Shown: positions 1 to 64,000 of the stretch, piece by piece
How the letters are laid out: each line of letters begins with the position of its first letter
Numbering within the stretch: the first letter of the stretch is position 1
Source: Rikenella microfusus DSM 15922
GTDB lineage: Bacteria > Bacteroidota > Bacteroidia > Bacteroidales > Rikenellaceae
Direction of reading: 5' to 3'
Length of the DNA: 64,000 nt
Assembly: GCF_000427365.1 (NCBI RefSeq)
Contig: NZ_KE386488.1
Coordinates: forward strand, 992,001 to 1,056,000
The notes under the pieces: model-generated
Seen by the model: only the letters and a program-made list of their open reading frames with translations
Databases searched by the model: none
Told to the model about the DNA's origin: nothing
Translations under genes and position numbers: made by a program

Positions 1-58
1 CCGTCAGGCAGCCGTTTTTCTGCGGCCGGGCGTTCCCGGAGATTGTCGGGCGGGGCGG

Positions 59-2032
59 CTATTCGTCCCCGCGGTGGTTGTACACTTTCAGGTTGCTGAT
101 CCGGCTGTCGAAGTCGCCTGCCTTTTCCAGCGGGAAGACCAGCGTGCGCACGTAATTCATGGAATCTTTTCCGCCGTTGTAGTAACGTTTCTGCACATCC
201 ATGACGTCGATGGTTTTTCCGTTCACTTTCAGCGTCGTGGATCGGTTGTCCCCCTCGATCCGGATCCGGGCCTTCTCGCCGGGGTTCACCCGGTAGGGGA
301 ACGTATTCAGGTAACCGTCGCGGGCGAAACCCAGCATGCCCCGGATCGGGTCGCTCAGGTAGAATACGGCGTTCGGGGAGCGGAACAGGACGGTTCCGCG
401 CTTCTCGTCGGCTCCCTCGATGTCGAAGCTGACGGTGTAGTCGTAACCGATCTCCGGGTAGGCGGAGCTGTCGCCGGGACGTACCTCGGCGCGTTCATAG
501 ACCAGCGCCGGGGCCGTGCCGATCCTCGCCAGCTGATTGACGCCCGGCGCTTCGCTCAGGGCGGCCCGCCGCCGGTCGAATTCCGCATAGGGGAGGGAGA
601 CCGCTTCGCCCGTCCACATCTTGGCGGACAGGGTCTGCAACGGCGGAAAAATGCGGTGATGGATGTCCTTGACCGATATGCCGTTCCCCACATGGTCGTT
701 CCAGACGGCGAACATGCCGCCGAGGATGGCGGGGTGCCGCTCTTCGAACACCGCTTTCCCGATATGCGGCGGCGTCCACTGTTCGTAAAGGTAGGGTTCG
801 TTCAGGTAATCGTGGTAGTAGCCGGCCATCGGCACGATGTAGACCAGACCGTCCGGAATGCTGACGAGCCGGTAGCCCTGTTCGATCATGGCCGCCGGAT
901 CGGCATATCCGTTGTACCAGGCGTTCATAACGACGTTCTCGACTTTGACCGGCGTCTGGCCGGAGGCGTGGGTCAGGGCGCCCCACACGACGGTCTGCTT
1001 GCCGTAGCTCTCCACCAGACGGATATAATGGTCGGTGAAGGCGCGGAATTTTTCGACCACCTCTTTCTTTGCGTTCGAATATTCGTCCGTGCCGATGTGC
1101 ACGCGCGGACCGACGAAAACCGGGTCGTCGCCTGCCAGATACTCCCTGAACAGGGCGTCCGCGAACCGGTAAGTTTCGGGATTGAACAGGTCCAGGTGAT
1201 CCATGCCGTACTCTTTGCTTCCGATTTCCGGCTTATAATGGGTGAAAGCGAGCGAGTGGGCCGGAATGTCTATCTCCGGTATGATCTCCACGAAACGGTC
1301 GGCGGCCTGTCGCTGGAAGTCGGCGAACTCTTTTTTGGAGTACGACCCGTCGCGGGCGGTCAGGCCGGGAAAGGTGTCGGATTCCAGCCGGAACGCGGCG
1401 TAGGTCTTGTTCCAGTCGTGTCCGAAATATTGTTTGAAGCCGTTGTCGTTCAGATGGACTTGCAGGACGTTCAATTTGTAGTAGGCCATGATCCGGGTCA
1501 GGTCTTCCAGATAGTCCATCGGGATGAATTTACGGCCGCAGTCGATCATGAAGCCGCGGAAAGGGTAGTCCGGCCAGTCCCGGATCGTCCCTTTCGGGAG
1601 CGAACGGGCGCTGTCCTGTTCCGATATCTGGAGCAGGGTGCGCGTGCCCCAGTAAAGCCCGGCCGGAGTGGGGGCGGAGAGGGCCGCGCGGTCGGTCGTG
1701 CGGACGGAGTAGCCTTCCGTGCCCAACGCCTTGTCGGGAGAGAGAGCGAGTACGAAGTCGCCGGGCGAGGCTTTGCCCAGCGCCACGGGCAGCGCCCGGC
1801 CGAACATTTCGGCATAGTCTGCGGCGAACAGGCGGGCGATGCGCAACGCTTCCGGTTGGTCCGGGGAGCAGACGATCCGGGCGTCCGGGCCGGGGACGAA
1901 ACGCCCTTTCCCGCCCGACCATTGCCGGATTTCGGGGACGACGAACGGTTTGGGGTTCTCGGCCGCGCGGAGGCCGTGGCCGACCGGCAACAGGCACAGC
2001 ACGGCGAGGATGAGTTTCGACAGGGTTTTCAT
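59..2032 (-). CDS. Secreted beta-N-acetylhexosaminidase, family GH20
   Basis: The 657-residue product has an N-terminal signal peptide (hydrophobic stretch at residues 5-18) and should act in the periplasm or at the surface, removing terminal N-acetylhexosamine from glycans. A GH20b-like alpha/beta domain covers roughly residues 30-150, followed by the TIM-barrel from about 155. The expected catalytic Asp-Glu pair is visible in HIGTDEYS (D316, E317). The last 150 residues resemble an added beta-sandwich. Length suits Bacteroidales GH20 enzymes involved in mucin or host-glycan use. The gene stands alone; no SusCD pair is near, so membership of a glycan-utilisation locus is not supported. The promoter region carries a type B repeat. 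Confidence 0.92.
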   Translation of the reverse strand: MKTLSKLILAVLCLLPVGHGLRAAENPKPFVVPEIRQWSGGKGRFVPGPDARIVCSPDQPEALRIARLFAADYAEMFGRALPVALGKASPGDFVLALSPDKALGTEGYSVRTTDRAALSAPTPAGLYWGTRTLLQISEQDSARSLPKGTIRDWPDYPFRGFMIDCGRKFIPMDYLEDLTRIMAYYKLNVLQVHLNDNGFKQYFGHDWNKTYAAFRLESDTFPGLTARDGSYSKKEFADFQRQAADRFVEIIPEIDIPAHSLAFTHYKPEIGSKEYGMDHLDLFNPETYRFADALFREYLAGDDPVFVGPRVHIGTDEYSNAKKEVVEKFRAFTDHYIRLVESYGKQTVVWGALTHASGQTPVKVENVVMNAWYNGYADPAAMIEQGYRLVSIPDGLVYIVPMAGYYHDYLNEPYLYEQWTPPHIGKAVFEERHPAILGGMFAVWNDHVGNGISVKDIHHRIFPPLQTLSAKMWTGEAVSLPYAEFDRRRAALSEAPGVNQLARIGTAPALVYERAEVRPGDSSAYPEIGYDYTVSFDIEGADEKRGTVLFRSPNAVFYLSDPIRGMLGFARDGYLNTFPYRVNPGEKARIRIEGDNRSTTLKVNGKTIDVMDVQKRYYNGGKDSMNYVRTLVFPLEKAGDFDSRISNLKVYNHRGDE

Positions 2033-2061
2033 GGGGGCGGAATCTTTTCGGAAAATTTAGG

Positions 2062-2230
2062 CGACTATATACGAATTTACCCAAAATCAGGTAACGATCT
2101 TCCCAACCGGCCCTTCGGTGCCGCTCGGCACAGGGGACCGGGGCTTTTCTCTGCTTCAGGAGGTGGCGAGGGCCGAAATATACTGAAAATCAAGCACGCA
2201 TATAAATTAGGATTAAATCGTATATAGTTA
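2062..2230. repeat. Type B interspersed repeat (MITE-like), copy 1
   Basis: About 168 bp with imperfect inverted ends: the left end reads ACTATATACGAATTTACCC and the right end ATTAAATCGTATATAGTT. The middle holds a GC-rich block (ACCGGCCC to GACCGGGGC) and a conserved stretch GGGCCGAAATATA. Similar units occur at 26798-26962, 54010-54164, 54342-54513 and 58193-58368, with an inverted copy at 54187-54345 and a left half at 39319-39400. It encodes no protein. Confidence 0.8.
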
Positions 2231-2237
2231 TCAAAGT

Positions 2238-3146
2238 TTATTTGGCATTGAAATAGACTTCGGCCGGCATGCCGATTTTCAGCGGGCCGGGGTTGGCTAC
2301 GTAGATTTTCAGCGCGTAAACCAGGTTCGCGCGTTCGTCTTTGGTCTGGATCACTTTGGGCGTGAATTCCGCTTTGTCCGCGATCCAGCCGATGCGTCCC
2401 GTAAAACGGGCAGCCCCGGCGTAGGTGCTGTCCACCGTTACCCGTACCTCCTGACCGATCCGTATCGAGGCGAGTTGCGGCTCTTCGACGTAGGCCCTAA
2501 GGATCATCGTGTCCAGGTTCGCCACTTTGTAGAGCGGTTTGCCGATCGCCGCCAGTTCATGCTGTTCGGCGTATTTCGCCAGCACCGTCCCCTCCACCGG
2601 GTTCACCACATAGGCGTTGTCGATCCGGTCCTGCACTTGCAGGATCTGTTGCCGGAGGGGTTCCATCCGGGCCAGCAGGGTGCGTGTCTGGATGTCGAGG
2701 TTCGATTCCTGGGCGTCGATCTGTTTTTGCAGGATCTCGGCGTCGTACGAGAGGTTGTCGACCTGCTGGGCTGTCGAAGCGTCGGCGTCGGCCAGCGCCT
2801 TGAAGCGTGCCAATTCGTGTTTCGTTTTCGCCAGCTGTTCGCGCGTTACGTCCAGTTGTTTTTCTTTTTCCGGAAGCTGCGCCCGGAGCACGGCGATCTC
2901 GCCCTGCAATTGGTTGCGTTGCAGGACCAACAGCATCGTGTCCACCCAACCGACGATTTCGCCCCGCCGCAGCCGGTAACCTTCGTCTACGTTGAATTCC
3001 AGCAGTTTGCCGTTGCAGTCCGCCGACACGATCACTTCCACCGCTTCGAAGTTGCCGTAGGCGTCCGGTTGCGGGCCTCGCGTGCAGGAGCATGTTCCCC
3101 ATACCGCGAACAGGGCCGCCGCCCCGATGGGAAAATATCTTTTCAT
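2238..3146 (-). CDS. HlyD-type membrane fusion / efflux adaptor protein
   Basis: The 302-residue protein has a signal sequence with a cysteine after it (GTCSC, about residue 21), so it is probably a lipoprotein. It then shows a biotinyl-lipoyl half (about residues 30-70), a long coiled-coil hairpin (about 75-165), the second lipoyl half (VVNPVEGTVLAKY) and a beta-barrel. This is the layout of YbhG/HlyD adaptors that link an inner-membrane exporter to an outer-membrane channel. Such genes normally sit next to ABC ATPase and permease genes; here none is adjacent. The nearest candidate permease is at 34031-35161. The substrate cannot be read from the sequence. Confidence 0.85.
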   Translation of the reverse strand: MKRYFPIGAAALFAVWGTCSCTRGPQPDAYGNFEAVEVIVSADCNGKLLEFNVDEGYRLRRGEIVGWVDTMLLVLQRNQLQGEIAVLRAQLPEKEKQLDVTREQLAKTKHELARFKALADADASTAQQVDNLSYDAEILQKQIDAQESNLDIQTRTLLARMEPLRQQILQVQDRIDNAYVVNPVEGTVLAKYAEQHELAAIGKPLYKVANLDTMILRAYVEEPQLASIRIGQEVRVTVDSTYAGAARFTGRIGWIADKAEFTPKVIQTKDERANLVYALKIYVANPGPLKIGMPAEVYFNAK

Positions 3147-3204
3147 AAGTTTATTGTTATCTATGCTGTTTTCAGGTATATACGGTTCGGAAACGTATAC
3201 GGTT

Positions 3205-3345
3205 TATGCCTGGTATTTATTTGTACGGTTAAATTTATATGTTGTCGCCCGGAGCCAGCGAGGGCAAAACCGCAGGTTGCAGCCCTTCGCCGGGGGTGGC
3301 TCCGGGCTGACCGCTACGCGGATAATTAACCGTATGGTTAAACAA
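3205..3345. repeat. Type D interspersed repeat, copy 1, in the hlyD-punA gap
   Basis: The 347-bp gap between the adaptor gene and punA contains a GC-rich hairpin-forming unit: GCCCGGAGCCAGCG pairs with GGGGGTGGCTCCGGGC, flanked by ACGGTTAAAT on the left and TTAACCGTATGGTTAAA on the right. The same core occurs at 31453-31516, 39473-39550, 39838-39945 and 63118-63225. I see no gene in the rest of the gap. Confidence 0.7.
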
Positions 3346-3493
3346 TAAGTTTCCGCATCAGCATGCGGGCCGCAGCCTCGCCCCGCAAAGACCCGATGCC
3401 GCTCGGCACTCGAATCGGGCTGTAATTACCCCGTTCCCATCCAAGAAACGGGCGCAATCTGCGGAAGAACGCACCGATATAATGCGCAGGCGG

Positions 3494-4378
3494 CTACAGT
3501 TTGGTCACGATTTCGCGTACTAACGCACACAGTTTCGGCATCGCGCGGTTCCCCGCCTCGATCACCTCGTCGTGCGTCAGCTTTCCGGCGCCGCACGGCT
3601 GCGCCGGTTCCCCTTTCAGCACATTGGTAATCAACGAAAATCCCAGCACGCGCACCCCCTGATGTCTCGCCACGATCACCTCCGGCGTCGTGGACATACC
3701 CACGGCATCGCCTCCCATCCCCCTGAAATAACGCACCTCGGCCGGCGTCTCGTAACTCGGCCCCGTACCTCCGACATAGACCCCCTGCCGCAGCACCGTT
3801 CCCTGCGCCATAGCCGCCGCATGCGCCAGTGCGATCAACCGCCTGTCGTACGGCTCGCCCATATCCGGAAACCGCACGCCGAGGGCTGGATCGTTAGGTC
3901 CCACCAACGGATTCGGGATCAAGTTGATATGGTCGTCGATCACCATAATGTCCCCCGTTTCGAACAACGGGCACAAGCCGCCCGCCGCATTCGACACGAT
4001 CAGCGTCCCGATCCCCAGACAGCACATGGCCCGTACCGGCAGCACCACCTCCCCGACCGGATACCCTTCGTAATAGTGCACCCGCCCCTCCATGGCGATC
4101 ACGTATTTCCCGCCCAGCCGGCCGTAAATGAACCGTCCTTTGTGCCCTTCGACCGTGGAGCGCGGAAAATCGGGAATGTCCGCGTAATCCAGCGTTCCGA
4201 TCACCTCGATGGTATCGGCCAACGCTCCCAGTCCGGAACCGAGGACAATCCCCACCTCCGGCGCCGGCAGCCCTCCGCTTTCGACCGTTCCGCCCGGCAT
4301 ATCCGTAAAATAACGCCGGGGAGCGATATTGAGCCTACTCCGGATGAAGCATGTTGTATTTCTGATTCTCTCTGACAT
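3494..4378 (-). CDS. punA: Purine nucleoside phosphorylase (inosine/guanosine type)
   Basis: The enzyme splits purine nucleosides with phosphate to give the base and ribose-1-phosphate in purine salvage. Trimeric-PNP motifs are present: phosphate-binding GSGLG near residue 47, the YEGYP segment, GGTGPSYETPAEVR and MSTTPEVIVARH. The start at 4378 is preferred because MSERIRNTTCFIRSRLN matches the usual N-terminal helix of the family; about 20 unusual residues follow before the first beta strand. The start overlaps the end of lpxK by 44 bp, so it is the last gene of the sppA-lpxK-punA operon and is probably translationally coupled. Length is 294 residues. Confidence 0.93.
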   Translation of the reverse strand: MSERIRNTTCFIRSRLNIAPRRYFTDMPGGTVESGGLPAPEVGIVLGSGLGALADTIEVIGTLDYADIPDFPRSTVEGHKGRFIYGRLGGKYVIAMEGRVHYYEGYPVGEVVLPVRAMCCLGIGTLIVSNAAGGLCPLFETGDIMVIDDHINLIPNPLVGPNDPALGVRFPDMGEPYDRRLIALAHAAAMAQGTVLRQGVYVGGTGPSYETPAEVRYFRGMGGDAVGMSTTPEVIVARHQGVRVLGFSLITNVLKGEPAQPCGAGKLTHDEVIEAGNRAMPKLCALVREIVTKL

Positions 4379-5417
4379 ATTGATCCAGTTGCCTGTGGAA
4401 ATCGCACTCCTTGTTTTCGAGGAACTCCACGCGGATAGAGCTGTAATAGAGCCTGCGTTTGAAATCGTCGCTGATCTTGCGGCTGTTCATCAGCCGCACG
4501 GCATCCTTTTCGGTCACCACCACGGCGGTTTCGGCCGGCAACGATGCCAGAGCCGCTTCGACCGCATGTATATCCCTCATTTTGAATGTATAGTGATCTC
4601 CGAAGATAAATGTCCGCACCACATCGTAGTCTTTCCGGAGGTCTTCGACAAATCGTTTGGGATTGGCGATACCCGCCATCGCCACGACCGGCGTACCCCG
4701 TTTCAGCGTCGGTTCCTGCCCGAAAGCGGGATAGAGAGGCACCGGAACCTGCGATGCGAAACGGGTGAAATAGAGGCTTTGGTAAGGATACAGGTCGAGG
4801 TGCTTGCTCATGATCCGGTAATCCAGCGGCTTCATGTCGTCCGGACATTTGGTCACGATCACGATCTGGGCACGCGCGATCTGGGCACGCCGGTCGCGGA
4901 GGCGTCCCATCGGCAGCAGGTAGTCGTCGTAAACCGGACAGTTATAGTCCATCAGCACGATATTGACCCACGGTTCGACATAACGGTGCTGGAAGGCGTC
5001 GTCCAGGATGATGAGGTTCACCTCCGGATGCGCCGACCGCAGCTTCTCGATCCCTTCCACCCGTTTTTCGCACACCGCCACCGGGATATGCGGATATTTC
5101 AGCTTGATCTGTTTGGGTTCGTCGCCGATTTTCTTGAACGAGCTGTTTACCGCCGCCAACACGAATCCCTTCGTCTTGCGTTTATACCCCCGCGACAGCA
5201 CCGCCACCTTGAATTCGCCGTCCAGCATTTCGATCAGCCGTTCGGTATGCGGCGTCTTGCCCGTACCCCCCACAGTGATATTGCCCACGCAAATAACAGG
5301 AATATCGAACTCCCGGCTCTTGAGCACTCCCCAGTCGAAGAGCTTGTGCCGGATGTCGATCACCCCTCCGTATATCCAAGCCAGCGGCGCGGCCAGTATT
5401 TTACCCAACAGTCCCAA
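4335..5417 (-). CDS. lpxK: Tetraacyldisaccharide 4'-kinase (lipid A synthesis)
   Basis: LpxK phosphorylates the 4' position of the lipid A disaccharide precursor at the inner membrane. The 360-residue product has the family's Walker A motif in GNITVGGTGKTPHTE (about residues 42-56), a short N-terminal hydrophobic helix that anchors it to the membrane, and the conserved LDDAFQHR motif near residue 145. It lies between sppA upstream and punA downstream on the same strand, an order common in Bacteroidota. Its presence fits an outer membrane with lipid A. Confidence 0.95.
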   Translation of the reverse strand: MGLLGKILAAPLAWIYGGVIDIRHKLFDWGVLKSREFDIPVICVGNITVGGTGKTPHTERLIEMLDGEFKVAVLSRGYKRKTKGFVLAAVNSSFKKIGDEPKQIKLKYPHIPVAVCEKRVEGIEKLRSAHPEVNLIILDDAFQHRYVEPWVNIVLMDYNCPVYDDYLLPMGRLRDRRAQIARAQIVIVTKCPDDMKPLDYRIMSKHLDLYPYQSLYFTRFASQVPVPLYPAFGQEPTLKRGTPVVAMAGIANPKRFVEDLRKDYDVVRTFIFGDHYTFKMRDIHAVEAALASLPAETAVVVTEKDAVRLMNSRKISDDFKRRLYYSSIRVEFLENKECDFHRQLDQYVRENQKYNMLHPE

Positions 5418-5662
5418 GATTCCGATTTATTAACGGGTAAATATATATGATTTCCCGGTTATATACATCCAAGTAAGTATACGCTATGTTTGCACTGCTT
5501 TATTCTTTCGGCCCGCGCCGCCATACCCCGGCAACCGGAATCCGTCCGGTACCGGGCCGAACGGAGCCGACGGGACTGGCGTAAAGCCGTATAGGGCCAC
5601 CATAGAGTGCGGAACTCCCCCGATCGGCGCCGCGGAACGTTTCGCCGCAGTCTTTCCGACTC

Positions 5663-7486
5663 TTAGTATTGCATCTCGATCCGATACGGTACCTGCGCCT
5701 TGATGCCCGGATCCGTCACCATTTCGCGGACGCGTAGGGCTTCGGCGCCAAGGGGCGGCATGCCGCCGCCCGTTATCTTCGCCACTGCCGAACCGGTCAG
5801 CGATCCGAGGATCGAAGCGAACGACGAGGTTTCCGGCTCCGGATACTGCCGGACGGCATAATCGCCCGGTTCCAGCCCGGCATGTTCCGCAGCGATCCGC
5901 ACCGCGTCGCGCAACGTTCCGGTGCAGTCGGCCAGTCCGTTTTCCATCGCCTGCACGCCGGTCCACACGCGGCCGCCGGCCATCGCGTCCACGCTGTCCG
6001 CGGTCAGATTGCGGCCCCTCGCCACCAACTCCACGAACCGCGCATAGACCGTATCCACCCCGTTCTGGATATAAAGGCGTTCGGCCGGACTCAGCGGCCG
6101 GAACATATTGCCGAGGTCGGCCGCAGGATTGGTTTTCACCACGTCGGCGGTCAGCCCGAGGTGTTCCCGCGCCCCTTCGCCGACATTGAACGTCAGGCCG
6201 AACACGCCGATCGACCCGGTGAGGGTGGTCGGGGCCGTTACGATATATTCCGCGCCGCAACTGATGTAATATCCGCCCGAAGCGGCGTAATTTCCCATCG
6301 AGACGATCACGGGTTTCGCCTGCTGGAGGAGGCTGACCTCGCGCCAGATGATCTCGGCCGCTAATGCGCTCCCGCCGGGGCTGTTGACGCGCAGCACCAC
6401 CGCTTTCACGTCGTCGTCCTTGCGGATTTCGGCCAATGTCTCGGCCAGCGCATTCCCGACGATCTGTTTGTTCCGGTCGCCGGCATCCACGATGTCGCCG
6501 TCGGCGTACACCAGGGCGATCTCGTCGGTCGCTAACGCGTTGCCCATCGTCGCGCGTCCCGCGCTCCGGCGGCCGGCGAATTTGTAATCCTCCAGAGGGA
6601 GTATCTTCGGTTCGCCGGTCGAATCCTGCCCCGACAGGCGGGCCAGTTCGTCGGTCATCTGATCGCGGTAGTAAAGGCTGTCCACGAATCCCAGCCGCAC
6701 GGCGTCGCGGGGGGTGGCCACGGCCAGCCGCGACGCGTAGCTTTGCAGGCTGTCGGCTGCGATTTCCCGGCTCTCGGCGATCTCGCTGACGAGGTAGTCC
6801 CAGACGGAACGGGTCATGGACTCCATCTGCAACCGGTTTTCATCGCTCAGCTGCTCTCGAATAAAGGGTTCGCCGGCTCCCTTGAATTTGCCGTGCCGGA
6901 TCAATTCGGCTTGCACGCCGAGCTTGTCGAGCAGCCCTTTGTAAAATATCACGTTGGAGGCCAGCCCCTGCCAGGCCAGCCCGCCCTGGGGGTTCAGATA
7001 TACTTTGTCGCCGGCCGAGGCGAGGTAATACCCGTCCTGGGAATAGACGTCGGCATAGGAGACGACGAATTTACCGCTTTCGCGGAATTCGGCCAGTGCC
7101 TGACGCAGTTCGTAAAGGGTCGAAACGGAGGAGGGAATGGCCATGGGCACGTTCAGGTAGATGCCGTCGATGACGGGGTCTTCGGCGGCTTTCCCGATCA
7201 GGGCGACGGCTTCGTACAGGGTGGTCTGCTCGCGGAAACTGAATTCGTTGTAATCGAACAGGTCGATGGCGCTCCCTTTCGATTTGTCCACAATGGGCTG
7301 CGCCAGGTCGATACGCAATATGGTGTGGGGATGTACGGGACCGGCGCTCTTGCTTCCGGAACCGATACCGCCGATGGCGGCTATCAATCCGGCGAGCATC
7401 ATGAAACTCAATATGACAAAGGCAATGCCGCTGACAAATATGGCCAACAAACAGGCAAAAAAGGTCTTGAAAAAACTATTCATCAC
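5663..7486 (-). CDS. sppA: Signal peptide peptidase SppA, 67-kDa type (family S49)
   Basis: This membrane-anchored Ser-Lys protease degrades cleaved signal peptides. The 607-residue protein has one N-terminal transmembrane helix (about residues 10-38) and the duplicated S49 fold of the E. coli enzyme. The predicted nucleophile is S403 in NYAASGGYYIS and the general-base lysine is K202 in HGKFKGAGEPF. It is the first gene of the sppA-lpxK-punA set; about 245 bp separate it from lpxK. The region just upstream is occupied by a type A repeat, so its promoter may lie in or beyond that repeat. Confidence 0.95.
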   Translation of the reverse strand: MMNSFFKTFFACLLAIFVSGIAFVILSFMMLAGLIAAIGGIGSGSKSAGPVHPHTILRIDLAQPIVDKSKGSAIDLFDYNEFSFREQTTLYEAVALIGKAAEDPVIDGIYLNVPMAIPSSVSTLYELRQALAEFRESGKFVVSYADVYSQDGYYLASAGDKVYLNPQGGLAWQGLASNVIFYKGLLDKLGVQAELIRHGKFKGAGEPFIREQLSDENRLQMESMTRSVWDYLVSEIAESREIAADSLQSYASRLAVATPRDAVRLGFVDSLYYRDQMTDELARLSGQDSTGEPKILPLEDYKFAGRRSAGRATMGNALATDEIALVYADGDIVDAGDRNKQIVGNALAETLAEIRKDDDVKAVVLRVNSPGGSALAAEIIWREVSLLQQAKPVIVSMGNYAASGGYYISCGAEYIVTAPTTLTGSIGVFGLTFNVGEGAREHLGLTADVVKTNPAADLGNMFRPLSPAERLYIQNGVDTVYARFVELVARGRNLTADSVDAMAGGRVWTGVQAMENGLADCTGTLRDAVRIAAEHAGLEPGDYAVRQYPEPETSSFASILGSLTGSAVAKITGGGMPPLGAEALRVREMVTDPGIKAQVPYRIEMQY

Positions 7487-7497
7487 AAATCTATCCC

Positions 7498-7907
7498 TTT
7501 AACTGTTCGTTTATCCGTACATTGAGAGTAGAGTCCACTGTTCTTTCTTTGAAAAGAAAGAACCAAAGAAACTTTCGAGCAGGTTTGCAATGCCTCAGTT
7601 TGTCGAAAACCTTTTCTTGCAGACTTCTTTGTTCTGTAACAGATAGGGGACATCGGGCATAACGATATTAAAGTCCCCTATCCGTTACAGAACAAACTTT
7701 CAAAGGCAAAGGTCATCCGCCAGGCTCAAGAGATGCGCAAGCATCTCAAAAAGTTTTTCTGGTTCTCTTTGTTCACAACCGACGCTGCCAGCGAATCCAG
7801 AGACCGTTTACGGGCTATGGTAAGCGGCGAGGAGGAAAACGAGCGTAGCGAAGTTAAAGAGAACAGTCGCCTCAAACCTGAACAGTACAGATAAACGAAC
7901 GGTTAAA
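7498..7907. repeat. Type A structured repeat, copy 1 (with a 79-bp insert)
   Basis: A 410-bp non-coding element between sppA and ssb. The ends are imperfect inverted repeats (TTTAACTGTTCGTTTAT and ATAAACGAACGGTTAAA). Inside, in order: a hairpin GTTCTTTCTTT/AAGAAAGAAC; a 22-bp central stem (7630-7651 with 7673-7694, one mismatch); a hairpin GAGATGC/GCATCTC; and a hairpin GTTCTCTTTG/AGAGAAC. The loop of the last hairpin is split by a 79-bp insert (7779-7857). Copies 2 and 3 are at 28816-29165 and 43757-44090. Confidence 0.88.
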
Positions 7908-7971
7908 ATACTAATTTGCGCTAAGATACGATTTTTTCGGGAGAACAGGCGCAAGAATGCGAATAAATCAG

Positions 7972-7979
7972 TATCTTCG
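7972..7979 (+). promoter_or_regulatory. Candidate -7 box of the ssb promoter
   Basis: TATCTTCG is one base from the Bacteroidota -7 consensus TAnnTTTG and lies 42 bp before the ssb start. A clear -33 TTTG at the usual distance is not obvious. Confidence 0.5.
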
Positions 7980-8021
7980 GAAATCGTATAACAATCAAAC
8001 TATCGCAAAAAACAGACAGAT

Positions 8022-8483
8022 ATGGTCAATAAAGTTATTCTGATCGGGAACGTAGGCGCCGAGCCGGAAGTACGCGCATTGGAGACCGGCATAAAAATGG
8101 CACGGCTGAGGATCGCCACCACCGAACGCATCTACAACTCCTCCACCGGCGAAAAACGCGAACACACCGAATGGCACACCGTCGTCCTCTGGCGCGGTCA
8201 GGCCGACTTCGCCGAGAAATATATCCGCAAAGGGAGCCAGGTTTACGTCGAAGGGAAAATCCGGTCGCGCGAATGGACCGAAGAAGCCACCGGCAACAAA
8301 CGGTACGCCATCGAAATCCTGGCCGACGAAATCCGACTGCTCGGCGGGCAACGGAGAAACGACGGCAACTACGGCGAACACCGCGGCGGGCCGCAACCGG
8401 GACACCCCGCCTACGGCAGCCGGCAAGAGGCGCAGAACACCGTTCCCGGACTGCCCAAAGACGCCGACGACCTGCCCTTCTGA
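8022..8483 (+). CDS. ssb: Single-stranded DNA-binding protein
   Basis: The 153-residue protein has the OB-fold typical of SSB over residues 1-105 (N-terminal MVNKVILIGNVGAEPEVR), then a flexible Gly/Pro/Gln-rich tail, and ends with the acidic tip DADDLPF that recruits replication and repair partners. It coats single-stranded DNA in replication, recombination and repair. The methionine aminopeptidase gene follows after about 50 bp but has its own candidate promoter. Length and both ends match the family well. Confidence 0.97.
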   Translation: MVNKVILIGNVGAEPEVRALETGIKMARLRIATTERIYNSSTGEKREHTEWHTVVLWRGQADFAEKYIRKGSQVYVEGKIRSREWTEEATGNKRYAIEILADEIRLLGGQRRNDGNYGEHRGGPQPGHPAYGSRQEAQNTVPGLPKDADDLPF

Positions 8484-8521
8484 GCCGCCCGCGGCAGGGA
8501 ACAGCGGGAAGCTATTTTTCG

Positions 8522-8529
8522 TACCTTCG
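8522..8529 (+). promoter_or_regulatory. Candidate -7 box of map, four bases from the start codon
   Basis: TACCTTCG resembles the Bacteroidota -7 element TAnnTTTG. It ends only four bases before the ATG at 8534, so transcription from it would begin at or next to the start codon. Confidence 0.5.
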
Positions 8530-8533
8530 CGCT

Positions 8534-9394
8534 ATGCCTAAAATAAACTTTCGACACGACAGCGCCCCCGCCCCGTCCCGCATCGCGGACGACACGGAGC
8601 GCAGAATCGCCTGGTACCGCCAGCGGGGACATGAAGTCCCCCCGCGGCGGCTCATCAAGACCCCCGAACAGATCGAAGGGATACGCCTCAGCGGAATCGT
8701 CAATACCGGCGTGCTCGACCTGATCGAAGAACGCATCCGGCCCGGCATGAGCACCGCCGAGATCGACCGGCTCGTGTACGACTACACCGTCTCGCACGGA
8801 GCCGTACCCGCTCCCCTGAATTACGAAGGATTCCCAAAAAGCGTGTGCACCTCCATCGACGAAGTGGTCTGCCACGGCATCCCCAGCGACAAAGTCATAC
8901 TCAAAGAGGGCGACATCGTCAATGTCGATGTTTCGACCATCCTGAACGGCTATTACTCCGACGCCTCGCGCATGTTCATGATCGGCGAAGTGTCCGACGA
9001 GAAACGGAGGCTGGTCGAAGTGACGCGGGAATGCCTGCACATCGGAGCCGAAGCCGCCAAACCGTTCGGATTCGTCGGCGACATCGGCGCGGCGATCCAG
9101 CGGCACGCCGAAAAGAACGGCTATTCCGTCGTGCGCGACCTGTGCGGGCACGGCGTGGGGCTGGAATTCCACGAAGAGCCGGAAGTGGCCCATTACGGCC
9201 GCCGCGGCACCGGGATGCTGCTCGTGCCCGGCATGGTCTTCACCATCGAACCGATGATCAACATGGGCGACTGGCGCGTCACCGTCGATCAGCGGGACGG
9301 ATGGACCGTGCGTACCCGCGACGGCAAACCCTCCGCGCAATGGGAACACACGTTCGTCATGACCGAGTCGGGCGTAAAGGTCCTCACGCATTAG
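8534..9394 (+). CDS. map: Methionine aminopeptidase, type I
   Basis: This metallopeptidase removes the initiator methionine from new proteins. The frame is open further upstream, but the ATG at 8534 (MPKINFRHDS) is chosen because upstream residues overlap ssb and match nothing. The 286-residue product carries an N-terminal extension of about 35 residues before the pita-bread fold. Metal ligands are visible: VDVSTILNGYYSDASR (two Asp), CGHGVG (His), FTIEPM (Glu) and QWEHT (Glu). The N-terminal extension with RLIKTPEQIEGIR is usual for Bacteroidales MetAPs. Confidence 0.95.
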   Translation: MPKINFRHDSAPAPSRIADDTERRIAWYRQRGHEVPPRRLIKTPEQIEGIRLSGIVNTGVLDLIEERIRPGMSTAEIDRLVYDYTVSHGAVPAPLNYEGFPKSVCTSIDEVVCHGIPSDKVILKEGDIVNVDVSTILNGYYSDASRMFMIGEVSDEKRRLVEVTRECLHIGAEAAKPFGFVGDIGAAIQRHAEKNGYSVVRDLCGHGVGLEFHEEPEVAHYGRRGTGMLLVPGMVFTIEPMINMGDWRVTVDQRDGWTVRTRDGKPSAQWEHTFVMTESGVKVLTH

Positions 9395-9587
9395 CTTCCG
9401 GGCCGAGCGGCGCACTGCCGTCCGTTATTCTCCGGTTCTCAGCCGGAAGTTGAAGCCCGGCCCGCACACCGAGCGGCGCCGCAGAACCGAACAGGGAGAC
9501 CATCTCCCGATTCGGGGTGAGATCTTATGCGCCTGCACAACAAACAGCCCGCCGTGCCGCCGCACGGCACGACACCCGACCCGAAAC

Positions 9588-10847
9588 ATGTACGGACTGG
9601 CCGACTGCAATAACTTTTTCGTCAGTTGCGAGCGCGTCTTCGCGCCCCGGCTGGAAGGCATCCCCGTCGTCGTACTGAGCAACAACGACGGGTGCGTCAT
9701 CTCGCGCTCGAACGAAGCCAAAGCCATCGGCATCCGAATGGGCCAGCCCCTGTTCCAGGCCTCCCCCCTCATCCGGCGGCACGGCGTGCAGGTGCTGTCG
9801 TCCAACTATGCGCTGTACAGCGACATGTCCCACCGAGTGATGACCACCCTCCGCTCGCTGGTTCCCGCCGCCGAGGTCTACTCCATCGACGAAGCTTTCC
9901 TCGACCTGTCCGGCATACCGACCGGCGAACTATCCGCACTGGGGCGCCGCATCGCCTCGACCGTGCGCCGTCATACCGGCATCCCGGTCAGTATCGGCAC
10001 GGCTCCTTCCAAAACGCTCGCCAAAATAGCCAGCAAACTCTGCAAACAGTACCCGAAACTGCACGACAGCTGCCTGATGTACCGGCCGGAAGACATCGCC
10101 AAAGTACTGCGGACATTTCCCGTACAGGACATCTGGGGCATCGGGCGGCGGCACGGCCCGATGCTGCGCGGAGCCGGCATCCTCACCGCCGGACAATTCG
10201 TACAGGCCAGGGAAGAGTGGATCCGCCACCGCATGGGAGTTGCCGGCCTTCGGACCTGGAAAGAACTCCGCGGCGAACCCTGCATCGGATTCGAACACAC
10301 GCCGCCCGCCAAACAGCAGATATGCACTTCGCGCAGTTTCGCCGCCGAAGCGACCGATCCGGACGACCTGCGCCGGGCGGTGGCCCTATTCACGGCCCAG
10401 TGTGCGGAAAAACTGCGCAGGCAAGGCAGCGTCTGCAGCGAAGTGCAGGTCTTCATCGCCACCAACCGTCACCGCCCGGAGCTTCCCCAACAGTACGCGA
10501 ACCGTATCCTGTCGCCGCCGACGCCGACAGACAGTACGCTGGAACTGACCGTACTGGCCGAACGCGCCCTGCGCAGCATCTTCACGCCGGGATTCGGATA
10601 CAAGAAAGCCGGAGTCATCCTCAGCGGGATCGGCCCCCGCGCGGCCGTGCAGACCTCGCTGTTCGACCCCTCGGACCGGGGACGGCAAACCCGGCTGATG
10701 AAAGCGCTCGACCAAGTGAACGGCCGCTTCGGCCGACACACGCTCGTCACCGCCGCGCAAGGGTTCGATCCGGTAAAAACCAATCGTAACCACGTCTCGC
10801 CGAACTATACCACTTCATGGGACGAACTGCCGGAAATCAAAGTCTGA
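9588..10847 (+). CDS. umuC: Y-family DNA polymerase V catalytic subunit (UmuC)
   Basis: This is a lesion-bypass polymerase. The start at 9588 gives MYGLADCNNFFVSCERVF, the conserved first palm strand with the catalytic Asp; the longer open frame upstream adds only Arg/Pro-rich residues. The second acidic motif is in YSIDEAFLDLSG. A helix-hairpin-helix region (about residues 175-210) and a little-finger domain follow; total 419 residues, normal for UmuC. The usual umuD partner, normally just upstream, is absent from this window. Confidence 0.93.
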   Translation: MYGLADCNNFFVSCERVFAPRLEGIPVVVLSNNDGCVISRSNEAKAIGIRMGQPLFQASPLIRRHGVQVLSSNYALYSDMSHRVMTTLRSLVPAAEVYSIDEAFLDLSGIPTGELSALGRRIASTVRRHTGIPVSIGTAPSKTLAKIASKLCKQYPKLHDSCLMYRPEDIAKVLRTFPVQDIWGIGRRHGPMLRGAGILTAGQFVQAREEWIRHRMGVAGLRTWKELRGEPCIGFEHTPPAKQQICTSRSFAAEATDPDDLRRAVALFTAQCAEKLRRQGSVCSEVQVFIATNRHRPELPQQYANRILSPPTPTDSTLELTVLAERALRSIFTPGFGYKKAGVILSGIGPRAAVQTSLFDPSDRGRQTRLMKALDQVNGRFGRHTLVTAAQGFDPVKTNRNHVSPNYTTSWDELPEIKV

Positions 10848-10991
10848 AACCGACCGCCGAGGTCGGTCGCCGGCCCGTTACGACCGGAGACGAAGCTCCG
10901 TTCCGCGTAAAAAGCGATCCGTTTTTCCGGTAACGGACGAAAATCGGAACCGTTGTGCTATTTTTATGGTCGATTATTAACCTAAAGAGCG

Positions 10992-11864
10992 ATGGAAAAC
11001 CGATTACTCGACCTGAACGCCTCCTCCGACCGGCTGCCGGACATCGACCTGCCCGTGGATTTTTTCGCCTGGGTGGACATCACCCCGGAGGTGTTGGGGT
11101 GGTACAACATCCCCTGCAAGATCAAAGCCGGCATCTTCGTCCTCTGTACGGACGGCGAACTGACGGCCACGATCAACCTGAAAGAGTGCCGGATCAGGAA
11201 AAACCACTTCATCGTCGTGGCGCCGGGCAGCGTGATCCAGTTCCACGATTCGGGTACCGATTTCCGGCTTTCGTTCGTGGGTTTCTCGTCCCGTTTCGTC
11301 GGCAAGGTGAACCTGCTCAAATCGACGATGGACTTTTTTCCGGTCATGATCGAAAATCCCGTGCTGCCGCTGACAACCGAAGCCGCCGGCATCTACAAGG
11401 ACCTCTTCTCGCTCCTGCACCGAATGTTCACCGGCGACATGCTGATCCATCCGGAAATACAACGGTGCATACTGGAATCGCTGCTGTACGGCATATCGGG
11501 CATGTACAAAAAGGCGGAAAGCGAAGACGGGAACCGCCGGCTGAGCCGCGGCGAGGAGATATGCAAAGAACTGTTGCGGTTGGTGATGAAACATTATGCT
11601 AGAGAACGCCGGGTATCGTTCTATGCGGACGAGATGCGCCTCTCGGCCCAACACCTCTGCACGACGGTCAAACAACAAACGGGCAAGACGGTGGCCGACC
11701 TGATCGCGGAGGTGGTCATCATGGATGCCAAAGCGCTGCTCAAATCGACCAATATGCCGGTCAAGGAAATTTCCATTTCGCTGAATTTCCCGAACGTATC
11801 CTTTTTCGGCAAATATTTCAAACGCTACGTGGGCATGAGTCCGCAACAGTACCGCAACAGCTGA
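10992..11864 (+). CDS. AraC-family transcriptional regulator
   Basis: The 290-residue protein has an N-terminal cupin-like sensor half (about residues 1-150) and a C-terminal pair of helix-turn-helix motifs (about 190-288), ending with the family signature FGKYFKRYVGMSPQQYR. It shares its layout with the AraC protein at 47226-48110, including a TINLKEC motif in the sensor half. It is a single gene between umuC and the membrane protein at 12145, so its target and ligand cannot be read here. Confidence 0.9.
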   Translation: MENRLLDLNASSDRLPDIDLPVDFFAWVDITPEVLGWYNIPCKIKAGIFVLCTDGELTATINLKECRIRKNHFIVVAPGSVIQFHDSGTDFRLSFVGFSSRFVGKVNLLKSTMDFFPVMIENPVLPLTTEAAGIYKDLFSLLHRMFTGDMLIHPEIQRCILESLLYGISGMYKKAESEDGNRRLSRGEEICKELLRLVMKHYARERRVSFYADEMRLSAQHLCTTVKQQTGKTVADLIAEVVIMDAKALLKSTNMPVKEISISLNFPNVSFFGKYFKRYVGMSPQQYRNS

Positions 11865-12144
11865 CCGCTTCCGACCGGGCGCGTGCCCCTTTCTCACGGA
11901 GGGAACACAAAACGGCAACCATACGGACATTTCGTCCGACGACCTGCCGGACAAGTGCCGTATATCGGAACGCCGCCTTTTAGCGCCGCACGATGAATAT
12001 CTCGTTTGAAAAGAACCGGATCGAACCGCCGGAAATCGGACTCGCAGGGGTATAAAAATTCAGGCGCCGGGACCAGATACCGCATAAATGCGGTAAATTG
12101 GCTGAAAAAACCGGAGGCACGGTATCGTCTCGGTCAATGCGGCA

Positions 12145-13719
12145 ATGCGGCCTATGCTTCGAAATCATCTTTTTCCGCTTGCTTTCGCCGGCCTTTGCGC
12201 GGGTACTCTGCTGGCGACCTCCGACGCTTTTATCGACAGCCGGATACTCCCCAAGCGGTACGCATTCGCATTCGGTATCGCGGCGGTACTGACGGTTGCG
12301 GCTATTGCCGGCCATACCGATTGCGACCGATGCCGGAGACAGACGGCGCGATTTTGCGCCGTCGTCATCGGTGCCGCCTGTCTCGCAGAGGCTGTCACAG
12401 GCATACTTCAATTCATGCAACTATGGCCCCCCTATGGAAGATTCCGCGTAACCGGTACTTTCGACAATCCGGCGGGCTTTGCGGCAGTTTTATGCTGCGG
12501 GTTGCCGTTCATACTGTCATTTTTGAATGAGGAACGCCGGACGATGCGTTATTCGGCTGTCGCCGCCACGATACCGGTCATCGTCGGAATCATTCTGTCC
12601 GGCTCCCGTACCGGGATGCTATGCGCCGTCATCGTTCTGGCGGTCCGCGTTTCCGGTGCCGTCAGACGCTGGAAATATTTACGGCAGAGCGTACCGTTGC
12701 TGGCGCTCTTGCTGCTGGCGGGACTCTATCTCCTGAAAAAGGATTCCGCCGACGGACGGCTGCTCGTCTGGCGTTGTTCATTGGAGATGATAATCGACAA
12801 ACCCCTCTTCGGCCACGGTCCCGGAGGGTTCACAGCCGAATATATGAACTACCAGGCCGATTATTTCCGAACACATCCCGACAGTCCATACGCGCAGCTG
12901 GCCGATTCGGTCCATCACCCGTTCAACGAATACCTGTTGGCGGCGGTCGATTACGGGTGTCTCGGCCTGCTCGTGTTGATCGTGTCGGGCGCGGCGATCG
13001 TACGGAGGTACCGCCGGGCAGCCGGAGGAGATCCTATAATCCGGGCGGCCGGTTCGTGCCTGTTGGCAATCGGGATTTTCGCCATTTTTTCGTATCCGTT
13101 TTTCTATCCTTTCACTTGGGCAATGGCATTGTTCAGCCTGTGGATCGTATTCGGATGTTCATGGCTATCCCGCCTGTTGCCTCGCTTTTTAGCAATCGGG
13201 GCGGCAGCAACGCTGTGCGTATTCGCCCTCCGGGATATGCGGAATCAATATGCCTGGCAACGTGCCGACCGTATGGCCACTGTCGGGGATCCGGCAAATG
13301 CGCTGCCGTTGTACGAAAAGTCGTATCCGAAACTTGTCCGGGATCGGCATTTTTTGTATAATTACGCATACGTATTGAACGAGGCGGGGGAATATGCCGA
13401 GAGTCTGGCGATAGCCGAGGCGTGCAGCGAGCGATGGGCCGACTATCACGTGGAGTTGCTGCGGGGCGATGCGGCTTTCAAACTGGAACGGTATGACGAG
13501 GCGGAACGGCATTTCGCGCAGGCGGCCCGGATGTGCCCTTCGCGGTTTATGCCGCTGTATAAATTGGTTACGATCTATCAGGCAACCGAACGGAAGAACA
13601 AGGCGTACGACTTGGCGAAACGAATACTGGCCAAGGAGGTGAAAATTCCGTCTGCGACCGTTACGGCCATCCGCCATGAGATGCGCCGAATAGTCGATAC
13701 GACGAATAAAGTTCAATAA
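12145..13719 (+). CDS. O-antigen ligase / Wzy-like polytopic membrane protein with C-terminal TPRs
   Basis: The 524-residue protein has about ten predicted membrane helices over residues 1-350. A Wzy_C-type core is visible: FDNPAGFAAVL near residue 110, LSGSRTG near 150, and a periplasmic loop with GHGPGGFTAEY and HHPFNEYL near 215-260. These motifs fit the O-antigen ligase/polymerase superfamily. The last 150 residues are TPR-like helical pairs. No glycosyltransferases or flippase lie nearby, so the glycan substrate is unknown; protein O-glycosylation ligases share this fold. The start could also be the ATG at 12154. Confidence 0.8.
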   Translation: MRPMLRNHLFPLAFAGLCAGTLLATSDAFIDSRILPKRYAFAFGIAAVLTVAAIAGHTDCDRCRRQTARFCAVVIGAACLAEAVTGILQFMQLWPPYGRFRVTGTFDNPAGFAAVLCCGLPFILSFLNEERRTMRYSAVAATIPVIVGIILSGSRTGMLCAVIVLAVRVSGAVRRWKYLRQSVPLLALLLLAGLYLLKKDSADGRLLVWRCSLEMIIDKPLFGHGPGGFTAEYMNYQADYFRTHPDSPYAQLADSVHHPFNEYLLAAVDYGCLGLLVLIVSGAAIVRRYRRAAGGDPIIRAAGSCLLAIGIFAIFSYPFFYPFTWAMALFSLWIVFGCSWLSRLLPRFLAIGAAATLCVFALRDMRNQYAWQRADRMATVGDPANALPLYEKSYPKLVRDRHFLYNYAYVLNEAGEYAESLAIAEACSERWADYHVELLRGDAAFKLERYDEAERHFAQAARMCPSRFMPLYKLVTIYQATERKNKAYDLAKRILAKEVKIPSATVTAIRHEMRRIVDTTNKVQ

Positions 13720-13763
13720 CCTAAATCCCCGTAACCCTGAAAAGAGAGACATTACGAAACGGT

Positions 13764-14558
13764 TTGACACTGACCGTCCTGTCGATGACGATTTGTCTGT
13801 CGGCAGCAATGTCGGTAACTTCCTGCCAGAAACAGAGTTTCGAGGAAGAATTGTCTGCACCCCGAAGCGCCATGAACAAAACCGAGTTACCGTATCTGGA
13901 TTTTACGACCGGCTACGACGGCACAGGCATTGCGTCCGACGAAGATTGGGAGGTAATCATGCAGCTGGCTCAACGGGTGAAACTTTCGAAAGAGAGCGGC
14001 CTATGGGAAGCGAATGTCCGTTCGGCGGATGAAATCAACGTTTCGCCGGAGGTTTTCGCCTTTTTGACTCAAACGATCGAAAACAGCAATGCCAAAATTC
14101 TTGCACATCTGACCGCGAGGAGCATAATGCCGCGCAAATTGATACCCGGCGAAGGAGATCCGCTGGAAGAGCCGACCCGGAGCGATTGCGTCGCTTCCTG
14201 TTTCGGGTGGATACACGACATGATGGGTTTCGGACCGTCATACGATTCGGCGAACTCGTGGATTAACAGCACTTTCGGAAGCGGGGTGCCGAGTAGTCAA
14301 ATGGAATCTACACTCAAACACTTTTATGGCCCAAATAATGTATCCTCATTTCCGGTCAACATCCAGGGAGACAACTATAAGTACAATGAAAAGAACTCAG
14401 CCGTCATTCTAAACCATAAGGTCAACGATTCGACCGGCCACGCCGTTATCTATGGAGGAACCAGCAATGGGACGCATTGGGTGACAGACCCCCAGAACGG
14501 TGCTATGGATTTGGTGGACCCTTCAGATGTGATATCAGCCTATGAAGTTCGGCAATAA
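13764..14558 (+). CDS. Predicted cysteine-peptidase-like lipoprotein
   Basis: About 264 residues. After a hydrophobic stretch comes SVTSC, a plausible lipoprotein cysteine. Motifs DCVASCFGWIHD (about residues 150-160), GHAVIYGG and HWVTDPQNG suggest a Cys-His-Asp triad of a papain- or C39-like fold; this is inference from the pattern. The start is unclear: no ATG precedes the hydrophobic stretch. In-frame options are TTG at 13764, CTG at 13737 (which would supply the basic KRETLRN region expected of a signal peptide) and ATG at 13785. The next gene overlaps its end by 17 bp, so the two are probably coupled. Confidence 0.6.
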   Translation: MTLTVLSMTICLSAAMSVTSCQKQSFEEELSAPRSAMNKTELPYLDFTTGYDGTGIASDEDWEVIMQLAQRVKLSKESGLWEANVRSADEINVSPEVFAFLTQTIENSNAKILAHLTARSIMPRKLIPGEGDPLEEPTRSDCVASCFGWIHDMMGFGPSYDSANSWINSTFGSGVPSSQMESTLKHFYGPNNVSSFPVNIQGDNYKYNEKNSAVILNHKVNDSTGHAVIYGGTSNGTHWVTDPQNGAMDLVDPSDVISAYEVRQ

Positions 14559-15195
14559 ATCGATTCTGCCAAAATGGATTTTCATCTGGGGAGCGATCCT
14601 AACGGGCCCCATCTCCGATGTGTCGGCACAAGTCATCCCTGCGATCAGGGCGGCGAGATTCGTTTCGAAACGGCATCGTGTCATTCGGCGGATACCCCGG
14701 GGGTTCCGTGTCGAACAAAAGCTCATCCACCTCTGGAAATACGGTTATTCCTGGACGTTCGATTCCTTAAACGATTCGTGGAAACGTTTCAGTAAAACCG
14801 GACAAGTCGGTGCGTTGTTCCGATCGGACGACCGACAATGCGAAGTGATATACAGCGTCGCCTTGGGATTCGACAACCATCGATCGTGGCTCCGAAACGA
14901 TCTGCTGAATATCTCGCAAGGGCAGGACACCGCTCGTTTCGAAGATCACGTAACCGTAATGACCGGTCAGGCAGTTCGACCGTTCAACGCCGATTCGATG
15001 TTTCTGCTCGAACTGCCGATCGAACCGATGGAGCGGGACGGATCCCTCTATACCCGCTGCGTGAGGATGTATCTGACCCGGAAAGGGCACACCTTTCTGG
15101 ATTTCGTCTGGTTCTTCACCGACGAGGGTTACGCCCGACGACAGGAATATCTGCGGGCGATAGAGGGAAAGGTCTATTTCAAGAAAGAACGATAA
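14542..15195 (+). CDS. Secreted protein of unknown function, paralogue 1
   Basis: The 217-residue protein has a signal peptide ending near SDVSAQ. I do not recognise the family. The mature part is rich in basic and aromatic residues and contains DARFEDHVTVMTG-like and FLDFVWFFTDEGYARR segments. It begins inside the end of the cysteine-peptidase-like gene and is followed 38 bp later by a paralogue. Its second half is nearly identical at DNA level to that paralogue while the first half has diverged. A role as substrate, inhibitor or partner of the upstream protein is possible but untested. Confidence 0.75.
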   Translation: MKFGNKSILPKWIFIWGAILTGPISDVSAQVIPAIRAARFVSKRHRVIRRIPRGFRVEQKLIHLWKYGYSWTFDSLNDSWKRFSKTGQVGALFRSDDRQCEVIYSVALGFDNHRSWLRNDLLNISQGQDTARFEDHVTVMTGQAVRPFNADSMFLLELPIEPMERDGSLYTRCVRMYLTRKGHTFLDFVWFFTDEGYARRQEYLRAIEGKVYFKKER

Positions 15196-15233
15196 AATGT
15201 TATCCGCCTATAAGGTTACGAAATAAACCGACC

Positions 15234-15893
15234 ATGCAAAAATTGGTTTTTCTGATGTGGGTAGCGATCGTAATAGGGATTGCCCCCCATGTGTCGGCCC
15301 GAACGGTTTCCGCAGTCAAAGCCGCCAGACAGGTTTCGAGACAGACTCATGTTGTCCGGCAGATACCTCGAGATTTTCATATCGCGCAAAAACAAATCTA
15401 TCTCTGGAAATGGGACAATAATGGGAAATCCGATTCATTAACAGGCTCGGTGAAACGGTGGGCCAGATCCTGTCAGGTCGGCCTCCTGCTTCAGTCGGAC
15501 GACTTGCAATGCGAGGTCATATACAGCGTTGCTTACGGGACGGGAAGCAATTACCGAGGTTGGATCAAATATGATCTGCTGGATATTTCGCAAGGACAGG
15601 ACACTGCTCGTTTCGAAGATCACGTAACCGTAATGACCGGTCAGGCAGTTCGACCGTTCAACGCCGATTCGATGTTTCTGCTCGAACTGCCGATCGAACC
15701 GATGGAGCGGGACGGATCCCTCTATACCCGTTGCGTGAGGATGTATCTGATCCGGACAGGGCACACCTTTCTGGATTTCGTCTGGTTCTTCACCGACGAG
15801 GGTTACGCCCGACGGCAGAAATATATGCGGGCGATAGAGGGAAAGGTCTATTTCAAGAAAAGGCAGGAAAGCCCGCACCGTCCGACGAAGTAA
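15234..15893 (+). CDS. Secreted protein of unknown function, paralogue 2
   Basis: The 219-residue protein starts at the ATG at 15234 with a clear signal peptide (MQKLVFLMWVAIVIGIAP, cleavage near HVSA). The frame is open much further upstream, but that part overlaps paralogue 1 out of frame. It matches paralogue 1 along its whole length, strongly in the C-terminal half. A 125-bp stretch (15606-15730) is identical to 14932-15056, pointing to recent duplication or gene conversion. Function unknown. Confidence 0.75.
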   Translation: MQKLVFLMWVAIVIGIAPHVSARTVSAVKAARQVSRQTHVVRQIPRDFHIAQKQIYLWKWDNNGKSDSLTGSVKRWARSCQVGLLLQSDDLQCEVIYSVAYGTGSNYRGWIKYDLLDISQGQDTARFEDHVTVMTGQAVRPFNADSMFLLELPIEPMERDGSLYTRCVRMYLIRTGHTFLDFVWFFTDEGYARRQKYMRAIEGKVYFKKRQESPHRPTK

Positions 15894-16097
15894 AGAGACG
15901 GAATAACCGCGGATGCGTCCATATTACGACTGCATATAAGTTCAACCAGTATACACATTTACTGGATCTATTATTTCCGTTCGAGTCACCTCCCCACTCT
16001 ATTTCGGAGCGGTTGCCGGCACATGCTCCCGGCAGCACCGGCAGCGCCCCGTCAGGCAGCATTCCCCGTCCGCAACCCGCATCGATCCCGTATCAAT

Positions 16098-16183
16098 AAA
16101 AAAGTCTCCACGGAGTACGCGGAGACAGGTAGGTTGAAAACCTTCGGCATATAGCCTTATTGTGGTAAGATGTAGAGTTCTTA
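16098..16183 (-). ncRNA. tracrRNA of the type II-C CRISPR system
   Basis: Read on the minus strand, bases 16177-16160 form an anti-repeat (CTCTACATCTTACCACAA) that pairs with the 5' part of the CRISPR repeat: eight and seven base pairs around a two-by-two U-U bulge. Next come a nexus hairpin GGC-TATAT-GCC (16156-16146), a hairpin AGGTT-TTC-AACCT (16143-16131) and a 9-bp terminator stem (16126-16104) followed by six T. A perfect -7 box TATATTTG lies at 16196-16189. The 5' end is an estimate from the promoter. Confidence 0.9.
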
Positions 16184-16188
16184 CGGCT

Positions 16189-16196
16189 CAAATATA
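16189..16196 (-). promoter_or_regulatory. -7 box of the tracrRNA promoter
   Basis: TATATTTG on the minus strand is a full match to TAnnTTTG and sits about a dozen bases upstream of the anti-repeat. It lies in the 56-bp spacer shared with the cas9 start, so the tracrRNA and cas9 are transcribed divergently. Confidence 0.7.
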
Positions 16197-16255
16197 CCAA
16201 AAAAGAACGGAATTTTCACACATTTTATTAATTTCACTGAAAATACCATTCTTTT

Positions 16256-19200
16256 ATGGCAAAAGTATTGGGCCTGGACGCCGGCACCAACTCGCTGGGA
16301 TGGGCCATCGTCGAAGAAACCGAAACGGGATATATCCTGGAAGACAAAGGTGTACATATCTTCCAGGAGGGCGTCGCACGCGATAAGAACAACGAAAAAC
16401 CGGCCGTACAGGATCGTACCGACGCACGAGCCCTGCGGCGTCGCTATTTCCGGCGCCGTCTGAGAAAAATCGAACTGCTCCGGGTGCTCGTCCGCTACGG
16501 TCTGTGCCCTCCGCTGACCGAAGAGCAGCTGGAAGCATGGAGGGAGAAAAAACGCTATCCGCTCGACGCGGCTTTCCTCCGCTGGCAGCGTACCGACGAC
16601 AACGCCGAGAGGAATCCCTACCACGACCGCTACCGCGCCCTGACCGAGACGCTCGACCTCAGCGACGAGCGGCATCGTCATGCGCTCGGGCGCGCCCTCT
16701 ACCACCTCGCGCAACGGCGCGGATTCCTCAGCAACCGCAAGGAGGCCGGCAACGGAAAAGAAGAAGGAGCGGTACAGAGCGGCATCGAAAACCTGTCGGC
16801 CGAGATGGAGAAAGCAGGGTGCCGTTACCTCGGCGAATATTTCTACCAACTGTACCGGCGGAAAGAGAAGATCCGCAAGCGATATACTTCGCGCAACAAA
16901 CACTATCTGGCCGAGTTCAATGCCATCTGCGAACGGCAGCGCCTGCCCGAAGAGTGGCGGAAAGCCCTGCACCGTGCGATTTTTTTCCAGCGACCGCTCA
17001 AATCGCAGAAAGGATCGGTGGGCAAATGCACCTTCGAGCGTAAGAAAAGCCGCTGTCCGGTCTCGCATCCGCGATTCGAGGAGTTTCGGATGCGCTCGTT
17101 CATCAACAACATCCGGCTGACGGCGCCCGGGGACGACACGCCCCGGCCCCTGACGCGGCTGGAAACGGAAACGATCCTGCCGCTCTTCCTGCGCAAAAGC
17201 AAGCCGCACTTCGATTTCGAGGAGATCGCCCGCAGGATCGCCGGCAAAGGACAATACGGCTGTCAAGGCGACCGCAACGAGGCCCCCTACCGGTTCAACT
17301 TCGCCCGTACCGCCACCGTCAGCGGCTGCCCCGTAACGGCATCGCTCATCGCCCTCTTCGGCGACGACTGGCTCCCGGAAATATGCCGGCTCTACCGGCT
17401 CGGCGAGGGGAAGAGCGAAGAACAGGTGCTGAACGACATCTGGCACGCGCTTTTCTCGTTCGACGACGAAGAGCGGCTCCGGGCGTGGGCGGCCGATAAG
17501 CTCCGGCTCGCCGACGAACAGGCCAAGGCTTTCGCCGCCATCCGTCTGCCGCAGGACTACGCGGCCCTGAGTCTGAACGCGATCAACAAGATACTGCCTT
17601 ATCTCCGCCGCGGCTACCGTTACGACGAGGCGGTATTCCTGGCCAACCTGAAAGCCGTGCTTCCGCCGGCGACGTATGCCGACGAAACCCGCCGTCTTCG
17701 TATCGAGCGCGACATCGCCGAACTGACCCTCGAATCCCGACGCGAACCCTACGTCAAATACGACTCGAAAGAGCGTCGCATCGACGACTACCTGACCGAC
17801 CAGGGCGTCCCCCCGGCCCGTCTGAACCGGCTCTACCACCCCTCGATGATCGAGACCTACCGGGCGGCCCGACCCGACGCGCAGGGACTGCTGCTGCTCG
17901 GATCGCCGCGCACCGCTTCGATCCGCAACCCGATGGCGATGCGGGCTTTGTTCCGGCTCCGGACCCTGGTAAACCGGCTTCTGCGCGAAGGCAAGATCGA
18001 CCCCGACACGAAAATCCGGATCGAATTCGCCCGCGGCCTGAACGACGCCAACCAACGTAAAGCCATCGAGCAATACCAGCGCGAACGGGAAGCCGAAAAT
18101 CGGAAATATGCCGACGAAATCCGGGCGCAATACGCCGCAGAAACGGGACTGACCATCGAGCCTTCGGAGGACGACATTCTGAAATACCGTCTTTGGGAAG
18201 AACAGAAACACGTCTGCCCCTACACCGGAAAACAGATCCGAGTTTCGGACTTTATCGGATCGGCTCCGGGTTTCGACATCGAACATACACTGCCGCGCGC
18301 CCGCGGCGGCGACGATTCGCAGATGAACAAAACGCTTTGCGAAAGCCGTTTCAACCGGGAAAGCAAACGGACGAAATTGCCCGCCGAATTGTCGAACCGT
18401 GCCGAAATCCTGGAACGGATCGAAAGTTTCGGATGGCGGGAAAAGGTCGAATCGTTGCAGAAACAGATCGAGGCCCAGTTCCGAAAGGGGAGAAACGCCC
18501 CCACGAAAGAGGAAAGGGACAGCGCCATCCAACGGCGCCACTACCTGCGCATGCAACGCGATTACTGGCGCGGAAAATACGAACGGTTCGCCATGACCGA
18601 AATCCCGGAAGGTTTCAGCAACCGGCAGGGGGTCGATATCGGGATCATCGGGAAGTATGCACGGCTCTACCTGAAAACGGTTTTCAGGCGGATCTATATC
18701 GTCAAAGGTTCCACGACCGACGCTTTCCGTAAAATGTGGGGATTGCAGGAAGAATACGCCCGCAAAGAGCGCATAAATCATGTACACCACTGCATCGACG
18801 CCATCACGATCGCCTGCATCGGCCCTAAGGAATACGACCGCTGGGCCCGGTACGCCGCCGATGAAGAGCGGTACCGCTACGGGGCGGGAGCTAGGCCGCG
18901 TTTCGACAAGCCGTGGCCGACCTTTACCGAGGATGTCAAAGCCGTAGCCGACGAACTGCTCGTCTCGCACCATACGCCGGACAATATGGCCAAACAGACC
19001 CGGAAAAAACTTCGGGTACGGGGCAGGGTGAAGCTCGACGCCGCCGGACGGCCGATCTGCCAACAGGGCGATACGGCGCGGGGACGACTGCATCAGGACA
19101 CTTTTTACGGAGCGATACGGCACCAGGACAAGCTCCGCTACGTGATCCGCAAATCGATCGGCGACTTGCAGCCGGCCGATGTCGAAAAGATCGTGGACGA

Positions 19201-19954
19201 AACCGTCAAGGCACGCATCAAGGAGGCGATCGGCGAAGTCGGATTCAAGACGGCGATGAATCCCGACGAACACACGATCTGGATGAACCGCGAAAAGGGA
19301 GTCCCGATCCGCAGGGTACGCATCTTCGCCAATATCACCCAGCCGCTGCCGTGGGACAAAATGCAGCGCGACCTCTCCGTTCACGAATACAAACGGCGTT
19401 ACCACGTGGCCAACGACGGCAATTACTGCATGGCGATCTACGAAGGGACCGACTCGAAAGGCAGGACAAAACGCTCGTTCGAGATCGTGAACCTGCTCGA
19501 CGCTGCCGGATATTTCAAAGCCAGCGCCGACCGCACGGCCCGTCCCGACCTGGTACCGCGCACGAATGCGAACGGCCATCCGCTCAAGTATCTGTTAAAG
19601 ACGGGTACGATGGTGCTTTTCTACGAAAATTCGCCCGCCGAATTGTACGACTGCCCGCCCAAAGAACTTGCCAAGCGGCTATATAAGGTCACCAAAATGG
19701 CAAAGAACGGCCAAACTGCATTCATGTTCCACCAGGAAGCCCGCAACGACGACAAACTGAAAACCGACTATGCGGAGAAATTCGGGACGACCGCCCCAAA
19801 AGCATTGACCAACGGCTACTCGTCGGTCGATTACCAGCAGCCCCACCCGAAACTCCTGTTAAGCCCTTCCAGTTTCGATATGTACGTCGAAGGTTACGAC
19901 TTCGAACTGACCGTTACCGGGCAAATCATCTTCAAACACGAGACGCCATGCTGA
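16256..19954 (+). CDS. cas9: Type II-C CRISPR effector nuclease Cas9
   Basis: The 1232-residue RNA-guided nuclease carries all active-site motifs: RuvC-I D8 in VLGLDAGTNSLGW, the Arg-rich bridge helix RRRYFRRRLRKIELLR (about residues 61-76), RuvC-II E590 in IRIEFARG, HNH H677 in DIEHTLPRARGGDDS, and RuvC-III H845/D848 in HHCIDA. The C-terminal third should hold the PAM-interacting region. It is followed by cas1 (7-bp overlap) and cas2 with no csn2 or cas4, which defines subtype II-C. The nuclease looks intact. A long open frame on the opposite strand is an artefact of codon bias. Confidence 0.98.
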   Translation: MAKVLGLDAGTNSLGWAIVEETETGYILEDKGVHIFQEGVARDKNNEKPAVQDRTDARALRRRYFRRRLRKIELLRVLVRYGLCPPLTEEQLEAWREKKRYPLDAAFLRWQRTDDNAERNPYHDRYRALTETLDLSDERHRHALGRALYHLAQRRGFLSNRKEAGNGKEEGAVQSGIENLSAEMEKAGCRYLGEYFYQLYRRKEKIRKRYTSRNKHYLAEFNAICERQRLPEEWRKALHRAIFFQRPLKSQKGSVGKCTFERKKSRCPVSHPRFEEFRMRSFINNIRLTAPGDDTPRPLTRLETETILPLFLRKSKPHFDFEEIARRIAGKGQYGCQGDRNEAPYRFNFARTATVSGCPVTASLIALFGDDWLPEICRLYRLGEGKSEEQVLNDIWHALFSFDDEERLRAWAADKLRLADEQAKAFAAIRLPQDYAALSLNAINKILPYLRRGYRYDEAVFLANLKAVLPPATYADETRRLRIERDIAELTLESRREPYVKYDSKERRIDDYLTDQGVPPARLNRLYHPSMIETYRAARPDAQGLLLLGSPRTASIRNPMAMRALFRLRTLVNRLLREGKIDPDTKIRIEFARGLNDANQRKAIEQYQREREAENRKYADEIRAQYAAETGLTIEPSEDDILKYRLWEEQKHVCPYTGKQIRVSDFIGSAPGFDIEHTLPRARGGDDSQMNKTLCESRFNRESKRTKLPAELSNRAEILERIESFGWREKVESLQKQIEAQFRKGRNAPTKEERDSAIQRRHYLRMQRDYWRGKYERFAMTEIPEGFSNRQGVDIGIIGKYARLYLKTVFRRIYIVKGSTTDAFRKMWGLQEEYARKERINHVHHCIDAITIACIGPKEYDRWARYAADEERYRYGAGARPRFDKPWPTFTEDVKAVADELLVSHHTPDNMAKQTRKKLRVRGRVKLDAAGRPICQQGDTARGRLHQDTFYGAIRHQDKLRYVIRKSIGDLQPADVEKIVDETVKARIKEAIGEVGFKTAMNPDEHTIWMNREKGVPIRRVRIFANITQPLPWDKMQRDLSVHEYKRRYHVANDGNYCMAIYEGTDSKGRTKRSFEIVNLLDAAGYFKASADRTARPDLVPRTNANGHPLKYLLKTGTMVLFYENSPAELYDCPPKELAKRLYKVTKMAKNGQTAFMFHQEARNDDKLKTDYAEKFGTTAPKALTNGYSSVDYQQPHPKLLLSPSSFDMYVEGYDFELTVTGQIIFKHETPC

Positions 19955-20835
19955 AACGCGCCCTTTTCTTTTCGACTCCCCACTGCCTGAGCCTGCGGAA
20001 CGGACAGATGGTCATCCGTACCCGCGAGACCCCCGACGCGCAAAAAAGCGTACCGGTCGAAGACATCGGATTCGTGGTGCTGGAACACCAACAGACCTCC
20101 GTCACCCTGCCGCTGCTCAACGCCCTGTCGGATAACAACGCGGCGGTGATATTCTGCGGCGACAACCGGATGCCGAACGCCATGCTGCTGAACCTGGATT
20201 CCAACACAACCCAGGGCGAGAGTTACCGGGATCAGATCGAAGCGAGCGAGCCGCTCAAAAAAGGGATATGGAAACAGATCGTCGAAGCCAAAATCCGCAA
20301 CCAGGCGGCCCTGCTGAACAAATTGGGCCGCGACGGCAACAAACTGAAACCCCATTACATGAATGTCAGGAGCGCGGATGCTGACAATCGCGAAGGGATT
20401 GCCGCCCGTATCTACTGGACCGAATTATTCGGTCCCGGCTTTATCCGTTCCCGCGAAGGGCTGCCGCCCAATCCTCTGCTCAACTACGGCTACACGATCC
20501 TGCGGGCAGCCGTGGCGCGGGCGCTCATGGGATCGGGACTGCTGCCGGCATTCGGTATTTTTCATCGGAACCGATACAACTGCTTTCCGTTAGCCGACGA
20601 TTTGATGGAACCCTACCGCCCCTATGTAGACGAACGGGTGTATGACCTTTACGGACAAGGGCACCGGCATCTGACGCAGGAGGCGAAAAGCGAACTGTTA
20701 CGGGTGCTATTCACGGACACACGTTTCGACAAGGTAGTACGACCGCTCGATATAGGACTTACCATCACTTCGGCTTCGCTGGCCGGGTGTTTCGCCGGGA
20801 CACGCAAGAAAATTTCGTACCCTCTGCTGGAGTAA
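19948..20835 (+). CDS. cas1: CRISPR integrase Cas1 (subtype II)
   Basis: With Cas2 it forms the complex that inserts new spacers. The 295-residue protein has the beta-rich N-terminal domain and the helical catalytic domain, with the expected metal ligands in ARIYWTELFG (Glu), FGIFHRNRYN (His) and the acidic segment PLADDLMEPYRPYVDE. The ATG at 19948 lies within the last codons of cas9, and cas2 begins four bases after its stop, so the three genes form one operon. Confidence 0.97.
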   Translation: MLKRALFFSTPHCLSLRNGQMVIRTRETPDAQKSVPVEDIGFVVLEHQQTSVTLPLLNALSDNNAAVIFCGDNRMPNAMLLNLDSNTTQGESYRDQIEASEPLKKGIWKQIVEAKIRNQAALLNKLGRDGNKLKPHYMNVRSADADNREGIAARIYWTELFGPGFIRSREGLPPNPLLNYGYTILRAAVARALMGSGLLPAFGIFHRNRYNCFPLADDLMEPYRPYVDERVYDLYGQGHRHLTQEAKSELLRVLFTDTRFDKVVRPLDIGLTITSASLAGCFAGTRKKISYPLLE

Positions 20836-20839
20836 CCCC

Positions 20840-21178
20840 ATGCCGGAACTACGACTAAATGCCTATCGGATTATGTGGCTGTTCGTCTTTTTCGATCTGC
20901 CGACCAACACCAAAACGGAGCGGCGCCATGCGGCGCAATTCCGCAAGGCGTTGGAAAAAGACGGCTTTACGATGATGCAATACTCGGTATATGTCCGGCA
21001 TTGCGCATCGAAAGAGAACATGCAGGTACATATCAAACGGGTGCGGCGTTCGACGCCTCCTTCGGGTTATACGAGTATCCTTGCCGTAACGGACAAACAA
21101 TACGGCGACATCCTGAATTTCTGGGGCAAGACCGAGTGCGCCAAACCGGACATGCCACAGCAACTGGAACTTTTCTGA
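20840..21178 (+). CDS. cas2: CRISPR-associated protein Cas2
   Basis: The 112-residue protein has a ferredoxin-like fold with the conserved aspartate in MWLFVFFDLPTNTKTER and the motif QYSVYVRHC. It is the structural partner of Cas1 in spacer acquisition. The first dozen residues precede the usual start MWLFVFFDL; the ATG at 20872 is an alternative start. The CRISPR array begins 130 bp downstream. Confidence 0.96.
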   Translation: MPELRLNAYRIMWLFVFFDLPTNTKTERRHAAQFRKALEKDGFTMMQYSVYVRHCASKENMQVHIKRVRRSTPPSGYTSILAVTDKQYGDILNFWGKTECAKPDMPQQLELF

Positions 21179-21308
21179 GAAATTGGTTAAATTTGTTCCT
21201 TGAAATAGAAAAACGCATCAAATCGGCTTCGCCGGCGTTTCCCGCTTTGGTTTTCACAGCCGAAGAAAGGCTATAAAGCACTAATTAACAACCCTTAACG
21301 GTCCCGGC
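21179..21308 (+). promoter_or_regulatory. Probable CRISPR leader
   Basis: The 130 bp between cas2 and the first repeat contain TAAATTTG at 21188-21195, a full match to the Bacteroidota -7 element, and AT-rich sequence (AAGCACTAATTAACAACCC) next to the first repeat. The far end of the array carries decayed repeats, which marks it as the trailer; that supports reading this side as the leader. Confidence 0.6.
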
Positions 21309-22185
21309 GTTGTGGTTTGATGTAGATTTTTAATAAGATACAACTCAGGAAGTTCGGAAGGATAACTCACACGGTTGTGGTTTGATGTAGATTTTTAATA
21401 AGATACAACTTTCTGGCAATATTGTGTTTAACACCATTTGTTGTGGTTTGATGTAGATTTTTAATAAGATACAACCGCGCTTCTGTAAGTACTCTTCTAT
21501 CAAAGTTGTGGTTTGATGTAGATTTTTAATAAGATACAACCATCCTTAGCCACGGAAGTACCATAGTTCTGTTGTGGTTTGATGTAGATTTTTAATAAGA
21601 TACAACCTGTTTGCGACGGGCAGAGGGGGACTGATGTTGTGGTTTGATGTAGATTTTTAATAAGATACAACTTCCGGGTCGTTGCAAGTGGCACCGTCGT
21701 TGGTTGTGGTTTGATGTAGATTTTTAATAAGATACAACGAAAGAATCGCTGACGGCCCTGTATCACGGTTGTGGTTTGATGTAGATTTTTAATAAGATAC
21801 AACAATGCCGTCTGTGTATGAGTAACAGATTGTGTTGTGGTTTGATGTAGATTTTTAATAAGATACAACTCGGACATACTGCGTCCCGTCGGCCCTATAG
21901 TTGTGGTTTGATGTAGATTTTTAATAAGATACAACCAAAAATCCGAGAACCCTACGGAGGCAAACGTTGTGGTTTGATGTAGATTTTTAATAAGATACAA
22001 CCAATCTCGTGAGTTTACTTTCGAAGCGAAGGTTGTGGTTTGATGTAGATTTTTAATAAGATACAACGGTTTAATACGTACTATTGGTATTCCAGCGTTG
22101 TGGTTTGATGTAGATTTTCAATAAGATACAACCGTCGATTCGGCTTGTGCGATACTGGAAGGTTGTGGTTTGATGTAGAATTTTG
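21309..22185 (+). CRISPR. Type II-C CRISPR array, 13 full repeats plus one broken repeat, 13 spacers
   Basis: The 36-bp repeat begins GTTGTGGTTTGATGTAGA and ends TTTTTAATAAGATACAAC. Full repeats start at 21309, 21374, 21440, 21505, 21571, 21636, 21703, 21768, 21834, 21900, 21966, 22032 and 22097. Spacers are 29-31 bp and all differ. The first twelve repeats read as identical; the thirteenth has one T-to-C change, and the fourteenth (from 22162) keeps only its first 18 bases. Its decay places the trailer on the right. The tracrRNA anti-repeat matches the plus-strand repeat, so crRNAs read left to right. Confidence 0.99.
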
Positions 22186-22240
22186 GATTATGCCGGAAAC
22201 TTAGACGGCTCCGCAAAGCGTCCGACGGCAGGAAACTAAG

Positions 22241-22274
22241 CAAAAGCCGCGTCGAACTTTCGTTCAACGCGGCT
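22241..22274 (-). terminator. Terminator after tRNA-Leu(GAG)
   Basis: A 13-bp stem with one mismatch (22245-22257 with 22262-22274, loop TTTC) is followed on the minus strand by TTTTG, just past the tRNA 3' end. Confidence 0.8.
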
Positions 22275-22280
22275 CCATTG

Positions 22281-22365
22281 TGCCCAGGACAAGACTCGAA
22301 CTTGCACGCCGTAAACCGGCACTACCCCCTCAAAGTAGCGTGTCTACCAATTTCACCACCTGGGC
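22281..22365 (-). tRNA. tRNA-Leu (anticodon GAG)
   Basis: The minus strand folds as a class II tRNA: acceptor GCCCAGG pairs with CCTGGGC, the D-loop reads AAATTGGTAGACAC, the anticodon loop TTGAGGG holds GAG, a variable arm follows, and the T-arm contains GTTCGAGTC. CCA is not encoded. Its 3' end faces the CRISPR array about 100 bp away. Confidence 0.95.
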
Positions 22366-22668
22366 AATTCTATTTCAAGATTCCCTGTCGCCAAGGAAAT
22401 TCGTTCCGCTCGAAAAAAACGTCCGACAATGCAACTCTCCATACCGCTCCCCCCTCAGCCGCACCGTCTTTACAAACTGGCCCGAACCCTGCTACCCTGC
22501 GGACAGCGGCACAAAGGTAACGCTTTTTCGGTTCCGTGCAAACCCATTCCTCAAAAAAAACAGAAAAACCCGCCACAGACCGCCTCCCCACACACCGAAA
22601 CCGGGAAAAATACCTAAATTTGCAATTCATACGTTTTCCAACGGAACACAGAAACAAAAACCAAAGGT
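22366..22668 (+). promoter_or_regulatory. thrS leader region with promoter
   Basis: The 303-bp gap between tRNA-Leu and thrS holds a full -7 match TAAATTTG at 22615-22622, giving a short leader of about 40 bases before the ATG. No T-box or other known leader is evident; the remainder shows nothing recognisable. Confidence 0.6.
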
Positions 22669-24621
22669 ATGATCAACATCACCTTCCCCGACGGCAGCAG
22701 TCGTAAGTTCGCCGCGGGTACCACTCCGCTCCAGATCGCCGAATCGATCAGCCCCCGGCTGGCCGAAGAAACTTTCGCCGCCACCGTGAACGGAGAAAGC
22801 TGGGACGTGCAGAAACCCATCGACACCGACGCCGAAATCAAACTGCACAAATGGGACGACCCCCAGGCCAAACACGCCTTCTGGCACTCCTCGTCGCACC
22901 TGCTGGCCGCCGCCCTCGAACAGCTCTACCCCGGCATCAAATTCGGTATCGGACCGGCTATCGACAACGGCTTCTACTACGACGTGGACTCCCCGACCCC
23001 CATCACCGAAAGCGACCTGCCCAAAATCGAACAGAAAATGCTCGAACTGGCGCGGGAAAAACAACGCTTCGTCCGCCGCGAAGTGTCCAAAGCCGAAGCG
23101 ATGGACACCTACACGAAAAAAGGCGACGAGTATAAATGCGAACTAATCGGCGACCTGACCGACGGCACCATCACGTTCTACACCAACGGCTCGTACACCG
23201 ACCTGTGCCGCGGGCCGCACATTCCCAGCACCGCGCCCATCAAGGCCATGAAGCTGACCGCCGTGGCCGGCGCCTACTGGCGCGGCGATGAAAAACGCAA
23301 GATGCTGACCCGCATCTACGGCATCACTTTCCCCAAGAAATCGATGCTGGACGAATACCTGGCCTTGGTCGAAGAGGCCAAGAAACGCGACCACCGCAAA
23401 CTCGGCAAGGAACTCGAACTGTTCACCTTCTCGCCCCGCGTGGGCCAGGGTCTCCCGCTGTGGCTCCCGAAAGGGGCCGCCCTGCGCGAACGGCTCGAAA
23501 ACTTCCTCAAAGGCGTGCAGAAACAATACGGCTACGAACAGGTAATCACCCCGCATATCGGGATGAAAGACCTGTACGTCACTTCAGGGCACTACGCCAA
23601 ATACGGCAAGGACTCCTTCCAACCGATCCATACCCCGGACGAAAACGAAGAATTCCTGCTCAAACCGATGAACTGCCCGCACCACTGCGAAATCTACCGC
23701 AGCAAACCGCGCTCGTACAAAGACCTGCCCGTGCGCCTGGCCGAATTCGGGACGGTTTACCGCTACGAGATGAGCGGCGAACTGCACGGGCTGACCCGCG
23801 TGCGCGGATTCACCCAGGACGACGCCCACCTGTTCTGCCGCCCCGACCAGCTCAAGGACGAATTCAAGAAGGTGATCGACATCGTGCTCTACATCTTCAA
23901 GACCCTCGACTTCAAAGAGTTCACGGCCCAGGTATCGTTGCGCGACCCGAACAACAAAGAGAAATACATCGGTACGGACGAAAACTGGCACAAAGCCGAG
24001 ACCGCCATCATCGAAGCAGCCGCCGAAAAAGGGCTTCAGACCACTGTGGAACTCGGCGAAGCCGCCTTCTACGGACCGAAGCTCGACTTCATGGTCAAAG
24101 ACGCGCTGGGCCGCAAATGGCAGCTCGGAACGATCCAGGTAGACTACAACCTGCCGGAACGTTTCGACCTCACCTACAAAGGGTCGGACGACAAGGAGCA
24201 CCGCCCGATCATGATCCACCGCGCCCCGTTCGGCTCGATGGAACGGTTCGTGGCCGTATTGCTGGAACACACCGGCGGCAAGTTCCCGCTGTGGCTCACC
24301 CCCGAACAGGCCGTCGTGCTCCCGATCAGCGAAAAGTACAACGACTACGCGAAAAAAGTTGCTAAATTGTTGAATAATTGCGAAATTCGCACCCGCGTCG
24401 ATGACCGCAACGAAAAGATCGGCCGCAAGATCCGCGACAACGAGCTGGCACGGACGCCGATCCTGCTGATCGTCGGCGAGACCGAGCAGGCGAACGACAC
24501 CGTTACGGTCCGCATGCAGGGCGAAGGCAAAGACCGGGGAGCGATGACCCTGCCGGACTTCACCCGGATGGTGGCCGACAAAGTGGCGGAAGAGATCCGT
24601 CCGATCGCCGACAACATCTGA
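22669..24621 (+). CDS. thrS: Threonyl-tRNA synthetase
   Basis: This class II synthetase charges tRNA-Thr. The 650-residue protein has the TGS domain (1-60), the editing domain with [11 protein letters not shown] (about 82-92), the catalytic core with the zinc ligand region [10 protein letters not shown], motif 2 ([17 protein letters not shown]) and motif 3 ([13 protein letters not shown]), and the C-terminal anticodon-binding domain. It heads the classic thrS-infC-rpmI-rplT translation operon; infC starts 60 bp after its stop. Confidence 0.98.
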
Positions 24622-24666
24622 CGGCACGCAATTTGCTGTCAGCCTACCGAAAACCAACCATAACTC

Positions 24667-24673
24667 AAGGAGG
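24667..24673 (+). promoter_or_regulatory. Strong Shine-Dalgarno that fixes the infC start
   Basis: AAGGAGG is a near-perfect match to the anti-SD, unusual among the weak ribosome-binding sites of this region. It ends eight bases before the ATA at 24682. There is no such site before the GTG at 24733. Confidence 0.85.
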
Positions 24674-24681
24674 ACACAACC

Positions 24682-25254
24682 ATAGCACTACCACCCCGCC
24701 CCAGATCGCCGCGGCCCCCGTTCCGGGGACGCGTGCAGAAAGAGAACCCGCACCGAATCAACCGGGAGATCACGGCACCGCAAGTAAGGCTTGTGGGCGA
24801 TAATATCGAACGGCCGGATGTCTATTCGCTGGCCGAAGCGCTTCGCATGGCGCAGGAACAGGAACTCGACCTGGTGGAAATCTCGCCCAAGGCCGAACCG
24901 CCGGTATGCCGCATCATCGACTACCAGAAGTTCCTCTACCAGCAGAAGAAGAAAGCCAAGGAGATCAAAGCCAAGGCCGTCAAAGTCGTCGTCAAGGAGA
25001 TCCGCTTCGGCCCCCAGACCGACGACCACGACTACAACTTCAAACTCAAACACGCCGAAAACTTCCTCAAAGAGGGAGCCAAGGTCAAGGCATACGTCTT
25101 CTTCCGCGGACGCCAGATCGTCTTCAAGGATCAGGGGGAGATCCTCCTGCTGCGCTTCACGCAGGACCTCGAAGAGTGGGCCAAAGTGGAACAGATGCCC
25201 AAGCTCGAAGGCAAACGCATGAGCATCATGCTCGCCCCGAAACCGAAAAAATAG
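24682..25254 (+). CDS. infC: Translation initiation factor IF-3, starting at ATA
   Basis: IF-3 checks the start codon and keeps ribosomal subunits apart. The usual N-terminal domain (HRINREI onward), linker and C-terminal domain ([30 protein letters not shown]) are complete. The frame reaches upstream of GTG 24733 to an ATA at 24682 with AAGGAGG eight bases before it, giving a 190-residue protein that begins [17 protein letters not shown]. Non-AUG infC starts are known (AUU in E. coli) and allow IF-3 to repress its own synthesis. The ATA reading is my inference from SD placement and frame. Gene order with thrS, rpmI and rplT is conserved. Confidence 0.93.
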
Positions 25255-25318
25255 CATCCGCGCCATACGGCAGGTATGTCATAGAGGGAACACTATTAAC
25301 CATTAAATAATTTCGACC

Positions 25319-25513
25319 ATGCCGAAAATGAAAACCGTCGCCGCCGCCAAAAAGCGCTTCACGCTGACCGGCACCGGCAAAGTGAAGAGGAAACACGCTT
25401 TCAAAAGCCATATCCTCACCAAAAAAACGACCAAACAGAAACGCAACCTCACCCACACGGGAACCATGAGCGCCATCGACACGCCCGCCGTGAAGCTGAT
25501 GCTGGTCAAATAA
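25319..25513 (+). CDS. rpmI: 50S ribosomal protein L35
   Basis: The 64-residue basic protein begins [20 protein letters not shown] and contains the KRKHAFKSH motif of L35. It lies between infC and rplT, as in most bacteria. Length is normal. Confidence 0.97.
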
Positions 25514-25717
25514 CCCCGCATGGGAGAGGAAACGCTTACGATTGATCGTAAAAGCAGGCCCTGAAGCGGTTGTCCGGGGGCCTCGTTAATCGAAATCCGG
25601 GAACCGTAGTCCTTTTATTTCAAACCGAAGATCGCGCCCGGCGGAACCTCCGGGGTTCCCCAAGCATCGTCCAGGCCCAGCCGAAACGATCGCCGGCCGG
25701 TCGAAAAAAGCATCGTT

Positions 25718-26062
25718 ATGCCAAGAAGTGTAAACGCGGTAGCCAGCCGGGCTCGCCGCAAGAAGGTCCTTAAGCTCGCCAAAGGCAATTTCGGCTCGCG
25801 CTCGAACGTATGGACCGTCGCCAAGAACACGGTAGAAAAAGGTCTGACCTATGCCTATCGTGATCGCAAGAACAAAAAACGCAACTTCCGCGGCCTGTGG
25901 ATCCAGCGTATCAACGCTGCCGTCCGCGCCAACGGAATGACCTACTCCGAATTCATGGGTAAGGTCAATGCCAAAGGAATCGCCCTGAACCGCAAGGTAC
26001 TGGCCGACCTGGCAATGAATCATCCGACGGCTTTCGCCGAAATTATCAAAACGGTTAAATAG
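25718..26062 (+). CDS. rplT: 50S ribosomal protein L20
   Basis: The 114-residue protein begins [21 protein letters not shown] and contains [12 protein letters not shown], both typical of L20, which binds 23S rRNA early in assembly and in many bacteria represses the infC-rpmI-rplT operon by binding the mRNA. A 204-bp untranslated spacer separates it from rpmI, unusually long for this gene pair, and could hold an L20-binding or promoter element. A strong terminator follows. Confidence 0.97.
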
Positions 26063-26067
26063 TGCGC

Positions 26068-26101
26068 CTGCGGCCCCGGAATCCGGGGCCGCAGCTTTTT
26101 T
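26068..26101 (+). terminator. Terminator of the thrS-infC-rpmI-rplT operon
   Basis: A perfect 12-bp GC-rich stem (CTGCGGCCCCGG, 26068-26079, with 26083-26094; loop AAT) is followed by C and six T. Confidence 0.95.
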
Positions 26102-26146
26102 AAAGGCAGGGGGGAAACGGAAGATTCCGTTTCCCCCCTGCCTTTA
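26101..26146. repeat. Perfect 22-bp inverted repeat directly after the terminator
   Basis: Arms 26101-26122 and 26125-26146 are exact reverse complements around the two-base centre GA. Each arm contains GGCAGGGGGGAAACGG or its complement. A second, bidirectional terminator is the simplest reading, although the right side lacks a long T tract. Confidence 0.8.
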
Positions 26147-26797
26147 TCTGGCTGCCTGCTTCGATACACCCCGAACCTGTTCGACGGTAATTTCCCTCTA
26201 TCGATCTGCGGTGCCGCCTGAATCGAATATGCCCCCCCGGCAAAAAATCCGACGGAGCCGCTCCGACCGAAAGCTCTTGTTTGTCCGAACGGTCCGGCAC
26301 AAGGCGATGTAAATCCGGGCAAAAGACCAAAAGGATCCGACGCGAGCCGAAAAAACGCCGACGAAAACTGTCGTTATATCACGGTAAAAATCAGGTTGGC
26401 ATAAAGGTTGCGATAACTCCGGAACGATACTTTCCCCCGTCTGCCCCGCCGTGGAAAGCCTGCGTAACGGACGAACCGGGCAAAAGATACGACGCCCCTG
26501 CATTCGGGCGAAGAGATAACCCGCCCGGTCATTTTTCGACCCATTCCGCAGCCTCCCGGCGCACGGACCGGCCGTAGTTCCGCAACCGGACGGCGAAAGG
26601 AACCGACTCCGGACCCCACAGAAGATTCCGGCAAAATTATACGAACAACCGATACGCGCAGCCTCAAAACCTCCGAATGGACGAAGCCTTCCATAAGAAT
26701 GCCCCGCAGGCAAAACGGATCCGACAACAGCTGCAACCGCCCGCTGATGCGGAACTCGAGTTTTAACTGTAACGATAGCACTATACTTATTCGAAAG
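26147..26797. repeat. Gene-poor region with a type C repeat (26180-26363)
   Basis: Open frames here are low-quality and match nothing. The left part carries a diverged type C unit: GACGGTAATTTCC at the left, GGTGCCGCC in the middle and GCGAGCCGAAAAA near the right end, as in 53895-53990, 58396-58552 and 63440-63555. I see nothing recognisable in 26364-26797. Confidence 0.6.
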
Positions 26798-26962
26798 GCA
26801 ACTATATACGCCTTTACCCCAATCGGGCTCCGGTCTCCCCATACGGCCCTGCGGTGTCGCCCGGCACAGGAGACCGGGAGTTTTTCCCGAGAAGAACGCG
26901 GGTCGCAATATCTTGAAAGTCAGGCCTACGTATAAAACAGGGTACAACCGTATATAGTTACC
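26798..26962. repeat. Type B repeat, copy 2
   Basis: The unit opens with AACTATATACGCCTTTACCCC and closes with GGTACAACCGTATATAGTTA, ending 27 bp before the CDGSH gene start at 26989. The GC-rich core GGCCCTGCGGTGTCGCCCGG matches the other copies. Confidence 0.75.
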
Positions 26963-26988
26963 GTTTGAAAACACAACCGGACAGAAAT

Positions 26989-27756
26989 ATGAAAGACACG
27001 AAGAAAAACGCTTACGAACCGGGGACTCCCGAAATAACCCCCGGTCTGCACATCGACATCACCGCCGACGGCCCTTATCTCGTATGGGGCAAGATTCCCA
27101 TCCGCCAGGTATTCATCATGCCCAACGACGAAGGCAACTCCTGGACCTATAAAGCCTCGGCACATCCCTACGAAACAGGCGAAGACCCGGTCGCCCTCTG
27201 CCGTTGCGGCCACTCGAAACGCAAGCCTTACTGCGACGGCAGCCATGCGCAGGCCGACGACTGGGACCCGACGCTCACGGCTCCGCACCGTCCCCTGCTC
27301 GCCGACGCCGAAACGATCGAAGGCCCGACCATGAATCTGACCGACAACGAACGCTACTGCGCATTCGCCCGTTTTTGCGACGCTTACGGACGCGTGTGGA
27401 ACCTGACCGAAGCCTCCGACGATCCGAAAGCCCGGGAAATAGCCGTTTACGAAGCGAACCACTGCCCGGCCGGTCGGCTGAAGGCGTGGGACAAAGAGAG
27501 CGGGCGGCCCTACGAGCTGGAAACCGGCCCGGAAATCAACCTCGTGGAAGACCCGGCGATCGGTTGCAGCGCGGGCCTGTGGGTACGCGGCGGAATACCG
27601 GTAACGGATGCCGGAGGCTACACCTATCAGGTGAGGAATCGGGTAACGCTGTGCCGCTGCGGACAGTCATCGAACAAGCCTTTCTGCGACGGCACGCACG
27701 CTTCGATGAAGTTCCGCGACGGCCTGCCCCACGAACCGGACGGCGAAGAATTCTGA
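26989..27756 (+). CDS. CDGSH iron-sulfur protein with two CDGSH domains
   Basis: Two CDGSH-type 2Fe-2S sites are explicit: CRCGHSKRKPYCDGSH and CRCGQSSNKPFCDGTH, each with the three-Cys-one-His ligand pattern. Between them lies a divergent segment containing ERYCAFARFCD and NHCPAGRL, resembling the Fer4_19-like region found between CDGSH domains in similar proteins. The likely role is electron transfer or iron-sulfur handling; the partner is unknown. The start is placed at the ATG at 26989 (255 residues), not the TTG at 26965, which abuts the type B repeat. The gene stands alone. Confidence 0.88.
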   Translation: MKDTKKNAYEPGTPEITPGLHIDITADGPYLVWGKIPIRQVFIMPNDEGNSWTYKASAHPYETGEDPVALCRCGHSKRKPYCDGSHAQADDWDPTLTAPHRPLLADAETIEGPTMNLTDNERYCAFARFCDAYGRVWNLTEASDDPKAREIAVYEANHCPAGRLKAWDKESGRPYELETGPEINLVEDPAIGCSAGLWVRGGIPVTDAGGYTYQVRNRVTLCRCGQSSNKPFCDGTHASMKFRDGLPHEPDGEEF

Positions 27757-27775
27757 AACGCGCGTGCTGACAGTC

Positions 27776-27814
27776 CGAAAAAAACGCCTGTCCTTTGCTT
27801 ACGGGACAGGCGTT
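27776..27814 (-). terminator. Terminator of corA (possibly bidirectional)
   Basis: AACGCCTGTCC (27783-27793) pairs with GGACAGGCGTT (27804-27814). On the minus strand the stem is followed by a T tract (complement of the A run at 27778-27784). It lies between the convergent CDGSH and corA genes. Confidence 0.9.
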
Positions 27815-27845
27815 GGCGAAGGGAAACCGACAGGGGACAACGGGG

Positions 27846-28799
27846 CTACATCCATCTTTTCCGTTTGAAGAAATAGAGGGTAAGCCCGATGGACAGGAAC
27901 ATCAACCCGATGGCGAACTGGAAACCGTATTCCCATTCGTCGAACGGGGCGAGGCGGTAGTTCATCCCGTAGATACCGGCGATCAGGGTCGGCGGCATGA
28001 AGATCACCGAAAGGATGGTAAACATCTTGATGATCTTGTTCTGTTCGATATTGATAAGACCCATAAAGGTGTCCTGGAGGAATTCGAGCCGTTCGAAACT
28101 GAAATCGGCGTGGTTGAGCAGCGACCCGACGTCTTTGATCATAATGGTGACGCGCGGGTAAATATCGTTGGGGAACCGTTCGCTGCGCTGGATGCCGGAC
28201 AGGAGCCGCTGACGGTCGAAGATACTTTCGCGCAGGATCATGGTGTTCTCCTGCAACCGGTTGATATCCAGCAGCACTTCCTTATCGACGCTTTTGTCCA
28301 CGTCGTTATTGACGGCATTGAGGGCGGCGATGCGGCGCGAGATGATTTCGACCATGTCGGCGTCGAGGTCGATACGGGCTTCGAGGATCGAAATCAGTAC
28401 GTGATAACCGGTGGTATAGGACCGGTAGTTCATCTGTATCTTGCGGCTGGCTTCGCTGAAAGTACGCAGGTCGGTGTTCCGCTCGGAGACAAGCAGACCT
28501 TCGCTGAGGATGAACGATACGGTCTCGACTTCGAACCCTCCTTCCCTGAGTATGGTGAAACTGGTGTTGCAGATGATGGAGTCTTCGAGTTCGGAGTACC
28601 GGGACGAGGTCTCGATCTCTTCGGCTTGCTGGCGGGTCAGCAGGTTGATGTCGAGGAAGTTCTCTACGAGTTTGCGCTCTTTGGCGGTCGGAACCACCAG
28701 GTCGATCCACAACAGGTCATCATACCCCAGCTCTTCGAACACTTTGGGCTCGGGATCGCGGATGATCTTGTTGATCGATTTCAAATACAATATGATCAT
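27846..28799 (-). CDS. corA: CorA-family magnesium/divalent cation channel
   Basis: The 317-residue protein has a long cytoplasmic, mostly helical N-terminal domain and two C-terminal membrane helices (about residues 258-278 and 290-310). The first ends in the signature GMN (YGMNYRLAP), the selectivity motif. CorA forms a homopentamer in the inner membrane that imports Mg2+. It is transcribed alone, with its own terminator; a type A repeat occupies the upstream gap. Confidence 0.94.
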   Translation of the reverse strand: MIILYLKSINKIIRDPEPKVFEELGYDDLLWIDLVVPTAKERKLVENFLDINLLTRQQAEEIETSSRYSELEDSIICNTSFTILREGGFEVETVSFILSEGLLVSERNTDLRTFSEASRKIQMNYRSYTTGYHVLISILEARIDLDADMVEIISRRIAALNAVNNDVDKSVDKEVLLDINRLQENTMILRESIFDRQRLLSGIQRSERFPNDIYPRVTIMIKDVGSLLNHADFSFERLEFLQDTFMGLINIEQNKIIKMFTILSVIFMPPTLIAGIYGMNYRLAPFDEWEYGFQFAIGLMFLSIGLTLYFFKRKRWM

Positions 28800-28815
28800 T
28801 TCACTCGCTCCTCTG

Positions 28816-29165
28816 TTAATCGTTAATAAACGGTTCGTTTATTCGCCCTGTTTTAGGTTTTTGGAGACAACTGTTCTTTTTCTTCAGAAAAAGAACCAAA
28901 AAGACTTTCGAGCAGTTGTGTTTCGCCTTAAGCTCCGTAGTCCTTTGGCATTGAAATTTTCTTTGTGTTGCCATTACCGGGGGCTAATCAGATCTAACTA
29001 TGTTAAATAGCCCCCGGTAATGGCAACATAAGACTTTCAAAGGAAAGGGTATCCGGCAAGCTCAGGAGATGCGCAAGCATCTCAAAAAGTTTTTCTGGTT
29101 CTCTTTGTTCACAAAGAGAACAGTACCCTCAAACCTAACAGCACGAAATAAACGAACGATTAATT
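28816..29165. repeat. Type A structured repeat, copy 2 (different central stem)
   Basis: It fills the 388-bp gap between corA and mqnA. Outer parts match copies 1 and 3: GGTTCGTTTATT at the left, ATAAACGAACGATTAATTA at the right, the GAGATGC/GCATCTC hairpin and the CAAAGAGAAC hairpin. The first hairpin has paired changes relative to the other copies (GTTCTTTTTCT with AGAAAAAGAAC). The central stem is unrelated in sequence to that of copies 1 and 3 but is a perfect 21-bp pairing (28966-28986 with 29008-29028). Confidence 0.88.
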
Positions 29166-29187
29166 AGTCGGCGACAGAAGGGTCGAG

Positions 29188-30075
29188 TCAGCCGGGCGAT
29201 ATGATTTTTTCCCAGAACAGGCGCATTGCCCTGCGTTTGCGGTCATCCAGGGAGAATTTGATCGAACGGGTCAGATAGCGGTACGCCTCGTCGAAATCGA
29301 AATCCCGCGAACGATTGACCGTTTCCGTGATCGACTCCGCGACATGCTCCACCCCGTAAGCCAGCGCCTCGTTCAGACGCGGGGCATACTCCAGCCCCGC
29401 CCGCGTACAGGCCACCCACGCCGCGAACACGAAAGGCAGCCCGCCCGTCAGGGCGGCCCACTCCTCGGCCAGATCGAAACAATAGGCATACCGGTGCGCC
29501 GCTTTCAGGGCGAACACCTTGTCGCCGATCGCCACCATCGCCTCGCCGTATTCCAGCCCCCGGCCCGCAGCGGCAGCCGATCCGCAATCCGCAAAATCGA
29601 CCCACTGCGGCCCGATGCGCCAATGTTCCCGCGCCAATACCCGTACCAGTTGTACCGAAGTGCGCGAATGAGAATCGAGATAGACCCGTCGCACGTCGCA
29701 CAGCGGCGTGTCCGACAACAGGACGACCGTTTCGACCGGCCCTTCGGCGCCGATGCAAAAATCCGTAATAACCTGAGGAGTAAATCCGTCCGGAGAGAGA
29801 GCCGGAACGGAGGAAAACGAAAAACCCGGAATCAGCGGAACGGCCGCCGCGGGCACCAAAGCGATGTCCGTATCTCCCGCAATAGCGGAAGCCGCACAGA
29901 GGGACGGTACCTCAAGCGAGAGCGCAATATCCCCCCCTGCAAGCAACCGTCCCGCTTCCGGAACCGCGGCACGCCGCGACGCAGAAGAGGAGACCGCCAC
30001 CCGCTGTTCGATGCCGTAGATGAACGGCAGCGTATTCAGGTAGGATACAGCAGTAATTCTCACCGGGATCGTCAC
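29188..30075 (-). CDS. mqnA: Menaquinone biosynthesis protein MqnA (chorismate dehydratase family)
   Basis: MqnA turns chorismate into 3-enolpyruvyl-benzoate, the first step of the futalosine route to menaquinone. The signature AVSYLNTLPFIYG is at residues 9-21, and the 295-residue length is somewhat above the usual 250-280. The start appears to be GTG (30075); a further GTG four codons in (VRITAVSY) is an alternative. No other mqn gene is in this window, so the pathway assignment rests on family membership. A TACCTTCG box upstream could be the promoter. Confidence 0.85.
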   Translation of the reverse strand: MTIPVRITAVSYLNTLPFIYGIEQRVAVSSSASRRAAVPEAGRLLAGGDIALSLEVPSLCAASAIAGDTDIALVPAAAVPLIPGFSFSSVPALSPDGFTPQVITDFCIGAEGPVETVVLLSDTPLCDVRRVYLDSHSRTSVQLVRVLAREHWRIGPQWVDFADCGSAAAAGRGLEYGEAMVAIGDKVFALKAAHRYAYCFDLAEEWAALTGGLPFVFAAWVACTRAGLEYAPRLNEALAYGVEHVAESITETVNRSRDFDFDEAYRYLTRSIKFSLDDRKRRAMRLFWEKIISPG

Positions 30076-30114
30076 CCATGGGGATAATGTTTGGTAAATC
30101 CGTAATTTTCACCG

Positions 30115-30122
30115 CGAAGGTA
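30115..30122 (-). promoter_or_regulatory. Candidate -7 box of mqnA
   Basis: TACCTTCG on the minus strand, about 40 bp before the GTG start, resembles TAnnTTTG with one change, like the ssb and map boxes. Confidence 0.45.
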
Positions 30123-30128
30123 GGCAAT

Positions 30129-30560
30129 TTATTCGGTAAAGTGTTCTTCGCGTTCGATTTTTTCGCGCCATTGGTCCGGAATGGAGAAACTTTCTTTGGC
30201 GACCGCGTTCCAGCCGACCAGCACGGTCCGACTGTCGGCCTTGACGGTTCCGGTATTCCGGTCCACCATCTGCTGGAAGACGGTGAAACTTTTGGTTCCG
30301 ACCCGTTCGATGCTCGTCCGGATGACGATACTGTCTTTCATCCCCACAGGGACATAAAAGTTAGTGGTCGAACTGGCGGTTACGACCGTCTGCTCGCCGT
30401 CCATGTGCTCGATGCCGAGCACGCGTTCGAAATATTCGTTCTTACCCAGGTCGAAGATGTGCTGGTACTGGCCGTTGTACATGTGCCCCTGGATATCGAT
30501 GTCGTTGAAGCGGAGCTGGATCGGTGTCGTGATCATATAATACTGGTTACCGTTTAACAT
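30129..30560 (-). CDS. Acyl-CoA thioesterase of the 4HBT/YbgC hot-dog family
   Basis: The 143-residue protein has the hot-dog fold. The motif RFNDIDIQGHMYNGQY corresponds to the catalytic-Asp segment of YbgC/4-hydroxybenzoyl-CoA thioesterases. It probably hydrolyses an acyl-CoA in the cytoplasm; the substrate is unknown. The ATG at 30536 (MITTPIQLRF) is an equally plausible start. It lies upstream of mqnA on the same strand with about 50 bp between them; a DHNA-CoA-type role is tempting but unsupported, because the futalosine route does not use that step. Confidence 0.85.
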   Translation of the reverse strand: MLNGNQYYMITTPIQLRFNDIDIQGHMYNGQYQHIFDLGKNEYFERVLGIEHMDGEQTVVTASSTTNFYVPVGMKDSIVIRTSIERVGTKSFTVFQQMVDRNTGTVKADSRTVLVGWNAVAKESFSIPDQWREKIEREEHFTE

Positions 30561-31891
30561 ATGTCGTTTAAAACCGTACTCGCGGAGCCATACCGAACCG
30601 GGAAGTAAATGCGGCTTTGCCCTTTTATACGCATATCCGGTCTTCAGATAATCCCGGTCCGCGCCACGGGAGGCCCGGAGCCGCTCGGTACGGGGGCTGG
30701 GCCGAAAGCACCCTATTAACTTAACTGCAGGCTGCGACTCTTGGCAAACAACAGTACGGTTATCTGTAAAATCCGGACGCTCGGGAGCAGTCGCAACTTT
30801 CGGCGCGTAGAGCGGCGAATGGCGGGCCTCCGCGAGAGAGGTTGCGGCCCGCCCGCTGGCGCGGGGGCTCAGCTACTCGTTGGCCGGGGATTCTGCTGGC
30901 CGCTCTGTCGTTTTCGGCGCGCCCACGCCCCCCTCCGGGGCGCGCCGCCATTGGCATGGGGGCTTAGCTTCTCGCTCATGGGCTTACTGCGGCTTCGCGC
31001 TTACGCGCTCCGCCGCCCGCCGGTGCGGGGGCGCCGGCTTCTCCGGACGCCTCATGCCGGCGGGGCATCTCCTTTTTTATCTACGGTTTGCCGGCGGCTT
31101 CCTCGCGCTTCCTCGCCATAGTCCGTAAACGGCCTCTGGTCTCGGTACGCTGCTCGGTTCCTCCTGGCGCCTCGGCCATTCGTGCAACCGACGCTGCCGG
31201 TGAGAGCAGTGCAAGTTAGCTTAAGCACTACCGAACGGCGAGGAGGAAAGCGAAGCCGACCCCGATGGCTCTCGGCTGCTGCGTCGGTTGCGCGACCCAA
31301 AAAGTAAGCAAAAAAGTTGCCGAGGATGCGATTCCCCGCTCCCGACTCCCGTCGGATCGGGAAATCGCACATTCCCGGGTCGGCAGCCTTTACCCGTACT
31401 TCGACACCCAGTAAGAAACCGGGAGTACTTTATAATTGCAATGTTCTCCCTTAGTCAGGCCGGAGCCACCCCCGGCGCAGGCCTGCAAACAGTCCGCGCT
31501 GGCTCCGGCAGATAAGATTAACGCATAGTTTGCAGGTCATGCGATTCTTCAGAATCGCCGGCTTTGCGACTTCGGGGGACGGGCGCAAAACCGAAGGAGT
31601 GACAGTTTAACCCTACGATTAAATTCGATTCCCATATCAGCGTGCGGGCCGGACACATCCCCCACGGGAGGCCCGGTGTCGCTGGGCACTCCAGTCGGAC
31701 TGTAACTACCCGAGGCTTCCCGGGCGTCCGACCCGAATAAAAAAATAACCATACGGTTACCATGCTTTACCCATCCGACTTCCGCGCCCGGACGATACCG
31801 GGTTTTTACGCAGCGAGGCCTGCGGCCCATCCGTTCCACAGGACTTCGCAGTCCGATAATCTCACAAAAGTCATTCCCCCGCACGCGAATA
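30561..31891. repeat. 1.3-kb gene-free region of interspersed repeats (types D/E and F)
   Basis: No credible gene is seen; open frames are rich in Arg, Pro and Gly. 30780-31130 is dense in short GC-rich inverted segments. 31185-31265 holds a type F module (CCGACGCTGCC to GGCGAGGAGG). 31326-31380 is a type E hairpin (GGAAATCGCACATTCC pairs with GGATGCGATTCC). 31453-31516 is a type D core (GGCCGGAGCCACCCCC to GCTGGCTCCGGC). The E and D parts lie in the same order as in 62860-63225. Confidence 0.7.
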
Positions 31892-33901
31892 TCACTCTCC
31901 GACTTTCGCCCGCTTGCTGTCCCAGACGAAGTAGCCGATCAGTGCCGCGTACATCACGAGCGCCAGCACCTCGGCCCCGGCAGTGCCGTTCCAGCCTTTC
32001 GCGAACCAGTCGAAACCGAAATAACGCAGCATCGCGCTCACCACCCCCATCAGGGCACCTCCCGCGATGAAACCCGAAGCGATCAGCGTGCCCCGGTCGC
32101 GCCGCGCCGTGTTCACCGCCTTATCCTTCGAACGCGTAGTCACGAACCAGCTTACGATGCCGCCCACCAGCAGCGGCGTGTTCAGTTCCAGCGGGATGAA
32201 CATCCCCAGCGCGAACGCCAGCGCCGGCACCCCGATCATCGTCAGGATCAGCGCCAGCGCAGCCCCCGCCCCGTAAAGCAGCCACGGCGTCGCGCCTCCC
32301 TCCATCAGCGGTTTGATGACGGCCGCCATCGCATTGGCCTGCGGCGCCACCAGCGCCCCCTCGCCCGTAAAACCGTACGTCTTGTTCAGCAGGATCATCA
32401 CCCCGCCCACGGTCGCCGCCGAGACCACCGTGCCGAGGAATTTCCAGGCCTCCTGTTTGGCCGGGGTCGTACCGATCCAGTAGCCGATCTTGAGGTCCGT
32501 GACGAAACCGCCGGCCATCGCCAGCGCCGTGCAGACCACCCCTCCGATCACCATGGCGGCTACCATGCCGCTCGTACCGTGCAGTCCCACGCCCGCCAGG
32601 ATCAGCGAGCTGAGGATCAACGTCATCAGCGTCATCCCCGACACCGGGTTGTTGCCTACGATGGCGATGGCATTGGCCGCCACCGTCGTAAAGAGGAACG
32701 CGATGACGAAAACGATCAGAATCCCGATCAATGCCAGCGTAAGGTTATGCACCACGCCCAGCGCGAAAAAGATGAACAGCGCCGCCAGCGTGACCAGCAG
32801 TCCGACGAGGATGATCTTCATCGGGATGTCGCGCTGGGTGCGGCGGTCGTCCTCTCCAGCGGCGGATTTCTTGCCTCTCAGTTCGCCGACGGCCAGTCCT
32901 ACGGCCTGGCGGATGATTTTCGACGAACGGATGATACCGATCACGCCGGCCATCGCGATGCCGCCGATACCGATATGGCGGGCGTAGTTCCGAAAGATGT
33001 CCTCCGGCGTCATCTGGCCCAGCAGGGCCGTCACGCCTTCGCCCACGGCGACGGTCTGCCCGTCGGCGAAGTGGCTGATGAACGGGATGAGCACGAACCA
33101 GACGGTGAACGAGCCGGCACATATGATGGCGGCGTATTTCAGGCCGACGATGTAACCCAGTCCCAATACCGCCGCGCCGGTATTGACTTTGAAAACCATC
33201 TTGGCTTTCTCGGCCAGGACTTCGCCCCAGCCGCAAATACGGGTCGAGACGGTCTCGGTCCACCAGCCGAAGGTGCCGATGACGAAATCGTACAGCCCGC
33301 CGACCAGTCCGCTTACGGCCAGCAGTTTGGCCTGATTGCCCTTCTTCTCGCCGCTGACCAGCACTTCGGTGGTGGCAGTCGCTTCGGGGAAGGGGTATTT
33401 GCCGTGCATGTCCTTCACGAAGTATTTGCGGAAAGGAATCAGAAACAGAATACCGAGAATCCCGCCGAACAACGAGGAGAGGAACACCTGGTAGAAAGCG
33501 GCGTCAAGCCCCAGAATGTAGAGGGCGGGCAGGGTGAAGATGGCTCCGGCGACGATTACGCCGGAACTGGCGCCGATGGACTGGATGATGACATTCTGGC
33601 CGAGCATGTTTTTACGGCCGGTGAGGTTCCCCACGCCGACAGCGATGATGGCGATCGGAATGGCGGCTTCGAAGACCTGCCCGACGCGCAGCCCCAGATA
33701 GGCGGCAGCGGCGGAGAAAACGACGGCCATGACGATGCCGAAAATCACCGAATAGGGGGTCACTTCTTTCGGTTTCGATCCCTTTTCGCGCATCACGGGT
33801 TCATAGGCTTCGCCGGGGGCCAGTTCGCGGTAGGCGTTTTCGGGCAGTCCGACGGTCTGCCCTTCCTGCGACAATTCGTTGTTCGGGTCGTTTCGTTCCA
33901 T
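31892..33901 (-). CDS. OPT-family oligopeptide/metal-chelate transporter
   Basis: The 669-residue inner-membrane protein has about 14-16 hydrophobic helices and the OPT-family pattern (AAAAYLGLRVGQVFEAAIP near residue 60; GNNPVSGMTLMTLIL in the middle). Family members import oligopeptides or metal-siderophore complexes by proton coupling. The start at 33901 (MERNDPNNEL) is chosen over an upstream extension of 36 mostly basic residues. The ABC-2 permease gene lies about 130 bp upstream on the same strand; joint transcription is possible. Confidence 0.9.
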   Translation of the reverse strand: MERNDPNNELSQEGQTVGLPENAYRELAPGEAYEPVMREKGSKPKEVTPYSVIFGIVMAVVFSAAAAYLGLRVGQVFEAAIPIAIIAVGVGNLTGRKNMLGQNVIIQSIGASSGVIVAGAIFTLPALYILGLDAAFYQVFLSSLFGGILGILFLIPFRKYFVKDMHGKYPFPEATATTEVLVSGEKKGNQAKLLAVSGLVGGLYDFVIGTFGWWTETVSTRICGWGEVLAEKAKMVFKVNTGAAVLGLGYIVGLKYAAIICAGSFTVWFVLIPFISHFADGQTVAVGEGVTALLGQMTPEDIFRNYARHIGIGGIAMAGVIGIIRSSKIIRQAVGLAVGELRGKKSAAGEDDRRTQRDIPMKIILVGLLVTLAALFIFFALGVVHNLTLALIGILIVFVIAFLFTTVAANAIAIVGNNPVSGMTLMTLILSSLILAGVGLHGTSGMVAAMVIGGVVCTALAMAGGFVTDLKIGYWIGTTPAKQEAWKFLGTVVSAATVGGVMILLNKTYGFTGEGALVAPQANAMAAVIKPLMEGGATPWLLYGAGAALALILTMIGVPALAFALGMFIPLELNTPLLVGGIVSWFVTTRSKDKAVNTARRDRGTLIASGFIAGGALMGVVSAMLRYFGFDWFAKGWNGTAGAEVLALVMYAALIGYFVWDSKRAKVGE

Positions 33902-34030
33902 CAGTATTACGGGTTTGATTATCTGCGGGTTCGTTTTCCGCACCGGGCGGCGCAGCCGTGTCCGGCCCTTCTCCGCCTTCCGGTCCGGGCGAAACATCGA
34001 ATACGGCAAAACGCCTTCCCGGCGATCGGA

Positions 34031-35161
34031 TTATGCCCGGAGTTTGCGGAAAGTGACTACCGAGAGTACCCCCATCGCCGCGGCGAACAGGCCGAGTCCG
34101 ATCCAATGGGGCAACAGATCCGCCGCCGAACTCCCTTTCACCAGGATCATCTTGACGGCCGATATGATATGGGCCACCGGATTGACCGCATCCGCCCGCT
34201 GCGCCCACTCCGGCATGCTCTCTACCGGCGTGAAGAGGCCGCTCATCAGAATCAGGATCATCATGATAAAGAAAGTCGGGAAGATCGCCTGCACCTGCGT
34301 TTCCGAGAAATTGGCGATCACGAATCCCAGACACAGGACGCCGACCAGATACAGCACGACGATGCCGTACAACACCCCGATGCTCCCGACCATCGGAACG
34401 CCGTAAACCGTCCGGGCGATCGCCAGCCCGATCGTGAACTGCACCACTCCGATCAGGAAAAACGGAATCATCTTGGCCAGCATGTAACGCGTGCGGCTCA
34501 TCGGCGTCACGTTCAGCTGTTCGATCGTTCCGCGCTCTTTCTCCTTGACCGAGTTGAGCGCCGTCATCGACAGCCCCGCGATCGTGATCAGCAGAGCCAG
34601 AATGCCCGGTACAATGACCGTTTTATAATCGAACCTGGGATTGTACCACTCCTGTGCGACCATATTTACCTGTACCGGATATTTCGCCGTCGCCGCAGGC
34701 GCGGGAAGCGCTCCTTCGGCGACTAACTCCGCGGCGAAGTCCCCCGCGATCGAATTGACATAGCCGGCCGCCACGCCCGCGCTCAGGCCGTTGATGGCCG
34801 AAACGTGGACCGAGACTTCGGGACTGCGGCCCAGCACCATGTCTCGCTCGAAGTCCGCCGGGATTTCGACGATCATGTCCGCGTCGCCCCGTTCGATCAG
34901 CCGTTCGGCCTGCGTCCACGAAGGCACGGCGTCCGTCAGCGAAAAGTACCCCCCGGCCTGCAACTTGGTCAGCAACCGGCGGCTCGACTGAGTACCGTCC
35001 CGGTCGATGGCCGCCATCCGGAAGTTCTTGATGTCGTAGTCGGCCGCCAACGGCAGCACCAGCAACTGCACGACAGGCAACAGCAGCACCACCCGCAGCA
35101 TGAACCTGTCGCGGAAGATCTGGAGGAACTCCTTTTTGAGCAATACGGCGAGCCTGTGCAT
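34031..35161 (-). CDS. ABC-2 type transporter permease
   Basis: The product has one N-terminal membrane helix, a large periplasmic domain (about residues 45-180), then five C-terminal helices, the topology of the YhhJ/YbhR/NatB ABC-2 class. The motif KEKERGTIEQLNVTP is characteristic. The start at 35161 (MHRLAVLLKKEFLQIFRDR, 376 residues) is preferred because a full -7 box TATCTTTG sits at 35208-35215, inside the longer open frame. Its ATPase and adaptor are not adjacent; an orphan HlyD adaptor lies at 2238-3146. The substrate is unknown. Confidence 0.88.
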   Translation of the reverse strand: MHRLAVLLKKEFLQIFRDRFMLRVVLLLPVVQLLVLPLAADYDIKNFRMAAIDRDGTQSSRRLLTKLQAGGYFSLTDAVPSWTQAERLIERGDADMIVEIPADFERDMVLGRSPEVSVHVSAINGLSAGVAAGYVNSIAGDFAAELVAEGALPAPAATAKYPVQVNMVAQEWYNPRFDYKTVIVPGILALLITIAGLSMTALNSVKEKERGTIEQLNVTPMSRTRYMLAKMIPFFLIGVVQFTIGLAIARTVYGVPMVGSIGVLYGIVVLYLVGVLCLGFVIANFSETQVQAIFPTFFIMMILILMSGLFTPVESMPEWAQRADAVNPVAHIISAVKMILVKGSSAADLLPHWIGLGLFAAAMGVLSVVTFRKLRA

Positions 35162-35207
35162 CGGATGGTCGGGAGTGATGTCCCGGAAGTCGGTTCGGGA
35201 CTTGAGA

Positions 35208-35215
35208 CAAAGATA
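35208..35215 (-). promoter_or_regulatory. -7 box for the ABC-2 permease gene
   Basis: TATCTTTG on the minus strand is a full consensus match, 46 bp upstream of the ATG at 35161. Confidence 0.65.
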
Positions 35216-35244
35216 CTCTTTTTTCAGTACGTCGGAAAACATCG

Positions 35245-35252
35245 TACCTTTG
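35245..35252 (+). promoter_or_regulatory. -7 box for the membrane sulfatase gene
   Basis: TACCTTTG on the plus strand is a full consensus match. It lies 29 bp from the opposing box at 35208-35215, so the two divergent promoters overlap upstream. The leader to the ATG at 35509 would be about 250 bases. Confidence 0.6.
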
Positions 35253-35508
35253 CCCCGAAAGAAACCGAAAAATACCAGATATCCGGAACATACGTTAGAA
35301 ACGACATACCGGGAAAACACATAACAGCTTCAGGTTCCGCACTTGAAAACTAAGAGACTTCACGGCCGCGGGAACAGAAAGCCACATGTCCGTATTGTAC
35401 TTGTACGAACCATACGGCATGGGGGCTTCTGTCCGCGGCCGGGTTCCTCTTAGTACCTCAAGTGCAGGCAGTCGTCCCTCATGCTTTTATCCTTTCCGAG
35501 GCATAAAG

Positions 35509-37494
35509 ATGAACGAACGACTGCGCCCGTGGCTGCACAACAGCATCACCGTCCTCGCCTGGCGGCTGCTGATCGTCTATGCGCTTCTTTTCCTGCTGCG
35601 CGTTATTTTCTACCTGCTCAACACCGACACGCTGGGGCCGATGACCCGGGCCGAGGTTCCGGCCCTCGTCCGGGGCAGCCTGCTTTTCGATACGGCGGGC
35701 GTCTGTTATTGCTACTGTCTGTTCACGGTGCTCTCGCTGCTCCCCTTGCGCGCCCGCGGACGGCAGTGGTACCGCCGCCTGCTGTTCTGGACATGGCTCG
35801 TTCCGGGGATCGTCATCGTGCTGACGAACCTGGCCGATACCGTCTATTTCCATTACGCCAAAAAACGGGTGACGGTGGACGAACTGCACTTCGCCGACAA
35901 CGACAATACGGGACATATCCTCTGGAAAGCGGCTGGCGAAAACTGGTATCTGGTACTAATCGCCATCGTGCTGGTCTGGGGTATGGTCCGGCTGTATCGG
36001 CTGGTAAAACCGGCCCCGGTGCGGATCCGGTCCGGCTGGGCATTCGTGCTGACGGGATCGCTCATGACCCTTGTTTCGGCGGTGCTGCTGGTGGGAGGCA
36101 TGCGGGGCGGCCTGAGCCACGCCATCCGCCCCATCGCCATGAGCAATGCGGCGCAGTACGCCCTTTCGCCGGCCAAAGCGTCGGTGGTGCTGAGCAACCC
36201 GTTCTGTATCCTGCGCACGATCAGCAACAAGAAGATCAGCTACGTCCGCTACTTCCCGGACGAACGGGAACTCGCCGCCCGGTTCTCGCCCTGCCGCTAC
36301 CCTGCGGCCGACAGCCTGCGCCACGACAGGTTCGGGACGCAGCGGGGCAAGAATATCCTGATTTTCGTGCTGGAAAGTTTCAGCTATGAGCATTCGGCTT
36401 ACCTCAACCCGGAGTTGTACAAAGGCGAAGCGAGCTATACGCCGTTCCTCGACTCGCTGATGCGCGAGGGGTACCTCTTCCGTCGGGGATATGCCAACGG
36501 CCGCAAGTCGATCGACGCGCTGCCTTCGGTGCTGAGTTCCATTCCGTCGTTCAAGACCCCGTTCGTGGTCACGCCTCAATCGCTGGGCGAGACCCGGGGC
36601 CTGGGACGCCTGCTGGGCGAAGAGGGCTATTCGACCTGGTTCTTCAACGGGTCGGAAAACAAGTCGATGGGATTCGTAGCCTATGCCAAGCTGTCCGGAG
36701 TGGAAAACGCACGCACGCGCGAAGATTACGAAGCGAAGATGGGACGGCGCGATTACGACGGTTACTGGGGTATCTGGGACGGCCCGTTCATGCAGTACAT
36801 GGCCCGCGAACTGGACACTGTGCCGAAACCGTTTTTCGCCACGATCTTCACCCTCTCGTCTCACCACCCGTTCGTCGTGCCCGAAGGGTACGAAAACATG
36901 CTGCCGGAAGGACGCACGAAAGTGCAGCGGCCGGTGGCTTATACGGATCGTTCGCTGCGCGACTTTTTCGATTACGCCCGCCGGCAGCCGTGGTACGAAA
37001 ACACGCTGTTCGTTTTCACGGCCGACCATGTGTCGAGCGAGGTGTACGGCGACGAGTCGAAAGCGCCGACCGGCAACTCGCACATTATCTTTTTCCTCTA
37101 CACGCCGGACGGTTCGCTGCGCGGCGACGACCCGCACGTGGCGCAGCAGATCGACCTGATGCCGACGCTGCTGGGGCTGACGGGCTACGACAAGCCTTAT
37201 TTCGCTTACGGGCAGGATATTTTCGAAATACGGGCGGATTCCGCGCGGGTTTCGGAACGGGCGTTCGCGATCAATTACCTGAACGAGTCGTTCCAGTGGA
37301 TCACGGACTCGACGGCGATGTTCTTCGACGAACACGAGGTGACGCACCTGTTCGATCTGGAACGCGACCCGCTGGAGCGGCATAACCTGATCGAACAGGG
37401 CGCGGAACCCGATACGGCGCAGGTGGAACGGATGAAGGCGCTGCTCCAGACCTATTACGAACGCCTGGAGAAAAGCGATTTCGTCGTCCGGTAG
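35509..37494 (+). CDS. LTA-synthase-family membrane sulfatase (phosphoglycerol or phosphoethanolamine transferase-like)
   Basis: The 661-residue protein has five N-terminal membrane helices (residues 15-230) and a large periplasmic sulfatase-like domain. The latter opens with NILIFVLESFSYEHSAY, includes RKSIDALPSVLSSIPSF with the likely catalytic Ser/Thr segment, and ends with FTADHVSSEVYGDESKAPTGNSH carrying the metal-binding Asp-His. Such enzymes move phosphoglycerol or phosphoethanolamine onto surface glycans. In a lipid A-bearing organism the acceptor is uncertain. The frame stays open to an ATG at 35386, but the start at 35509 directly precedes the first helix. Confidence 0.87.
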   Translation: MNERLRPWLHNSITVLAWRLLIVYALLFLLRVIFYLLNTDTLGPMTRAEVPALVRGSLLFDTAGVCYCYCLFTVLSLLPLRARGRQWYRRLLFWTWLVPGIVIVLTNLADTVYFHYAKKRVTVDELHFADNDNTGHILWKAAGENWYLVLIAIVLVWGMVRLYRLVKPAPVRIRSGWAFVLTGSLMTLVSAVLLVGGMRGGLSHAIRPIAMSNAAQYALSPAKASVVLSNPFCILRTISNKKISYVRYFPDERELAARFSPCRYPAADSLRHDRFGTQRGKNILIFVLESFSYEHSAYLNPELYKGEASYTPFLDSLMREGYLFRRGYANGRKSIDALPSVLSSIPSFKTPFVVTPQSLGETRGLGRLLGEEGYSTWFFNGSENKSMGFVAYAKLSGVENARTREDYEAKMGRRDYDGYWGIWDGPFMQYMARELDTVPKPFFATIFTLSSHHPFVVPEGYENMLPEGRTKVQRPVAYTDRSLRDFFDYARRQPWYENTLFVFTADHVSSEVYGDESKAPTGNSHIIFFLYTPDGSLRGDDPHVAQQIDLMPTLLGLTGYDKPYFAYGQDIFEIRADSARVSERAFAINYLNESFQWITDSTAMFFDEHEVTHLFDLERDPLERHNLIEQGAEPDTAQVERMKALLQTYYERLEKSDFVVR

Positions 37495-37533
37495 CCGGAT
37501 CGCGCCGGTTCCCTCCGGGCGGAGCCGGAACAT

Positions 37534-37938
37534 ATGAAAAACGTCGGGGCTGTATACACCGCGCCAGCGGGCACACTCCGCAGGAACGCCCCAAATACCC
37601 GAAACGTACGTTGCTTAAGCAGAACGTTACCGGAAAATCCGGGTGCCGACCAGTCACCGAATTTTTCGTCGGCATTCTTATCGCCCCGGACGTTCGGTCG
37701 TTTCTACACGGGGGCGATCGCAGGCGAGGAAACCGGCGGCATGTCGGCGGCATCCGGTCCGAAATATATTTTCCAACTCCCGAATACCGGACTTTTATAC
37801 GGTGTCTCTTCGCGTAAACTCTATGAGACCGGTGCGACGGACGAAGATATACGCGGTACGCTGCCCGACTGCGAAGTCCCGACGGACGAAGTGTTGGACT
37901 GCACGTTGAAGTTGATCCGACAAGGCGGGCGGCGGTAA
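37534..37938 (+). pseudogene. Possible remnant of an S41-type peptidase C-terminus
   Basis: The open frame codes 134 residues. Only the last 60 look like protein: from the ATG at 37741 the text PKYIFQLPNTGLLYGVSSRK, then CEVPTDEVLDCTLKLIR, resembles the substrate-entry end of C-terminal-processing (S41) peptidases in Bacteroidales. The catalytic Ser/Lys part is missing. The first 70 residues look like translated intergenic DNA. It is either a decayed fragment or an unrecognised small gene; a terminator follows it. Confidence 0.4.
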
Positions 37939-37963
37939 AACGATTGCCGGGACCAAAAATATC

Positions 37964-37998
37964 AAGGGCGGTATTCTCAATCGAATACCGCCCTTTTA
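37964..37998. terminator. Bidirectional terminator between the fragment gene and the ROK kinase
   Basis: AAGGGCGGTATTC (37964-37976) pairs perfectly with GAATACCGCCCTT (37983-37995) around a six-base loop. T residues follow on the plus strand and an A-rich run precedes it, so it suits both convergent genes. Confidence 0.9.
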
Positions 37999-38151
37999 TG
38001 TCGGGAAATAAAACCGGCATCTATATGCCCGGTTCACGATGCCTGTGTTGTCGGCACGCGTCGTTCTCCCGACGGCCGGAAGCCGTCAGGCGCTGAGCCG
38101 GCACAGTTTTTCGGGAGCCGTCCCCTCATGGAAAATATATACGTGCCCGGT

Positions 38152-39126
38152 TTATTTGCTTCCCTCGAGCTGTTGCCAAATCAGTGCCGAGGCTCCCAGC
38201 ACGGCCGCGTTTTTCCCGTCGATGCCCGACGGCAGCAGCTTCACTTTGTTGCGGAAGTTTGAGAGCATGTGCATCTCCATGTATTTTTTGGTCGGTTCGA
38301 AAATGTATTTGCCCGCTTTGGCCAGTCCGCCGAACAGGAAGATGGCTTCCGGCGAGGTGATCGTCACCGCATCGGCCAGCGCCTGCCCGAGAATCATACC
38401 CGTATATTCGTAGGCTTCGATCGCCAGCCGGTCGCCGTTCAGCGCGGCTTTGGTAATCATTTCCGCCGTCAGTTCGTTGAAGCTGTAATTGCGGAATTCG
38501 CTGTCTTCGATATGGTCGGCCAACAGCTTGAAAGCCGTGCGTTTGATGCCGGTCGCCGACACGTAGGTCTCCAGACAGCCTTTGCGTCCGCAACCGCAGA
38601 CGCGTGCGCTCGCCGTCTTGTTCACGATCACGTGTCCCAGCTCGCCGGCGAAACTGTCGTGCCCGTAGATCAACTGGCCGTTGGCGACGAAACCGCTTCC
38701 GAGACCGGTACCGAGGGTCACGACGATGAAGTCTTTCATTCCCTTGGCCGCTCCGTACACCATTTCGCCGATAGCCGCCGCATTGGCATCGTTGGTAATC
38801 AGTACCGGGATCGTCGGATAGTAGCGTTTCATCTTCTCGACGAACGGAATCACTCCCTGCCAGATAAGGTTGGCCGCATATTCGATGGTCCCGTTGTAGT
38901 AATTGGCGTTCGGGGCGCCGATGCCGATACCGATGATTTCGTATTCGCCATCGAGATTCTTGACCAGATTCTGGATGCCGATATAAAGCTCTTCGAGGTA
39001 CTGGTCGAAATCCGGGTAGTTCTTGGTGGGTACTACGCCCTCGCCGTACATGTTTCCTTCACGGTCCACCAGCCCGTAGACCGAGTTCGTCCCCCCGATG
39101 TCGATCCCTACTGCTAATTGCTTCAT
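38152..39126 (-). CDS. ROK-family sugar kinase (glucokinase-like)
   Basis: The 324-residue cytoplasmic kinase has the ATP-binding motif GIDIGGTNSVYGLVD at residues 8-22, a second phosphate motif in LGTGLGSGFVANGQLIYGHD, the catalytic region GELGHVIVN, and the ROK zinc motif CGCGRKGCLETYVSATG. ROK kinases of this length usually phosphorylate glucose, or N-acetylmannosamine and related sugars. There is no adjacent sugar operon. A perfect -7 box lies 34 bp upstream. Confidence 0.92.
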   Translation of the reverse strand: MKQLAVGIDIGGTNSVYGLVDREGNMYGEGVVPTKNYPDFDQYLEELYIGIQNLVKNLDGEYEIIGIGIGAPNANYYNGTIEYAANLIWQGVIPFVEKMKRYYPTIPVLITNDANAAAIGEMVYGAAKGMKDFIVVTLGTGLGSGFVANGQLIYGHDSFAGELGHVIVNKTASARVCGCGRKGCLETYVSATGIKRTAFKLLADHIEDSEFRNYSFNELTAEMITKAALNGDRLAIEAYEYTGMILGQALADAVTITSPEAIFLFGGLAKAGKYIFEPTKKYMEMHMLSNFRNKVKLLPSGIDGKNAAVLGASALIWQQLEGSK

Positions 39127-39159
39127 TTGCTATTGGTTTATGTGATTGTTTTCGTAACC

Positions 39160-39167
39160 CAAATATA
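39160..39167 (-). promoter_or_regulatory. -7 box of the ROK kinase gene
   Basis: TATATTTG on the minus strand is a full consensus match within an AT-rich stretch (39160-39192), followed by a leader of about 27 bases. Confidence 0.7.
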
Positions 39168-39318
39168 AAGATTTTTTATAAAATAAAACAGAATCTTACC
39201 GATTCTCCGTATGTCTTCTGCTCTTTGTGCGGCGTCGGAACGGGGCGGCACCGTTGCGGGATTCGGTTTGCGGAGCGTACGTTTTTCCGCGGCTCCCGAT
39301 AAAAACCGAATAAAATAC

Positions 39319-39400
39319 GGTAACTATATACGACTTTACCCAAAATCAGGCAATGATCTTCCCAACCGGCCCTGTGCCCAAGCGGCTCTGCCGCTTAGGT
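39319..39400. repeat. Type B repeat, left half only
   Basis: GGTAACTATATACGACTTTACC followed by CAATGATCTTCCCAACCGGC matches the left half of type B units; the match stops where a D/E composite unit begins. Confidence 0.7.
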
Positions 39401-39436
39401 GCGAAAGCCGGCGATTCCTATGGATCGCGGAAATTA

Positions 39437-39830
39437 AAAACCGTACAATTAAAAACAAGTTTCCGCGTCAGCGGTCAGGCCGGAGCCACCCCCGGCGGCG
39501 GCCTGCAACTGCGCTGCGCTTGTTTCGCCTCCGCTGGCTCCGGCCATGAAACCGTAGTTTTGACAAAGTACCCCCGGCTTCTTACATTGGCATCAAAGTG
39601 CGGGTAAAGGCTGCAGACCCGGGAATGTGCGATTTTCCGATCCGACGGGAGTCGGGAGCGGGAAATCGCATTCCCGGCGGGTTCTTTGCTTGCTTTCTTG
39701 CCCGCCCAAGAAAGCAAGTGCCCCGCCGGCATGAGGCGTCCGGAGAAACTGGCGCACCCGCGGCATGAGCGGGCGAAGAAAAACAAACGCCTGTCGGCGA
39801 AAGACAGTACATTTAAACCTACTTTTAATA
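39437..39830 (-). repeat. Composite type D/E repeat, inverted copy
   Basis: Read on the minus strand, it runs from GTAGGTTTAAATGTA through TCTTCGCCCGCTCATGCCGC, a hairpin CTTTCTTGGGCGGGCAAGAAAG, the type E hairpin (GGGAATGCG to CGCACATTCCC), then the type D hairpin (GCCGGAGCCAGCG to GGTGGCTCCGGC), ending CCTGACCGCTGACGCGG. The same order occurs at 62860-63225, so these modules move or persist as one unit of about 370-390 bp. Confidence 0.75.
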
Positions 39831-39837
39831 CAGGCTA

Positions 39838-40230
39838 AAGCCCGGAACCAGCGAGGGCAAAACCGCAGGTTGCAGCCCTCCGCCGGGGGTGGCTCCGGCC
39901 TGACCGCTGACGCGGAAACTTAGTTTTAACCGTACGGTTACATATCCCTTTCCCCGTTCGTTTAGTGGGCAGAGGCTGCCAACTCGGGAATGTGCGATTT
40001 TCCGAAGCAGCAGCCTCTACTCGTACTTCGGCACAAAATAAAATGCCGGGAGTACTTATTTGAAAGATTAATTATAAAGGTCGAATACCGGAGAGCGACC
40101 GCAGTTCAAGGAAGTTACAGCCCGGTTGGAGCGCCCGGCGGCACTGCCGGACACTCCGAAAATATTATGCCCGCGGCAGGGTAAAATCGTCATATTTGCC
40201 GAATTGCGAAAAATCATACCGCCGAAAATA
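39838..40230. repeat. Second type D core and partial type E end, upstream of the small gene's terminator
   Basis: 39838-39945 is a D core (CCCGGAACCAGCG to GGGGGTGGCTCCGGCC, closing with AACCGTACGGTTA). 39986-40010 is a fragment of type E (GGGAATGTGCGATTTTCCG). No gene is seen in the remainder. Confidence 0.65.
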
Positions 40231-40265
40231 AAAAATCCCGCATGCGTTTCTCGCATGCGGGATTT
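40231..40265 (-). terminator. Terminator of the 52-residue small gene
   Basis: A perfect 14-bp stem (40233-40246 with 40252-40265, loop TTTCT) is followed on the minus strand by TTTTATTTT. It ends 19 bp past the stop codon of the small gene. Confidence 0.9.
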
Positions 40266-40283
40266 CGGGCGGTTCCGAAAATA

Positions 40284-40442
40284 CTATCGCCGTTTGTCTT
40301 CCGCAAAAGCGGCCTCCACTTCGGCTTTTTTCTTCTCGTGGTCTGTTCCGGTGTATTTTTCCACTGCATCCACCGTCTTTTTCACCTGTTTCTCGAAATC
40401 TTTTTCGCAGGAACAGCATCCCGTTTTCTTTTCCTCTTTCAT
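40284..40442 (-). CDS. Small Cys-rich charged protein, 52 residues, function unknown
   Basis: The minus strand encodes a 52-residue protein starting MKEEKKTGCCSCEKDFEKQV and ending AFAEDKRR. Three cysteines lie in a GCCSC cluster near the N-terminus; the rest is a highly charged amphipathic helix rich in Lys and Glu. There is no signal peptide. A dedicated strong terminator follows. Amino-acid pattern and codon use look real, not like translated intergenic repeat. The Cys cluster could bind a metal; that is only a suggestion. I do not recognise the family. Confidence 0.7.
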   Translation of the reverse strand: MKEEKKTGCCSCEKDFEKQVKKTVDAVEKYTGTDHEKKKAEVEAAFAEDKRR

Positions 40443-40596
40443 AATTTCCGTTTTTTAGTTCGACACGGTTCCCGATATTCAGGCAAAAGCCGTGCAAATT
40501 TTCCGTCGTGCCGGAAAACGAAACAGAACCGGCCGGGGATCGGAATCCGTGTCTTTCCGTCGTACACGGCAGCTCCGCCAACCGGGAGCGACGAAA

Positions 40597-40634
40597 CAGG
40601 GCCGCGAGCCACCCTCAGGTGGCTCGCGGCCCTG
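40597..40634 (-). terminator. Terminator-like hairpin after pepT
   Basis: A perfect 17-bp GC-rich stem (40597-40613 with 40618-40634, four-base loop CTCA) lies 18 bp past the pepT stop. The T tract on the minus strand is short (TTTCGT). Confidence 0.8.
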
Positions 40635-40651
40635 CATACTGTCAGCGATGT

Positions 40652-41884
40652 CTACTTTTCCTCCTCGCACCAAAGCTGCGCCAGGTTTACGATGGTCTGC
40701 GCGGCCAGCAGCATCGTATCCAACGAACAGTATTCATACCGGCCGTGGAAATTGGCCCCGCCCGTAAAAATATTCGGACACGGAAGCCCCATATACGACA
40801 GCCGGGCGCCGTCCGTGCCGCCCCGGATAGGTTTTACTACGGGCGTCACGCCTGCCCTGAGCATGGCCTGCCGTGCTTTTTCGATTATTTCGGGATGCGG
40901 TTCCACCATTTCGCGCATGTTGTAATACTGGTCTTTGAGCGTGAGGGTTACCGTTCCCGTGCCGTAACGCCGGTCGATATAGGCCGCTGCCGCCTCCATC
41001 ACCGCCTTTTTCCGTTCGAACTCCTCCCTCGAATGGTCGCGGATAATGTACTCCATCGACGCGCTGTCCACATCTCCGCGGATGGAGATCGGATGGAAAA
41101 AGCCGTCGTAGCGGTCCGTATGTTCGGGTCGTTCCCAGGCCGGAAGCAGGGCGTTCAATTCGCAGGCCACCTGAATCGCATTGACCATCTTGTCTTTGGC
41201 GTAACCGGGATGGATGCCGCGGCCCCGGATGGCTATTTTGGCCGACGCCGCGTTGAAATTTTCGTATTCCAGTTCGCCCGCGCCGCTGCCGTCCATCGTG
41301 TAGGCCACCTGCGCTCCGAACCGTGCCACGTCGAAGAAATCGACGCCCCGGCCGATCTCTTCGTCCGGCGTAAAGCCGATCCGGATCCGGCCATGCCGGA
41401 TTTCGGGATGGGCCATCAGGTATTCGGCCGCGGTCATGATTTCGGCCACCCCGGCCTTGTCGTCGGCTCCCAGCAGCGAGGTGCCGTCGGTGGTGACGAG
41501 CGTATGTCCCTTGACGTCCAGCAGTTCGGGAAAGTCTTTCGGACTCATCGTCAGCCCGGCCCCTTCGAGGAGAATCTCCCCGCCGTCGTAATTTTCGATG
41601 ATCTGCGGGCGGATGTCGGCGCCGTTCATTTCCGGCGAGGTATCCACGTGGGAGATGAACCCGATCACCGGAGCGGCGCACGCGGCAGTAGCCGGAACGG
41701 TGCCGGTAACGTATCCGTGTTCGTCGATCTCCGCATCTTCCAGTCCGAGGGCGATCATCTCTTCCAACAGGTGGTTCAGCAACCGCAGTTGTTTGGCGGT
41801 AGAGGGAAAGGTTTCGCTTTCGGGGTCGCTCTGAGTGTCGAACGACGCATAGCGCAACAGCCGTTCCAACAGTTTTTCTTTCAT
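40652..41884 (-). CDS. pepT: Peptidase T (tripeptide aminopeptidase, M20B)
   Basis: This cytoplasmic zinc peptidase releases the N-terminal residue of tripeptides. The start at 41884 (MKEKLLERLLRYASFDTQSD) gives 410 residues, matching PepT; the 100-residue upstream extension is rejected. Metal-site motifs are in order: GFISHVDTSPEMNGAD (His/Asp), DGTSLLGADDKAG (Asp), FTPDEEIGRG (Glu pair), and the dimerisation domain between. It is transcribed away from metK. Confidence 0.95.
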   Translation of the reverse strand: MKEKLLERLLRYASFDTQSDPESETFPSTAKQLRLLNHLLEEMIALGLEDAEIDEHGYVTGTVPATAACAAPVIGFISHVDTSPEMNGADIRPQIIENYDGGEILLEGAGLTMSPKDFPELLDVKGHTLVTTDGTSLLGADDKAGVAEIMTAAEYLMAHPEIRHGRIRIGFTPDEEIGRGVDFFDVARFGAQVAYTMDGSGAGELEYENFNAASAKIAIRGRGIHPGYAKDKMVNAIQVACELNALLPAWERPEHTDRYDGFFHPISIRGDVDSASMEYIIRDHSREEFERKKAVMEAAAAYIDRRYGTGTVTLTLKDQYYNMREMVEPHPEIIEKARQAMLRAGVTPVVKPIRGGTDGARLSYMGLPCPNIFTGGANFHGRYEYCSLDTMLLAAQTIVNLAQLWCEEEK

Positions 41885-42324
41885 GGTTATAGAGATTAAT
41901 TTCAAACGTTTTTCGTCGTACGATTCGTCATGCCGGGACGAGACGGTTGCACGCGGTGGTCCTGTCCTGTCGGTTTCCGGAAGCGGGGCGGAAAACTTCC
42001 CCCGATACGTCATCTCTGCCTCAGCCGTCCCTGCCTGCCTGCCGGGACGGGAACGAAGCGTGAATTTACGGTTTTTATTGATGCGATCCATTAAAATCGC
42101 CGGTTTTCGTTCAGGAGTCGGAATCGCTTCGGGGAGGGGCAGTTCGAAATTATCCGGAACCAGGAGGACTTCCAACAGGATCAAGTCGTACCTGATTATA
42201 TGTTTCGGCTCTGCGCCGACCGCCTCCCGACGGCTGAAGGCTGTCCGACGCAGGCCGAAAAAGTTTTAAAATCGAATACACGGATAAAATGAAAAAGTCG
42301 TATATACTTCCCCATAATAATTCG
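41885..42324. other. Intergenic region between pepT and the metK promoter
   Basis: These 440 bp between divergent genes contain no credible gene and no clear repeat of the families described here. The open frames are short or out of character. Confidence 0.6.
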
Positions 42325-42332
42325 TACCTTTG
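42325..42332 (+). promoter_or_regulatory. -7 box of the metK promoter
   Basis: TACCTTTG is a full consensus match, about 28 bp upstream of the SAM-II aptamer and just after an AT-rich stretch. Confidence 0.7.
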
Positions 42333-42359
42333 TCCCGTTCGTTCCGACGGACGAACCGA

Positions 42360-42410
42360 ACCGTGGAAAGATTTGGTCGATTGCAACCACGAGAAAAAAT
42401 GCTAAAGCAC
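42360..42410 (+). ncRNA. SAM-II riboswitch aptamer upstream of metK
   Basis: CGTGG (42362-42366) pairs with CCACG (42387-42391). Between them lie GATTTGG and ATTGCAA, and after the stem comes an A-rich linker and TGCTAAAG (42400-42407). These are the conserved elements of SAM-II: P1, the GAUUU and UUGCAA loop segments, and the 3' GCUAAA strand that closes the H-type pseudoknot. SAM-II senses S-adenosylmethionine, the product of the metK gene that follows. The aptamer ends about 120 bases before the metK ATG, farther than usual for direct Shine-Dalgarno masking. Confidence 0.88.
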
Positions 42411-42581
42411 ACATTTCCGAACCCGGCCCGAGGGCTTCCGTGCGCTTTTCTTTCGTTTCCGTGGCCCGCGCACTTCCGATTCCTGTCCCGGTCGTATGCC
42501 GAAAAATCATTAACAGCAAAAACCTACACGCATGGGATACCTGTTTACATCGGAATCGGTGTCGGAAGGACACCCCGATAA
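42399..42581 (+). other. Short open frame starting inside the SAM-II aptamer and overlapping metK
   Basis: The ATG at 42399 is part of the aptamer's 3' strand. The frame runs 60 codons and stops 50 bp inside metK in another frame. The encoded peptide (MLKHTFPNPARGLPC and on) matches nothing I know. It may be chance, but its placement could link aptamer state to metK translation. Confidence 0.3.
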
Positions 42582-43755
42582 AGTGGCCGACCAGATTTCG
42601 GACGCCATTCTCGACGAATTCCTCAAAAACGACCCCGAATCCAAAGTGGCCTGCGAAACGCTTTGCACAACCGGTTTGGTGGTGGTCAGCGGCGAAGTGA
42701 AATCGAACGCTTACGTCGATATCCAGAACACGGTGCGCGGCGTAATCGAGCGTATCGGTTACACCAATGCCGACTATATGTTCGAGTCCAAGTCGTGCGG
42801 CGTGCTGTCGGCGATTCACGAACAGTCTCCGGATATCAACCAGGGGGTCGAACGTGCACAGAAAGAAGAGCAGGGCGCGGGCGACCAGGGGATCATGTTC
42901 GGTTACGCATGCCACGAAACCAAGGAGCTGATGCCGGCTTCGCTGATGTTGTCGCATATCCTGTTGATGGAGCTGGCCGATATCCGGCGCGAAATCCCGC
43001 GTACGGGCGTGATGTCTTACCTGCGTCCGGACGCCAAGTCGCAGGTGACGGTGGAGTACGGCGACAACCGCAAACCGCAGCGTATCCATACGATCGTCAT
43101 CTCCACGCAGCACGATCCCGACGCGACGCAGGAGCAAATTGCGGCCGACGTGCGGAATATCCTGATGCCCCGGGTCGGAAAAACGCTGGAAAAACGAGGC
43201 AATCATCTGTTGCTCAGTCTTCTCCATGACGATTACATTTTACATGTAAATCCTACCGGAAAATTCGTGATCGGCGGGCCGCACGGCGATACGGGCCTTA
43301 CGGGCCGCAAAATTATCGTGGATTCGTACGGGGGGCGCGGCGCTCATGGCGGCGGGGCTTTCTCGGGTAAGGATTCGTCGAAAGTGGACCGTTCGGCGGC
43401 TTACGCGGCGCGCCATATCGCCAAGAACATGGTGGCGGCGGACATCGCGGAGGAGGTGCTGGTGCAGGTGGCGTATGCGATCGGTATCGCCCGCCCGGTG
43501 AGCGTGTTCGTGGATACGTACGGAACGGCGAAGGTGCCGCTGACGGACGGGCAGATCGCGGCGAAGATCGCGGAGCTGTTCGACTTGCGGCCGGCGAAGA
43601 TCGTGGAGCGTTACGGTCTGAAAAATCCGATCTTCTCGCCGACGGCGGCGTACGGACATTTCGGCCGCGAACCGTACGTGGAGAATGGTATCCAGTTCTT
43701 CGGCTGGGAAAAACTGGATGAGGCGGAACGACTGCGCAAAGCATTCAACCTCTAA
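42532..43755 (+). CDS. metK: S-adenosylmethionine synthetase
   Basis: MetK makes SAM from methionine and ATP. The 407-residue protein carries the family motifs [12 protein letters not shown] (residues 13-24), [12 protein letters not shown], the ATP-binding KTGFTGRK-equivalent [12 protein letters not shown], and [19 protein letters not shown]. It is a cytoplasmic homotetramer in its family. Control by the upstream SAM-II riboswitch would give direct product feedback. A type A repeat begins two bases after the stop codon. Confidence 0.98.
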
Positions 43756-43756
43756 T

Positions 43757-44090
43757 TATTAATCGTTCGTTTATTTGTACGTTGAGGGTGGAGTCCACTG
43801 TTCTTTCTTTGAAAAGAAAGAACCAAAGAAACTTTCGAGCAGGTTTGTATCGCCTCAGTTTATCGGAAACCTTTTTCTTGCAGACTTCTTTGTTCTGCAA
43901 CGGATAGGGGGCTATTAATGTCGTTACCCGATGCCCCCTGTCCGTTACAGAACAAGCTCATTAAAGAATAGGTTATCCGCCAGGCTCAGGAGATGCGAAG
44001 CATCTCAAAAAGTTTTTCTGGTTCTCTTTGTTCACAAAGAGAACAGTCGCCTCAAACCTGAACAGTACAGAATAAACGAACGGTTAAAAA
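43757..44090. repeat. Type A structured repeat, copy 3
   Basis: It fills the gap between metK and tsaC. Ends TTATTAATCGTTCGTTTATT and AATAAACGAACGGTTAA are inverted. The central stem pairs 43891-43912 with 43933-43954 (one wobble, one mismatch) and is related to copy 1, not copy 2. The last hairpin is intact here (GTTCTCTTTG-TTCA-CAAAGAGAAC). Confidence 0.88.
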
Positions 44091-44101
44091 ACAGACGATT
44101 T

Positions 44102-44674
44102 ATGGAAGAGCAGATTCGGCAGGCATTGGCCGTATTGAAAGCGGGCGGGATCATTTTGTATCCCACCGATACCGTATGGGGTATCGGGTGCGACGCCACG
44201 AACGCAGCCGCCGTGGCGAAGATATTCGCCCTCAAGCGGCGCGACGACGCGAAAAGCATGATCGTGCTGCTCGACCGGCCGGAACAAGTCGTACGGTGGG
44301 TGCGCGACGTGCCGGCCGTAGCCTGGGAACTGTGGGAAGCCGCCGACGGCGCGACCCCTTTGACCCTGATCCTGCCCGGAGGGCAAGGACTGGCCGGAAA
44401 CCTGCTGCCGCCGGAAAAGACCGTCGCGATCCGACTGGTGCAGAACGAATTTTGCAAACGTCTGATTCATAAGTTGGGACGGCCGCTCGTTTCGACCTCT
44501 GCCAACCTCAGCGGCGCGACGACTCCCGCGACCTATAACGAAATATCCGATGCCATTCGGGAGGGGGTCGATCTGGCGGTCGCTCCGGAGATGGAAGAAG
44601 CTACGGCGACACATAAATCTTCGTCCATCATCAAGCTCGATACGGACGGAGGATTTACCATTATCCGGGCCTGA
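44102..44674 (+). CDS. tsaC: Threonylcarbamoyl-AMP synthase (YrdC/TsaC/Sua5 family)
   Basis: The enzyme makes the threonylcarbamoyl-AMP used for t6A modification of tRNAs reading ANN codons. The 190-residue protein is a single YrdC domain, starting at the ATG at 44102 (MEEQIRQALAVLKAGGIILY). Motifs include YPTDTVWGIGCDA, KRR and PLVSTSANLSG. Length is the short TsaC form without the Sua5 C-terminal domain. The upstream open frame runs through the type A repeat and is rejected. Confidence 0.93.
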   Translation: MEEQIRQALAVLKAGGIILYPTDTVWGIGCDATNAAAVAKIFALKRRDDAKSMIVLLDRPEQVVRWVRDVPAVAWELWEAADGATPLTLILPGGQGLAGNLLPPEKTVAIRLVQNEFCKRLIHKLGRPLVSTSANLSGATTPATYNEISDAIREGVDLAVAPEMEEATATHKSSSIIKLDTDGGFTIIRA

Positions 44675-44787
44675 AAAACGCCGGCGGTATTTTCGTCCCC
44701 CGTGTCTGTGCTCCCTCCCCCGCTGCGGAGACCGGTAATTCGCTAAAGCCCGGGGACTCTGCGGACCGCGCCCTATTAAAAAAATCG

Positions 44788-44795
44788 TACCTTTG
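44788..44795 (+). promoter_or_regulatory. -7 box of the argH promoter
   Basis: TACCTTTG, a full consensus match, ends 24 bp before the argH ATG. It overlaps an in-frame TTG, ruling out that upstream start. Confidence 0.7.
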
Positions 44796-44819
44796 CGAAA
44801 GGACAATAATTCGGAACTG

Positions 44820-46151
44820 ATGAAACTCTGGCAGAAAAACAACTGCGCAACGGCCGAAGTCGATCGTTTCACCGTCGGTCGCGACCGCGAGATGGACATG
44901 TACCTGGCCGAAGCGGACGTGCTCGGTTCGCTGGCCCACACCCGGATGCTCGAAACCATCGGGCTGCTCACCGCGGCCGAACTCGCCGACGTGCAGCGCG
45001 AACTGAAAGCCATATATAAGGAGATGGAAGCCGGCGAATTCCGTATCGAGGACGATATGGAAGACATCCATTCCCAGGTCGAACTGATGCTTACCCGGAA
45101 AATCGGGGACACCGGCAAGAAGATACACAGCGGGCGTTCGCGGAACGATCAGGTGTTGGTCGACCTGCGGATCTACCTGCGGCGCGAGATCTACCGGATC
45201 GTCATGGGTACCAAATGCCTGTTCGACACGCTTCAGGGACTGGCCGAACGGCACAAAGGGGTGCTGATGCCGGGTTATACCCATTTGCAGATCGCCATGC
45301 CGTCGAGCTTCGGGCTGTGGTTCGGAGCTTTTGCCGAGAGTCTGGTGGACGACCTGACGATGATGGAGGCGGCCTATCGCGTCTGCAACAAAAATCCGCT
45401 GGGATCGGCGGCCGGATACGGCTCTTCGTTTCCGTTGAACCGCGAGATGACCACCGAACTACTCGGTTTCGACACGCTGAGTTACAATGTGGTCTATGCC
45501 CAGATGGGACGCGGGAAGACCGAACGCGTGCTGGCGCAGGCGATGTCTTCGATCGCCGCGACGCTGAACAAGCTGGCGACGGACAACTGTCTGTTCCTGT
45601 CCCAGAATTTCGCGTTCATCGCCTACCCGCCGGAGCTGACCACCGGGTCGAGCATCATGCCGCACAAGAAAAACCCGGACGTATGGGAACTGATGCGGAG
45701 CAAGTGCAACCGGCTGATGGCGCTGCCGAACGAAATCGCCCTGATGACGGCCAACCTGCCGACAGGTTATTTCCGCGACCTGCAACTGCTCAAAGAGGTG
45801 CTTTTCCCGGCGATCCAGACGCTGAAAGAGTGTATCGGCATGGCGGATTATATGTTGCGGCATATCGAAGTGAAAACCGACATTCTGGACGATCCGAAAT
45901 ACGACTATCTGTTCAGCGTGGAAGTGGTCAATAAGCTGGTGCTGGACGGCGTGCCGTTCCGCGAGGCGTACCGCCGGGTGGGGCTGGACATCGAAAACGG
46001 CACTTATAAACCGAGCCGCGAGGTGCACCACACTCACGCGGGAAGCATCGGGAACCTCTGCCTGGATCGGGTAAACGCCCTGATGACGGCTGCCTTGGAA
46101 AAGTTCGATTTCGACCGGTTCATCCGGGCGGAAGAGGAGCTGACGCGCTGA
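44820..46151 (+). CDS. argH: Argininosuccinate lyase
   Basis: ArgH splits argininosuccinate into arginine and fumarate, the last step of arginine synthesis. The 443-residue protein has the fumarase/aspartase-superfamily signature GSSIMPHKKNPD and motif DMEDIHSQVE; HSGRSRNDQV forms part of the substrate site. The start at 44820 (MKLWQKNNCATAEVDRF) follows the promoter. No other arg gene is adjacent. Confidence 0.97.
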   Translation: MKLWQKNNCATAEVDRFTVGRDREMDMYLAEADVLGSLAHTRMLETIGLLTAAELADVQRELKAIYKEMEAGEFRIEDDMEDIHSQVELMLTRKIGDTGKKIHSGRSRNDQVLVDLRIYLRREIYRIVMGTKCLFDTLQGLAERHKGVLMPGYTHLQIAMPSSFGLWFGAFAESLVDDLTMMEAAYRVCNKNPLGSAAGYGSSFPLNREMTTELLGFDTLSYNVVYAQMGRGKTERVLAQAMSSIAATLNKLATDNCLFLSQNFAFIAYPPELTTGSSIMPHKKNPDVWELMRSKCNRLMALPNEIALMTANLPTGYFRDLQLLKEVLFPAIQTLKECIGMADYMLRHIEVKTDILDDPKYDYLFSVEVVNKLVLDGVPFREAYRRVGLDIENGTYKPSREVHHTHAGSIGNLCLDRVNALMTAALEKFDFDRFIRAEEELTR

Positions 46152-46187
46152 CAGCGGGGACGTTCGCCGGAAAAGAGCGCTTAAAAA

Positions 46188-46219
46188 TTTGGCGGAATAA
46201 AAAAGAGTATTTACCTTTG
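46188..46219 (+). promoter_or_regulatory. Full -33/-7 promoter for tRNA-Glu and rpsT
   Basis: TTTG at 46188-46191, a 20-bp spacer, and TACCTTTG at 46212-46219 match the complete Bacteroidota promoter. It is the clearest promoter in the window. Confidence 0.8.
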
Positions 46220-46263
46220 CAGTCCGTAATCCGGGGTACCGCCGGAGAGGACACGAAACGGAT

Positions 46264-46335
46264 GGCCCTTTCGTCTATCGGTTAGGACACAAGATTTTCA
46301 TTCTTGGAAGAGGGGTTCGATTCCCCTAGGGGCTA
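46264..46335 (+). tRNA. tRNA-Glu (anticodon TTC)
   Basis: The cloverleaf is complete: acceptor GGCCCTT with AGGGGCT (G-U at the first pair), D-loop CTATCGGTTAGGAC, anticodon loop TTTTCAT with TTC, and T-arm AGGGGTTCGATTCCCCT. rpsT follows 31 bp later and probably shares its transcript. Confidence 0.95.
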
Positions 46336-46366
46336 CGAAAGTAAAAACACAGAGATTTTAAACGTA

Positions 46367-46621
46367 ATGGCAAACCACAAGTCATCTCAAAAACGTATCC
46401 GCCAGACCGAAAGCCGTCGTCTGCACAACAAATATTACCACAAGACCGCCCGCAACGCCGTGAAAGCGCTGCGCAACACGACGGACAAGGCTGCCGCCGA
46501 AGCTCTGCTGCCGAAAGTGACGGCCATGCTGGACAAACTGGCGAAAAAGAATATCATCCACAGCAACAAGGCTGCGAACCTGAAAAGTTCCTTGCAGCTG
46601 AAAGTCAATGCGCTGGCATAA
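46367..46621 (+). CDS. rpsT: 30S ribosomal protein S20
   Basis: The 84-residue basic helical protein begins [20 protein letters not shown], typical of S20, which binds 16S rRNA. The start is at 46367; the frame is open further left, into the tRNA, and that part is rejected. The TACCTTTG promoter before tRNA-Glu probably serves both. Confidence 0.97.
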
Positions 46622-46658
46622 GCATCCCGCGGGGGGGGGAGAATAAAAATATAATATG

Positions 46659-46697
46659 AATTACCGCCGTCATAGTCACTATGAATGGCGGTAAATT
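46659..46697 (+). terminator. Terminator-like hairpin after rpsT
   Basis: ATTACCGCC pairs with GGCGGTAAAT, and an inner stem TCATAG/CTATGA extends it. The hairpin ends four bases before tRNA-Leu(CAA); the trailing T tract is short. Confidence 0.75.
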
Positions 46698-46700
46698 ATT

Positions 46701-46782
46701 GCCCGGATGGCGGAATTGGTAGACGCGTTGGTCTCAAACACCAATGGAGCGATCCGTGCCGGTTCGATCCCGGCTCCGGGTA
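46701..46782 (+). tRNA. tRNA-Leu (anticodon CAA)
   Basis: Class II tRNA: acceptor GCCCGGA with TCCGGGT, D-loop GAATTGGTAGAC, anticodon loop TCTCAAA with CAA, variable arm, and T-arm CCGGTTCGATCCCGG. It is the second tRNA-Leu in the window; the other has GAG. Confidence 0.95.
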
Positions 46783-46787
46783 CGAAA

Positions 46788-46824
46788 AGAGCAGATAATC
46801 AATGTATTATCTGCTCTTTTTTTT
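46788..46824 (+). terminator. Terminator of tRNA-Leu(CAA)
   Basis: AGAGCAGATAAT (46788-46799) pairs perfectly with ATTATCTGCTCT (46806-46817), followed by a run of T to 46824. Confidence 0.95.
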
Positions 46825-47225
46825 ATCATAGGCAGTCTGCGATCCTATCCGAAACCGGGCAATGGTCTCCCCAACCCGTCCTGCCCCGAAGCCTCAAGCG
46901 GCTTCGGGATTTGTGCGGCCGAAAATAATGGTATATACGACCTTACCAGTTCCGGATGCCTGGTTTTCAGCTTATTTCGGTCTGTGCCCACTATTCCGGG
47001 CGCTTCCGGGTCCCGCGGCACCTCCGAGCCGACCGGAAAATAGATCGATCCTTCATACATTAGGTATATCGCAGTTACAATATAACCGGATTCAAATAAG
47101 GTGAACATGGGCAGGCACCTCCGGCTACACCGGAGGAGCTTTGCCGTTCTCCGGGCAGACAGTGATTTGCAGGAACCGATATGCCCGGCACGACTTCAAC
47201 AGACATAGACTTCGGCCGACTCCTG
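46825..47225. repeat. Degenerate type B-like sequence between tRNA-Leu and the AraC gene
   Basis: Fragments resembling type B occur: GGCAATGGTCTCCCCAACCC at 46858, GGTATATACGACCTTACC near 46930 and GGTTTTCAGC near 46970. They are too diverged to assign ends. No gene is seen in these 401 bp. Confidence 0.5.
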
Positions 47226-48110
47226 CTACTGCATCTTGTATTGTCCCGGCGACATACCCGTATGCTGCTTGAAATACTTGCCGAAGAAAGACTGCGTCGA
47301 GAAATTCAGCTCGTAAGCCACCTCCTGGATACTCAGTCCCGAATATTTCAGCAACGTTTTCGCCTCCAGGATCACATACTCGTCGATCCATTCCGCCGCC
47401 GAACGGCCCGTGACCTCCTTCATCAGCGACGACATGTATTTCGGCGTGACATGCATCTTCTCGGCATAGAACCCCACGCTCCGTTCCGCCTTATGATGCA
47501 GCGTCAGCAACTCGATGAACTGCCGGAAGAGTATCTCCCGGCGGCTTTTGACCGAACGTTCGTCATCGAAAGGCAGGTTATTGAGCTGATCGCAGCACTT
47601 GTGGAGGAACGCTCCCACCAACCCCGTGACGATCTCCTTGCGGAACATGCTCCCGGCATCCTCCGCACACTCCCGGATCAGGTCGCAGAACCGTTGGAGA
47701 TGCCGGGCGACCTCCGGGTCGAGCCGGTGGGCCGGATGATTCTTGAGATGCATGAATACCGAGATCTTGTTTTTCAGGTCGAGCCGCGCCTCCCGCAGGA
47801 GCTTCAGCGATACGATGACGATATGTCCCCGGAAATCGTCGCTCACCCGGTCGATCCGGATGATATTCTCCGGAAAATTCACCACGATCGTATTCGGCAA
47901 TACGTCGCACTCCTTCAGGTTGATCGTCGCCCGCCCCTCGCCCGCGGTACATAGGGCCACCACCACGGCATCCAGCCGGCAGGGATAACGGAACAGCTCC
48001 CATTCCGTCGATTTGTCCGAAGAGACGATCATCACATCCTCGTCGCCGCCGTCCTCGTAGCCCACCGTCTGCCGCAGCTGGGCGATCGTTAAGTTCGTCA
48101 GTCCTGTCAT
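47226..48110 (-). CDS. AraC-family regulator, divergent from the RND efflux operon
   Basis: The 294-residue protein has a cupin-like sensor half and a C-terminal double helix-turn-helix ending FGKYFKQHTGMSPGQYK. Its sensor half shares TINLKEC with the AraC protein at 10992-11864. It is transcribed away from the efflux operon with 170 bp between the starts, the usual layout of a local regulator; control of that operon is inferred. Its own promoter is a perfect TATATTTG at 48137-48144. Confidence 0.9.
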   Translation of the reverse strand: MTGLTNLTIAQLRQTVGYEDGGDEDVMIVSSDKSTEWELFRYPCRLDAVVVALCTAGEGRATINLKECDVLPNTIVVNFPENIIRIDRVSDDFRGHIVIVSLKLLREARLDLKNKISVFMHLKNHPAHRLDPEVARHLQRFCDLIRECAEDAGSMFRKEIVTGLVGAFLHKCCDQLNNLPFDDERSVKSRREILFRQFIELLTLHHKAERSVGFYAEKMHVTPKYMSSLMKEVTGRSAAEWIDEYVILEAKTLLKYSGLSIQEVAYELNFSTQSFFGKYFKQHTGMSPGQYKMQ

Positions 48111-48136
48111 TGTTCTGAATATCCTTTATTATGGGT

Positions 48137-48144
48137 CAAATATA
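48137..48144 (-). promoter_or_regulatory. -7 box of the AraC regulator gene
   Basis: TATATTTG on the minus strand is a full consensus match, 26 bp upstream of the start codon, inside the divergent region shared with the efflux operon. Confidence 0.65.
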
Positions 48145-48280
48145 GAGATTCGGAAGTTGTGATTGGTACGGTATGTCCGATTTTCCGACCTTTGGAACAT
48201 CACCGTCAGACTCCGGTACTTTAAACCGGAGCGTTTTTACTTCAACTTTGCGATAAAGAACCAAACGAAACAAGAGAACC

Positions 48281-49321
48281 ATGACATCCAGACTTAACAT
48301 TTCCTGCCGCCTGTTCCTGCTCGCCGCCGGAGCGATGGCGGCCTCAGGATGCTCTTCCGGCCCCCGGACGGCAGGGGAGCGAGCCGTGCCCGTAAGAGCC
48401 GTAACTGTCGTCGCGGACGAACAGGGTGCCGCCGACCGCGAATATATCGGCGTGATCGAAGAGGAGTCGGCCACCGCGCTCAGTTTTCCCGTACAAGGTA
48501 CCGTCGCCTCGCTGACGGCGGACGAGGGCCAGCGCGTGGGGCAGGGCCGGGTGCTGGCCCGGCTCGACGAACGGAATCTGCAAAGCGTGTACAACGGCGC
48601 GCAGGCTTCGCTCGCGCAGGCCGAAGACGCCATGAAACGCCTTCAGCTGCTCTACGACAACGGAAGCCTGCCGGAAATCAAGTACGTCGAAGCGCAGACC
48701 AAACTGGAACAGGCCCGTTCGATGGAACAGGTCGCCCGGAAGAACCTGGAAGACAGCCGTCTGGTCGCCCCGTTCGGCGGGGTGATCGGCAAGCGGGCTG
48801 TCGAAGCGGGCGAGAACGTGCTGCCCGGCCAGACGGTCTGCACGCTGCTGAAAACCGATGCGGTCAAGGTGAAAATTCCGGTGCCGGAAAACGAAATCGC
48901 CGCCGTGGAGCCGGGGAAGAAGGCCCGGATCGCCGTGGCCGCGCTGGGAGGCAGGACGTATGACGGAGTCGTGAAAGAGAAAGGCGTGACGGCCAATCCG
49001 GTTTCCCATACCTATGAAGTCAGGATACCGCTGCCCAATCCGGGGGGCGAACTGATGCCCGGCATGGTGTGCCGCGTGGCGCTGGAGGGCGATACTTCGG
49101 CCCGCGCCATCGTGCTGCCGAGCCGCGCCGTGCAGGTGACCGGGCGGGGCGACCGTTTCGTCTGGTGCGTGCGCGACGGCAAAGCGGCGATAGCGCCCGT
49201 AACGGTCGGCGCGCTGACCGGGGACGGAGTCGCGATCACGGGCGGCCTGACGGACGGCGAACTGGTCATCACGGACGGTTATCAGAAAGTGAGTGAAGGA
49301 ACGAATGTCGAAGTGTTATGA
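48281..49321 (+). CDS. RND efflux periplasmic adaptor lipoprotein
   Basis: The 346-residue protein is a predicted lipoprotein (MTSRLNISCRLFLLAAGAM, then lipobox AASGC). It shows the order of membrane-fusion proteins: lipoyl half near TVASLTADEGQRVGQG, a short coiled-coil (residues 95-145), the second lipoyl half SRLVAPFGGVIGKRAV, a beta-barrel and a membrane-proximal domain. It bridges the RND pump to the outer-membrane channel. Its stop overlaps the pump gene start by four bases (ATGA), indicating coupling. Confidence 0.95.
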   Translation: MTSRLNISCRLFLLAAGAMAASGCSSGPRTAGERAVPVRAVTVVADEQGAADREYIGVIEEESATALSFPVQGTVASLTADEGQRVGQGRVLARLDERNLQSVYNGAQASLAQAEDAMKRLQLLYDNGSLPEIKYVEAQTKLEQARSMEQVARKNLEDSRLVAPFGGVIGKRAVEAGENVLPGQTVCTLLKTDAVKVKIPVPENEIAAVEPGKKARIAVAALGGRTYDGVVKEKGVTANPVSHTYEVRIPLPNPGGELMPGMVCRVALEGDTSARAIVLPSRAVQVTGRGDRFVWCVRDGKAAIAPVTVGALTGDGVAITGGLTDGELVITDGYQKVSEGTNVEVL

Positions 49322-52300
49322 AACGGAACGGAGTCATAGAATCCGCCATGCGCTACCACCGGATCATGCTGCTGATCGTGGGGTTGATGGTGGCGCTCGG
49401 CATATACGGGCTGGCGGTGATGCCCAAGCAGGAGTTCCCGCCCTTCACGATCCGGCAGGGGCTGATCGTCGGGGTCTATCCCGGAGCCACCTCCGAAGAG
49501 GTCGAGGAACAACTGGCCAAACCGCTGGAGCGGTTCCTGTTCACGTATAAAGAGGTCAAGAAAGCCAAAACCTACACCCTGTCGCAAGACGGGATGGTTT
49601 ACGCGATGGTGGAGCTGAACGACGACGTGCGCGACAAGGACGAAGTATGGTCGAAAATCAAGCACGGTGTGGCGAATCTCAAAATGCAGCTGCCTTCGGG
49701 CGTGCTGGCCCTCGTGGTGAACGACGATTTCGGGGACACCTCCGCGCTGCTGATCTCCCTGCAATCGGAGGATAAGACCTACCGCGAACTGCAAACGTAT
49801 CTCGACGATCTGGAAGGGCGTCTGCGGCGGATCGAGTCGGTGTCGAACCTGCGGCGTTACGGCTTGCAGAACGAACAGATCACGGTCTGGTTCGACCCGG
49901 ACAAGTTGGCGGTTTACGGCCTCGACCAGCGGGCGCTGATGGTGCGGCTCTTCGCCCAGGGGTTCACCACCACGGGCGGTTCGGTCGAGACCGGCGGGCA
50001 GGAACTGCCGATTCACTTCGCCCCGACCTACGATTCGGAATACGAGATCGCCGAACAGATCGTGTACAGCGATCCGCAGGGAAACGTGATCCGGTTGAAA
50101 GACGTGGCCCGCATCGTGCGCGAATACGACGACCCGGACAGCTACGTGACCAACAACGGCCGCAAAGCCGTGATCCTTTCGATGGAGATGCGGGAGGGGA
50201 ACAACATCGTGCAGTACGGCAAAGAGGTGGACGAAGTGCTGGCGGCTTTCCAGCAGACGCTGCCCGAGGACGTGCAAATCGAACGGATCGCCGACCAGCC
50301 CAAAGTGGTGGACGAGTCGGTCACCTCGTTCGTGCGCGACCTGCTGGTCTCCATCGTGGTGGTAATCGCCGTGATGATGGTGCTTTTCCCGTTCCGGTCG
50401 GCCATCGTGGCGGCCACTTCGATTCCGATCAGCATCTTCATCTCGATCGGAATCATGTATATTACCGGAATCCCGCTGAACACCGCCACGCTGGCGGCCC
50501 TGATCATGGTGCTGGGGATGATCGTGGACAATTCGATCATCGTGGTGGACGCCTATCTCGAAAACCTGGACAAAGGGATGTCGCGCTGGTACGCGGCCAT
50601 CGCGAGCGCTAAAAACTATTTCGGATCGATCTTTCTGGCCACGCTCTGCATCTGCATCATCTTTTTCCCGCTGCTGGTGACCATGACCGGCCAGTTCCGC
50701 GATTTCCTGAACGACTTCCCGTGGACGGTCACCATTTCGCTGATGGTTTCGCTGGTGCTGGCCATGGTGTTCATCCCGTTCCTGGAGTACGTGCTGATCA
50801 AAAAGGGGCTGAAAAAACGCGAACCGGAGCGAGTGCGGCGGCACACCATGCTGGATGTCGTGCAACGCTGGTACGGCCATGCGCTGGACTGGACGTTCCG
50901 CTGGCCTAAACTGACCGTTTTCGGCGGCGTGATGACCGTCGTGCTCGCGGGTTTCATCCTGCTGGGGCTGAAAGTGCGGATGATGCCTTTCGCCGACCGC
51001 GACCAGCTGGCCGTCGAAATCTTCCTGCCGCAGGGGGGCGCATTGGAGAGGACCGAAGCCGTGGCGGACAGCGTTTACCGGGCCTTATCCTCGGACGAAC
51101 GTGTCAAGTCGGTGACCCAGTTTGTCGGTACCGCTTCGCCGCGTTTCCAGGCGACCTATGCGCCGAATCTGCCGTCGAAGCATTATGCGCAGTTCATCGT
51201 GAACACGCAGTCGGTCGAAGCCACCCGCAGCCTGCTGGACGAATACGCGAACGCATGGGCCGACCGGTTCCCGGACGCCTATGTGAAATTCAAGCAGCTC
51301 GACTACCAGAACCTGACCACCCCGATCGAAGTGCGTTTCCGCGGCGACGATATCGCCGCTCTGAAGCGGGCGGCGGACACGCTGATGGCCGGGATGCGGC
51401 GGATGGACGAATTGGTGTGGGTGCATACCAACTACGAGGAGCCGCTTCCGACCGTCCGGGTACGGCTCGACCCGGTGGAATCGGCCCGTCTGGGCATCGA
51501 CCGGATGACGGCGCAGACCGAGGTGGCCGCCTGCTACTCCGGCTTTCCCGCGGGAACGCTCTGGGAGGGCGACTATCCGCTTTCGGTGGTGCTGAAAGCC
51601 GACGAGCGGGCCGGCGACGAGGCGCTGGACAAGATCGGCGACCGGTATATCGCCACGGCCATTCCGGGCGTTTCGGTACCGCTGCGCCAGGTGGCTGCGG
51701 TCGAACCGGCCTGGAGCGAGGGGCAGATCGTGCGCCGCAACGGGGTGCGTACCCTCAGCGTAATGGCCGACGTTCGCAGGGGCCATAACGAGGGCGAGGC
51801 GTTCAAGGCCGTCAGACAGCTGACGGAAGCGCAAGCGTTGCCTGAAGGGGTCGAATACGAGTACGGCGGATCGGTAGAGAGCGACGCCGAGATCACCGGG
51901 CCGATCATCAGCGGCATTTCGGCGGCGGCGTTCATCATTTTCCTGTTCCTGCTCCTCAATTTCAAGAAAGTAAGCATTTCGGTGGTGGCGCTGGTCTCCA
52001 TTTCGCTCTGCCTGCTGGGAGCTGCGGCGGGCCTGTGGCTCACGGATACGGAGTTCGGCCTGACCTGCGTGCTCGGCCTGATCAGCCTGATGGGGATCAT
52101 CGTGCGCAATGCGATCATCATGTTCCAGCATGCCGAGGACCTGCGGGTCCGGAAACATATCCCGGCCCGCGACGCGGCCTACGATGCCGGGCGGCGGCGC
52201 ATGCTGCCGATCTTCCTGACTTCGGCGACCACGGCGGTCGGCGTGGTGCCGATGATTATCAGCCGGAGTTCGCTGTGGACGCCGATGGGTATCGTGATCT

Positions 52301-52407
52301 GTTTCGGCACCGTAGTATCGATGATGCTGGTGGTGACGGTGCTGCCGGTAACCTACTGGAAGATTTTCGGAAACGTAAAGCTCAAAAAGAAACCCTATGA
52401 AGCGTAA
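49318..52407 (+). CDS. RND efflux pump, inner-membrane transporter (HAE-1/AcrB-like)
   Basis: The 1029-residue protein has the RND layout: helix 1 near residue 12-30, a large periplasmic loop, five helices (about 335-480), helix 7 near 540, a second loop and the final helices (865-1020). The motif GMIVDNSIIVVDAYLEN in helix 4 holds the proton-relay aspartate. It exports hydrophobic or amphiphilic compounds by proton antiport; the substrate is not evident. It lies between its adaptor and channel genes. Confidence 0.95.
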   Translation: MKRNGVIESAMRYHRIMLLIVGLMVALGIYGLAVMPKQEFPPFTIRQGLIVGVYPGATSEEVEEQLAKPLERFLFTYKEVKKAKTYTLSQDGMVYAMVELNDDVRDKDEVWSKIKHGVANLKMQLPSGVLALVVNDDFGDTSALLISLQSEDKTYRELQTYLDDLEGRLRRIESVSNLRRYGLQNEQITVWFDPDKLAVYGLDQRALMVRLFAQGFTTTGGSVETGGQELPIHFAPTYDSEYEIAEQIVYSDPQGNVIRLKDVARIVREYDDPDSYVTNNGRKAVILSMEMREGNNIVQYGKEVDEVLAAFQQTLPEDVQIERIADQPKVVDESVTSFVRDLLVSIVVVIAVMMVLFPFRSAIVAATSIPISIFISIGIMYITGIPLNTATLAALIMVLGMIVDNSIIVVDAYLENLDKGMSRWYAAIASAKNYFGSIFLATLCICIIFFPLLVTMTGQFRDFLNDFPWTVTISLMVSLVLAMVFIPFLEYVLIKKGLKKREPERVRRHTMLDVVQRWYGHALDWTFRWPKLTVFGGVMTVVLAGFILLGLKVRMMPFADRDQLAVEIFLPQGGALERTEAVADSVYRALSSDERVKSVTQFVGTASPRFQATYAPNLPSKHYAQFIVNTQSVEATRSLLDEYANAWADRFPDAYVKFKQLDYQNLTTPIEVRFRGDDIAALKRAADTLMAGMRRMDELVWVHTNYEEPLPTVRVRLDPVESARLGIDRMTAQTEVAACYSGFPAGTLWEGDYPLSVVLKADERAGDEALDKIGDRYIATAIPGVSVPLRQVAAVEPAWSEGQIVRRNGVRTLSVMADVRRGHNEGEAFKAVRQLTEAQALPEGVEYEYGGSVESDAEITGPIISGISAAAFIIFLFLLLNFKKVSISVVALVSISLCLLGAAAGLWLTDTEFGLTCVLGLISLMGIIVRNAIIMFQHAEDLRVRKHIPARDAAYDAGRRRMLPIFLTSATTAVGVVPMIISRSSLWTPMGIVICFGTVVSMMLVVTVLPVTYWKIFGNVKLKKKPYEA

Positions 52408-53701
52408 CCTTTTGTTCCTCGCCGCCGCGCTGTTGTGCGGGCCGGTCTCTTTGCACGCCCGGACTTATACGTTGGAACAGTGCAAGGCGTTGGCGCTGGA
52501 AAACAACAATAAGATGAAAAACGGCCTGCTGGATGTGCAGATCGCCGCGCAGACCCGTAAAGAGGCGTTTACCCGTTTTTTCCCGACCGTCAGCGCGGCG
52601 GGGATGGCGTTCACGGCGAGTCACGACATGCTGAGGCTTTCCGTGCCGCTCGACCTGCCGATTCCTGGTCTGGAGCTGCCGCCGTTGTCGATGGGGATGA
52701 TGAAGCACGGGCTGATAGGCGGCATAACGGCTCTGCAACCGGTTTTCGCCGGACGGCAGGTGGCCGCCGGCAACCGGCTGGCTCGCATCGGCGAGCAGAC
52801 GGGCAACCTGAAACTCCGCGTGTCGGAACGCGAAGTGAACGAGACGGTCGAACGTTATTTCTGGCAGATCGTCGCCCTGCGGGGCAAGCTGGAGACGCTG
52901 GATGCGGCGGACAGACAGCTGGCGCAGATCCGGCACGATGTGGAGACGGCGATTCGGGCGGGCATCTCCACGCGCAACGACCTGCTGCGGGTGGAGCTTA
53001 AACAGCAGGAGAACGAGAGCAACCGTCTGAAAGTGGAGAACGGCATCGGCGCGACCCGCCTGTTGCTGGCCCAGTACGTCGGGGCGCCGTTGGCCGAACC
53101 GTTCGAAATTGCCGCCGAGGGGACGGGAATGCCGGAGGCGCCGGAAAAGTGGTATGCCGATCCGGCCGGAGCCGCCGAGTCGCGACCGGAGGCGCAGCTG
53201 CTGGACAAGCAGATCGAGGCGTCGAAACAGCAGGTACGCATGACGCGTGGAAAGAACATGCCGACGGTGGGTGTGGGAGCAGGATATTTATACCACGATC
53301 TGGCAGGAGAGGGCAATGATTTCGGGATGGTGTTCGCCAGCGTGTCGGTGCCGATCACGGGCTGGTGGGGCGGTTCGCATGCGGTCAAACGCGAACGGAT
53401 GAAGCGTCTTCAGGCCGAAAACGACCGGCGGGAGTCGGTGGAACTGATGCAGGTGGAGATCGTCCGATGCTGGGACGAGTTGCGGGAGGCTTACGAACAG
53501 ATCCGGCTGGCTGAAAAGTCGATCGTTTCGGCGACGGAGAACCTGCGGCTGAACGAGGACTATTTCCGGGCGGGAACGGTGTCGCTGAGCGACCTGTTGG
53601 ACGCGCAGACTTTGTTGCAGCAAAGCCGCGACCAGCTGACGGACGCCGGGGCGGATTACCGGGTGAAGCTGGCGAAATATCGCCTGATAACGGGACAGTG
53701 A
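52397..53701 (+). CDS. TolC-family outer-membrane efflux channel
   Basis: The 434-residue protein has a signal peptide (MKRNLLFLAAALLCGPVSLH) and two repeats of the long coiled-coil helices of TolC/OprM channels, beginning TYTLEQCKALALENN. It forms a trimeric exit duct for the pump. The start overlaps the pump gene by 11 bp, completing the three-gene operon. An inverted repeat follows the stop. Confidence 0.94.
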   Translation: MKRNLLFLAAALLCGPVSLHARTYTLEQCKALALENNNKMKNGLLDVQIAAQTRKEAFTRFFPTVSAAGMAFTASHDMLRLSVPLDLPIPGLELPPLSMGMMKHGLIGGITALQPVFAGRQVAAGNRLARIGEQTGNLKLRVSEREVNETVERYFWQIVALRGKLETLDAADRQLAQIRHDVETAIRAGISTRNDLLRVELKQQENESNRLKVENGIGATRLLLAQYVGAPLAEPFEIAAEGTGMPEAPEKWYADPAGAAESRPEAQLLDKQIEASKQQVRMTRGKNMPTVGVGAGYLYHDLAGEGNDFGMVFASVSVPITGWWGGSHAVKRERMKRLQAENDRRESVELMQVEIVRCWDELREAYEQIRLAEKSIVSATENLRLNEDYFRAGTVSLSDLLDAQTLLQQSRDQLTDAGADYRVKLAKYRLITGQ

Positions 53702-53715
53702 ATTTTTCGGCGAAC

Positions 53716-53760
53716 AAGCGGCTGCGGTCTTGCTTAATGACAAGCAAGGCCGCAGCCGCT
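53716..53760 (+). terminator. Terminator-like inverted repeat after the efflux operon
   Basis: AGCGGCTGCGG...CTTGCTT pairs with AAGCAAG...CCGCAGCCGCT across a six-base loop, a long stem with a small internal mismatch. There is almost no T tract. Confidence 0.65.
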
Positions 53761-54009
53761 TCCAGAGAAATACCGCAATGCTGTTTTCCGCGGCCGCGTA
53801 TCCCGCCTGACGGTCGGCGCAGCTTTCCCGCTGCGGAGACCGCTATAAATGGCCATTCCCGTACCCGATTATATACACTGATATACCGAATATAGGAAAA
53901 TACAGGTTTCCCCGGTCGGCTCCGCGCCGGACGGCATGAGGCGGTGCAAACCCGGAGGGTCCGGCGCGAGCCGAAAAAGTATCGACGAAAACGAATGGGT
54001 ATATCGAAG
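53761..54009. repeat. Type C repeat (53895-53990) after the efflux operon
   Basis: The core GAGGCGGTGCAAACCCGG and GTCCGGCGCGAGCCGAAAAA match other type C units. The first 130 bp show nothing recognisable. Confidence 0.65.
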
Positions 54010-54513
54010 GGTAAGTATATACGACTTGACCCCAAAATCGGGAACGATCTCTCTAAACGGCCCTGCGCCCAAGCGGCGTAGCCGCTTCGGGGGGTGGGCG
54101 CGGGCCGAAATATATAGAGAATCACATATGCATGTAAATTAGGGTAAAGTCGAATATACTTACCTATCGAAGTATATAATCGGGGGTAACTATATACAAG
54201 TTTACCTTATTTAAGTATATCTGGTTTTCAGTGCATTTCGGCTCGCGTCCGCCCCCTTGAACGGAAGCCCCGATCCCCTGTGTCGGGCGGTGCCGCAAAA
54301 CCGACTGAGGAGACCGCTGCACGGCTTTGGGCAAAATCGTAGGTAATTATATACGACTTATCCAAAATCAGGTAATGATCTCCCTAAACAATCCTACGGT
54401 GCCGCTCGGCACAGGGGATCGGGGCTTTTCTCTGCTTAAGGAGGTGGCGCGGGCCGAAATATACAGAGAATCACATATGCATGTAAATTAGGGTAAAGTC
54501 GGATATAGTTACC
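54010..54513. repeat. Cluster of three type B repeats (54010-54164, 54187-54345 inverted, 54342-54513)
   Basis: Three units lie almost end to end, the middle one reversed. Each has TATATAC-type ends with TTACCC or its complement, and the GGGCCGAAATATA block. The outer two share the closing stretch AATCACATATGCATGTAAAT with near-identical surroundings, suggesting recent duplication. Confidence 0.8.
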
Positions 54514-55244
54514 TAATCGGGTTCCCGTAATATGGAGTCCGCTTAGTGGGGGTGTTTCGGTTATCGGGCAGAGGCAGCAAATTCGGAAGGTCGTGTTTGA
54601 GGTTTTGCCGGGTAATATGTGTTAATTACGGGTAAAACGTCCGATATGGGCGGCGATTTTTATGAATTAAAACAATAAAAATCGTAAATTCACGCTGTAT
54701 TTGCATGTCGGCGGGCCTCCCACCGCTGAGGCCCGCCGACGCCGGGTATTCCGACCGGACTGTAACTTACCCGAAATTGCGGTCGCTCCCCAGCGTCCGA
54801 TTTTATAAGTCGTACGATTCATCACTCGCGTCCAGCGGCCAGCCCGAACCGACGCGGCAACCGAGTGCGATCGGGGTTGGCTTCGCCTTCCTCCTCGCCG
54901 TTCGGCAGCGCTTAAGCCAGCTTGCACTGCTCTCACCGGCAGCGTCGGTTGCACGAATGGCCGAGCGGCGAGGAGGGCACGAGCGAAGCGAAATTAACGG
55001 CTGAAACTCGCACAGTTCGTTGGGGCCTCGCTGGCTCCGGGCATAATAGTTAATCGCAGCTTCAACTAAATACTCCCGGCTTCTTCATTTTATGCGAAGC
55101 GCGAATAGAGGCTGCAGGCCGGGAACGATCGCGCAGCGCAGGGGGTAGTCGCAGCGACAGCTGCGGAAAACCGAAAACAGGTTCCGGACAGGGGCCGAAA
55201 GCGCATTTCGCGCAGGTTGTATTTTCACGAATCACATCAAAGCG
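54514..55244. repeat. Gene-free region with an inverted type F module
   Basis: 54890-54985 holds an inverted type F module (CCTCGCCGTTCGGCAGCGC, CACCGGCAGCGTCGGTTGC), matching 31140-31265. No credible gene lies between the type B cluster and the ATPase gene. Confidence 0.6.
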
Positions 55245-56105
55245 ATGACAGGGGTATATATACGTAAAATCGAGGTCAAAGGATTGTGGAACGTCTGCGA
55301 CCTTTCGTGGGAACTGTCCCCGGAAGTGAACGTGCTGGCCGGAAGCAACGGCAGCGGGAAAAGCACCGTGCTGCGGTGCCTGAGCGACATGTTCACGCTG
55401 GGAACCATATCGGCCGGACACCGGTGCCGCATGCAGTCCATCGAAGTGGAATTCACGGACGGCACGGCGGTCAGTTCCGAGCGGCCGTTCGATCCGTCGG
55501 TCTATAACGTATCCGTTATCAGCACCTTCGACACCACCCTCCAGGAGAGCGAAGCGATCTACAAGCTCTCCGACGGTACGGTGGCCACCTATCTGGACTG
55601 GGAACTTTACAAACTCCAGAACCGTTACCTGAGCTATCAGCTGGAGATGGGCAAACGGGTGATCGCCGCCCTGCAGGCCGGCAGAAGCGCCGGCGAAATC
55701 CAGGCCCTGACAGAACGGAAAACGCAATATTTCGATATTATCGACGCGCTGCTCGAATCCACCGGCAAACAGGTGAACCGCGAAAACGACACCCTGCAAT
55801 TCAAAACCCGCTACGGTACCACCATCCAGCCCTACCAGCTTTCATCGGGCGAAAAACAGATCCTGATTATCCTGACCAACGTGCTGGTACAGGGCGGACG
55901 GGATTTTATCATGATTATGGACGAGCCGGAAATCTCGCTGCATTTCGACTGGCAGCGCCGGCTGATCGAAGACGTGCGGAGCCTGAACCCGAACCTGCAA
56001 CTGATCCTGGCGACCCATTCGCCGGCGGTGGTGATGAACGGCTGGACCGACCGCGTGGCGGAGATCAGCGAACTGGTGCGCCCCATCGACCGGAATAAGG
56101 GGTAA
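55245..56105 (+). CDS. AAA-type ATP-binding protein (ABC/OLD-like), solitary
   Basis: The 286-residue protein has Walker A GSNGSGKST (residues 33-41), a signature-like QLSSGEKQILI, Walker B FIMIMDEPEISLHFDWQ and the switch histidine LATHSP. This is the single-domain AAA_21/OLD-like ATPase group that includes members of defence and DNA-repair systems. No nuclease, toxin or membrane partner is adjacent, so its role is unknown. The start is the ATG at 55245. Confidence 0.85.
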   Translation: MTGVYIRKIEVKGLWNVCDLSWELSPEVNVLAGSNGSGKSTVLRCLSDMFTLGTISAGHRCRMQSIEVEFTDGTAVSSERPFDPSVYNVSVISTFDTTLQESEAIYKLSDGTVATYLDWELYKLQNRYLSYQLEMGKRVIAALQAGRSAGEIQALTERKTQYFDIIDALLESTGKQVNRENDTLQFKTRYGTTIQPYQLSSGEKQILIILTNVLVQGGRDFIMIMDEPEISLHFDWQRRLIEDVRSLNPNLQLILATHSPAVVMNGWTDRVAEISELVRPIDRNKG

Positions 56106-56197
56106 ACAGACAAGGCTTACCCCACGGCGATACAGGGCGCATATGGCTTTCATCCGATCGGCCCGTACCCGGTTTTCGACAGGGAGCCACTCCGGCG

Positions 56198-57472
56198 TCA
56201 GGGGCGTGAGACCGTAAATCGGTGTTCACCGTCCGCATAAGCATAAGTTATCTCCATTCCGTACCGTTTGCAGATCGACTCCGCGAGAGCCAGCCCCAGT
56301 CCCGTAGAGTCTTCGCGGCGGCCGCCCTGCCGGAAACGTTTGAACAGGTCGGCCCGGTCGAACGGCAACGGATCGCCCGTATTGGCGAACATCAGCGACC
56401 GGTCCGTAATCCGGATGAAGATCGAACCTCCCGGCCGGTTATGGACATAAGCATTCTTGAGCAGATTGGTCACCAGCATCTCCGCCAGCGAACCGTTCAT
56501 GGCACACCGCATCCGGCCCTGCCGCTCCACCCGGAGCGAAATCCCGCGATGGCCGTAGATCTCGGCATAAGCCTCCAGGTGGCTCTCCAGCACATCGTTC
56601 AGGCAAACCTCTTCGCTTTCCGGGAACTGCCCGTTGTCGATCTTGCTCAACAAAAGCAGCGTGCGGTTCAGCCGGGTGAGCGACTCCAGCGTCTGCAACA
56701 CCGACAAGACCTCGCCCAACTGACGTTCCGGCAAATCCGGATCAGCCGCCACCATCTCCAGCCGGTTACGGCAGACGGCCAGCGGCGTCTGCATCTCATG
56801 CGAAGCGTTGCCGATAAACTGCTTCTGTTCCTCGAACAGCCGCTCGGTACGTTCCGCCGACCGGCGAGCCGCGTCGGTCAGTTTCCGGAACTCCGTAACG
56901 CGAGTCGGGTTGTCCAGCGGCGCATTTCTGCCGCCCACGGTGTATGCGTCGAGCCATTTCAATAACACATACAGCGGGCGCAGGCTCCGCCAGAGCACCC
57001 AGCCGCCTATGAACACCACGGACAGCAGCAACGACAGGTAAAGAATGACCACCCAGTTGAAAACAGCCTCCTGCAAGTCCTCTTTTTCGATGGTCGGCGT
57101 GGCGGCCGTCAGCTCGAAATAGCGGCCCTCCGCATCCCTGAAAATCGTCTTCAGCACCCGCACCGGCGCCTCGTTGTCCAACGCCGGGATATACGCCTCG
57201 TCGTCGGAATACCGCTCCGGCCCGTAATGATCGGCATAAGCCGCGTCCACGCCGACGACCGAATAAATCGTCGTCGTGCCGTCGTCCGCAGCGGGCAGCG
57301 GTTCTCCGCCCAGATGACGGCGGATGATCCGTTCGGAATACTCTTCCAACGCATCGTCCGCCTCGTCGTTCACCTCGTCGATCACGGCGACATAGAAAAA
57401 GACGGCCCACCCGGCCAGCAGCAGCGACAGGGCGAACGAAATGCGAAAGGTCAGCCGCCAGATCAGTTTCAT
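56198..57472 (-). CDS. Membrane sensor histidine kinase
   Basis: The 424-residue kinase has two membrane helices (about residues 8-30 and 138-160) around a periplasmic sensor domain, a HisKA dimerisation helix with the phospho-accepting His in NASHEMQTPLAVCRN, and an HATPase_c domain with NLLKNAYVHN (N box) and STGLGLALA (G2 box). Its first four bases overlap the response-regulator stop (ATGA), so the pair is co-translated. The stimulus is unknown. Confidence 0.94.
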   Translation of the reverse strand: MKLIWRLTFRISFALSLLLAGWAVFFYVAVIDEVNDEADDALEEYSERIIRRHLGGEPLPAADDGTTTIYSVVGVDAAYADHYGPERYSDDEAYIPALDNEAPVRVLKTIFRDAEGRYFELTAATPTIEKEDLQEAVFNWVVILYLSLLLSVVFIGGWVLWRSLRPLYVLLKWLDAYTVGGRNAPLDNPTRVTEFRKLTDAARRSAERTERLFEEQKQFIGNASHEMQTPLAVCRNRLEMVAADPDLPERQLGEVLSVLQTLESLTRLNRTLLLLSKIDNGQFPESEEVCLNDVLESHLEAYAEIYGHRGISLRVERQGRMRCAMNGSLAEMLVTNLLKNAYVHNRPGGSIFIRITDRSLMFANTGDPLPFDRADLFKRFRQGGRREDSTGLGLALAESICKRYGMEITYAYADGEHRFTVSRP

Positions 57473-58149
57473 TCCTCCGTGCAGATCAGTTTATACCCGA
57501 ACCCGTAAACCGAACGTATCTCGGCCGTCGCTCCCGCCTCCTTGAGTTTGCGCCGCAGGTTCTTCATCTGGGCATAGATGAAATCGAAATTATCGGCCTG
57601 GTCGATATGGTCGCCCCACACCGCCTCGGCCAGTGTCGTCTTGCTCACCAGATGGCCCGGACGACCCGCGAAATAGGAGAGGATATCGTACTCCTTGCGG
57701 CTCAGTTCCAACTCCCGGCCTCCCACGCTGACCCGGAACTGGTCGGGACGGATACACACGTTCCCGGCCTCGATGGTCATCTCCCCACCTCTTTTGCGCC
57801 GGATGACGCTCCGGATGCGGGCATGCAGCTCGGCCAAGTGGAACGGTTTGGGCAGGTAATCGTCGGCCCCCAGCTCCAGGCCGGCGATCTTATCCTCCAG
57901 CGAATCTCGGGCCGAGACGATGATGACGCTTTCGCTCTTGCGCATCTGTTTGAGTTTTTCGAGCAGCTCCAGCCCGCTGCCGCCGGGCAGCATGATGTCC
58001 AGCAATATGCAGTCGTAATCGTACGCCGCGGTCTTTTCCAACGCGCTTTCGTAATCCGAAGCCGTTTCGACCACATACCGTTCCTGTTCGAGCGAACGGC
58101 GGATCACCTCCTGCAACGACATTTCGTCTTCGACAATCAGTATCTTCAT
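57469..58149 (-). CDS. OmpR-family response regulator
   Basis: The 226-residue protein has a receiver domain with phospho-acceptor D51 in CILLDIMLP and the conserved Lys in DDYLPKPF, followed by a winged-helix DNA-binding domain (about 130-222, ending SVYGFGYKLI). It is upstream of and overlaps the histidine kinase gene. Targets are unknown; the pair is convergent with the ATPase gene. Confidence 0.95.
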   Translation of the reverse strand: MKILIVEDEMSLQEVIRRSLEQERYVVETASDYESALEKTAAYDYDCILLDIMLPGGSGLELLEKLKQMRKSESVIIVSARDSLEDKIAGLELGADDYLPKPFHLAELHARIRSVIRRKRGGEMTIEAGNVCIRPDQFRVSVGGRELELSRKEYDILSYFAGRPGHLVSKTTLAEAVWGDHIDQADNFDFIYAQMKNLRRKLKEAGATAEIRSVYGFGYKLICTEE

Positions 58150-58712
58150 CGATCGGTTTTTTAATACGATTCCCGATTATCTGTTTTTCAATGGGTAAGT
58201 ATATCCGGCATTACCCAAAATCGGGCAATGATCTCCCTAAACGGCTCTGCGGTACCGCAGGGCACTCCGGCCGGGAGTCGCTTTTGCCCAAGAGGGTGGG
58301 CGCGGGCCGAAATATACTGAAAATCAACTGTGCATACAATATAGGGTAAAGTCGTATACATTTACCTTATACCTGATTATATACTTTGGTGTACTAAACC
58401 GATTCGGCGGTAATTTCCCGCTATCGGCTCCGCGGTGCCGCCGGGCACTCCGACCGGGAGTTCTTTTTGTCGATATAGAGTCCGGCGCGAGGCGGTGCAA
58501 ACCCGGGCTAAAGACCAGGAGGGTCCGGCGCGAGCCGACAAACGGCTGGTACACGGAAATATATAATCGCCTGCGATCTTTCCCGGGGCCGGCGTTACCG
58601 TCCGATTTCCCGTATGCAAAAGAAAGCATAAAATCTGAAAACAAACCGAATTTTCCGTCCGGTTTTCCCGGTTCGTTGCCGCGTCCGGTTGGCGATTCCG
58701 CCTGAAAAACAT
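58150..58712. repeat. Type B (58193-58368) and type C (58396-58552) repeats upstream of the B12 locus
   Basis: The B unit opens GGTAAGTATATCCGGCATTA and closes GGGTAAAGTCGTATACATTTA. The C unit runs from TTCGGCGGTAATTTCCCG to GGGTCCGGCGCGAGCC. The C unit returns in inverted form at 62557-62690. Confidence 0.8.
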
Positions 58713-58720
58713 TACATTTG
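58713..58720 (+). promoter_or_regulatory. -7 box for the cobalamin riboswitch transcript
   Basis: TACATTTG matches the consensus fully and lies about 60 bases before the conserved aptamer core; TTG at 58688-58690 is a possible -33. Confidence 0.65.
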
Positions 58721-58726
58721 CCCCGC

Positions 58727-58990
58727 GAAGGTTCCGTAACGGCCCGCCCGGACAGGCTCCGGCGCAGGCCCCGGATAAAGAGCCGGTTTAAAAACCGGCT
58801 CCGAAAGGGAACGCCGTGCGAATCGGCGACAGTTCCCGCTGCTGTGAGTTCCGGCTTTTCCCCGACGGGAAAGCCTGTCGGTCGCGACTTTTCCGCCACT
58901 GGCCCGCCCGCGCGGACCGGGAAGGCGTCGGGACCGGAACGAGTCAGAAGACCTGCCCTCGCCCTGTCACTCCGATCGGCGACCTACGGC
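58727..58990 (+). ncRNA. Cobalamin (adenosylcobalamin-type) riboswitch
   Basis: The core reads AAAGGGAACGCCGTGCGAAT, then CGGCGACAGTTCCCGC and TGCTGTGA (58804-58847), the conserved J-region set. A GCCACTGG element follows near 58898, and the B12 box appears as GAGTCAGAAGACCTGCC (58941-58957). It precedes the btuG-like and btuB genes and should turn them down when cobalamin is plentiful. The 3' limit is approximate. Confidence 0.93.
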
Positions 58991-59083
58991 GAATAGGCTC
59001 GAACATCACCGGAACCCCGTCTTCCGTTCCGTCATGTTTCTTTCTTTTCCCCGCGGCGGCCGGTTCGGGCATTGCGACCGCTT

Positions 59084-60208
59084 ATGAATCTTTTTACCGG
59101 CCTCCCGGCTTTCGAAACCGCCGGAAAAATACGGCGCCGAACCGCCGCCGGAATCGTCCGGCGGATAGCGATCTGCCTGACCGTCCTGTGCGGCCTCGGT
59201 TCGTGCATGGACTACGGCCCGATGGAAGAAGAAGATTTCGGCGGGTCGTCTCCCGCCGGGGACGGCGTATTCGTGCTGTGCGAAGGCAACTTCATGTACG
59301 GCAACGCCACGCTGTCTTACTACGTCCCCAGCAAGAAACGGGCGATGAACGAAGTGTTTTCGCGGGCAAACGGCATCGCGCTGGGCGACGTGGCCCAGTC
59401 GATGACGATCTACGAAAAACACGGCTACTTAGTGGTCAATAACTCCGGCGTGGTTTTCGTGATCGACACCGACACTTTCCGCGTGGTCGGCACCCTCACC
59501 GGTCTGGTCTCGCCGCGCTACGTGCATTTCGTGAACGACACGAAAGCCTACGTCACCGACCTTTACGACGCCCGCATCACGGTATTCGATCCCCGCACGC
59601 TCGAAATTACCGGCCATATCCCGCTGGCCGGACACCGTTCGGCCGAACAGATGGTGCAATGGGGCGATACGGTTTTCACCAACTGCTGGTCGTACGACAA
59701 CAAAATACTGGCGATCGACGCGCGGCGCGACGAACTGGTCGATTCGGTCGAAGTCGGTATCCAGCCGACTTCGCTGGCGCTGGACAAGTACGGCAAATTA
59801 TGGACGGCCACCGACGGCGGTTACGAGGGCAACCCCTTCGGATACGAGGCTCCGGCGCTTTGGCGGATCGACGCGAAAACCCTGCGGATCGAACGGAAAT
59901 TCCCCCTGCCGATGGGGGACTCGCCGTCGGAAGTGACGCTGAACGGGACGCGCGACACGCTCTACTACATCGACCGGGGCGTCTGGCGGATGCCGGTGGA
60001 GGCGGAGAGCCTGCCGTCGGCCCCTTTCATTCCGTACGACGGGACGATCTATTACGGGCTGGGGGTCGATCCGCGTTCGTCGGAGGTTTACGTGGCCGAC
60101 GCGATCGACTATGTACAGCCGGGCGTGGTTTACCGCTTTACGCCGCAGGGCGCGGCGGTCGATACGTTCCGGGTAGGAATCACGCCGGGGGCGTTTTGTT
60201 TCAAGTAG
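59084..60208 (+). CDS. BtuG-like surface beta-propeller lipoprotein (vitamin B12 capture)
   Basis: The 374-residue protein has a signal peptide ending in a lipobox (LCGLGSC) and then a YncE/DUF5074-type seven-bladed propeller. In Bacteroides thetaiotaomicron, BtuG lipoproteins of this type bind B12 at the surface and cap BtuB; the same gene order next to btuB and behind a cobalamin riboswitch supports that role. The start is the ATG at 59084 (MNLFTGLPAFETAGK), not the TTG at 59072. It is eight bases upstream of btuB. Confidence 0.85.
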   Translation: MNLFTGLPAFETAGKIRRRTAAGIVRRIAICLTVLCGLGSCMDYGPMEEEDFGGSSPAGDGVFVLCEGNFMYGNATLSYYVPSKKRAMNEVFSRANGIALGDVAQSMTIYEKHGYLVVNNSGVVFVIDTDTFRVVGTLTGLVSPRYVHFVNDTKAYVTDLYDARITVFDPRTLEITGHIPLAGHRSAEQMVQWGDTVFTNCWSYDNKILAIDARRDELVDSVEVGIQPTSLALDKYGKLWTATDGGYEGNPFGYEAPALWRIDAKTLRIERKFPLPMGDSPSEVTLNGTRDTLYYIDRGVWRMPVEAESLPSAPFIPYDGTIYYGLGVDPRSSEVYVADAIDYVQPGVVYRFTPQGAAVDTFRVGITPGAFCFK

Positions 60209-60216
60209 AGATAGGG

Positions 60217-62391
60217 ATGCAGCATAAATATAACAATCGGCAGAAACCCCTCCGGTCAGCCCCTGCGGCAACGGCGGCTTCGGAACGCAGCGACCGCAGC
60301 AGAGGGCGCCGGGACGCGCCGCGCCCGAGGACGAACGGCGGCAGAATAATAGCCCTCCTGCTCCTCTCGCTCTCTGTCTCGAATGCCCCCGCTCAGGAAC
60401 GCACCCTGCGTGCCGACCCGATAACGGTGCGGGCGCAACGCGCCCTGCGCGACATCGGGGCGCAGAAAACCCCGCTCGACACGACGGCCCTGCGCGAAAA
60501 CATCACCCAGTCGCTCGCCGACGTATTGTCGCAGAACACCTCCGTCTTCATCAAATCCTACGGACGCGGCACGCTCGCCACCGCTTCGCTGCGCGGCACC
60601 GCCCCTTCGCACACACAGGTAACATGGAACGGTATGAAACTCAACTCGCCGATGCTCGGTATGGTCGATTTTTCGCTGATCCCCTCTTACCTGATCGACG
60701 ACGCCAGCCTGTACCACGGGGCCAGCTCGGTCGGCATCACCGGCGGCGGCCTCGGCGGAGCCGTGGCGCTGGGAACACGCCCCGCCCGCCGGGAAGGGTT
60801 CGGTCTGGACTACATACAGGGTATCGGCAGCTTCGATACTTACGACGAATTTCTGCGTTTCACCTGGGGGAACCGCCGCTGGCAATCCTCCACGCGGGTC
60901 TATTACGTCTCGTCCGACAACGATTTCAAATATACCAATTACCGCAAAAAGATCTACGAAACGGACGGGAACGGCCATATCTCCGGCTTCCGTTATCCCG
61001 AAGAACGCAACCGGAACGGCGATTACCGGGATTTCCATGTCGTCCAGGATCTGTTCTGCGACACGGAGGGCGGCAACCGCTGGGGCCTTTCGGTCTGGTA
61101 CCTCGCCTCGCGGCGCGGCATCCCGATGCTGAACGTCGATTACAAGACCGACAGCCGCAGCCGCAACCGGCAGGACGAACGGACGCTCCGCGCCGTGGCC
61201 ACCTGGGACCGGATCCGCGAAAACCTGAAACTGGCGGCCCGGACCGGCTACACCTATACCGACATGCGTTACCGTTATTGGGGCGACCCGGGCGGCGACG
61301 AGCCGCTGGTGGAGATGATCCGTTCGCAAAGTTACGTGCATACCGTTTACGGCGAATTCGGCGCCGACTATTACCTCGGACGAAAATGGCTGTTCACGGC
61401 CAAAGCGACTGCCAACCAGCATTTCGTACAGAGTTCCGACCGGACGGTAAACACCCCTTCGGGCGGAAAATCGGCCGTAGGTTACGACGAAGCCCGGTTC
61501 GAGCTGTCGGGACTCGTCGGCGTGAAATACCGCCCGACGGAACGGTTCGGCGTCGGACTGGACCTGCGCGAGGAGTTGTGGGGAAGCAACGCGACGCCGT
61601 TGATCCCGGCCTTTTTCGCCGATTTCCTCCTGTCGCGGAAAGGGAACGTGCTGCTGAAAGTCTCCGCCGCCCGGAACTACCGTTATCCGACCCTCAACGA
61701 CCTCTATTTCATGCCGGGCGGCAACGACACGCTCCGGAGCGAACGGGGCTGGACATACGACGCCGGGGTGGAATTCACGCTGGGCGACCCGGTGCTCAAA
61801 CAGCACCGGACGGGCTTGCGGGCGGAAGTAACGGCCTACAATTCATGGATAGACGACTGGATCGCGTGGCTGCCGACTTTCAAAGGATTCTGGTCGCCGG
61901 TCAATGTGCGGAAAGTACACGCATACGGGCTGGAGGCGAAAGCTCGTTTCGCGGTTTTGCTCGGAGGGGAGTGGCGGTTGTCGCTGGACGGCAATTTTGC
62001 CTTCACCCGTTCGATCAACCACGGAGACCCGCAGAATTGGGCCGACGAGTCGATCGGCAAACAATTAGTCTATATCCCCGTCTATTCGGCCTCGGCGACG
62101 GGAACGCTTTCGTGGCGGTCGTGGACGCTGCTTTACAAATGGAACTGGTACAGCGAACGCTATACGACTTCGAGCAATGAAACGGCCACCCGGTTCGGCG
62201 TACTGGCTCCATATTTCATGAACGACGTTTCGCTCGAAAAACGCTTTTCGTTCCGTTGGGCGCGGCTTTCCGTCAAAGCGACCGTCAATAACCTGTTCAA
62301 CGAAGAGTATGAATCGGTGCTCTCCCGCCCCATGGCCCGGCGCAATTACGGCTTCTTTATCGGTTTCTCGCCGCGCTGGGGCGACCGCTGA
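60217..62391 (+). CDS. btuB: TonB-dependent cobalamin receptor BtuB
   Basis: The 724-residue outer-membrane receptor has a plug domain near residues 75-190 (LADVLSQNTSVFIKSYGRGT, GTAPSHTQVTWNGMKLNSP, SVGITGGGLGGAVAL) followed by a 22-strand-type barrel with the C-terminal segment NNLFNEEYESVLSRP. The start at 60217 leaves about 40 residues before the signal peptide hydrophobic core, so a later start cannot be excluded. It imports B12 with energy from TonB; the upstream riboswitch and BtuG-like gene define the substrate. Confidence 0.93.
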   Translation: MQHKYNNRQKPLRSAPAATAASERSDRSRGRRDAPRPRTNGGRIIALLLLSLSVSNAPAQERTLRADPITVRAQRALRDIGAQKTPLDTTALRENITQSLADVLSQNTSVFIKSYGRGTLATASLRGTAPSHTQVTWNGMKLNSPMLGMVDFSLIPSYLIDDASLYHGASSVGITGGGLGGAVALGTRPARREGFGLDYIQGIGSFDTYDEFLRFTWGNRRWQSSTRVYYVSSDNDFKYTNYRKKIYETDGNGHISGFRYPEERNRNGDYRDFHVVQDLFCDTEGGNRWGLSVWYLASRRGIPMLNVDYKTDSRSRNRQDERTLRAVATWDRIRENLKLAARTGYTYTDMRYRYWGDPGGDEPLVEMIRSQSYVHTVYGEFGADYYLGRKWLFTAKATANQHFVQSSDRTVNTPSGGKSAVGYDEARFELSGLVGVKYRPTERFGVGLDLREELWGSNATPLIPAFFADFLLSRKGNVLLKVSAARNYRYPTLNDLYFMPGGNDTLRSERGWTYDAGVEFTLGDPVLKQHRTGLRAEVTAYNSWIDDWIAWLPTFKGFWSPVNVRKVHAYGLEAKARFAVLLGGEWRLSLDGNFAFTRSINHGDPQNWADESIGKQLVYIPVYSASATGTLSWRSWTLLYKWNWYSERYTTSSNETATRFGVLAPYFMNDVSLEKRFSFRWARLSVKATVNNLFNEEYESVLSRPMARRNYGFFIGFSPRWGDR

Positions 62392-62859
62392 GCCACCTCT
62401 TTTTCCCGCTTACGGTCTTGTCTGCCTACGGAAAACGAGCGCCTTTTCGCTTTCTCCGGCCCGTTTCCGTCCGGATCGGGAAAACTGCTGAAAATCAAAT
62501 ATGCAGGTAATGCCTCAACGTAAAGTCGGGCATATACTGCTTATTTGATCCTTCGTTCGGAGCGGTCCCTTCGGGTCTTTTGCCCGGGTTTGCACCGCCT
62601 CGCGCCGGACTCTATATCGACAAAAAGAACTCCCGGTCGGAGTGCCCGGCGGCACCGCAGAGCCGATAGCGGAAAATTACCGCCGAACATGTTCGGTGTA
62701 TCAAAGTATATAATCAGGACGGGAATTATCCTTTTCGTGTTGTTCGCTCTTCGGGGTGTCCCGAAGAGCGTCGGCCTGCATCCGCCCCGGTGCAGAATGC
62801 CGCAGAATCAATCGCTCGCACGATTGCGGCGTTCCCCGCAGGCCGAGGTTTCATAAAGG
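62392..62859. repeat. Type C repeat, inverted copy (62557-62690), after btuB
   Basis: The reverse complement of 62572-62688 is almost identical to 58402-58516 upstream of the riboswitch. No gene is seen here; 62392-62556 shows no clear terminator. Confidence 0.8.
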
Positions 62860-63225
62860 AAAACCGTAGGTTTAAATGTATGTCTGCCGCCGACGGGCGT
62901 TTGTTTTTTCTTCGCCCGCTCATGCCGCGGAGGCACTTTCTTTCTTGCGCGACCAAGAAAGAAAGCAAAGAAGTCGCCGGGAATGCGATTCCCCGCTCCC
63001 GACTCCCGTCGGATCGGGAAATCGCACATTCCCGGGCCAACAGTCTCCGCCCCTGTTTCGATACCAATATAAAAAGCCGGAAGTATTTTTAAATCTACGG
63101 TTTATTACAATGTTCTCCTTTAGTCAGGCCGGAGCCAGCGGAGGCCCAACGAGCTTTGCAAGTTGCAGGCCTTCGCCGGGGGTGGCTCCGGCCTGACCGC
63201 TAACGCGGAAATTTATTCTTAACCG
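62860..63225 (+). repeat. Composite type D/E repeat, full copy
   Basis: In order: GTAGGTTTAAATGTATG, TTCTTCGCCCGCTCATGCCGC (as in the copy at 39437-39830), hairpin TTTCTTTCTTGCGCGACCAAG, type E hairpin (62977-63036) and type D hairpin (63126-63200), ending CCTGACCGCTAACGCGG and AACCGTAC. Confidence 0.75.
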
Positions 63226-63581
63226 TACATTAAAATCGCAACGTTTATATTAGCCTGCGGCCCATTACAAAGAAACGTAGGGTTAAACTTTATGTTTGCA
63301 AAGGGCTGGGGTCCACGCGACTAAGGATCGCAGAATTTTTACTTTACACGAACCCTACGGTTAAAATGCTTTTCTCAAAACAGCTTTGGATAAGTATATA
63401 GTTACCCGATAGATAATCGGGTACAGTTTTATATACCCTGCCATACCGAATGTGTCAGTAAACGGAACATTGCCCGATCGGCTCCAACCTTGCAGCCTGA
63501 GGCGGTGCAAGGCCCGGATCATCCGGCGCGAGCCGAAAAAGCGTCGGCTAAAAAACGGCAGGCATATCAAAGCCTATATGT
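63226..63581. repeat. Intergenic sequence with a type C fragment (63440-63555)
   Basis: GAGGCGGTGCAAGGCCCGGA and CCGGCGCGAGCCGAAAAAGC match type C. The first 210 bp show only AT-rich sequence and no gene. Confidence 0.6.
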
Positions 63582-64000
63582 TTAGCGACGGTTATGGGAC
63601 TGGGTAGAGAGCAGGCCGCAGGCCGCCAGAATATCTTCGCCCCGCGAAGAACGTGTCGTGGTAGTGATACCCGCCGCGTTCAACGCCCCGTTCATCCAGC
63701 GTATCCGTTCCGGCGAAGCCCCTTTCAGCGGGCTGTCCGGTATGGCATGGAAGCGGATCAGGTTGATCCGGCAGTCCAGTCCTTTCAGCAGGCGAACCAG
63801 CCCCTCCACATGGCGCGGGGAGTCGTTCACCCCTCCGAAGACGATATATTCGAAGCTTAGCCGCCGCTGGTGCGAGAAATCGAAATTCCGCAAGGCGGCC
63901 GTCACTTCGCGTATCGGATATTTGTTCTGTACCGGCATCAGCTCGCGCCGCTCCTCGTCGAAAGGGTCGTGCAGGCTGACCGCCAAATGCACTTTCGTTT
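63582..64000 (-). CDS. rlmN: 23S rRNA/tRNA adenine-C2 methyltransferase RlmN, C-terminal part
   Basis: Only the last 139 or so residues are inside the window; the gene continues past the right edge. The visible part has the radical-SAM barrel end (HLAVSLHDPFDEERRELMPV, YIVFGGVNDSPRH) and the catalytic C-terminal cysteine in SRGEDILAACGLL. RlmN adds a methyl group to C2 of A2503 in 23S rRNA and to some tRNAs. Confidence 0.95.
   Translation of the reverse strand, partial: TKVHLAVSLHDPFDEERRELMPVQNKYPIREVTAALRNFDFSHQRRLSFEYIVFGGVNDSPRHVEGLVRLLKGLDCRINLIRFHAIPDSPLKGASPERIRWMNGALNAAGITTTTRSSRGEDILAACGLLSTQSHNRR

What the first reader, a model, noticed from the sequence alone, without database searches (positions are those of the whole stretch)
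13725..15893. Predicted cysteine-peptidase lipoprotein coupled to two tandem secreted paralogues
The first gene has a Cys...His...Asp pattern and a lipobox; the second starts inside its end, and a third is a duplicate of the second. Both downstream proteins have signal peptides and no recognisable domain. Enzyme-plus-partner pairs (peptidase with inhibitor, maturation factor or substrate) are often arranged like this. The upstream O-antigen-ligase-like gene may belong to the same transcript.
Basis: inference. Interest (0 to 1): 0.6.

Follow-up and report, generated by a model that had tools for sequence, protein, structure and literature searches.

The report
Surface-lipoprotein toxin with paired immunity genes
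A gut-type bacterium carries a surface-anchored protein that ends in a papain-like cysteine-protease domain, followed by two secreted partner proteins; relatives show the same anchor carrying quite different, toxin-like ends, so this looks like an antibacterial weapon with its protective proteins, although nothing has been tested in the laboratory.

Summary
Behind an O-antigen-ligase/TPR gene (12145-13719) lies a lipoprotein whose C-terminal half has a papain/C39-type fold with invariant Cys-His-Asp. Its end overlaps by 17 bp a secreted-protein gene (SP1), followed by a tandem paralogue (SP2). The trio recurs in another family of the order and in a Flavicella genome. The lipoprotein is modular: the same lipobox and ~110-residue N-terminal domain carries unrelated C-terminal payloads (papain-like; hydrophobic glycine-rich; short cysteine-bearing). 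Papain payloads are followed by SP in 7 of 8 cases that can be judged; the five other payloads never are, and three of those five are followed by a small 3-TM protein. The best Foldseek PDB match of the model is a papain-like toxin/immunity pair, closely followed by C39 peptidases. Another O-antigen-ligase paralogue in this genome sits beside a fulvocin-C-type bacteriocin. Best reading: a surface-lipoprotein protease toxin with duplicated periplasmic immunity proteins, a new variant of polymorphic toxins (about 0.6). Against it: the toxin gene has no ATG start, SP homologues also occur alone and in longer non-toxin proteins, the ligase's role is unknown, and toxicity is untested.

The parts
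12145..13719 (+). O-antigen-ligase-like (Wzy_C) membrane protein with C-terminal TPR region, 524 aa; first gene of the presumed transcript
   Evidence: PF04932 E 3.9e-16, 59.6 bits against cut-off 31.7; 54% identical relative in the same position in G056 and 32% in G526
13737..14558 (+). Lipoprotein with papain/C39-like C-terminal domain, 273 aa from a CTG start (264 aa from TTG 13764); no ATG available
   Evidence: homologues
13824..14150 (+). Lipid Cys and shared N-terminal carrier domain, ending in a basic stretch before the payload (PRK here; R-x-K in 10 of 13 members)
   Evidence: N-terminal alignment A6, 13 proteins with different payloads
14151..14555 (+). Payload: papain/C39-like domain; Cys codon 14187-14189, His 14439-14441, Asp 14487-14489, Gln 14493-14495
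   Evidence: triad invariant in 8 of 8; AF2 model and PDB matches
14542..15195 (+). SP1: secreted protein, 217 aa, start overlaps the end of the lipoprotein gene by 17 bp; presumed periplasmic immunity protein
   Evidence: model with PsbP/Mog1-like matches
15203..15226 (+). Remnant resembling the 3' end of the lipoprotein gene (SAYKVTK* against SAYEVRQ*), in front of SP2
   Evidence: read directly from the sequence printed (18 of 24 nt, counted by eye); the pairwise alignment run in that call gave no identical run of 30 nt or more there
15234..15893 (+). SP2: tandem paralogue of SP1, 219 aa
   Evidence: 68% identity; 5' part 33-43 of 60 nt identical per block, 3' part 57-60 of 60

Best explanation
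An interbacterial toxin/immunity cassette of Bacteroidota. The lipoprotein is exported by Sec, lipidated and, judging by the acidic residues after the lipid Cys, probably displayed on the cell surface. Its N-terminal ~110 residues are a common carrier (pro-)domain and its C-terminal ~135 residues a papain/C39-like protease (or amidase) toxin. After release, probably by a trypsin- or clostripain-like protease at the conserved basic stretch between the two parts, the payload enters rival cells and cleaves an essential protein. SP1 and SP2 are exported to the periplasm, where they would bind and neutralise the payload of the cell itself or its kin; the duplication, with a homogenised 3' part and a diverged 5' part, would widen the range of payloads tolerated. 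The ligase-like gene is probably co-transcribed and may act on the surface glycan or on the lipoprotein itself. Shown: gene order, homology, modularity, predicted fold, triad conservation. Inferred: surface display, release, entry, target, neutralisation, role of the ligase.
For: (1) Modular lipoproteins: from a profile of four papain-type members, lipoproteins with the same N-terminal part but no papain domain come up beside ligase genes (L071 7.4e-9, L102 7.4e-8, L067 1.4e-6, L100 6.7e-4, L120 1.5e-3); payloads listed, that of L120. (2) The partner follows the payload: SP directly behind the papain type in 7 of 8 judged copies (window, L018, L017, L063, L117, both L139 copies; the eighth, L113, has an overlapping secreted gene that I could not show to be homologous), and behind 0 of 5 others, of which 3 (L067, L071, L102) have a 78-83 aa protein with three hydrophobic segments. 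(3) Best Foldseek PDB match of the model is 9l5u, a papain-like protease toxin/immunity pair (E 2.2e-4), with CdiA-CT 8ssk among the six matches at E<=0.001; VIA Z 9.8 and 9.3. (4) Tox-PL1 signature NC-H-DxQ in print (PMC3482391, passages): C, H and D in 8 of 8, DxQ in 7 of 8. (5) SP copies are mosaic in two unrelated bacteria, window and Flavicella L139. (6) Another ligase paralogue of this genome lies beside NF033852 'bacteriocin fulvocin C-related' (L051, 4.3e-33), and a second lipoprotein family beside such genes carries a JAB-like end (L102, PF14464 E 1.1e-4, below its cut-off) with its own secreted partner. (7) Precedents: BcpT/BcpI (PMC9308784) and Fab1/RFab1 (PMC8406203), protoxins cut by clostripain-type proteases with immunity genes downstream (passages); the genome has a clostripain-family gene.
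Against: No toxicity or binding data. C39 processing peptidases match the model as well as or better than the toxins do (ComA Z 11.2, PCAT1 10.6). The gene has no ATG start in the window or in G062, so it may be poorly made or decaying. SP homologues occur without the lipoprotein in 5 of 8 family genomes, and SP-like domains occur in 536-570 aa proteins of G522, one of them with what I read as TonB-like repeats, which do not look like immunity proteins. The oxyanion Gln and CG of C39 are absent. PF15644 is far below its cut-off (13.3 against 24.1 bits). The family is rare: 1 of 395 phylum genomes (own only) with A9, 7 of 393 order genomes with A1, only own and G526 of them strong.
Confidence: 0.6

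Rival explanations
1. A surface cysteine peptidase with a dedicated secreted inhibitor or chaperone and no role in antagonism, comparable to staphopain/staphostatin or C10 peptidase/Spi pairs: the enzyme processes surface or host proteins and SP keeps it inactive until export.
For: Papain-type fold with complete triad; staphopain-staphostatin complex among VIA matches, Z 9.9; SP directly downstream with overlapping genes.
Against: The same N-terminal domain carries unrelated, apparently non-enzymatic payloads with other downstream partners; nearest-fold and neighbourhood evidence points to antagonism.
Confidence: 0.2
2. A maturation or export device: the C39-like domain trims SP or other secreted peptides of the ligase neighbourhood, and SP is its substrate.
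For: Best VIA matches are bacteriocin-leader peptidases (ComA 11.2, PCAT1 10.6, 6mpz 9.8); other ligase paralogues lie near small leader-like peptides (L054, L060).
Against: SP has an ordinary signal peptide and no double-glycine leader that I could see; the enzyme is a lipoprotein outside the cytoplasm, unlike C39 transporter domains; relatives with the same N-terminal domain lack the peptidase altogether; SP copies occur without the enzyme.
Confidence: 0.1
3. A glycan-display locus: the ligase-like protein is a dedicated O-glycosyl (or LPS) ligase and the lipoprotein and/or SP are its surface substrates, the variable C-terminal parts being surface antigens.
For: The ligase gene is a recurrent neighbour; a transglutaminase-like lipoprotein sits in 50 of 72 ligase loci; PglL-type ligases often lie beside their substrate (PMC3643930, start of abstract seen).
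Against: Conserved catalytic triad in 8 of 8 is not expected of a passive antigen; G062 keeps lipoprotein and SP without the ligase beside them.
Confidence: 0.1

Closest known systems
Polymorphic toxins with lipobox plus APD1/APD2 prodomains (Amoebophilus asiaticus; PMC3482391, passages)
   Same: Signal peptide, lipobox, conserved N-terminal domain, highly variable C-terminal effector domains
   Different: Described there as parallel effectors against a eukaryotic host; here apparently another N-terminal domain (not compared by sequence, APD profiles not at hand), coupled to a ligase gene and to secreted partners, in Bacteroidales and a flavobacterium
BcpT/BcpI and Fab1/RFab1 of Bacteroides/Phocaeicola (PMC9308784, PMC8406203, passages)
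   Same: Protoxin (a lipoprotein in BcpT) whose C-terminal fragment acts, cut by clostripain-type proteases; immunity gene just downstream; orphan immunity genes for RFab1
   Different: Those toxins are larger (499 aa; 50 kDa) and without recognisable domain or known-toxin similarity; here a small protease-fold payload, and release is only inferred
Cpe1/Cpi1 papain-like protease toxin and immunity protein (PMC12136450, passages; I take PDB 9l5u to be this pair, a link not found in the paper's text)
   Same: Papain/C39-like fold, Cys-His-Asp, immunity gene next to the toxin
   Different: Associated with T6SS/CDI delivery and the cytoplasmic targets GyrB/ParE; here lipoprotein-borne; SP carries a signal peptide
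C39 peptidase domains (ComA, PCAT1, 6mpz)
   Same: Fold and triad (VIA Z 9.8-11.2)
   Different: No transporter, no CG motif or oxyanion Gln, no PF03412 match at E up to 10
Bacteriocin fulvocin C-related proteins (NF033852)
   Same: Lipoprotein beside an O-antigen-ligase/TPR paralogue, N-terminal part followed by a distinct C-terminal toxin-like peptide
   Different: Another N-terminal part and a Cys-rich peptide, with other neighbours

Membership tests
Tox-PL1 papain-like toxin (PF15644) | C, H and D catalytic residues; NC-H-DxQ signature | tested here: met
   C, H, D in 8 of 8 and DxQ in 7 of 8 aligned payloads; the N before C only in 1 of 8 (L063)
Tox-PL1 papain-like toxin (PF15644) | Score above the Pfam gathering cut-off | tested here: not met
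   13.3 bits against 24.1 for the window protein; 2 of 8 members listed at all, best E 0.032
Peptidase family C39 | Papain-like fold of C39 type | tested here: met
   VIA Z 11.2 over 121 residues, rmsd 3.0, to ComA; model pLDDT 74-91 per block in this part, apart from two blocks near 60
Peptidase family C39 | Sequence match to the family and its Gln-Cys-Gly motif (motif recalled) | tested here: not met
   no PF03412 match at E up to 10; no conserved Gln before Cys and no CG in 8 of 8
Polymorphic toxin system | Common N-terminal trafficking domain with exchangeable C-terminal domains | tested here: met
   13 proteins share the N-terminal domain, with papain-like and several unrelated C-terminal parts
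Polymorphic toxin system | Cognate immunity gene directly downstream, changing with the toxin domain | tested here: inconclusive
   SP behind 7 of 8 papain payloads and 0 of 5 others; neutralisation not testable here
Polymorphic toxin system | C-terminal domain is toxic to bacteria | not testable with these tools
   needs expression
O-antigen ligase superfamily (Wzy_C) | PF04932 above cut-off | tested here: met
   59.6 bits against 31.7
PsbP/Mog1-like fold (SP1/SP2) | Fold match | tested here: inconclusive
   model pLDDT 67.5; Foldseek nothing at E<=0.001; VIA Z 8.4 LpqN (139 aligned, rmsd 3.9), 8.0 EagT6, 7.9 CyanoP, 6.4 TplEi

The most novel reading that the evidence does not exclude
A previously undescribed class of Bacteroidota polymorphic toxins: surface lipoproteins built on one carrier domain with swappable bacteriocin-like or enzymatic payloads (papain-like with SP immunity; pore-former-like with 3-TM immunity), generally installed beside an O-antigen-ligase/TPR gene that either decorates the toxin or remodels the producer's own LPS so that it is not a target.
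Probability: 0.4. Interest if true: 0.75.

Novelty: new variant of a known kind. Interest (0 to 1): 0.56.

Why it matters
If right, it adds a protease-type, lipoprotein-borne toxin family to the few known weapons of gut Bacteroidota, and it gives a function-oriented reading to a set of O-antigen-ligase/TPR loci whose linkage to bacteriocin-like proteins I did not find in print (searches; listings only, plus passages of the papers named). It also makes predictions that are cheap to test: catalytic-Cys-dependent toxicity, neutralisation by the downstream gene, and cleavage at the basic stretch.

Tried and rejected
Rejected: maturation peptidase for SP as main reading (other payloads on the same carrier). 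Rejected: membership in C39 (no Pfam match, motif absent). Dropped as chance: the weak matches to G207, G433, G472, G483 and G532 (for those read the proteins are unrelated; G472 was not read; the G483 protein with a leader-like start was not followed), the CED4, SMMA and PAZ Pfam matches, and the stand-alone lipoproteins of G576/G785 with only a partial N-terminal match; G549, G634, G683, G750 and G777 were not followed as too weak. L113's downstream gene: aligned with SP, but E 4.6 in the ORF set and hhalign probability under 1%, so I count it as not shown.

No result: phmmer of the lipoprotein against PDB sequences; genome-contig scan with the single protein; plasmid tblastn with the L117 relative; PHROGs; PADLOC for genes 1-4; Rfam; a Bacteroidetes-type promoter pattern (recalled) found no site near the locus. 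Foldseek for SP gave nothing at E<=0.001. A paper search on 'papain-like cysteine protease toxin' found none.

Limits: G062 and G040 are fragmented; the 80 loci were found through the ligase, so ligase adjacency in them is by construction; searches driven by the lipoprotein are (ligase adjacent in 3 of 4 strong lipoprotein loci: window, G056, G526; not G062). Counts over loci use 72 (L065-L136) of the 80; L137-L144 were left out by number (mostly weak matches, though L139 and L141 are not; L139 is used separately).

Full report
What is there. Four genes follow each other on the + strand: a Wzy_C/TPR protein (12145-13719), a lipoprotein (open 13725-14558), and two paralogous secreted proteins (14542-15195, 15234-15893). 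The gap between ligase stop and lipoprotein start (CTG) is 17 nt, and the lipoprotein and SP1 genes overlap by 17 nt. The lipoprotein has no ATG: relative L018 begins ATG AAA AGA, the window has CTG AAA AGA at the matching place, and the G062 copy has no ATG there either. So the gene may be weakly translated or decaying.

Relatives. In 150 genomes of the family the lipoprotein is found in 3 (own, G056, G062) and SP in 8 (own, G040, G048, G056, G062, G008, G028, G063). G056 has ligase, lipoprotein, SP in the same order; G062 has lipoprotein and SP without the ligase beside them; G040 has broken ligase pieces and three SP copies or pieces; G008, G028 and G063 have SP alone. In 393 genomes of the order, one more strong relative (G526, E 1.3e-9) lies in a trio, in the order lipoprotein, SP, ligase. 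A ligase-driven scan of named genomes returned 80 loci; among them L117 (Bacteroidales) has the trio and L139 (Flavicella sediminum, a flavobacterium) has lipoprotein, SP, lipoprotein, SP, SP, ligase.

A modular lipoprotein. The lipoprotein profile also finds lipoproteins beside ligase genes whose second half is unrelated: L071, L067 and L102 end in hydrophobic, glycine/alanine-rich stretches, L100 and L120 in short cysteine-bearing parts. The shared part runs from the lipid Cys over YLDL..., A..R.., S...I(N)IS..LF to a basic stretch (R-x-K in 10 of 13; the exceptions are the window and its two genus-mates, with PRK, TRQ and RTR); C, L, R and F are invariant in 13 of 13. Two to four acidic residues follow the lipid Cys within nine positions; that such residues mark surface lipoproteins is stated for a related case in PMC9308784 (passage). 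What follows the payload changes with it: SP behind 7 of 8 papain-type copies that can be judged (L080 is cut by its contig end and not counted), and 0 of 5 others, while L067, L071 and L102 have a 78-83 aa protein with three hydrophobic segments. By hand, the chance of 7 of 8 against 0 of 5 is 8/1716, about 0.005, if the loci were independent, which they are only in part.

Fold. AlphaFold2 on eight rows gives mean pLDDT 71.6, pTM 0.50; the payload is well formed (helix starting at the Cys, then a sheet bearing His and Asp), the N-terminal 20 residues and the linker at 98-119 are not. Foldseek against PDB: 9l5u (papain-like protease toxin/immunity pair) 2.2e-4, PCAT1 3.5e-4, CdiA-CT 8ssk 4.2e-4. 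VIA: ComA 11.2, PeiR 11.0, PCAT1 10.6, staphopain 9.9, 9l5u 9.8, CdiA-CT 9.3. The fold therefore does not decide between toxin and processing peptidase; the neighbourhood does most of the work. The triad is invariant in 8 of 8 payloads, with D-x-Q in 7 of 8, like the NC-H-DxQ pattern printed for Tox-PL1 (PMC3482391, passages). SP gives a weaker model (pLDDT 67.5, pTM 0.67) whose best VIA matches are LpqN 8.4, BT_1490 8.1, the T6SS effector chaperone EagT6 8.0 and CyanoP 7.9, with the T6SS immunity proteins TplEi and Tli4 at 6.4 and 5.8; I recall most of these as members of the PsbP/Mog1 fold group. At these Z values the fold assignment is tentative.

Mosaic SP copies. SP1 and SP2 share 33-43 of 60 nt per block in the first 360 columns and 57-60 of 60 in the next four blocks, with a 125-nt identical run. 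The three Flavicella copies show the same: 30-49 of 60 over the first 480 columns, then 53-60 of 60. Recurrent homogenisation of the 3' part with a free 5' part fits partner proteins under diversifying selection at one end; it does not prove it.

Neighbourhood of the ligase family. Five Wzy_C/TPR genes occur in this genome. One (L051) lies beside a lipoprotein of NF033852, bacteriocin fulvocin C-related, 115.3 bits against 35; L054 has two small peptides, a propeller-like protein and a thioredoxin-like protein (my reading). Among 72 of the 80 named loci, 10 have the N-terminal-domain lipoprotein, 13 a fulvocin-like one (my three-sequence profile) and 50 a transglutaminase-like lipoprotein (the type was checked with Pfam for L071 only). 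A second lipoprotein family has a JAB-like C-terminal part (L102, PF14464 E 1.1e-4, under its cut-off) and its own secreted partner downstream. In G062 such a pair lies directly beside the papain pair.

Mechanism. I hold that the lipoprotein is a surface-displayed protoxin, the papain-like part the toxin, and SP1/SP2 periplasmic immunity proteins (0.6). Shown are homology, gene order, modularity and predicted fold; surface display, release, target and neutralisation are inferred. A clostripain-family gene elsewhere in the genome could be the releasing protease, as for BcpT and Fab1 (passages). The ligase may decorate the toxin or change the cell's own surface; I have no evidence for either.

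Against. SP-like domains in long proteins of G522, and SP without the lipoprotein in 5 of 8 family genomes, show that SP is not only an immunity protein. C39 peptidases are at least as near in fold. The toxin gene's start is doubtful. No activity was measured. The family is rare and patchy, which suits an accessory weapon but also limits the statistics.

Novelty. Lipobox-anchored polymorphic effectors, papain-like toxins and Bacteroides lipoprotein toxins are each known; this carrier domain, its payload set and the link to the ligase family I did not find in print. I call it a new variant of a known kind.

Noticed in passing
window 16256-22132: Type II CRISPR-Cas locus directly downstream: Cas9 (1232 aa; PADLOC Cas9 models, best 6.5e-75), Cas1- and Cas2-like frames (named by position and my reading) and an array of at least 13 repeats (36-nt common part) at 21298-22132.
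   Followed up: partly
L051 (G000:C2:645500-657500), 6138-9910: A second O-antigen-ligase/TPR paralogue of this genome lies beside a fulvocin-C-related bacteriocin lipoprotein (NF033852, 4.3e-33), a membrane protein with a thioredoxin-like end and a DUF1573-like protein (the last two names are my reading).
   Followed up: partly
L060 6842-7135 and 10343-10636; L054 8974-9710: Other ligase/TPR paralogues sit with small proteins that share a leader-like N-terminus but differ at the C-terminus (NVEALA-like by recollection), beside propeller-like and thioredoxin-like genes; no convincing NCBIfam match for the two tested.
   Followed up: no
L017 7486-9006; L080 4828-6465; L102 3749-5362: A second lipoprotein family with JAB-metalloprotease-like C-terminus paired with a secreted protein; second toxin/immunity-like pair, beside the papain pair in G062.
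   Followed up: partly
L065-L136: A transglutaminase-like lipoprotein (with F5/8-type C-terminal domain in L071) occurs in 50 of 72 ligase/TPR loci, but not at the window locus.
   Followed up: partly
L163 7609-9219; L164 5024-10196 (G522): SP-like domains occur, doubled or fused to what look like TonB-C-type repeats, in tandem genes with no toxin-like neighbour.
   Followed up: no
L031 1441-1977 (G483): A papain/C39-like protein with a bacteriocin-type leader-like N-terminus and a DPQN motif, weak match to the payload (E 0.0087).
   Followed up: no

Follow-up and report, generated by a model that had tools for sequence, protein, structure and literature searches.

Matched changes in the two arms of a stem serve as the standard proof that an RNA is functional. 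Three non-coding elements in a 64,000-nt stretch of DNA from Rikenella microfusus DSM 15922 (the window, part of a near-complete genome of 2.88 Mb in 2 contigs) carry such changes, and they raise the question whether pairing was preserved by selection on a fold or by copying of one DNA arm from the other. The first-pass annotation of the window had offered three readings, a structured RNA, a fold-recognised mobile element or a cassette with a swapped core, and had taken selection on pairing to be the simplest explanation.

Architecture and distribution of the type A repeats

All three elements were located where they had been described and could be aligned end to end in one common architecture. 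Its outer inverted arms are built on CGTTCGTTTAT and enclose, from left to right, a left hairpin followed by a conserved linker, a central stem of 20-27 bp whose loop measures about 20 nt, the GATGC-GCAA-GCATC hairpin and a right hairpin, after which comes the closing arm. The features of the three copies are listed below, together with the basis of each assignment where applicable.

Copy 2
28816..28848, + strand: left outer arm (TIR, core GTTCGTTTATTCG); sequence read, and TIR pattern count versus reversed control
28873..28896, + strand: left terminal hairpin GTTCTTTTTC-TTCA-GAAAAAGAAC; sequence and folding
28898..28904, + strand: purine third strand AAAAAGA, which mirrors the opposite-strand hairpin arm; mirror count
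28966..28986, + strand: 5' arm of the central stem, TGTTGCCATTACCGGGGGCTA; 21 bp, 0 mismatches
28987..29007, + strand: central loop, 21 nt; such loops occur in both orientations among the copies
29008..29028, + strand: 3' arm of the central stem, TAGCCCCCGGTAATGGCAACA; stem listing
29066..29083, + strand: small hairpin GAGATGC-GCAA-GCATCTC; sequence and folding
29092..29096, + strand: pyrimidine third strand TTTCT, which mirrors the TCTTT of the right hairpin arm; mirror count
29098..29121, + strand: right terminal hairpin GTTCTCTTTG-TTCA-CAAAGAGAAC; sequence and folding
29148..29165, + strand: right outer arm ATAAACGAACGATTAATT; sequence read

Copy 1
7498..7907, + strand: whole element, between an S49 peptidase gene and ssb (divergent genes)
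7628..7651, + strand: 5' arm of the central stem; stem listing
7673..7696, + strand: 3' arm of the central stem, one A·C; stem listing
about 7777-7855, + strand: GC-rich module of 79 nt, inserted in the right hairpin; the same kind is mirrored in other copies

Copy 3
43757..44090, + strand: whole element, between metK and a Sua5/YrdC gene
43890..43912, + strand: 5' arm of the central stem; stem listing
43933..43955, + strand: 3' arm of the central stem, one C·A and one T·G; stem listing

The series of four hairpins, previously described as fixed, stood as a common architecture, but the fourth hairpin of copy 1 is split by the 79-nt GC-rich insertion (about 7777-7855). As claimed, the central stem of copy 2 pairs over 21 bp without a mismatch (28966-28986 with 29008-29028); the stem of copy 1 comprises 24 bp with its one A·C, and that of copy 3 comprises 23 bp, of which one is C·A and another T·G. 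The matched arm changes reported for the first hairpin were likewise recovered (GTTCTTTCTT/AAGAAAGAAC in copies 1 and 3 versus GTTCTTTTTC/GAAAAAGAAC in copy 2). GC-rich modules occupy mirrored positions, within either terminal hairpin or third strand, at L008, L014, L020, L032, L038 and L039 as well as at window positions 7777-7855.

The terminal hairpins are accompanied by a third tract that mirrors the hairpin arm and lies 5' of the right-end hairpin and 3' of the left-end hairpin. The motifs are TTTCT-GGTTC-TCTTT and TTTTC-GGTTC-CTTTT, with TCTTT-GGTTC-TTTCT on the other strand. Perfect mirrors were found in 365 of 367 informative occurrences and direct repeats in none, these occurrences stemming from overlapping loci that are not independent and representing about four distinct informative types. 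Judged by sequence, the terminal hairpins meet the requirement of a pyrimidine-motif triplex (triplex types are classified in PMC4666352); for such a structure to form, the closing GGTTC/GAACC pairs would have to open, or the linker to stretch.

With copy 2 as DNA query, about 42 type A copies were detected in the R. microfusus genome. The repeat was present in all eight Rikenella genomes searched, some of which contained more than 100 candidates, amounting to hundreds across all eight. The terminal arm (TIR) pattern occurred 55+53 times in the R. microfusus genome versus 1+1 times for the reversed control. At most of the twenty further arm-bearing places that were read, the paired arms enclosed a different interior (another palindromic core, a GC-rich block or a chimera), which indicates that the family is modular. 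The exact left hairpin, a strict pattern that misses divergent versions, was found only in the R. microfusus genome among 395 genomes of the phylum, and a literature search for the hairpin sequence returned no paper. Divergent yet recognisable versions occur in other Rikenellaceae; the non-Rikenella copies L090, L092, L093, L095, L097 and L104 were read and left out of the counts. Among these, L093 (G044) and L097 (G030) apparently occupy the same site, with the inner block inverted and a different core, and their outer inverted repeat takes in gene ends and differs in matched fashion, too.

A second dispersed repeat family (GGTAACTATATACGACTTTACCC...) lies at window positions 2060-2245, 39306-39399, 54010-54166 and 58194-58369, and is fused to half of a type A element at the R. 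microfusus locus L330. A GC-rich repeat, GGCCCGGAGCCAGCGAGG...GGGGGTGGCTCCGGGC, is located at 3247-3315, 39840-39908 and 63133-63201; a block resembling it is found at the R. microfusus locus L336 and, enclosed by type A-like ends, at the site in a related species that corresponds to copy 3 (L109). The window also contains genes for Cas9 (RuvC_III, HNH_4, Cas9_a) and cas1 followed by a CRISPR array (16256-22197) of at least 13 repeats (GTTGTGGTTTGATGTAGATTTTTAATAAGATACAAC) with a period of 65-67 nt, and an ORF between them (20875-21276) that gave no Pfam match. Further features are a 300-nt direct repeat with 93% identity, 674 nt apart (14874-15173 and 15548-15847), a SAM-II riboswitch near metK (42357-42415) and a cobalamin riboswitch (58749-58974).

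Paired stems and changing interiors at stable sites

The best ungapped stem score of 157 real interiors had a median of 14, compared to at most 12 and a median of 6.5 for shuffled 179-nt interiors, which excludes chance stems. Copy 2 as a whole folded 10 SD below its shuffles. The central stems of the R. microfusus genome fall into about eight sequence classes, nearly all of which pair over 20-27 bp. In an alignment of 19 distinct stems from this genome, 98.6% of the cells were paired and 16 of 24 stem pairs had changed on both sides; 63 cells had both sides changed, 6 had one side changed and 6 were unpaired. The covariation score of these stems was 0.428; shuffles gave 0.158 ± 0.015, and slid partners did not exceed 0.074. 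They differ by paired substitutions together with paired indels, and at column pair 14-49 an additional base pair is present or absent jointly on both arms. The covariation score and the double changes strongly support the earlier claim that pairing is kept and sequence is not, and almost every copy pairs in its centre. The stem of copy 2 had also been called unrelated to the others. This does not wholly hold within the R. microfusus genome, where the 19 stems share a TTGT..GGGG..CCCC..ACAA-like frame, but it does hold between species, as other Rikenella species have central stem sequences altogether different from these.

The imperfections within the stems are strand-neutral. Across 92 distinct stems, each read in the canonical orientation, G·U occurred 40 times and A·C 43 times (p = 0.83), and the two occurred 14 versus 14 times when read in the sense of codirectional host-gene transcription; stem counts across genomes include some elements read on both strands, which was corrected for in this test. 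Identical loop sequences were found in both orientations between near-identical arms (L016/L017, L005/L014, L021/L013), and blocks larger than the loops are inverted as well.

For the closest species pair, the flanks of 11 element sites in G003 were searched in G006. All 11 sites hold an element of similar size in both genomes, with a flank identity of 93-99% that mostly runs into the outer arms. Three interiors were alike and in the same orientation, two had a new core between identical terminal hairpins (L043/L347, L289/L352), four were inverted as a whole (L059/L348, L240/L349, L291/L353, L297/L357) and two were unrelated. With flanks 93-99% identical and interiors that differ, the interior changes far more rapidly than the sequence around it. 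From locus to locus the outer arms vary, but they are kept at each locus in these alignments and thus behave as the site's own part; the boundary of the exchange in L043/L347 and L289/L352 falls immediately inward of the terminal hairpins. Comparing the R. microfusus genome to G001, G003, G005, G006 and G007 also revealed the same sites with other cores and with both element orientations. The core was replaced between homologous flanks in R. microfusus L013 and G001 L046, in R. microfusus L022 and both G005 L045 and G001 L190, and in R. microfusus L028 and G006 L262. At the copy 3 site, one related species has similar ends around a GC-rich interior (L109) and another has a plain terminator; in L110 the element is absent and the sequence between the genes could not be aligned.

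Metagenome assemblies make up most of the comparison genomes; judged by their fragmentation into 120-280 contigs, G003, G006 and G007 are among them, and their contigs often end inside elements, so that individual inversions may stem from assembly errors. None of these three enters the comparison between the R. microfusus genome (2 contigs) and G001 (40 contigs, 98% complete). Taken together, the family exhibits stable sites, conserved ends, paired but replaced cores, inversion of loops and interiors, and strand-neutral imperfections. As far as sequence comparison goes, the element is a stable container with rapidly changing content.

Proposed arm copying and alternative explanations

We propose, with about even confidence, that the type A elements are DNA hairpin repeats, and that template switching or ectopic conversion copies their arms and spacers anew, inverts them and exchanges them. 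Each of these non-coding modular repeats would sit at an intergenic site that persists for long and whose own outer inverted arms bound the repeat, and the interior of the repeat would be a set of nested inverted repeats, the terminal hairpins with their mirror third strand and then the central palindrome. The nested arms may fold when single-stranded at the replication fork, where a template switch of the DNA polymerase from arm to arm would overwrite the partner arm and so yield perfect pairing and double changes. Such a switch between arms could also flip loops and whole interiors. With a second copy of the repeat as template, the core would be replaced, which would amount to ectopic conversion via the common terminal hairpins.

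Homogenised arms and an inverted spacer are the stated signature of template switching between inverted repeats (PMC8604942), and such switching can generate perfect stems, and maintain them, with compensatory changes that span several bases (PMC8794818). The type A repeats show homogenised arms as well as inverted spacers, and template switching would hence account for the matched changes, the loop inversion and, given larger arms, the interior inversion. Whole-core replacement needs a second template, and its donor was not traced. Some arm differences are consistent across many copies and several genomes (GGGGCGCGGGAGCGG opposite GGGGTGCGGTGAACGG in G006, a bulge in G007), indicating that arm repair is not constant. 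We infer that copying occurs by template switching or ectopic conversion and not by a recombinase; a benefit of the repeat to the cell need not exist.

Among the three readings offered at first pass, the cassette with a swapped core fits best, as the same sites hold replaced or inverted interiors. We tentatively put forward a wider version of it: dozens of intergenic 'docking' sites would be kept over long periods by their own outer arms, and palindromic interiors would be continually flipped and exchanged genome-wide to give species-specific core sets, either via DNA hairpins and triplexes at the fork or by a dedicated enzyme.

We consider it unlikely that the repeats are MITEs moved in trans by an arm-recognising transposase that inserts repeatedly into the same sites. 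Terminal inverted repeats, high copy number, lack of coding capacity, the 55+53 half-sites and the several interiors between the same ends would all suit such an element, as would the related species with similar ends around a GC-rich interior, or with a plain terminator, at the copy 3 site. However, 11 of 11 sites were occupied in the sister species and neither an empty site nor a target duplication was seen there, the outer arms vary among loci and are kept per locus like a part of the site, and a REP-type Y1 transposase is absent: Y1_Tnp (PF01797) had no match in the R. microfusus genome and matched in five control genomes. MITE membership is thus unproven, and these findings lower the probability of the proposed fold-recognised mobile element without removing it. 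The absence of a PF01797 match speaks against a REP/REPIN with RAYT. L345, the one long-spaced end pair that was read, encloses ordinary genes and no transposase and was rejected as a parent IS.

A structured RNA, transcribed with its neighbours and with a stem selected for RNA processing, stability or termination, would explain the very strong covariation, the stable folding and the pairing of almost all copies, but appears rather improbable. On a selected RNA strand, G·U should be tolerated better than A·C, and this excess is absent, the two being equal in both tests. The ratio of 63 double to 6 one-sided changes would be odd for stepwise RNA evolution, where more G·U intermediates are due, and is expected if arm is copied from arm. 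DNA-level arm copying also predicts covariation of paired columns, which is therefore not diagnostic of RNA. Elements occur in both orientations, with neither preferred, and in mixed gene contexts (48 codirectional, 17 convergent and 15 divergent pairs, approximate numbers from ORF-based calls rather than annotation, with some duplicate rows). Searching Rfam yielded no family for the elements at the gathering score, the permissive matches being generic hairpin models far below threshold. Finally, inversions of loops and interiors are common and tolerated, which this reading does not predict. A terminator role was dismissed, since copy 2 has no terminator-like site and no gene context is favoured. 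Of the view that selection on pairing is the simplest reading, the kept pairing stands, but the step to selection is not forced because template switching makes and repairs stems without it (PMC8794818, PMC8604942); selection on an RNA fold is not supported as the simplest reading of the matched changes.

Even more doubtful is site-specific recombination, in which a tyrosine or serine recombinase would invert and exchange cassettes between the arms in an inverton-like manner. Four of the seven interiors still alike between the sister species, about half, are inverted, both orientations exist at one site among relatives, and the R. microfusus genome encodes 24 candidates (16 integrase-type and 8 resolvase-type matches). 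The arms differ between loci, though, and the inverted unit is variously a 20-nt loop, an inner block or the whole interior, three nested levels that a single recombinase site would not produce; ordinary site-specific inversion would generally call for more than a loop of about 20 bp. Very improbable is that misassembly of repeats in the fragmented metagenome-assembled genomes, with their contigs often ending within elements, explains part of the site-by-site swapping and inversion, as whole-genome core differences cannot arise from misjoins and, at one site, the elements of the R. microfusus genome and G001 likewise differ in core and lie in opposite orientations.

The Rikenella family passes the covariation test very strongly, yet the strand test and the inversions favour DNA copying. 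It therefore provides a natural test case for RNA selection versus template-switch arm repair. With its many parallel sites within one genus, it would also allow cassette inversion and exchange to be measured directly in cultured strains.

Comparison with known repeat systems

The BOX elements of streptococci (boxA-boxB-boxC; PMC3049150) resemble the type A repeats in being modular, with conserved end modules, a variable middle that differs at fixed sites between strains, strong predicted folding and many intergenic copies. BOX, however, varies by the number of tandem boxB units, whereas the palindromic core in Rikenella is replaced or inverted, and target duplications and an IS proposed as a relative are described for BOX but were not found in Rikenella. 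MITEs such as Correia elements and Nezha (as described in PMC3049150) are also non-coding, with terminal inverted repeats, high copy number and strong folding. They differ from the Rikenella repeats, for which no target duplication, empty site or matching transposase was found and whose outer arms are site-specific, with an interior that is renewed at a persisting site. REP/BIME and REPINs (PMC3116915, PMC2817692) share the extragenic palindromes and mosaic arrangements; in contrast, the Rikenella repeat is about 330 nt long with a fixed architecture, its terminal hairpins carry triplex-type third strands, and the genome has no Y1 REP transposase.

The intrastrand triplex repeats BoxC/TM-ECO (PMC4666352) likewise combine a hairpin with a potential third strand in many intergenic copies, and they have been linked with local rearrangement (PMC4666352). 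These are of the G/C-rich purine motif and occur in Proteobacteria, whereas Rikenella has an A/T-rich TTTCT-GGTTC-TCTTT mirror at both ends of a larger element; neither Bacteroidetes nor Rikenella is named in the main text of PMC4666352. Template-switch inverted repeats (PMC8604942, PMC8794818) have in common with the type A repeats that arms are made identical and the spacer is inverted. The published cases are single events in genes or rRNA, and the cited yeast work concerns short spacers; by comparison, the Rikenella repeats form a dispersed family in which whole cores are replaced at many sites and the flipped interiors measure about 250-400 nt.
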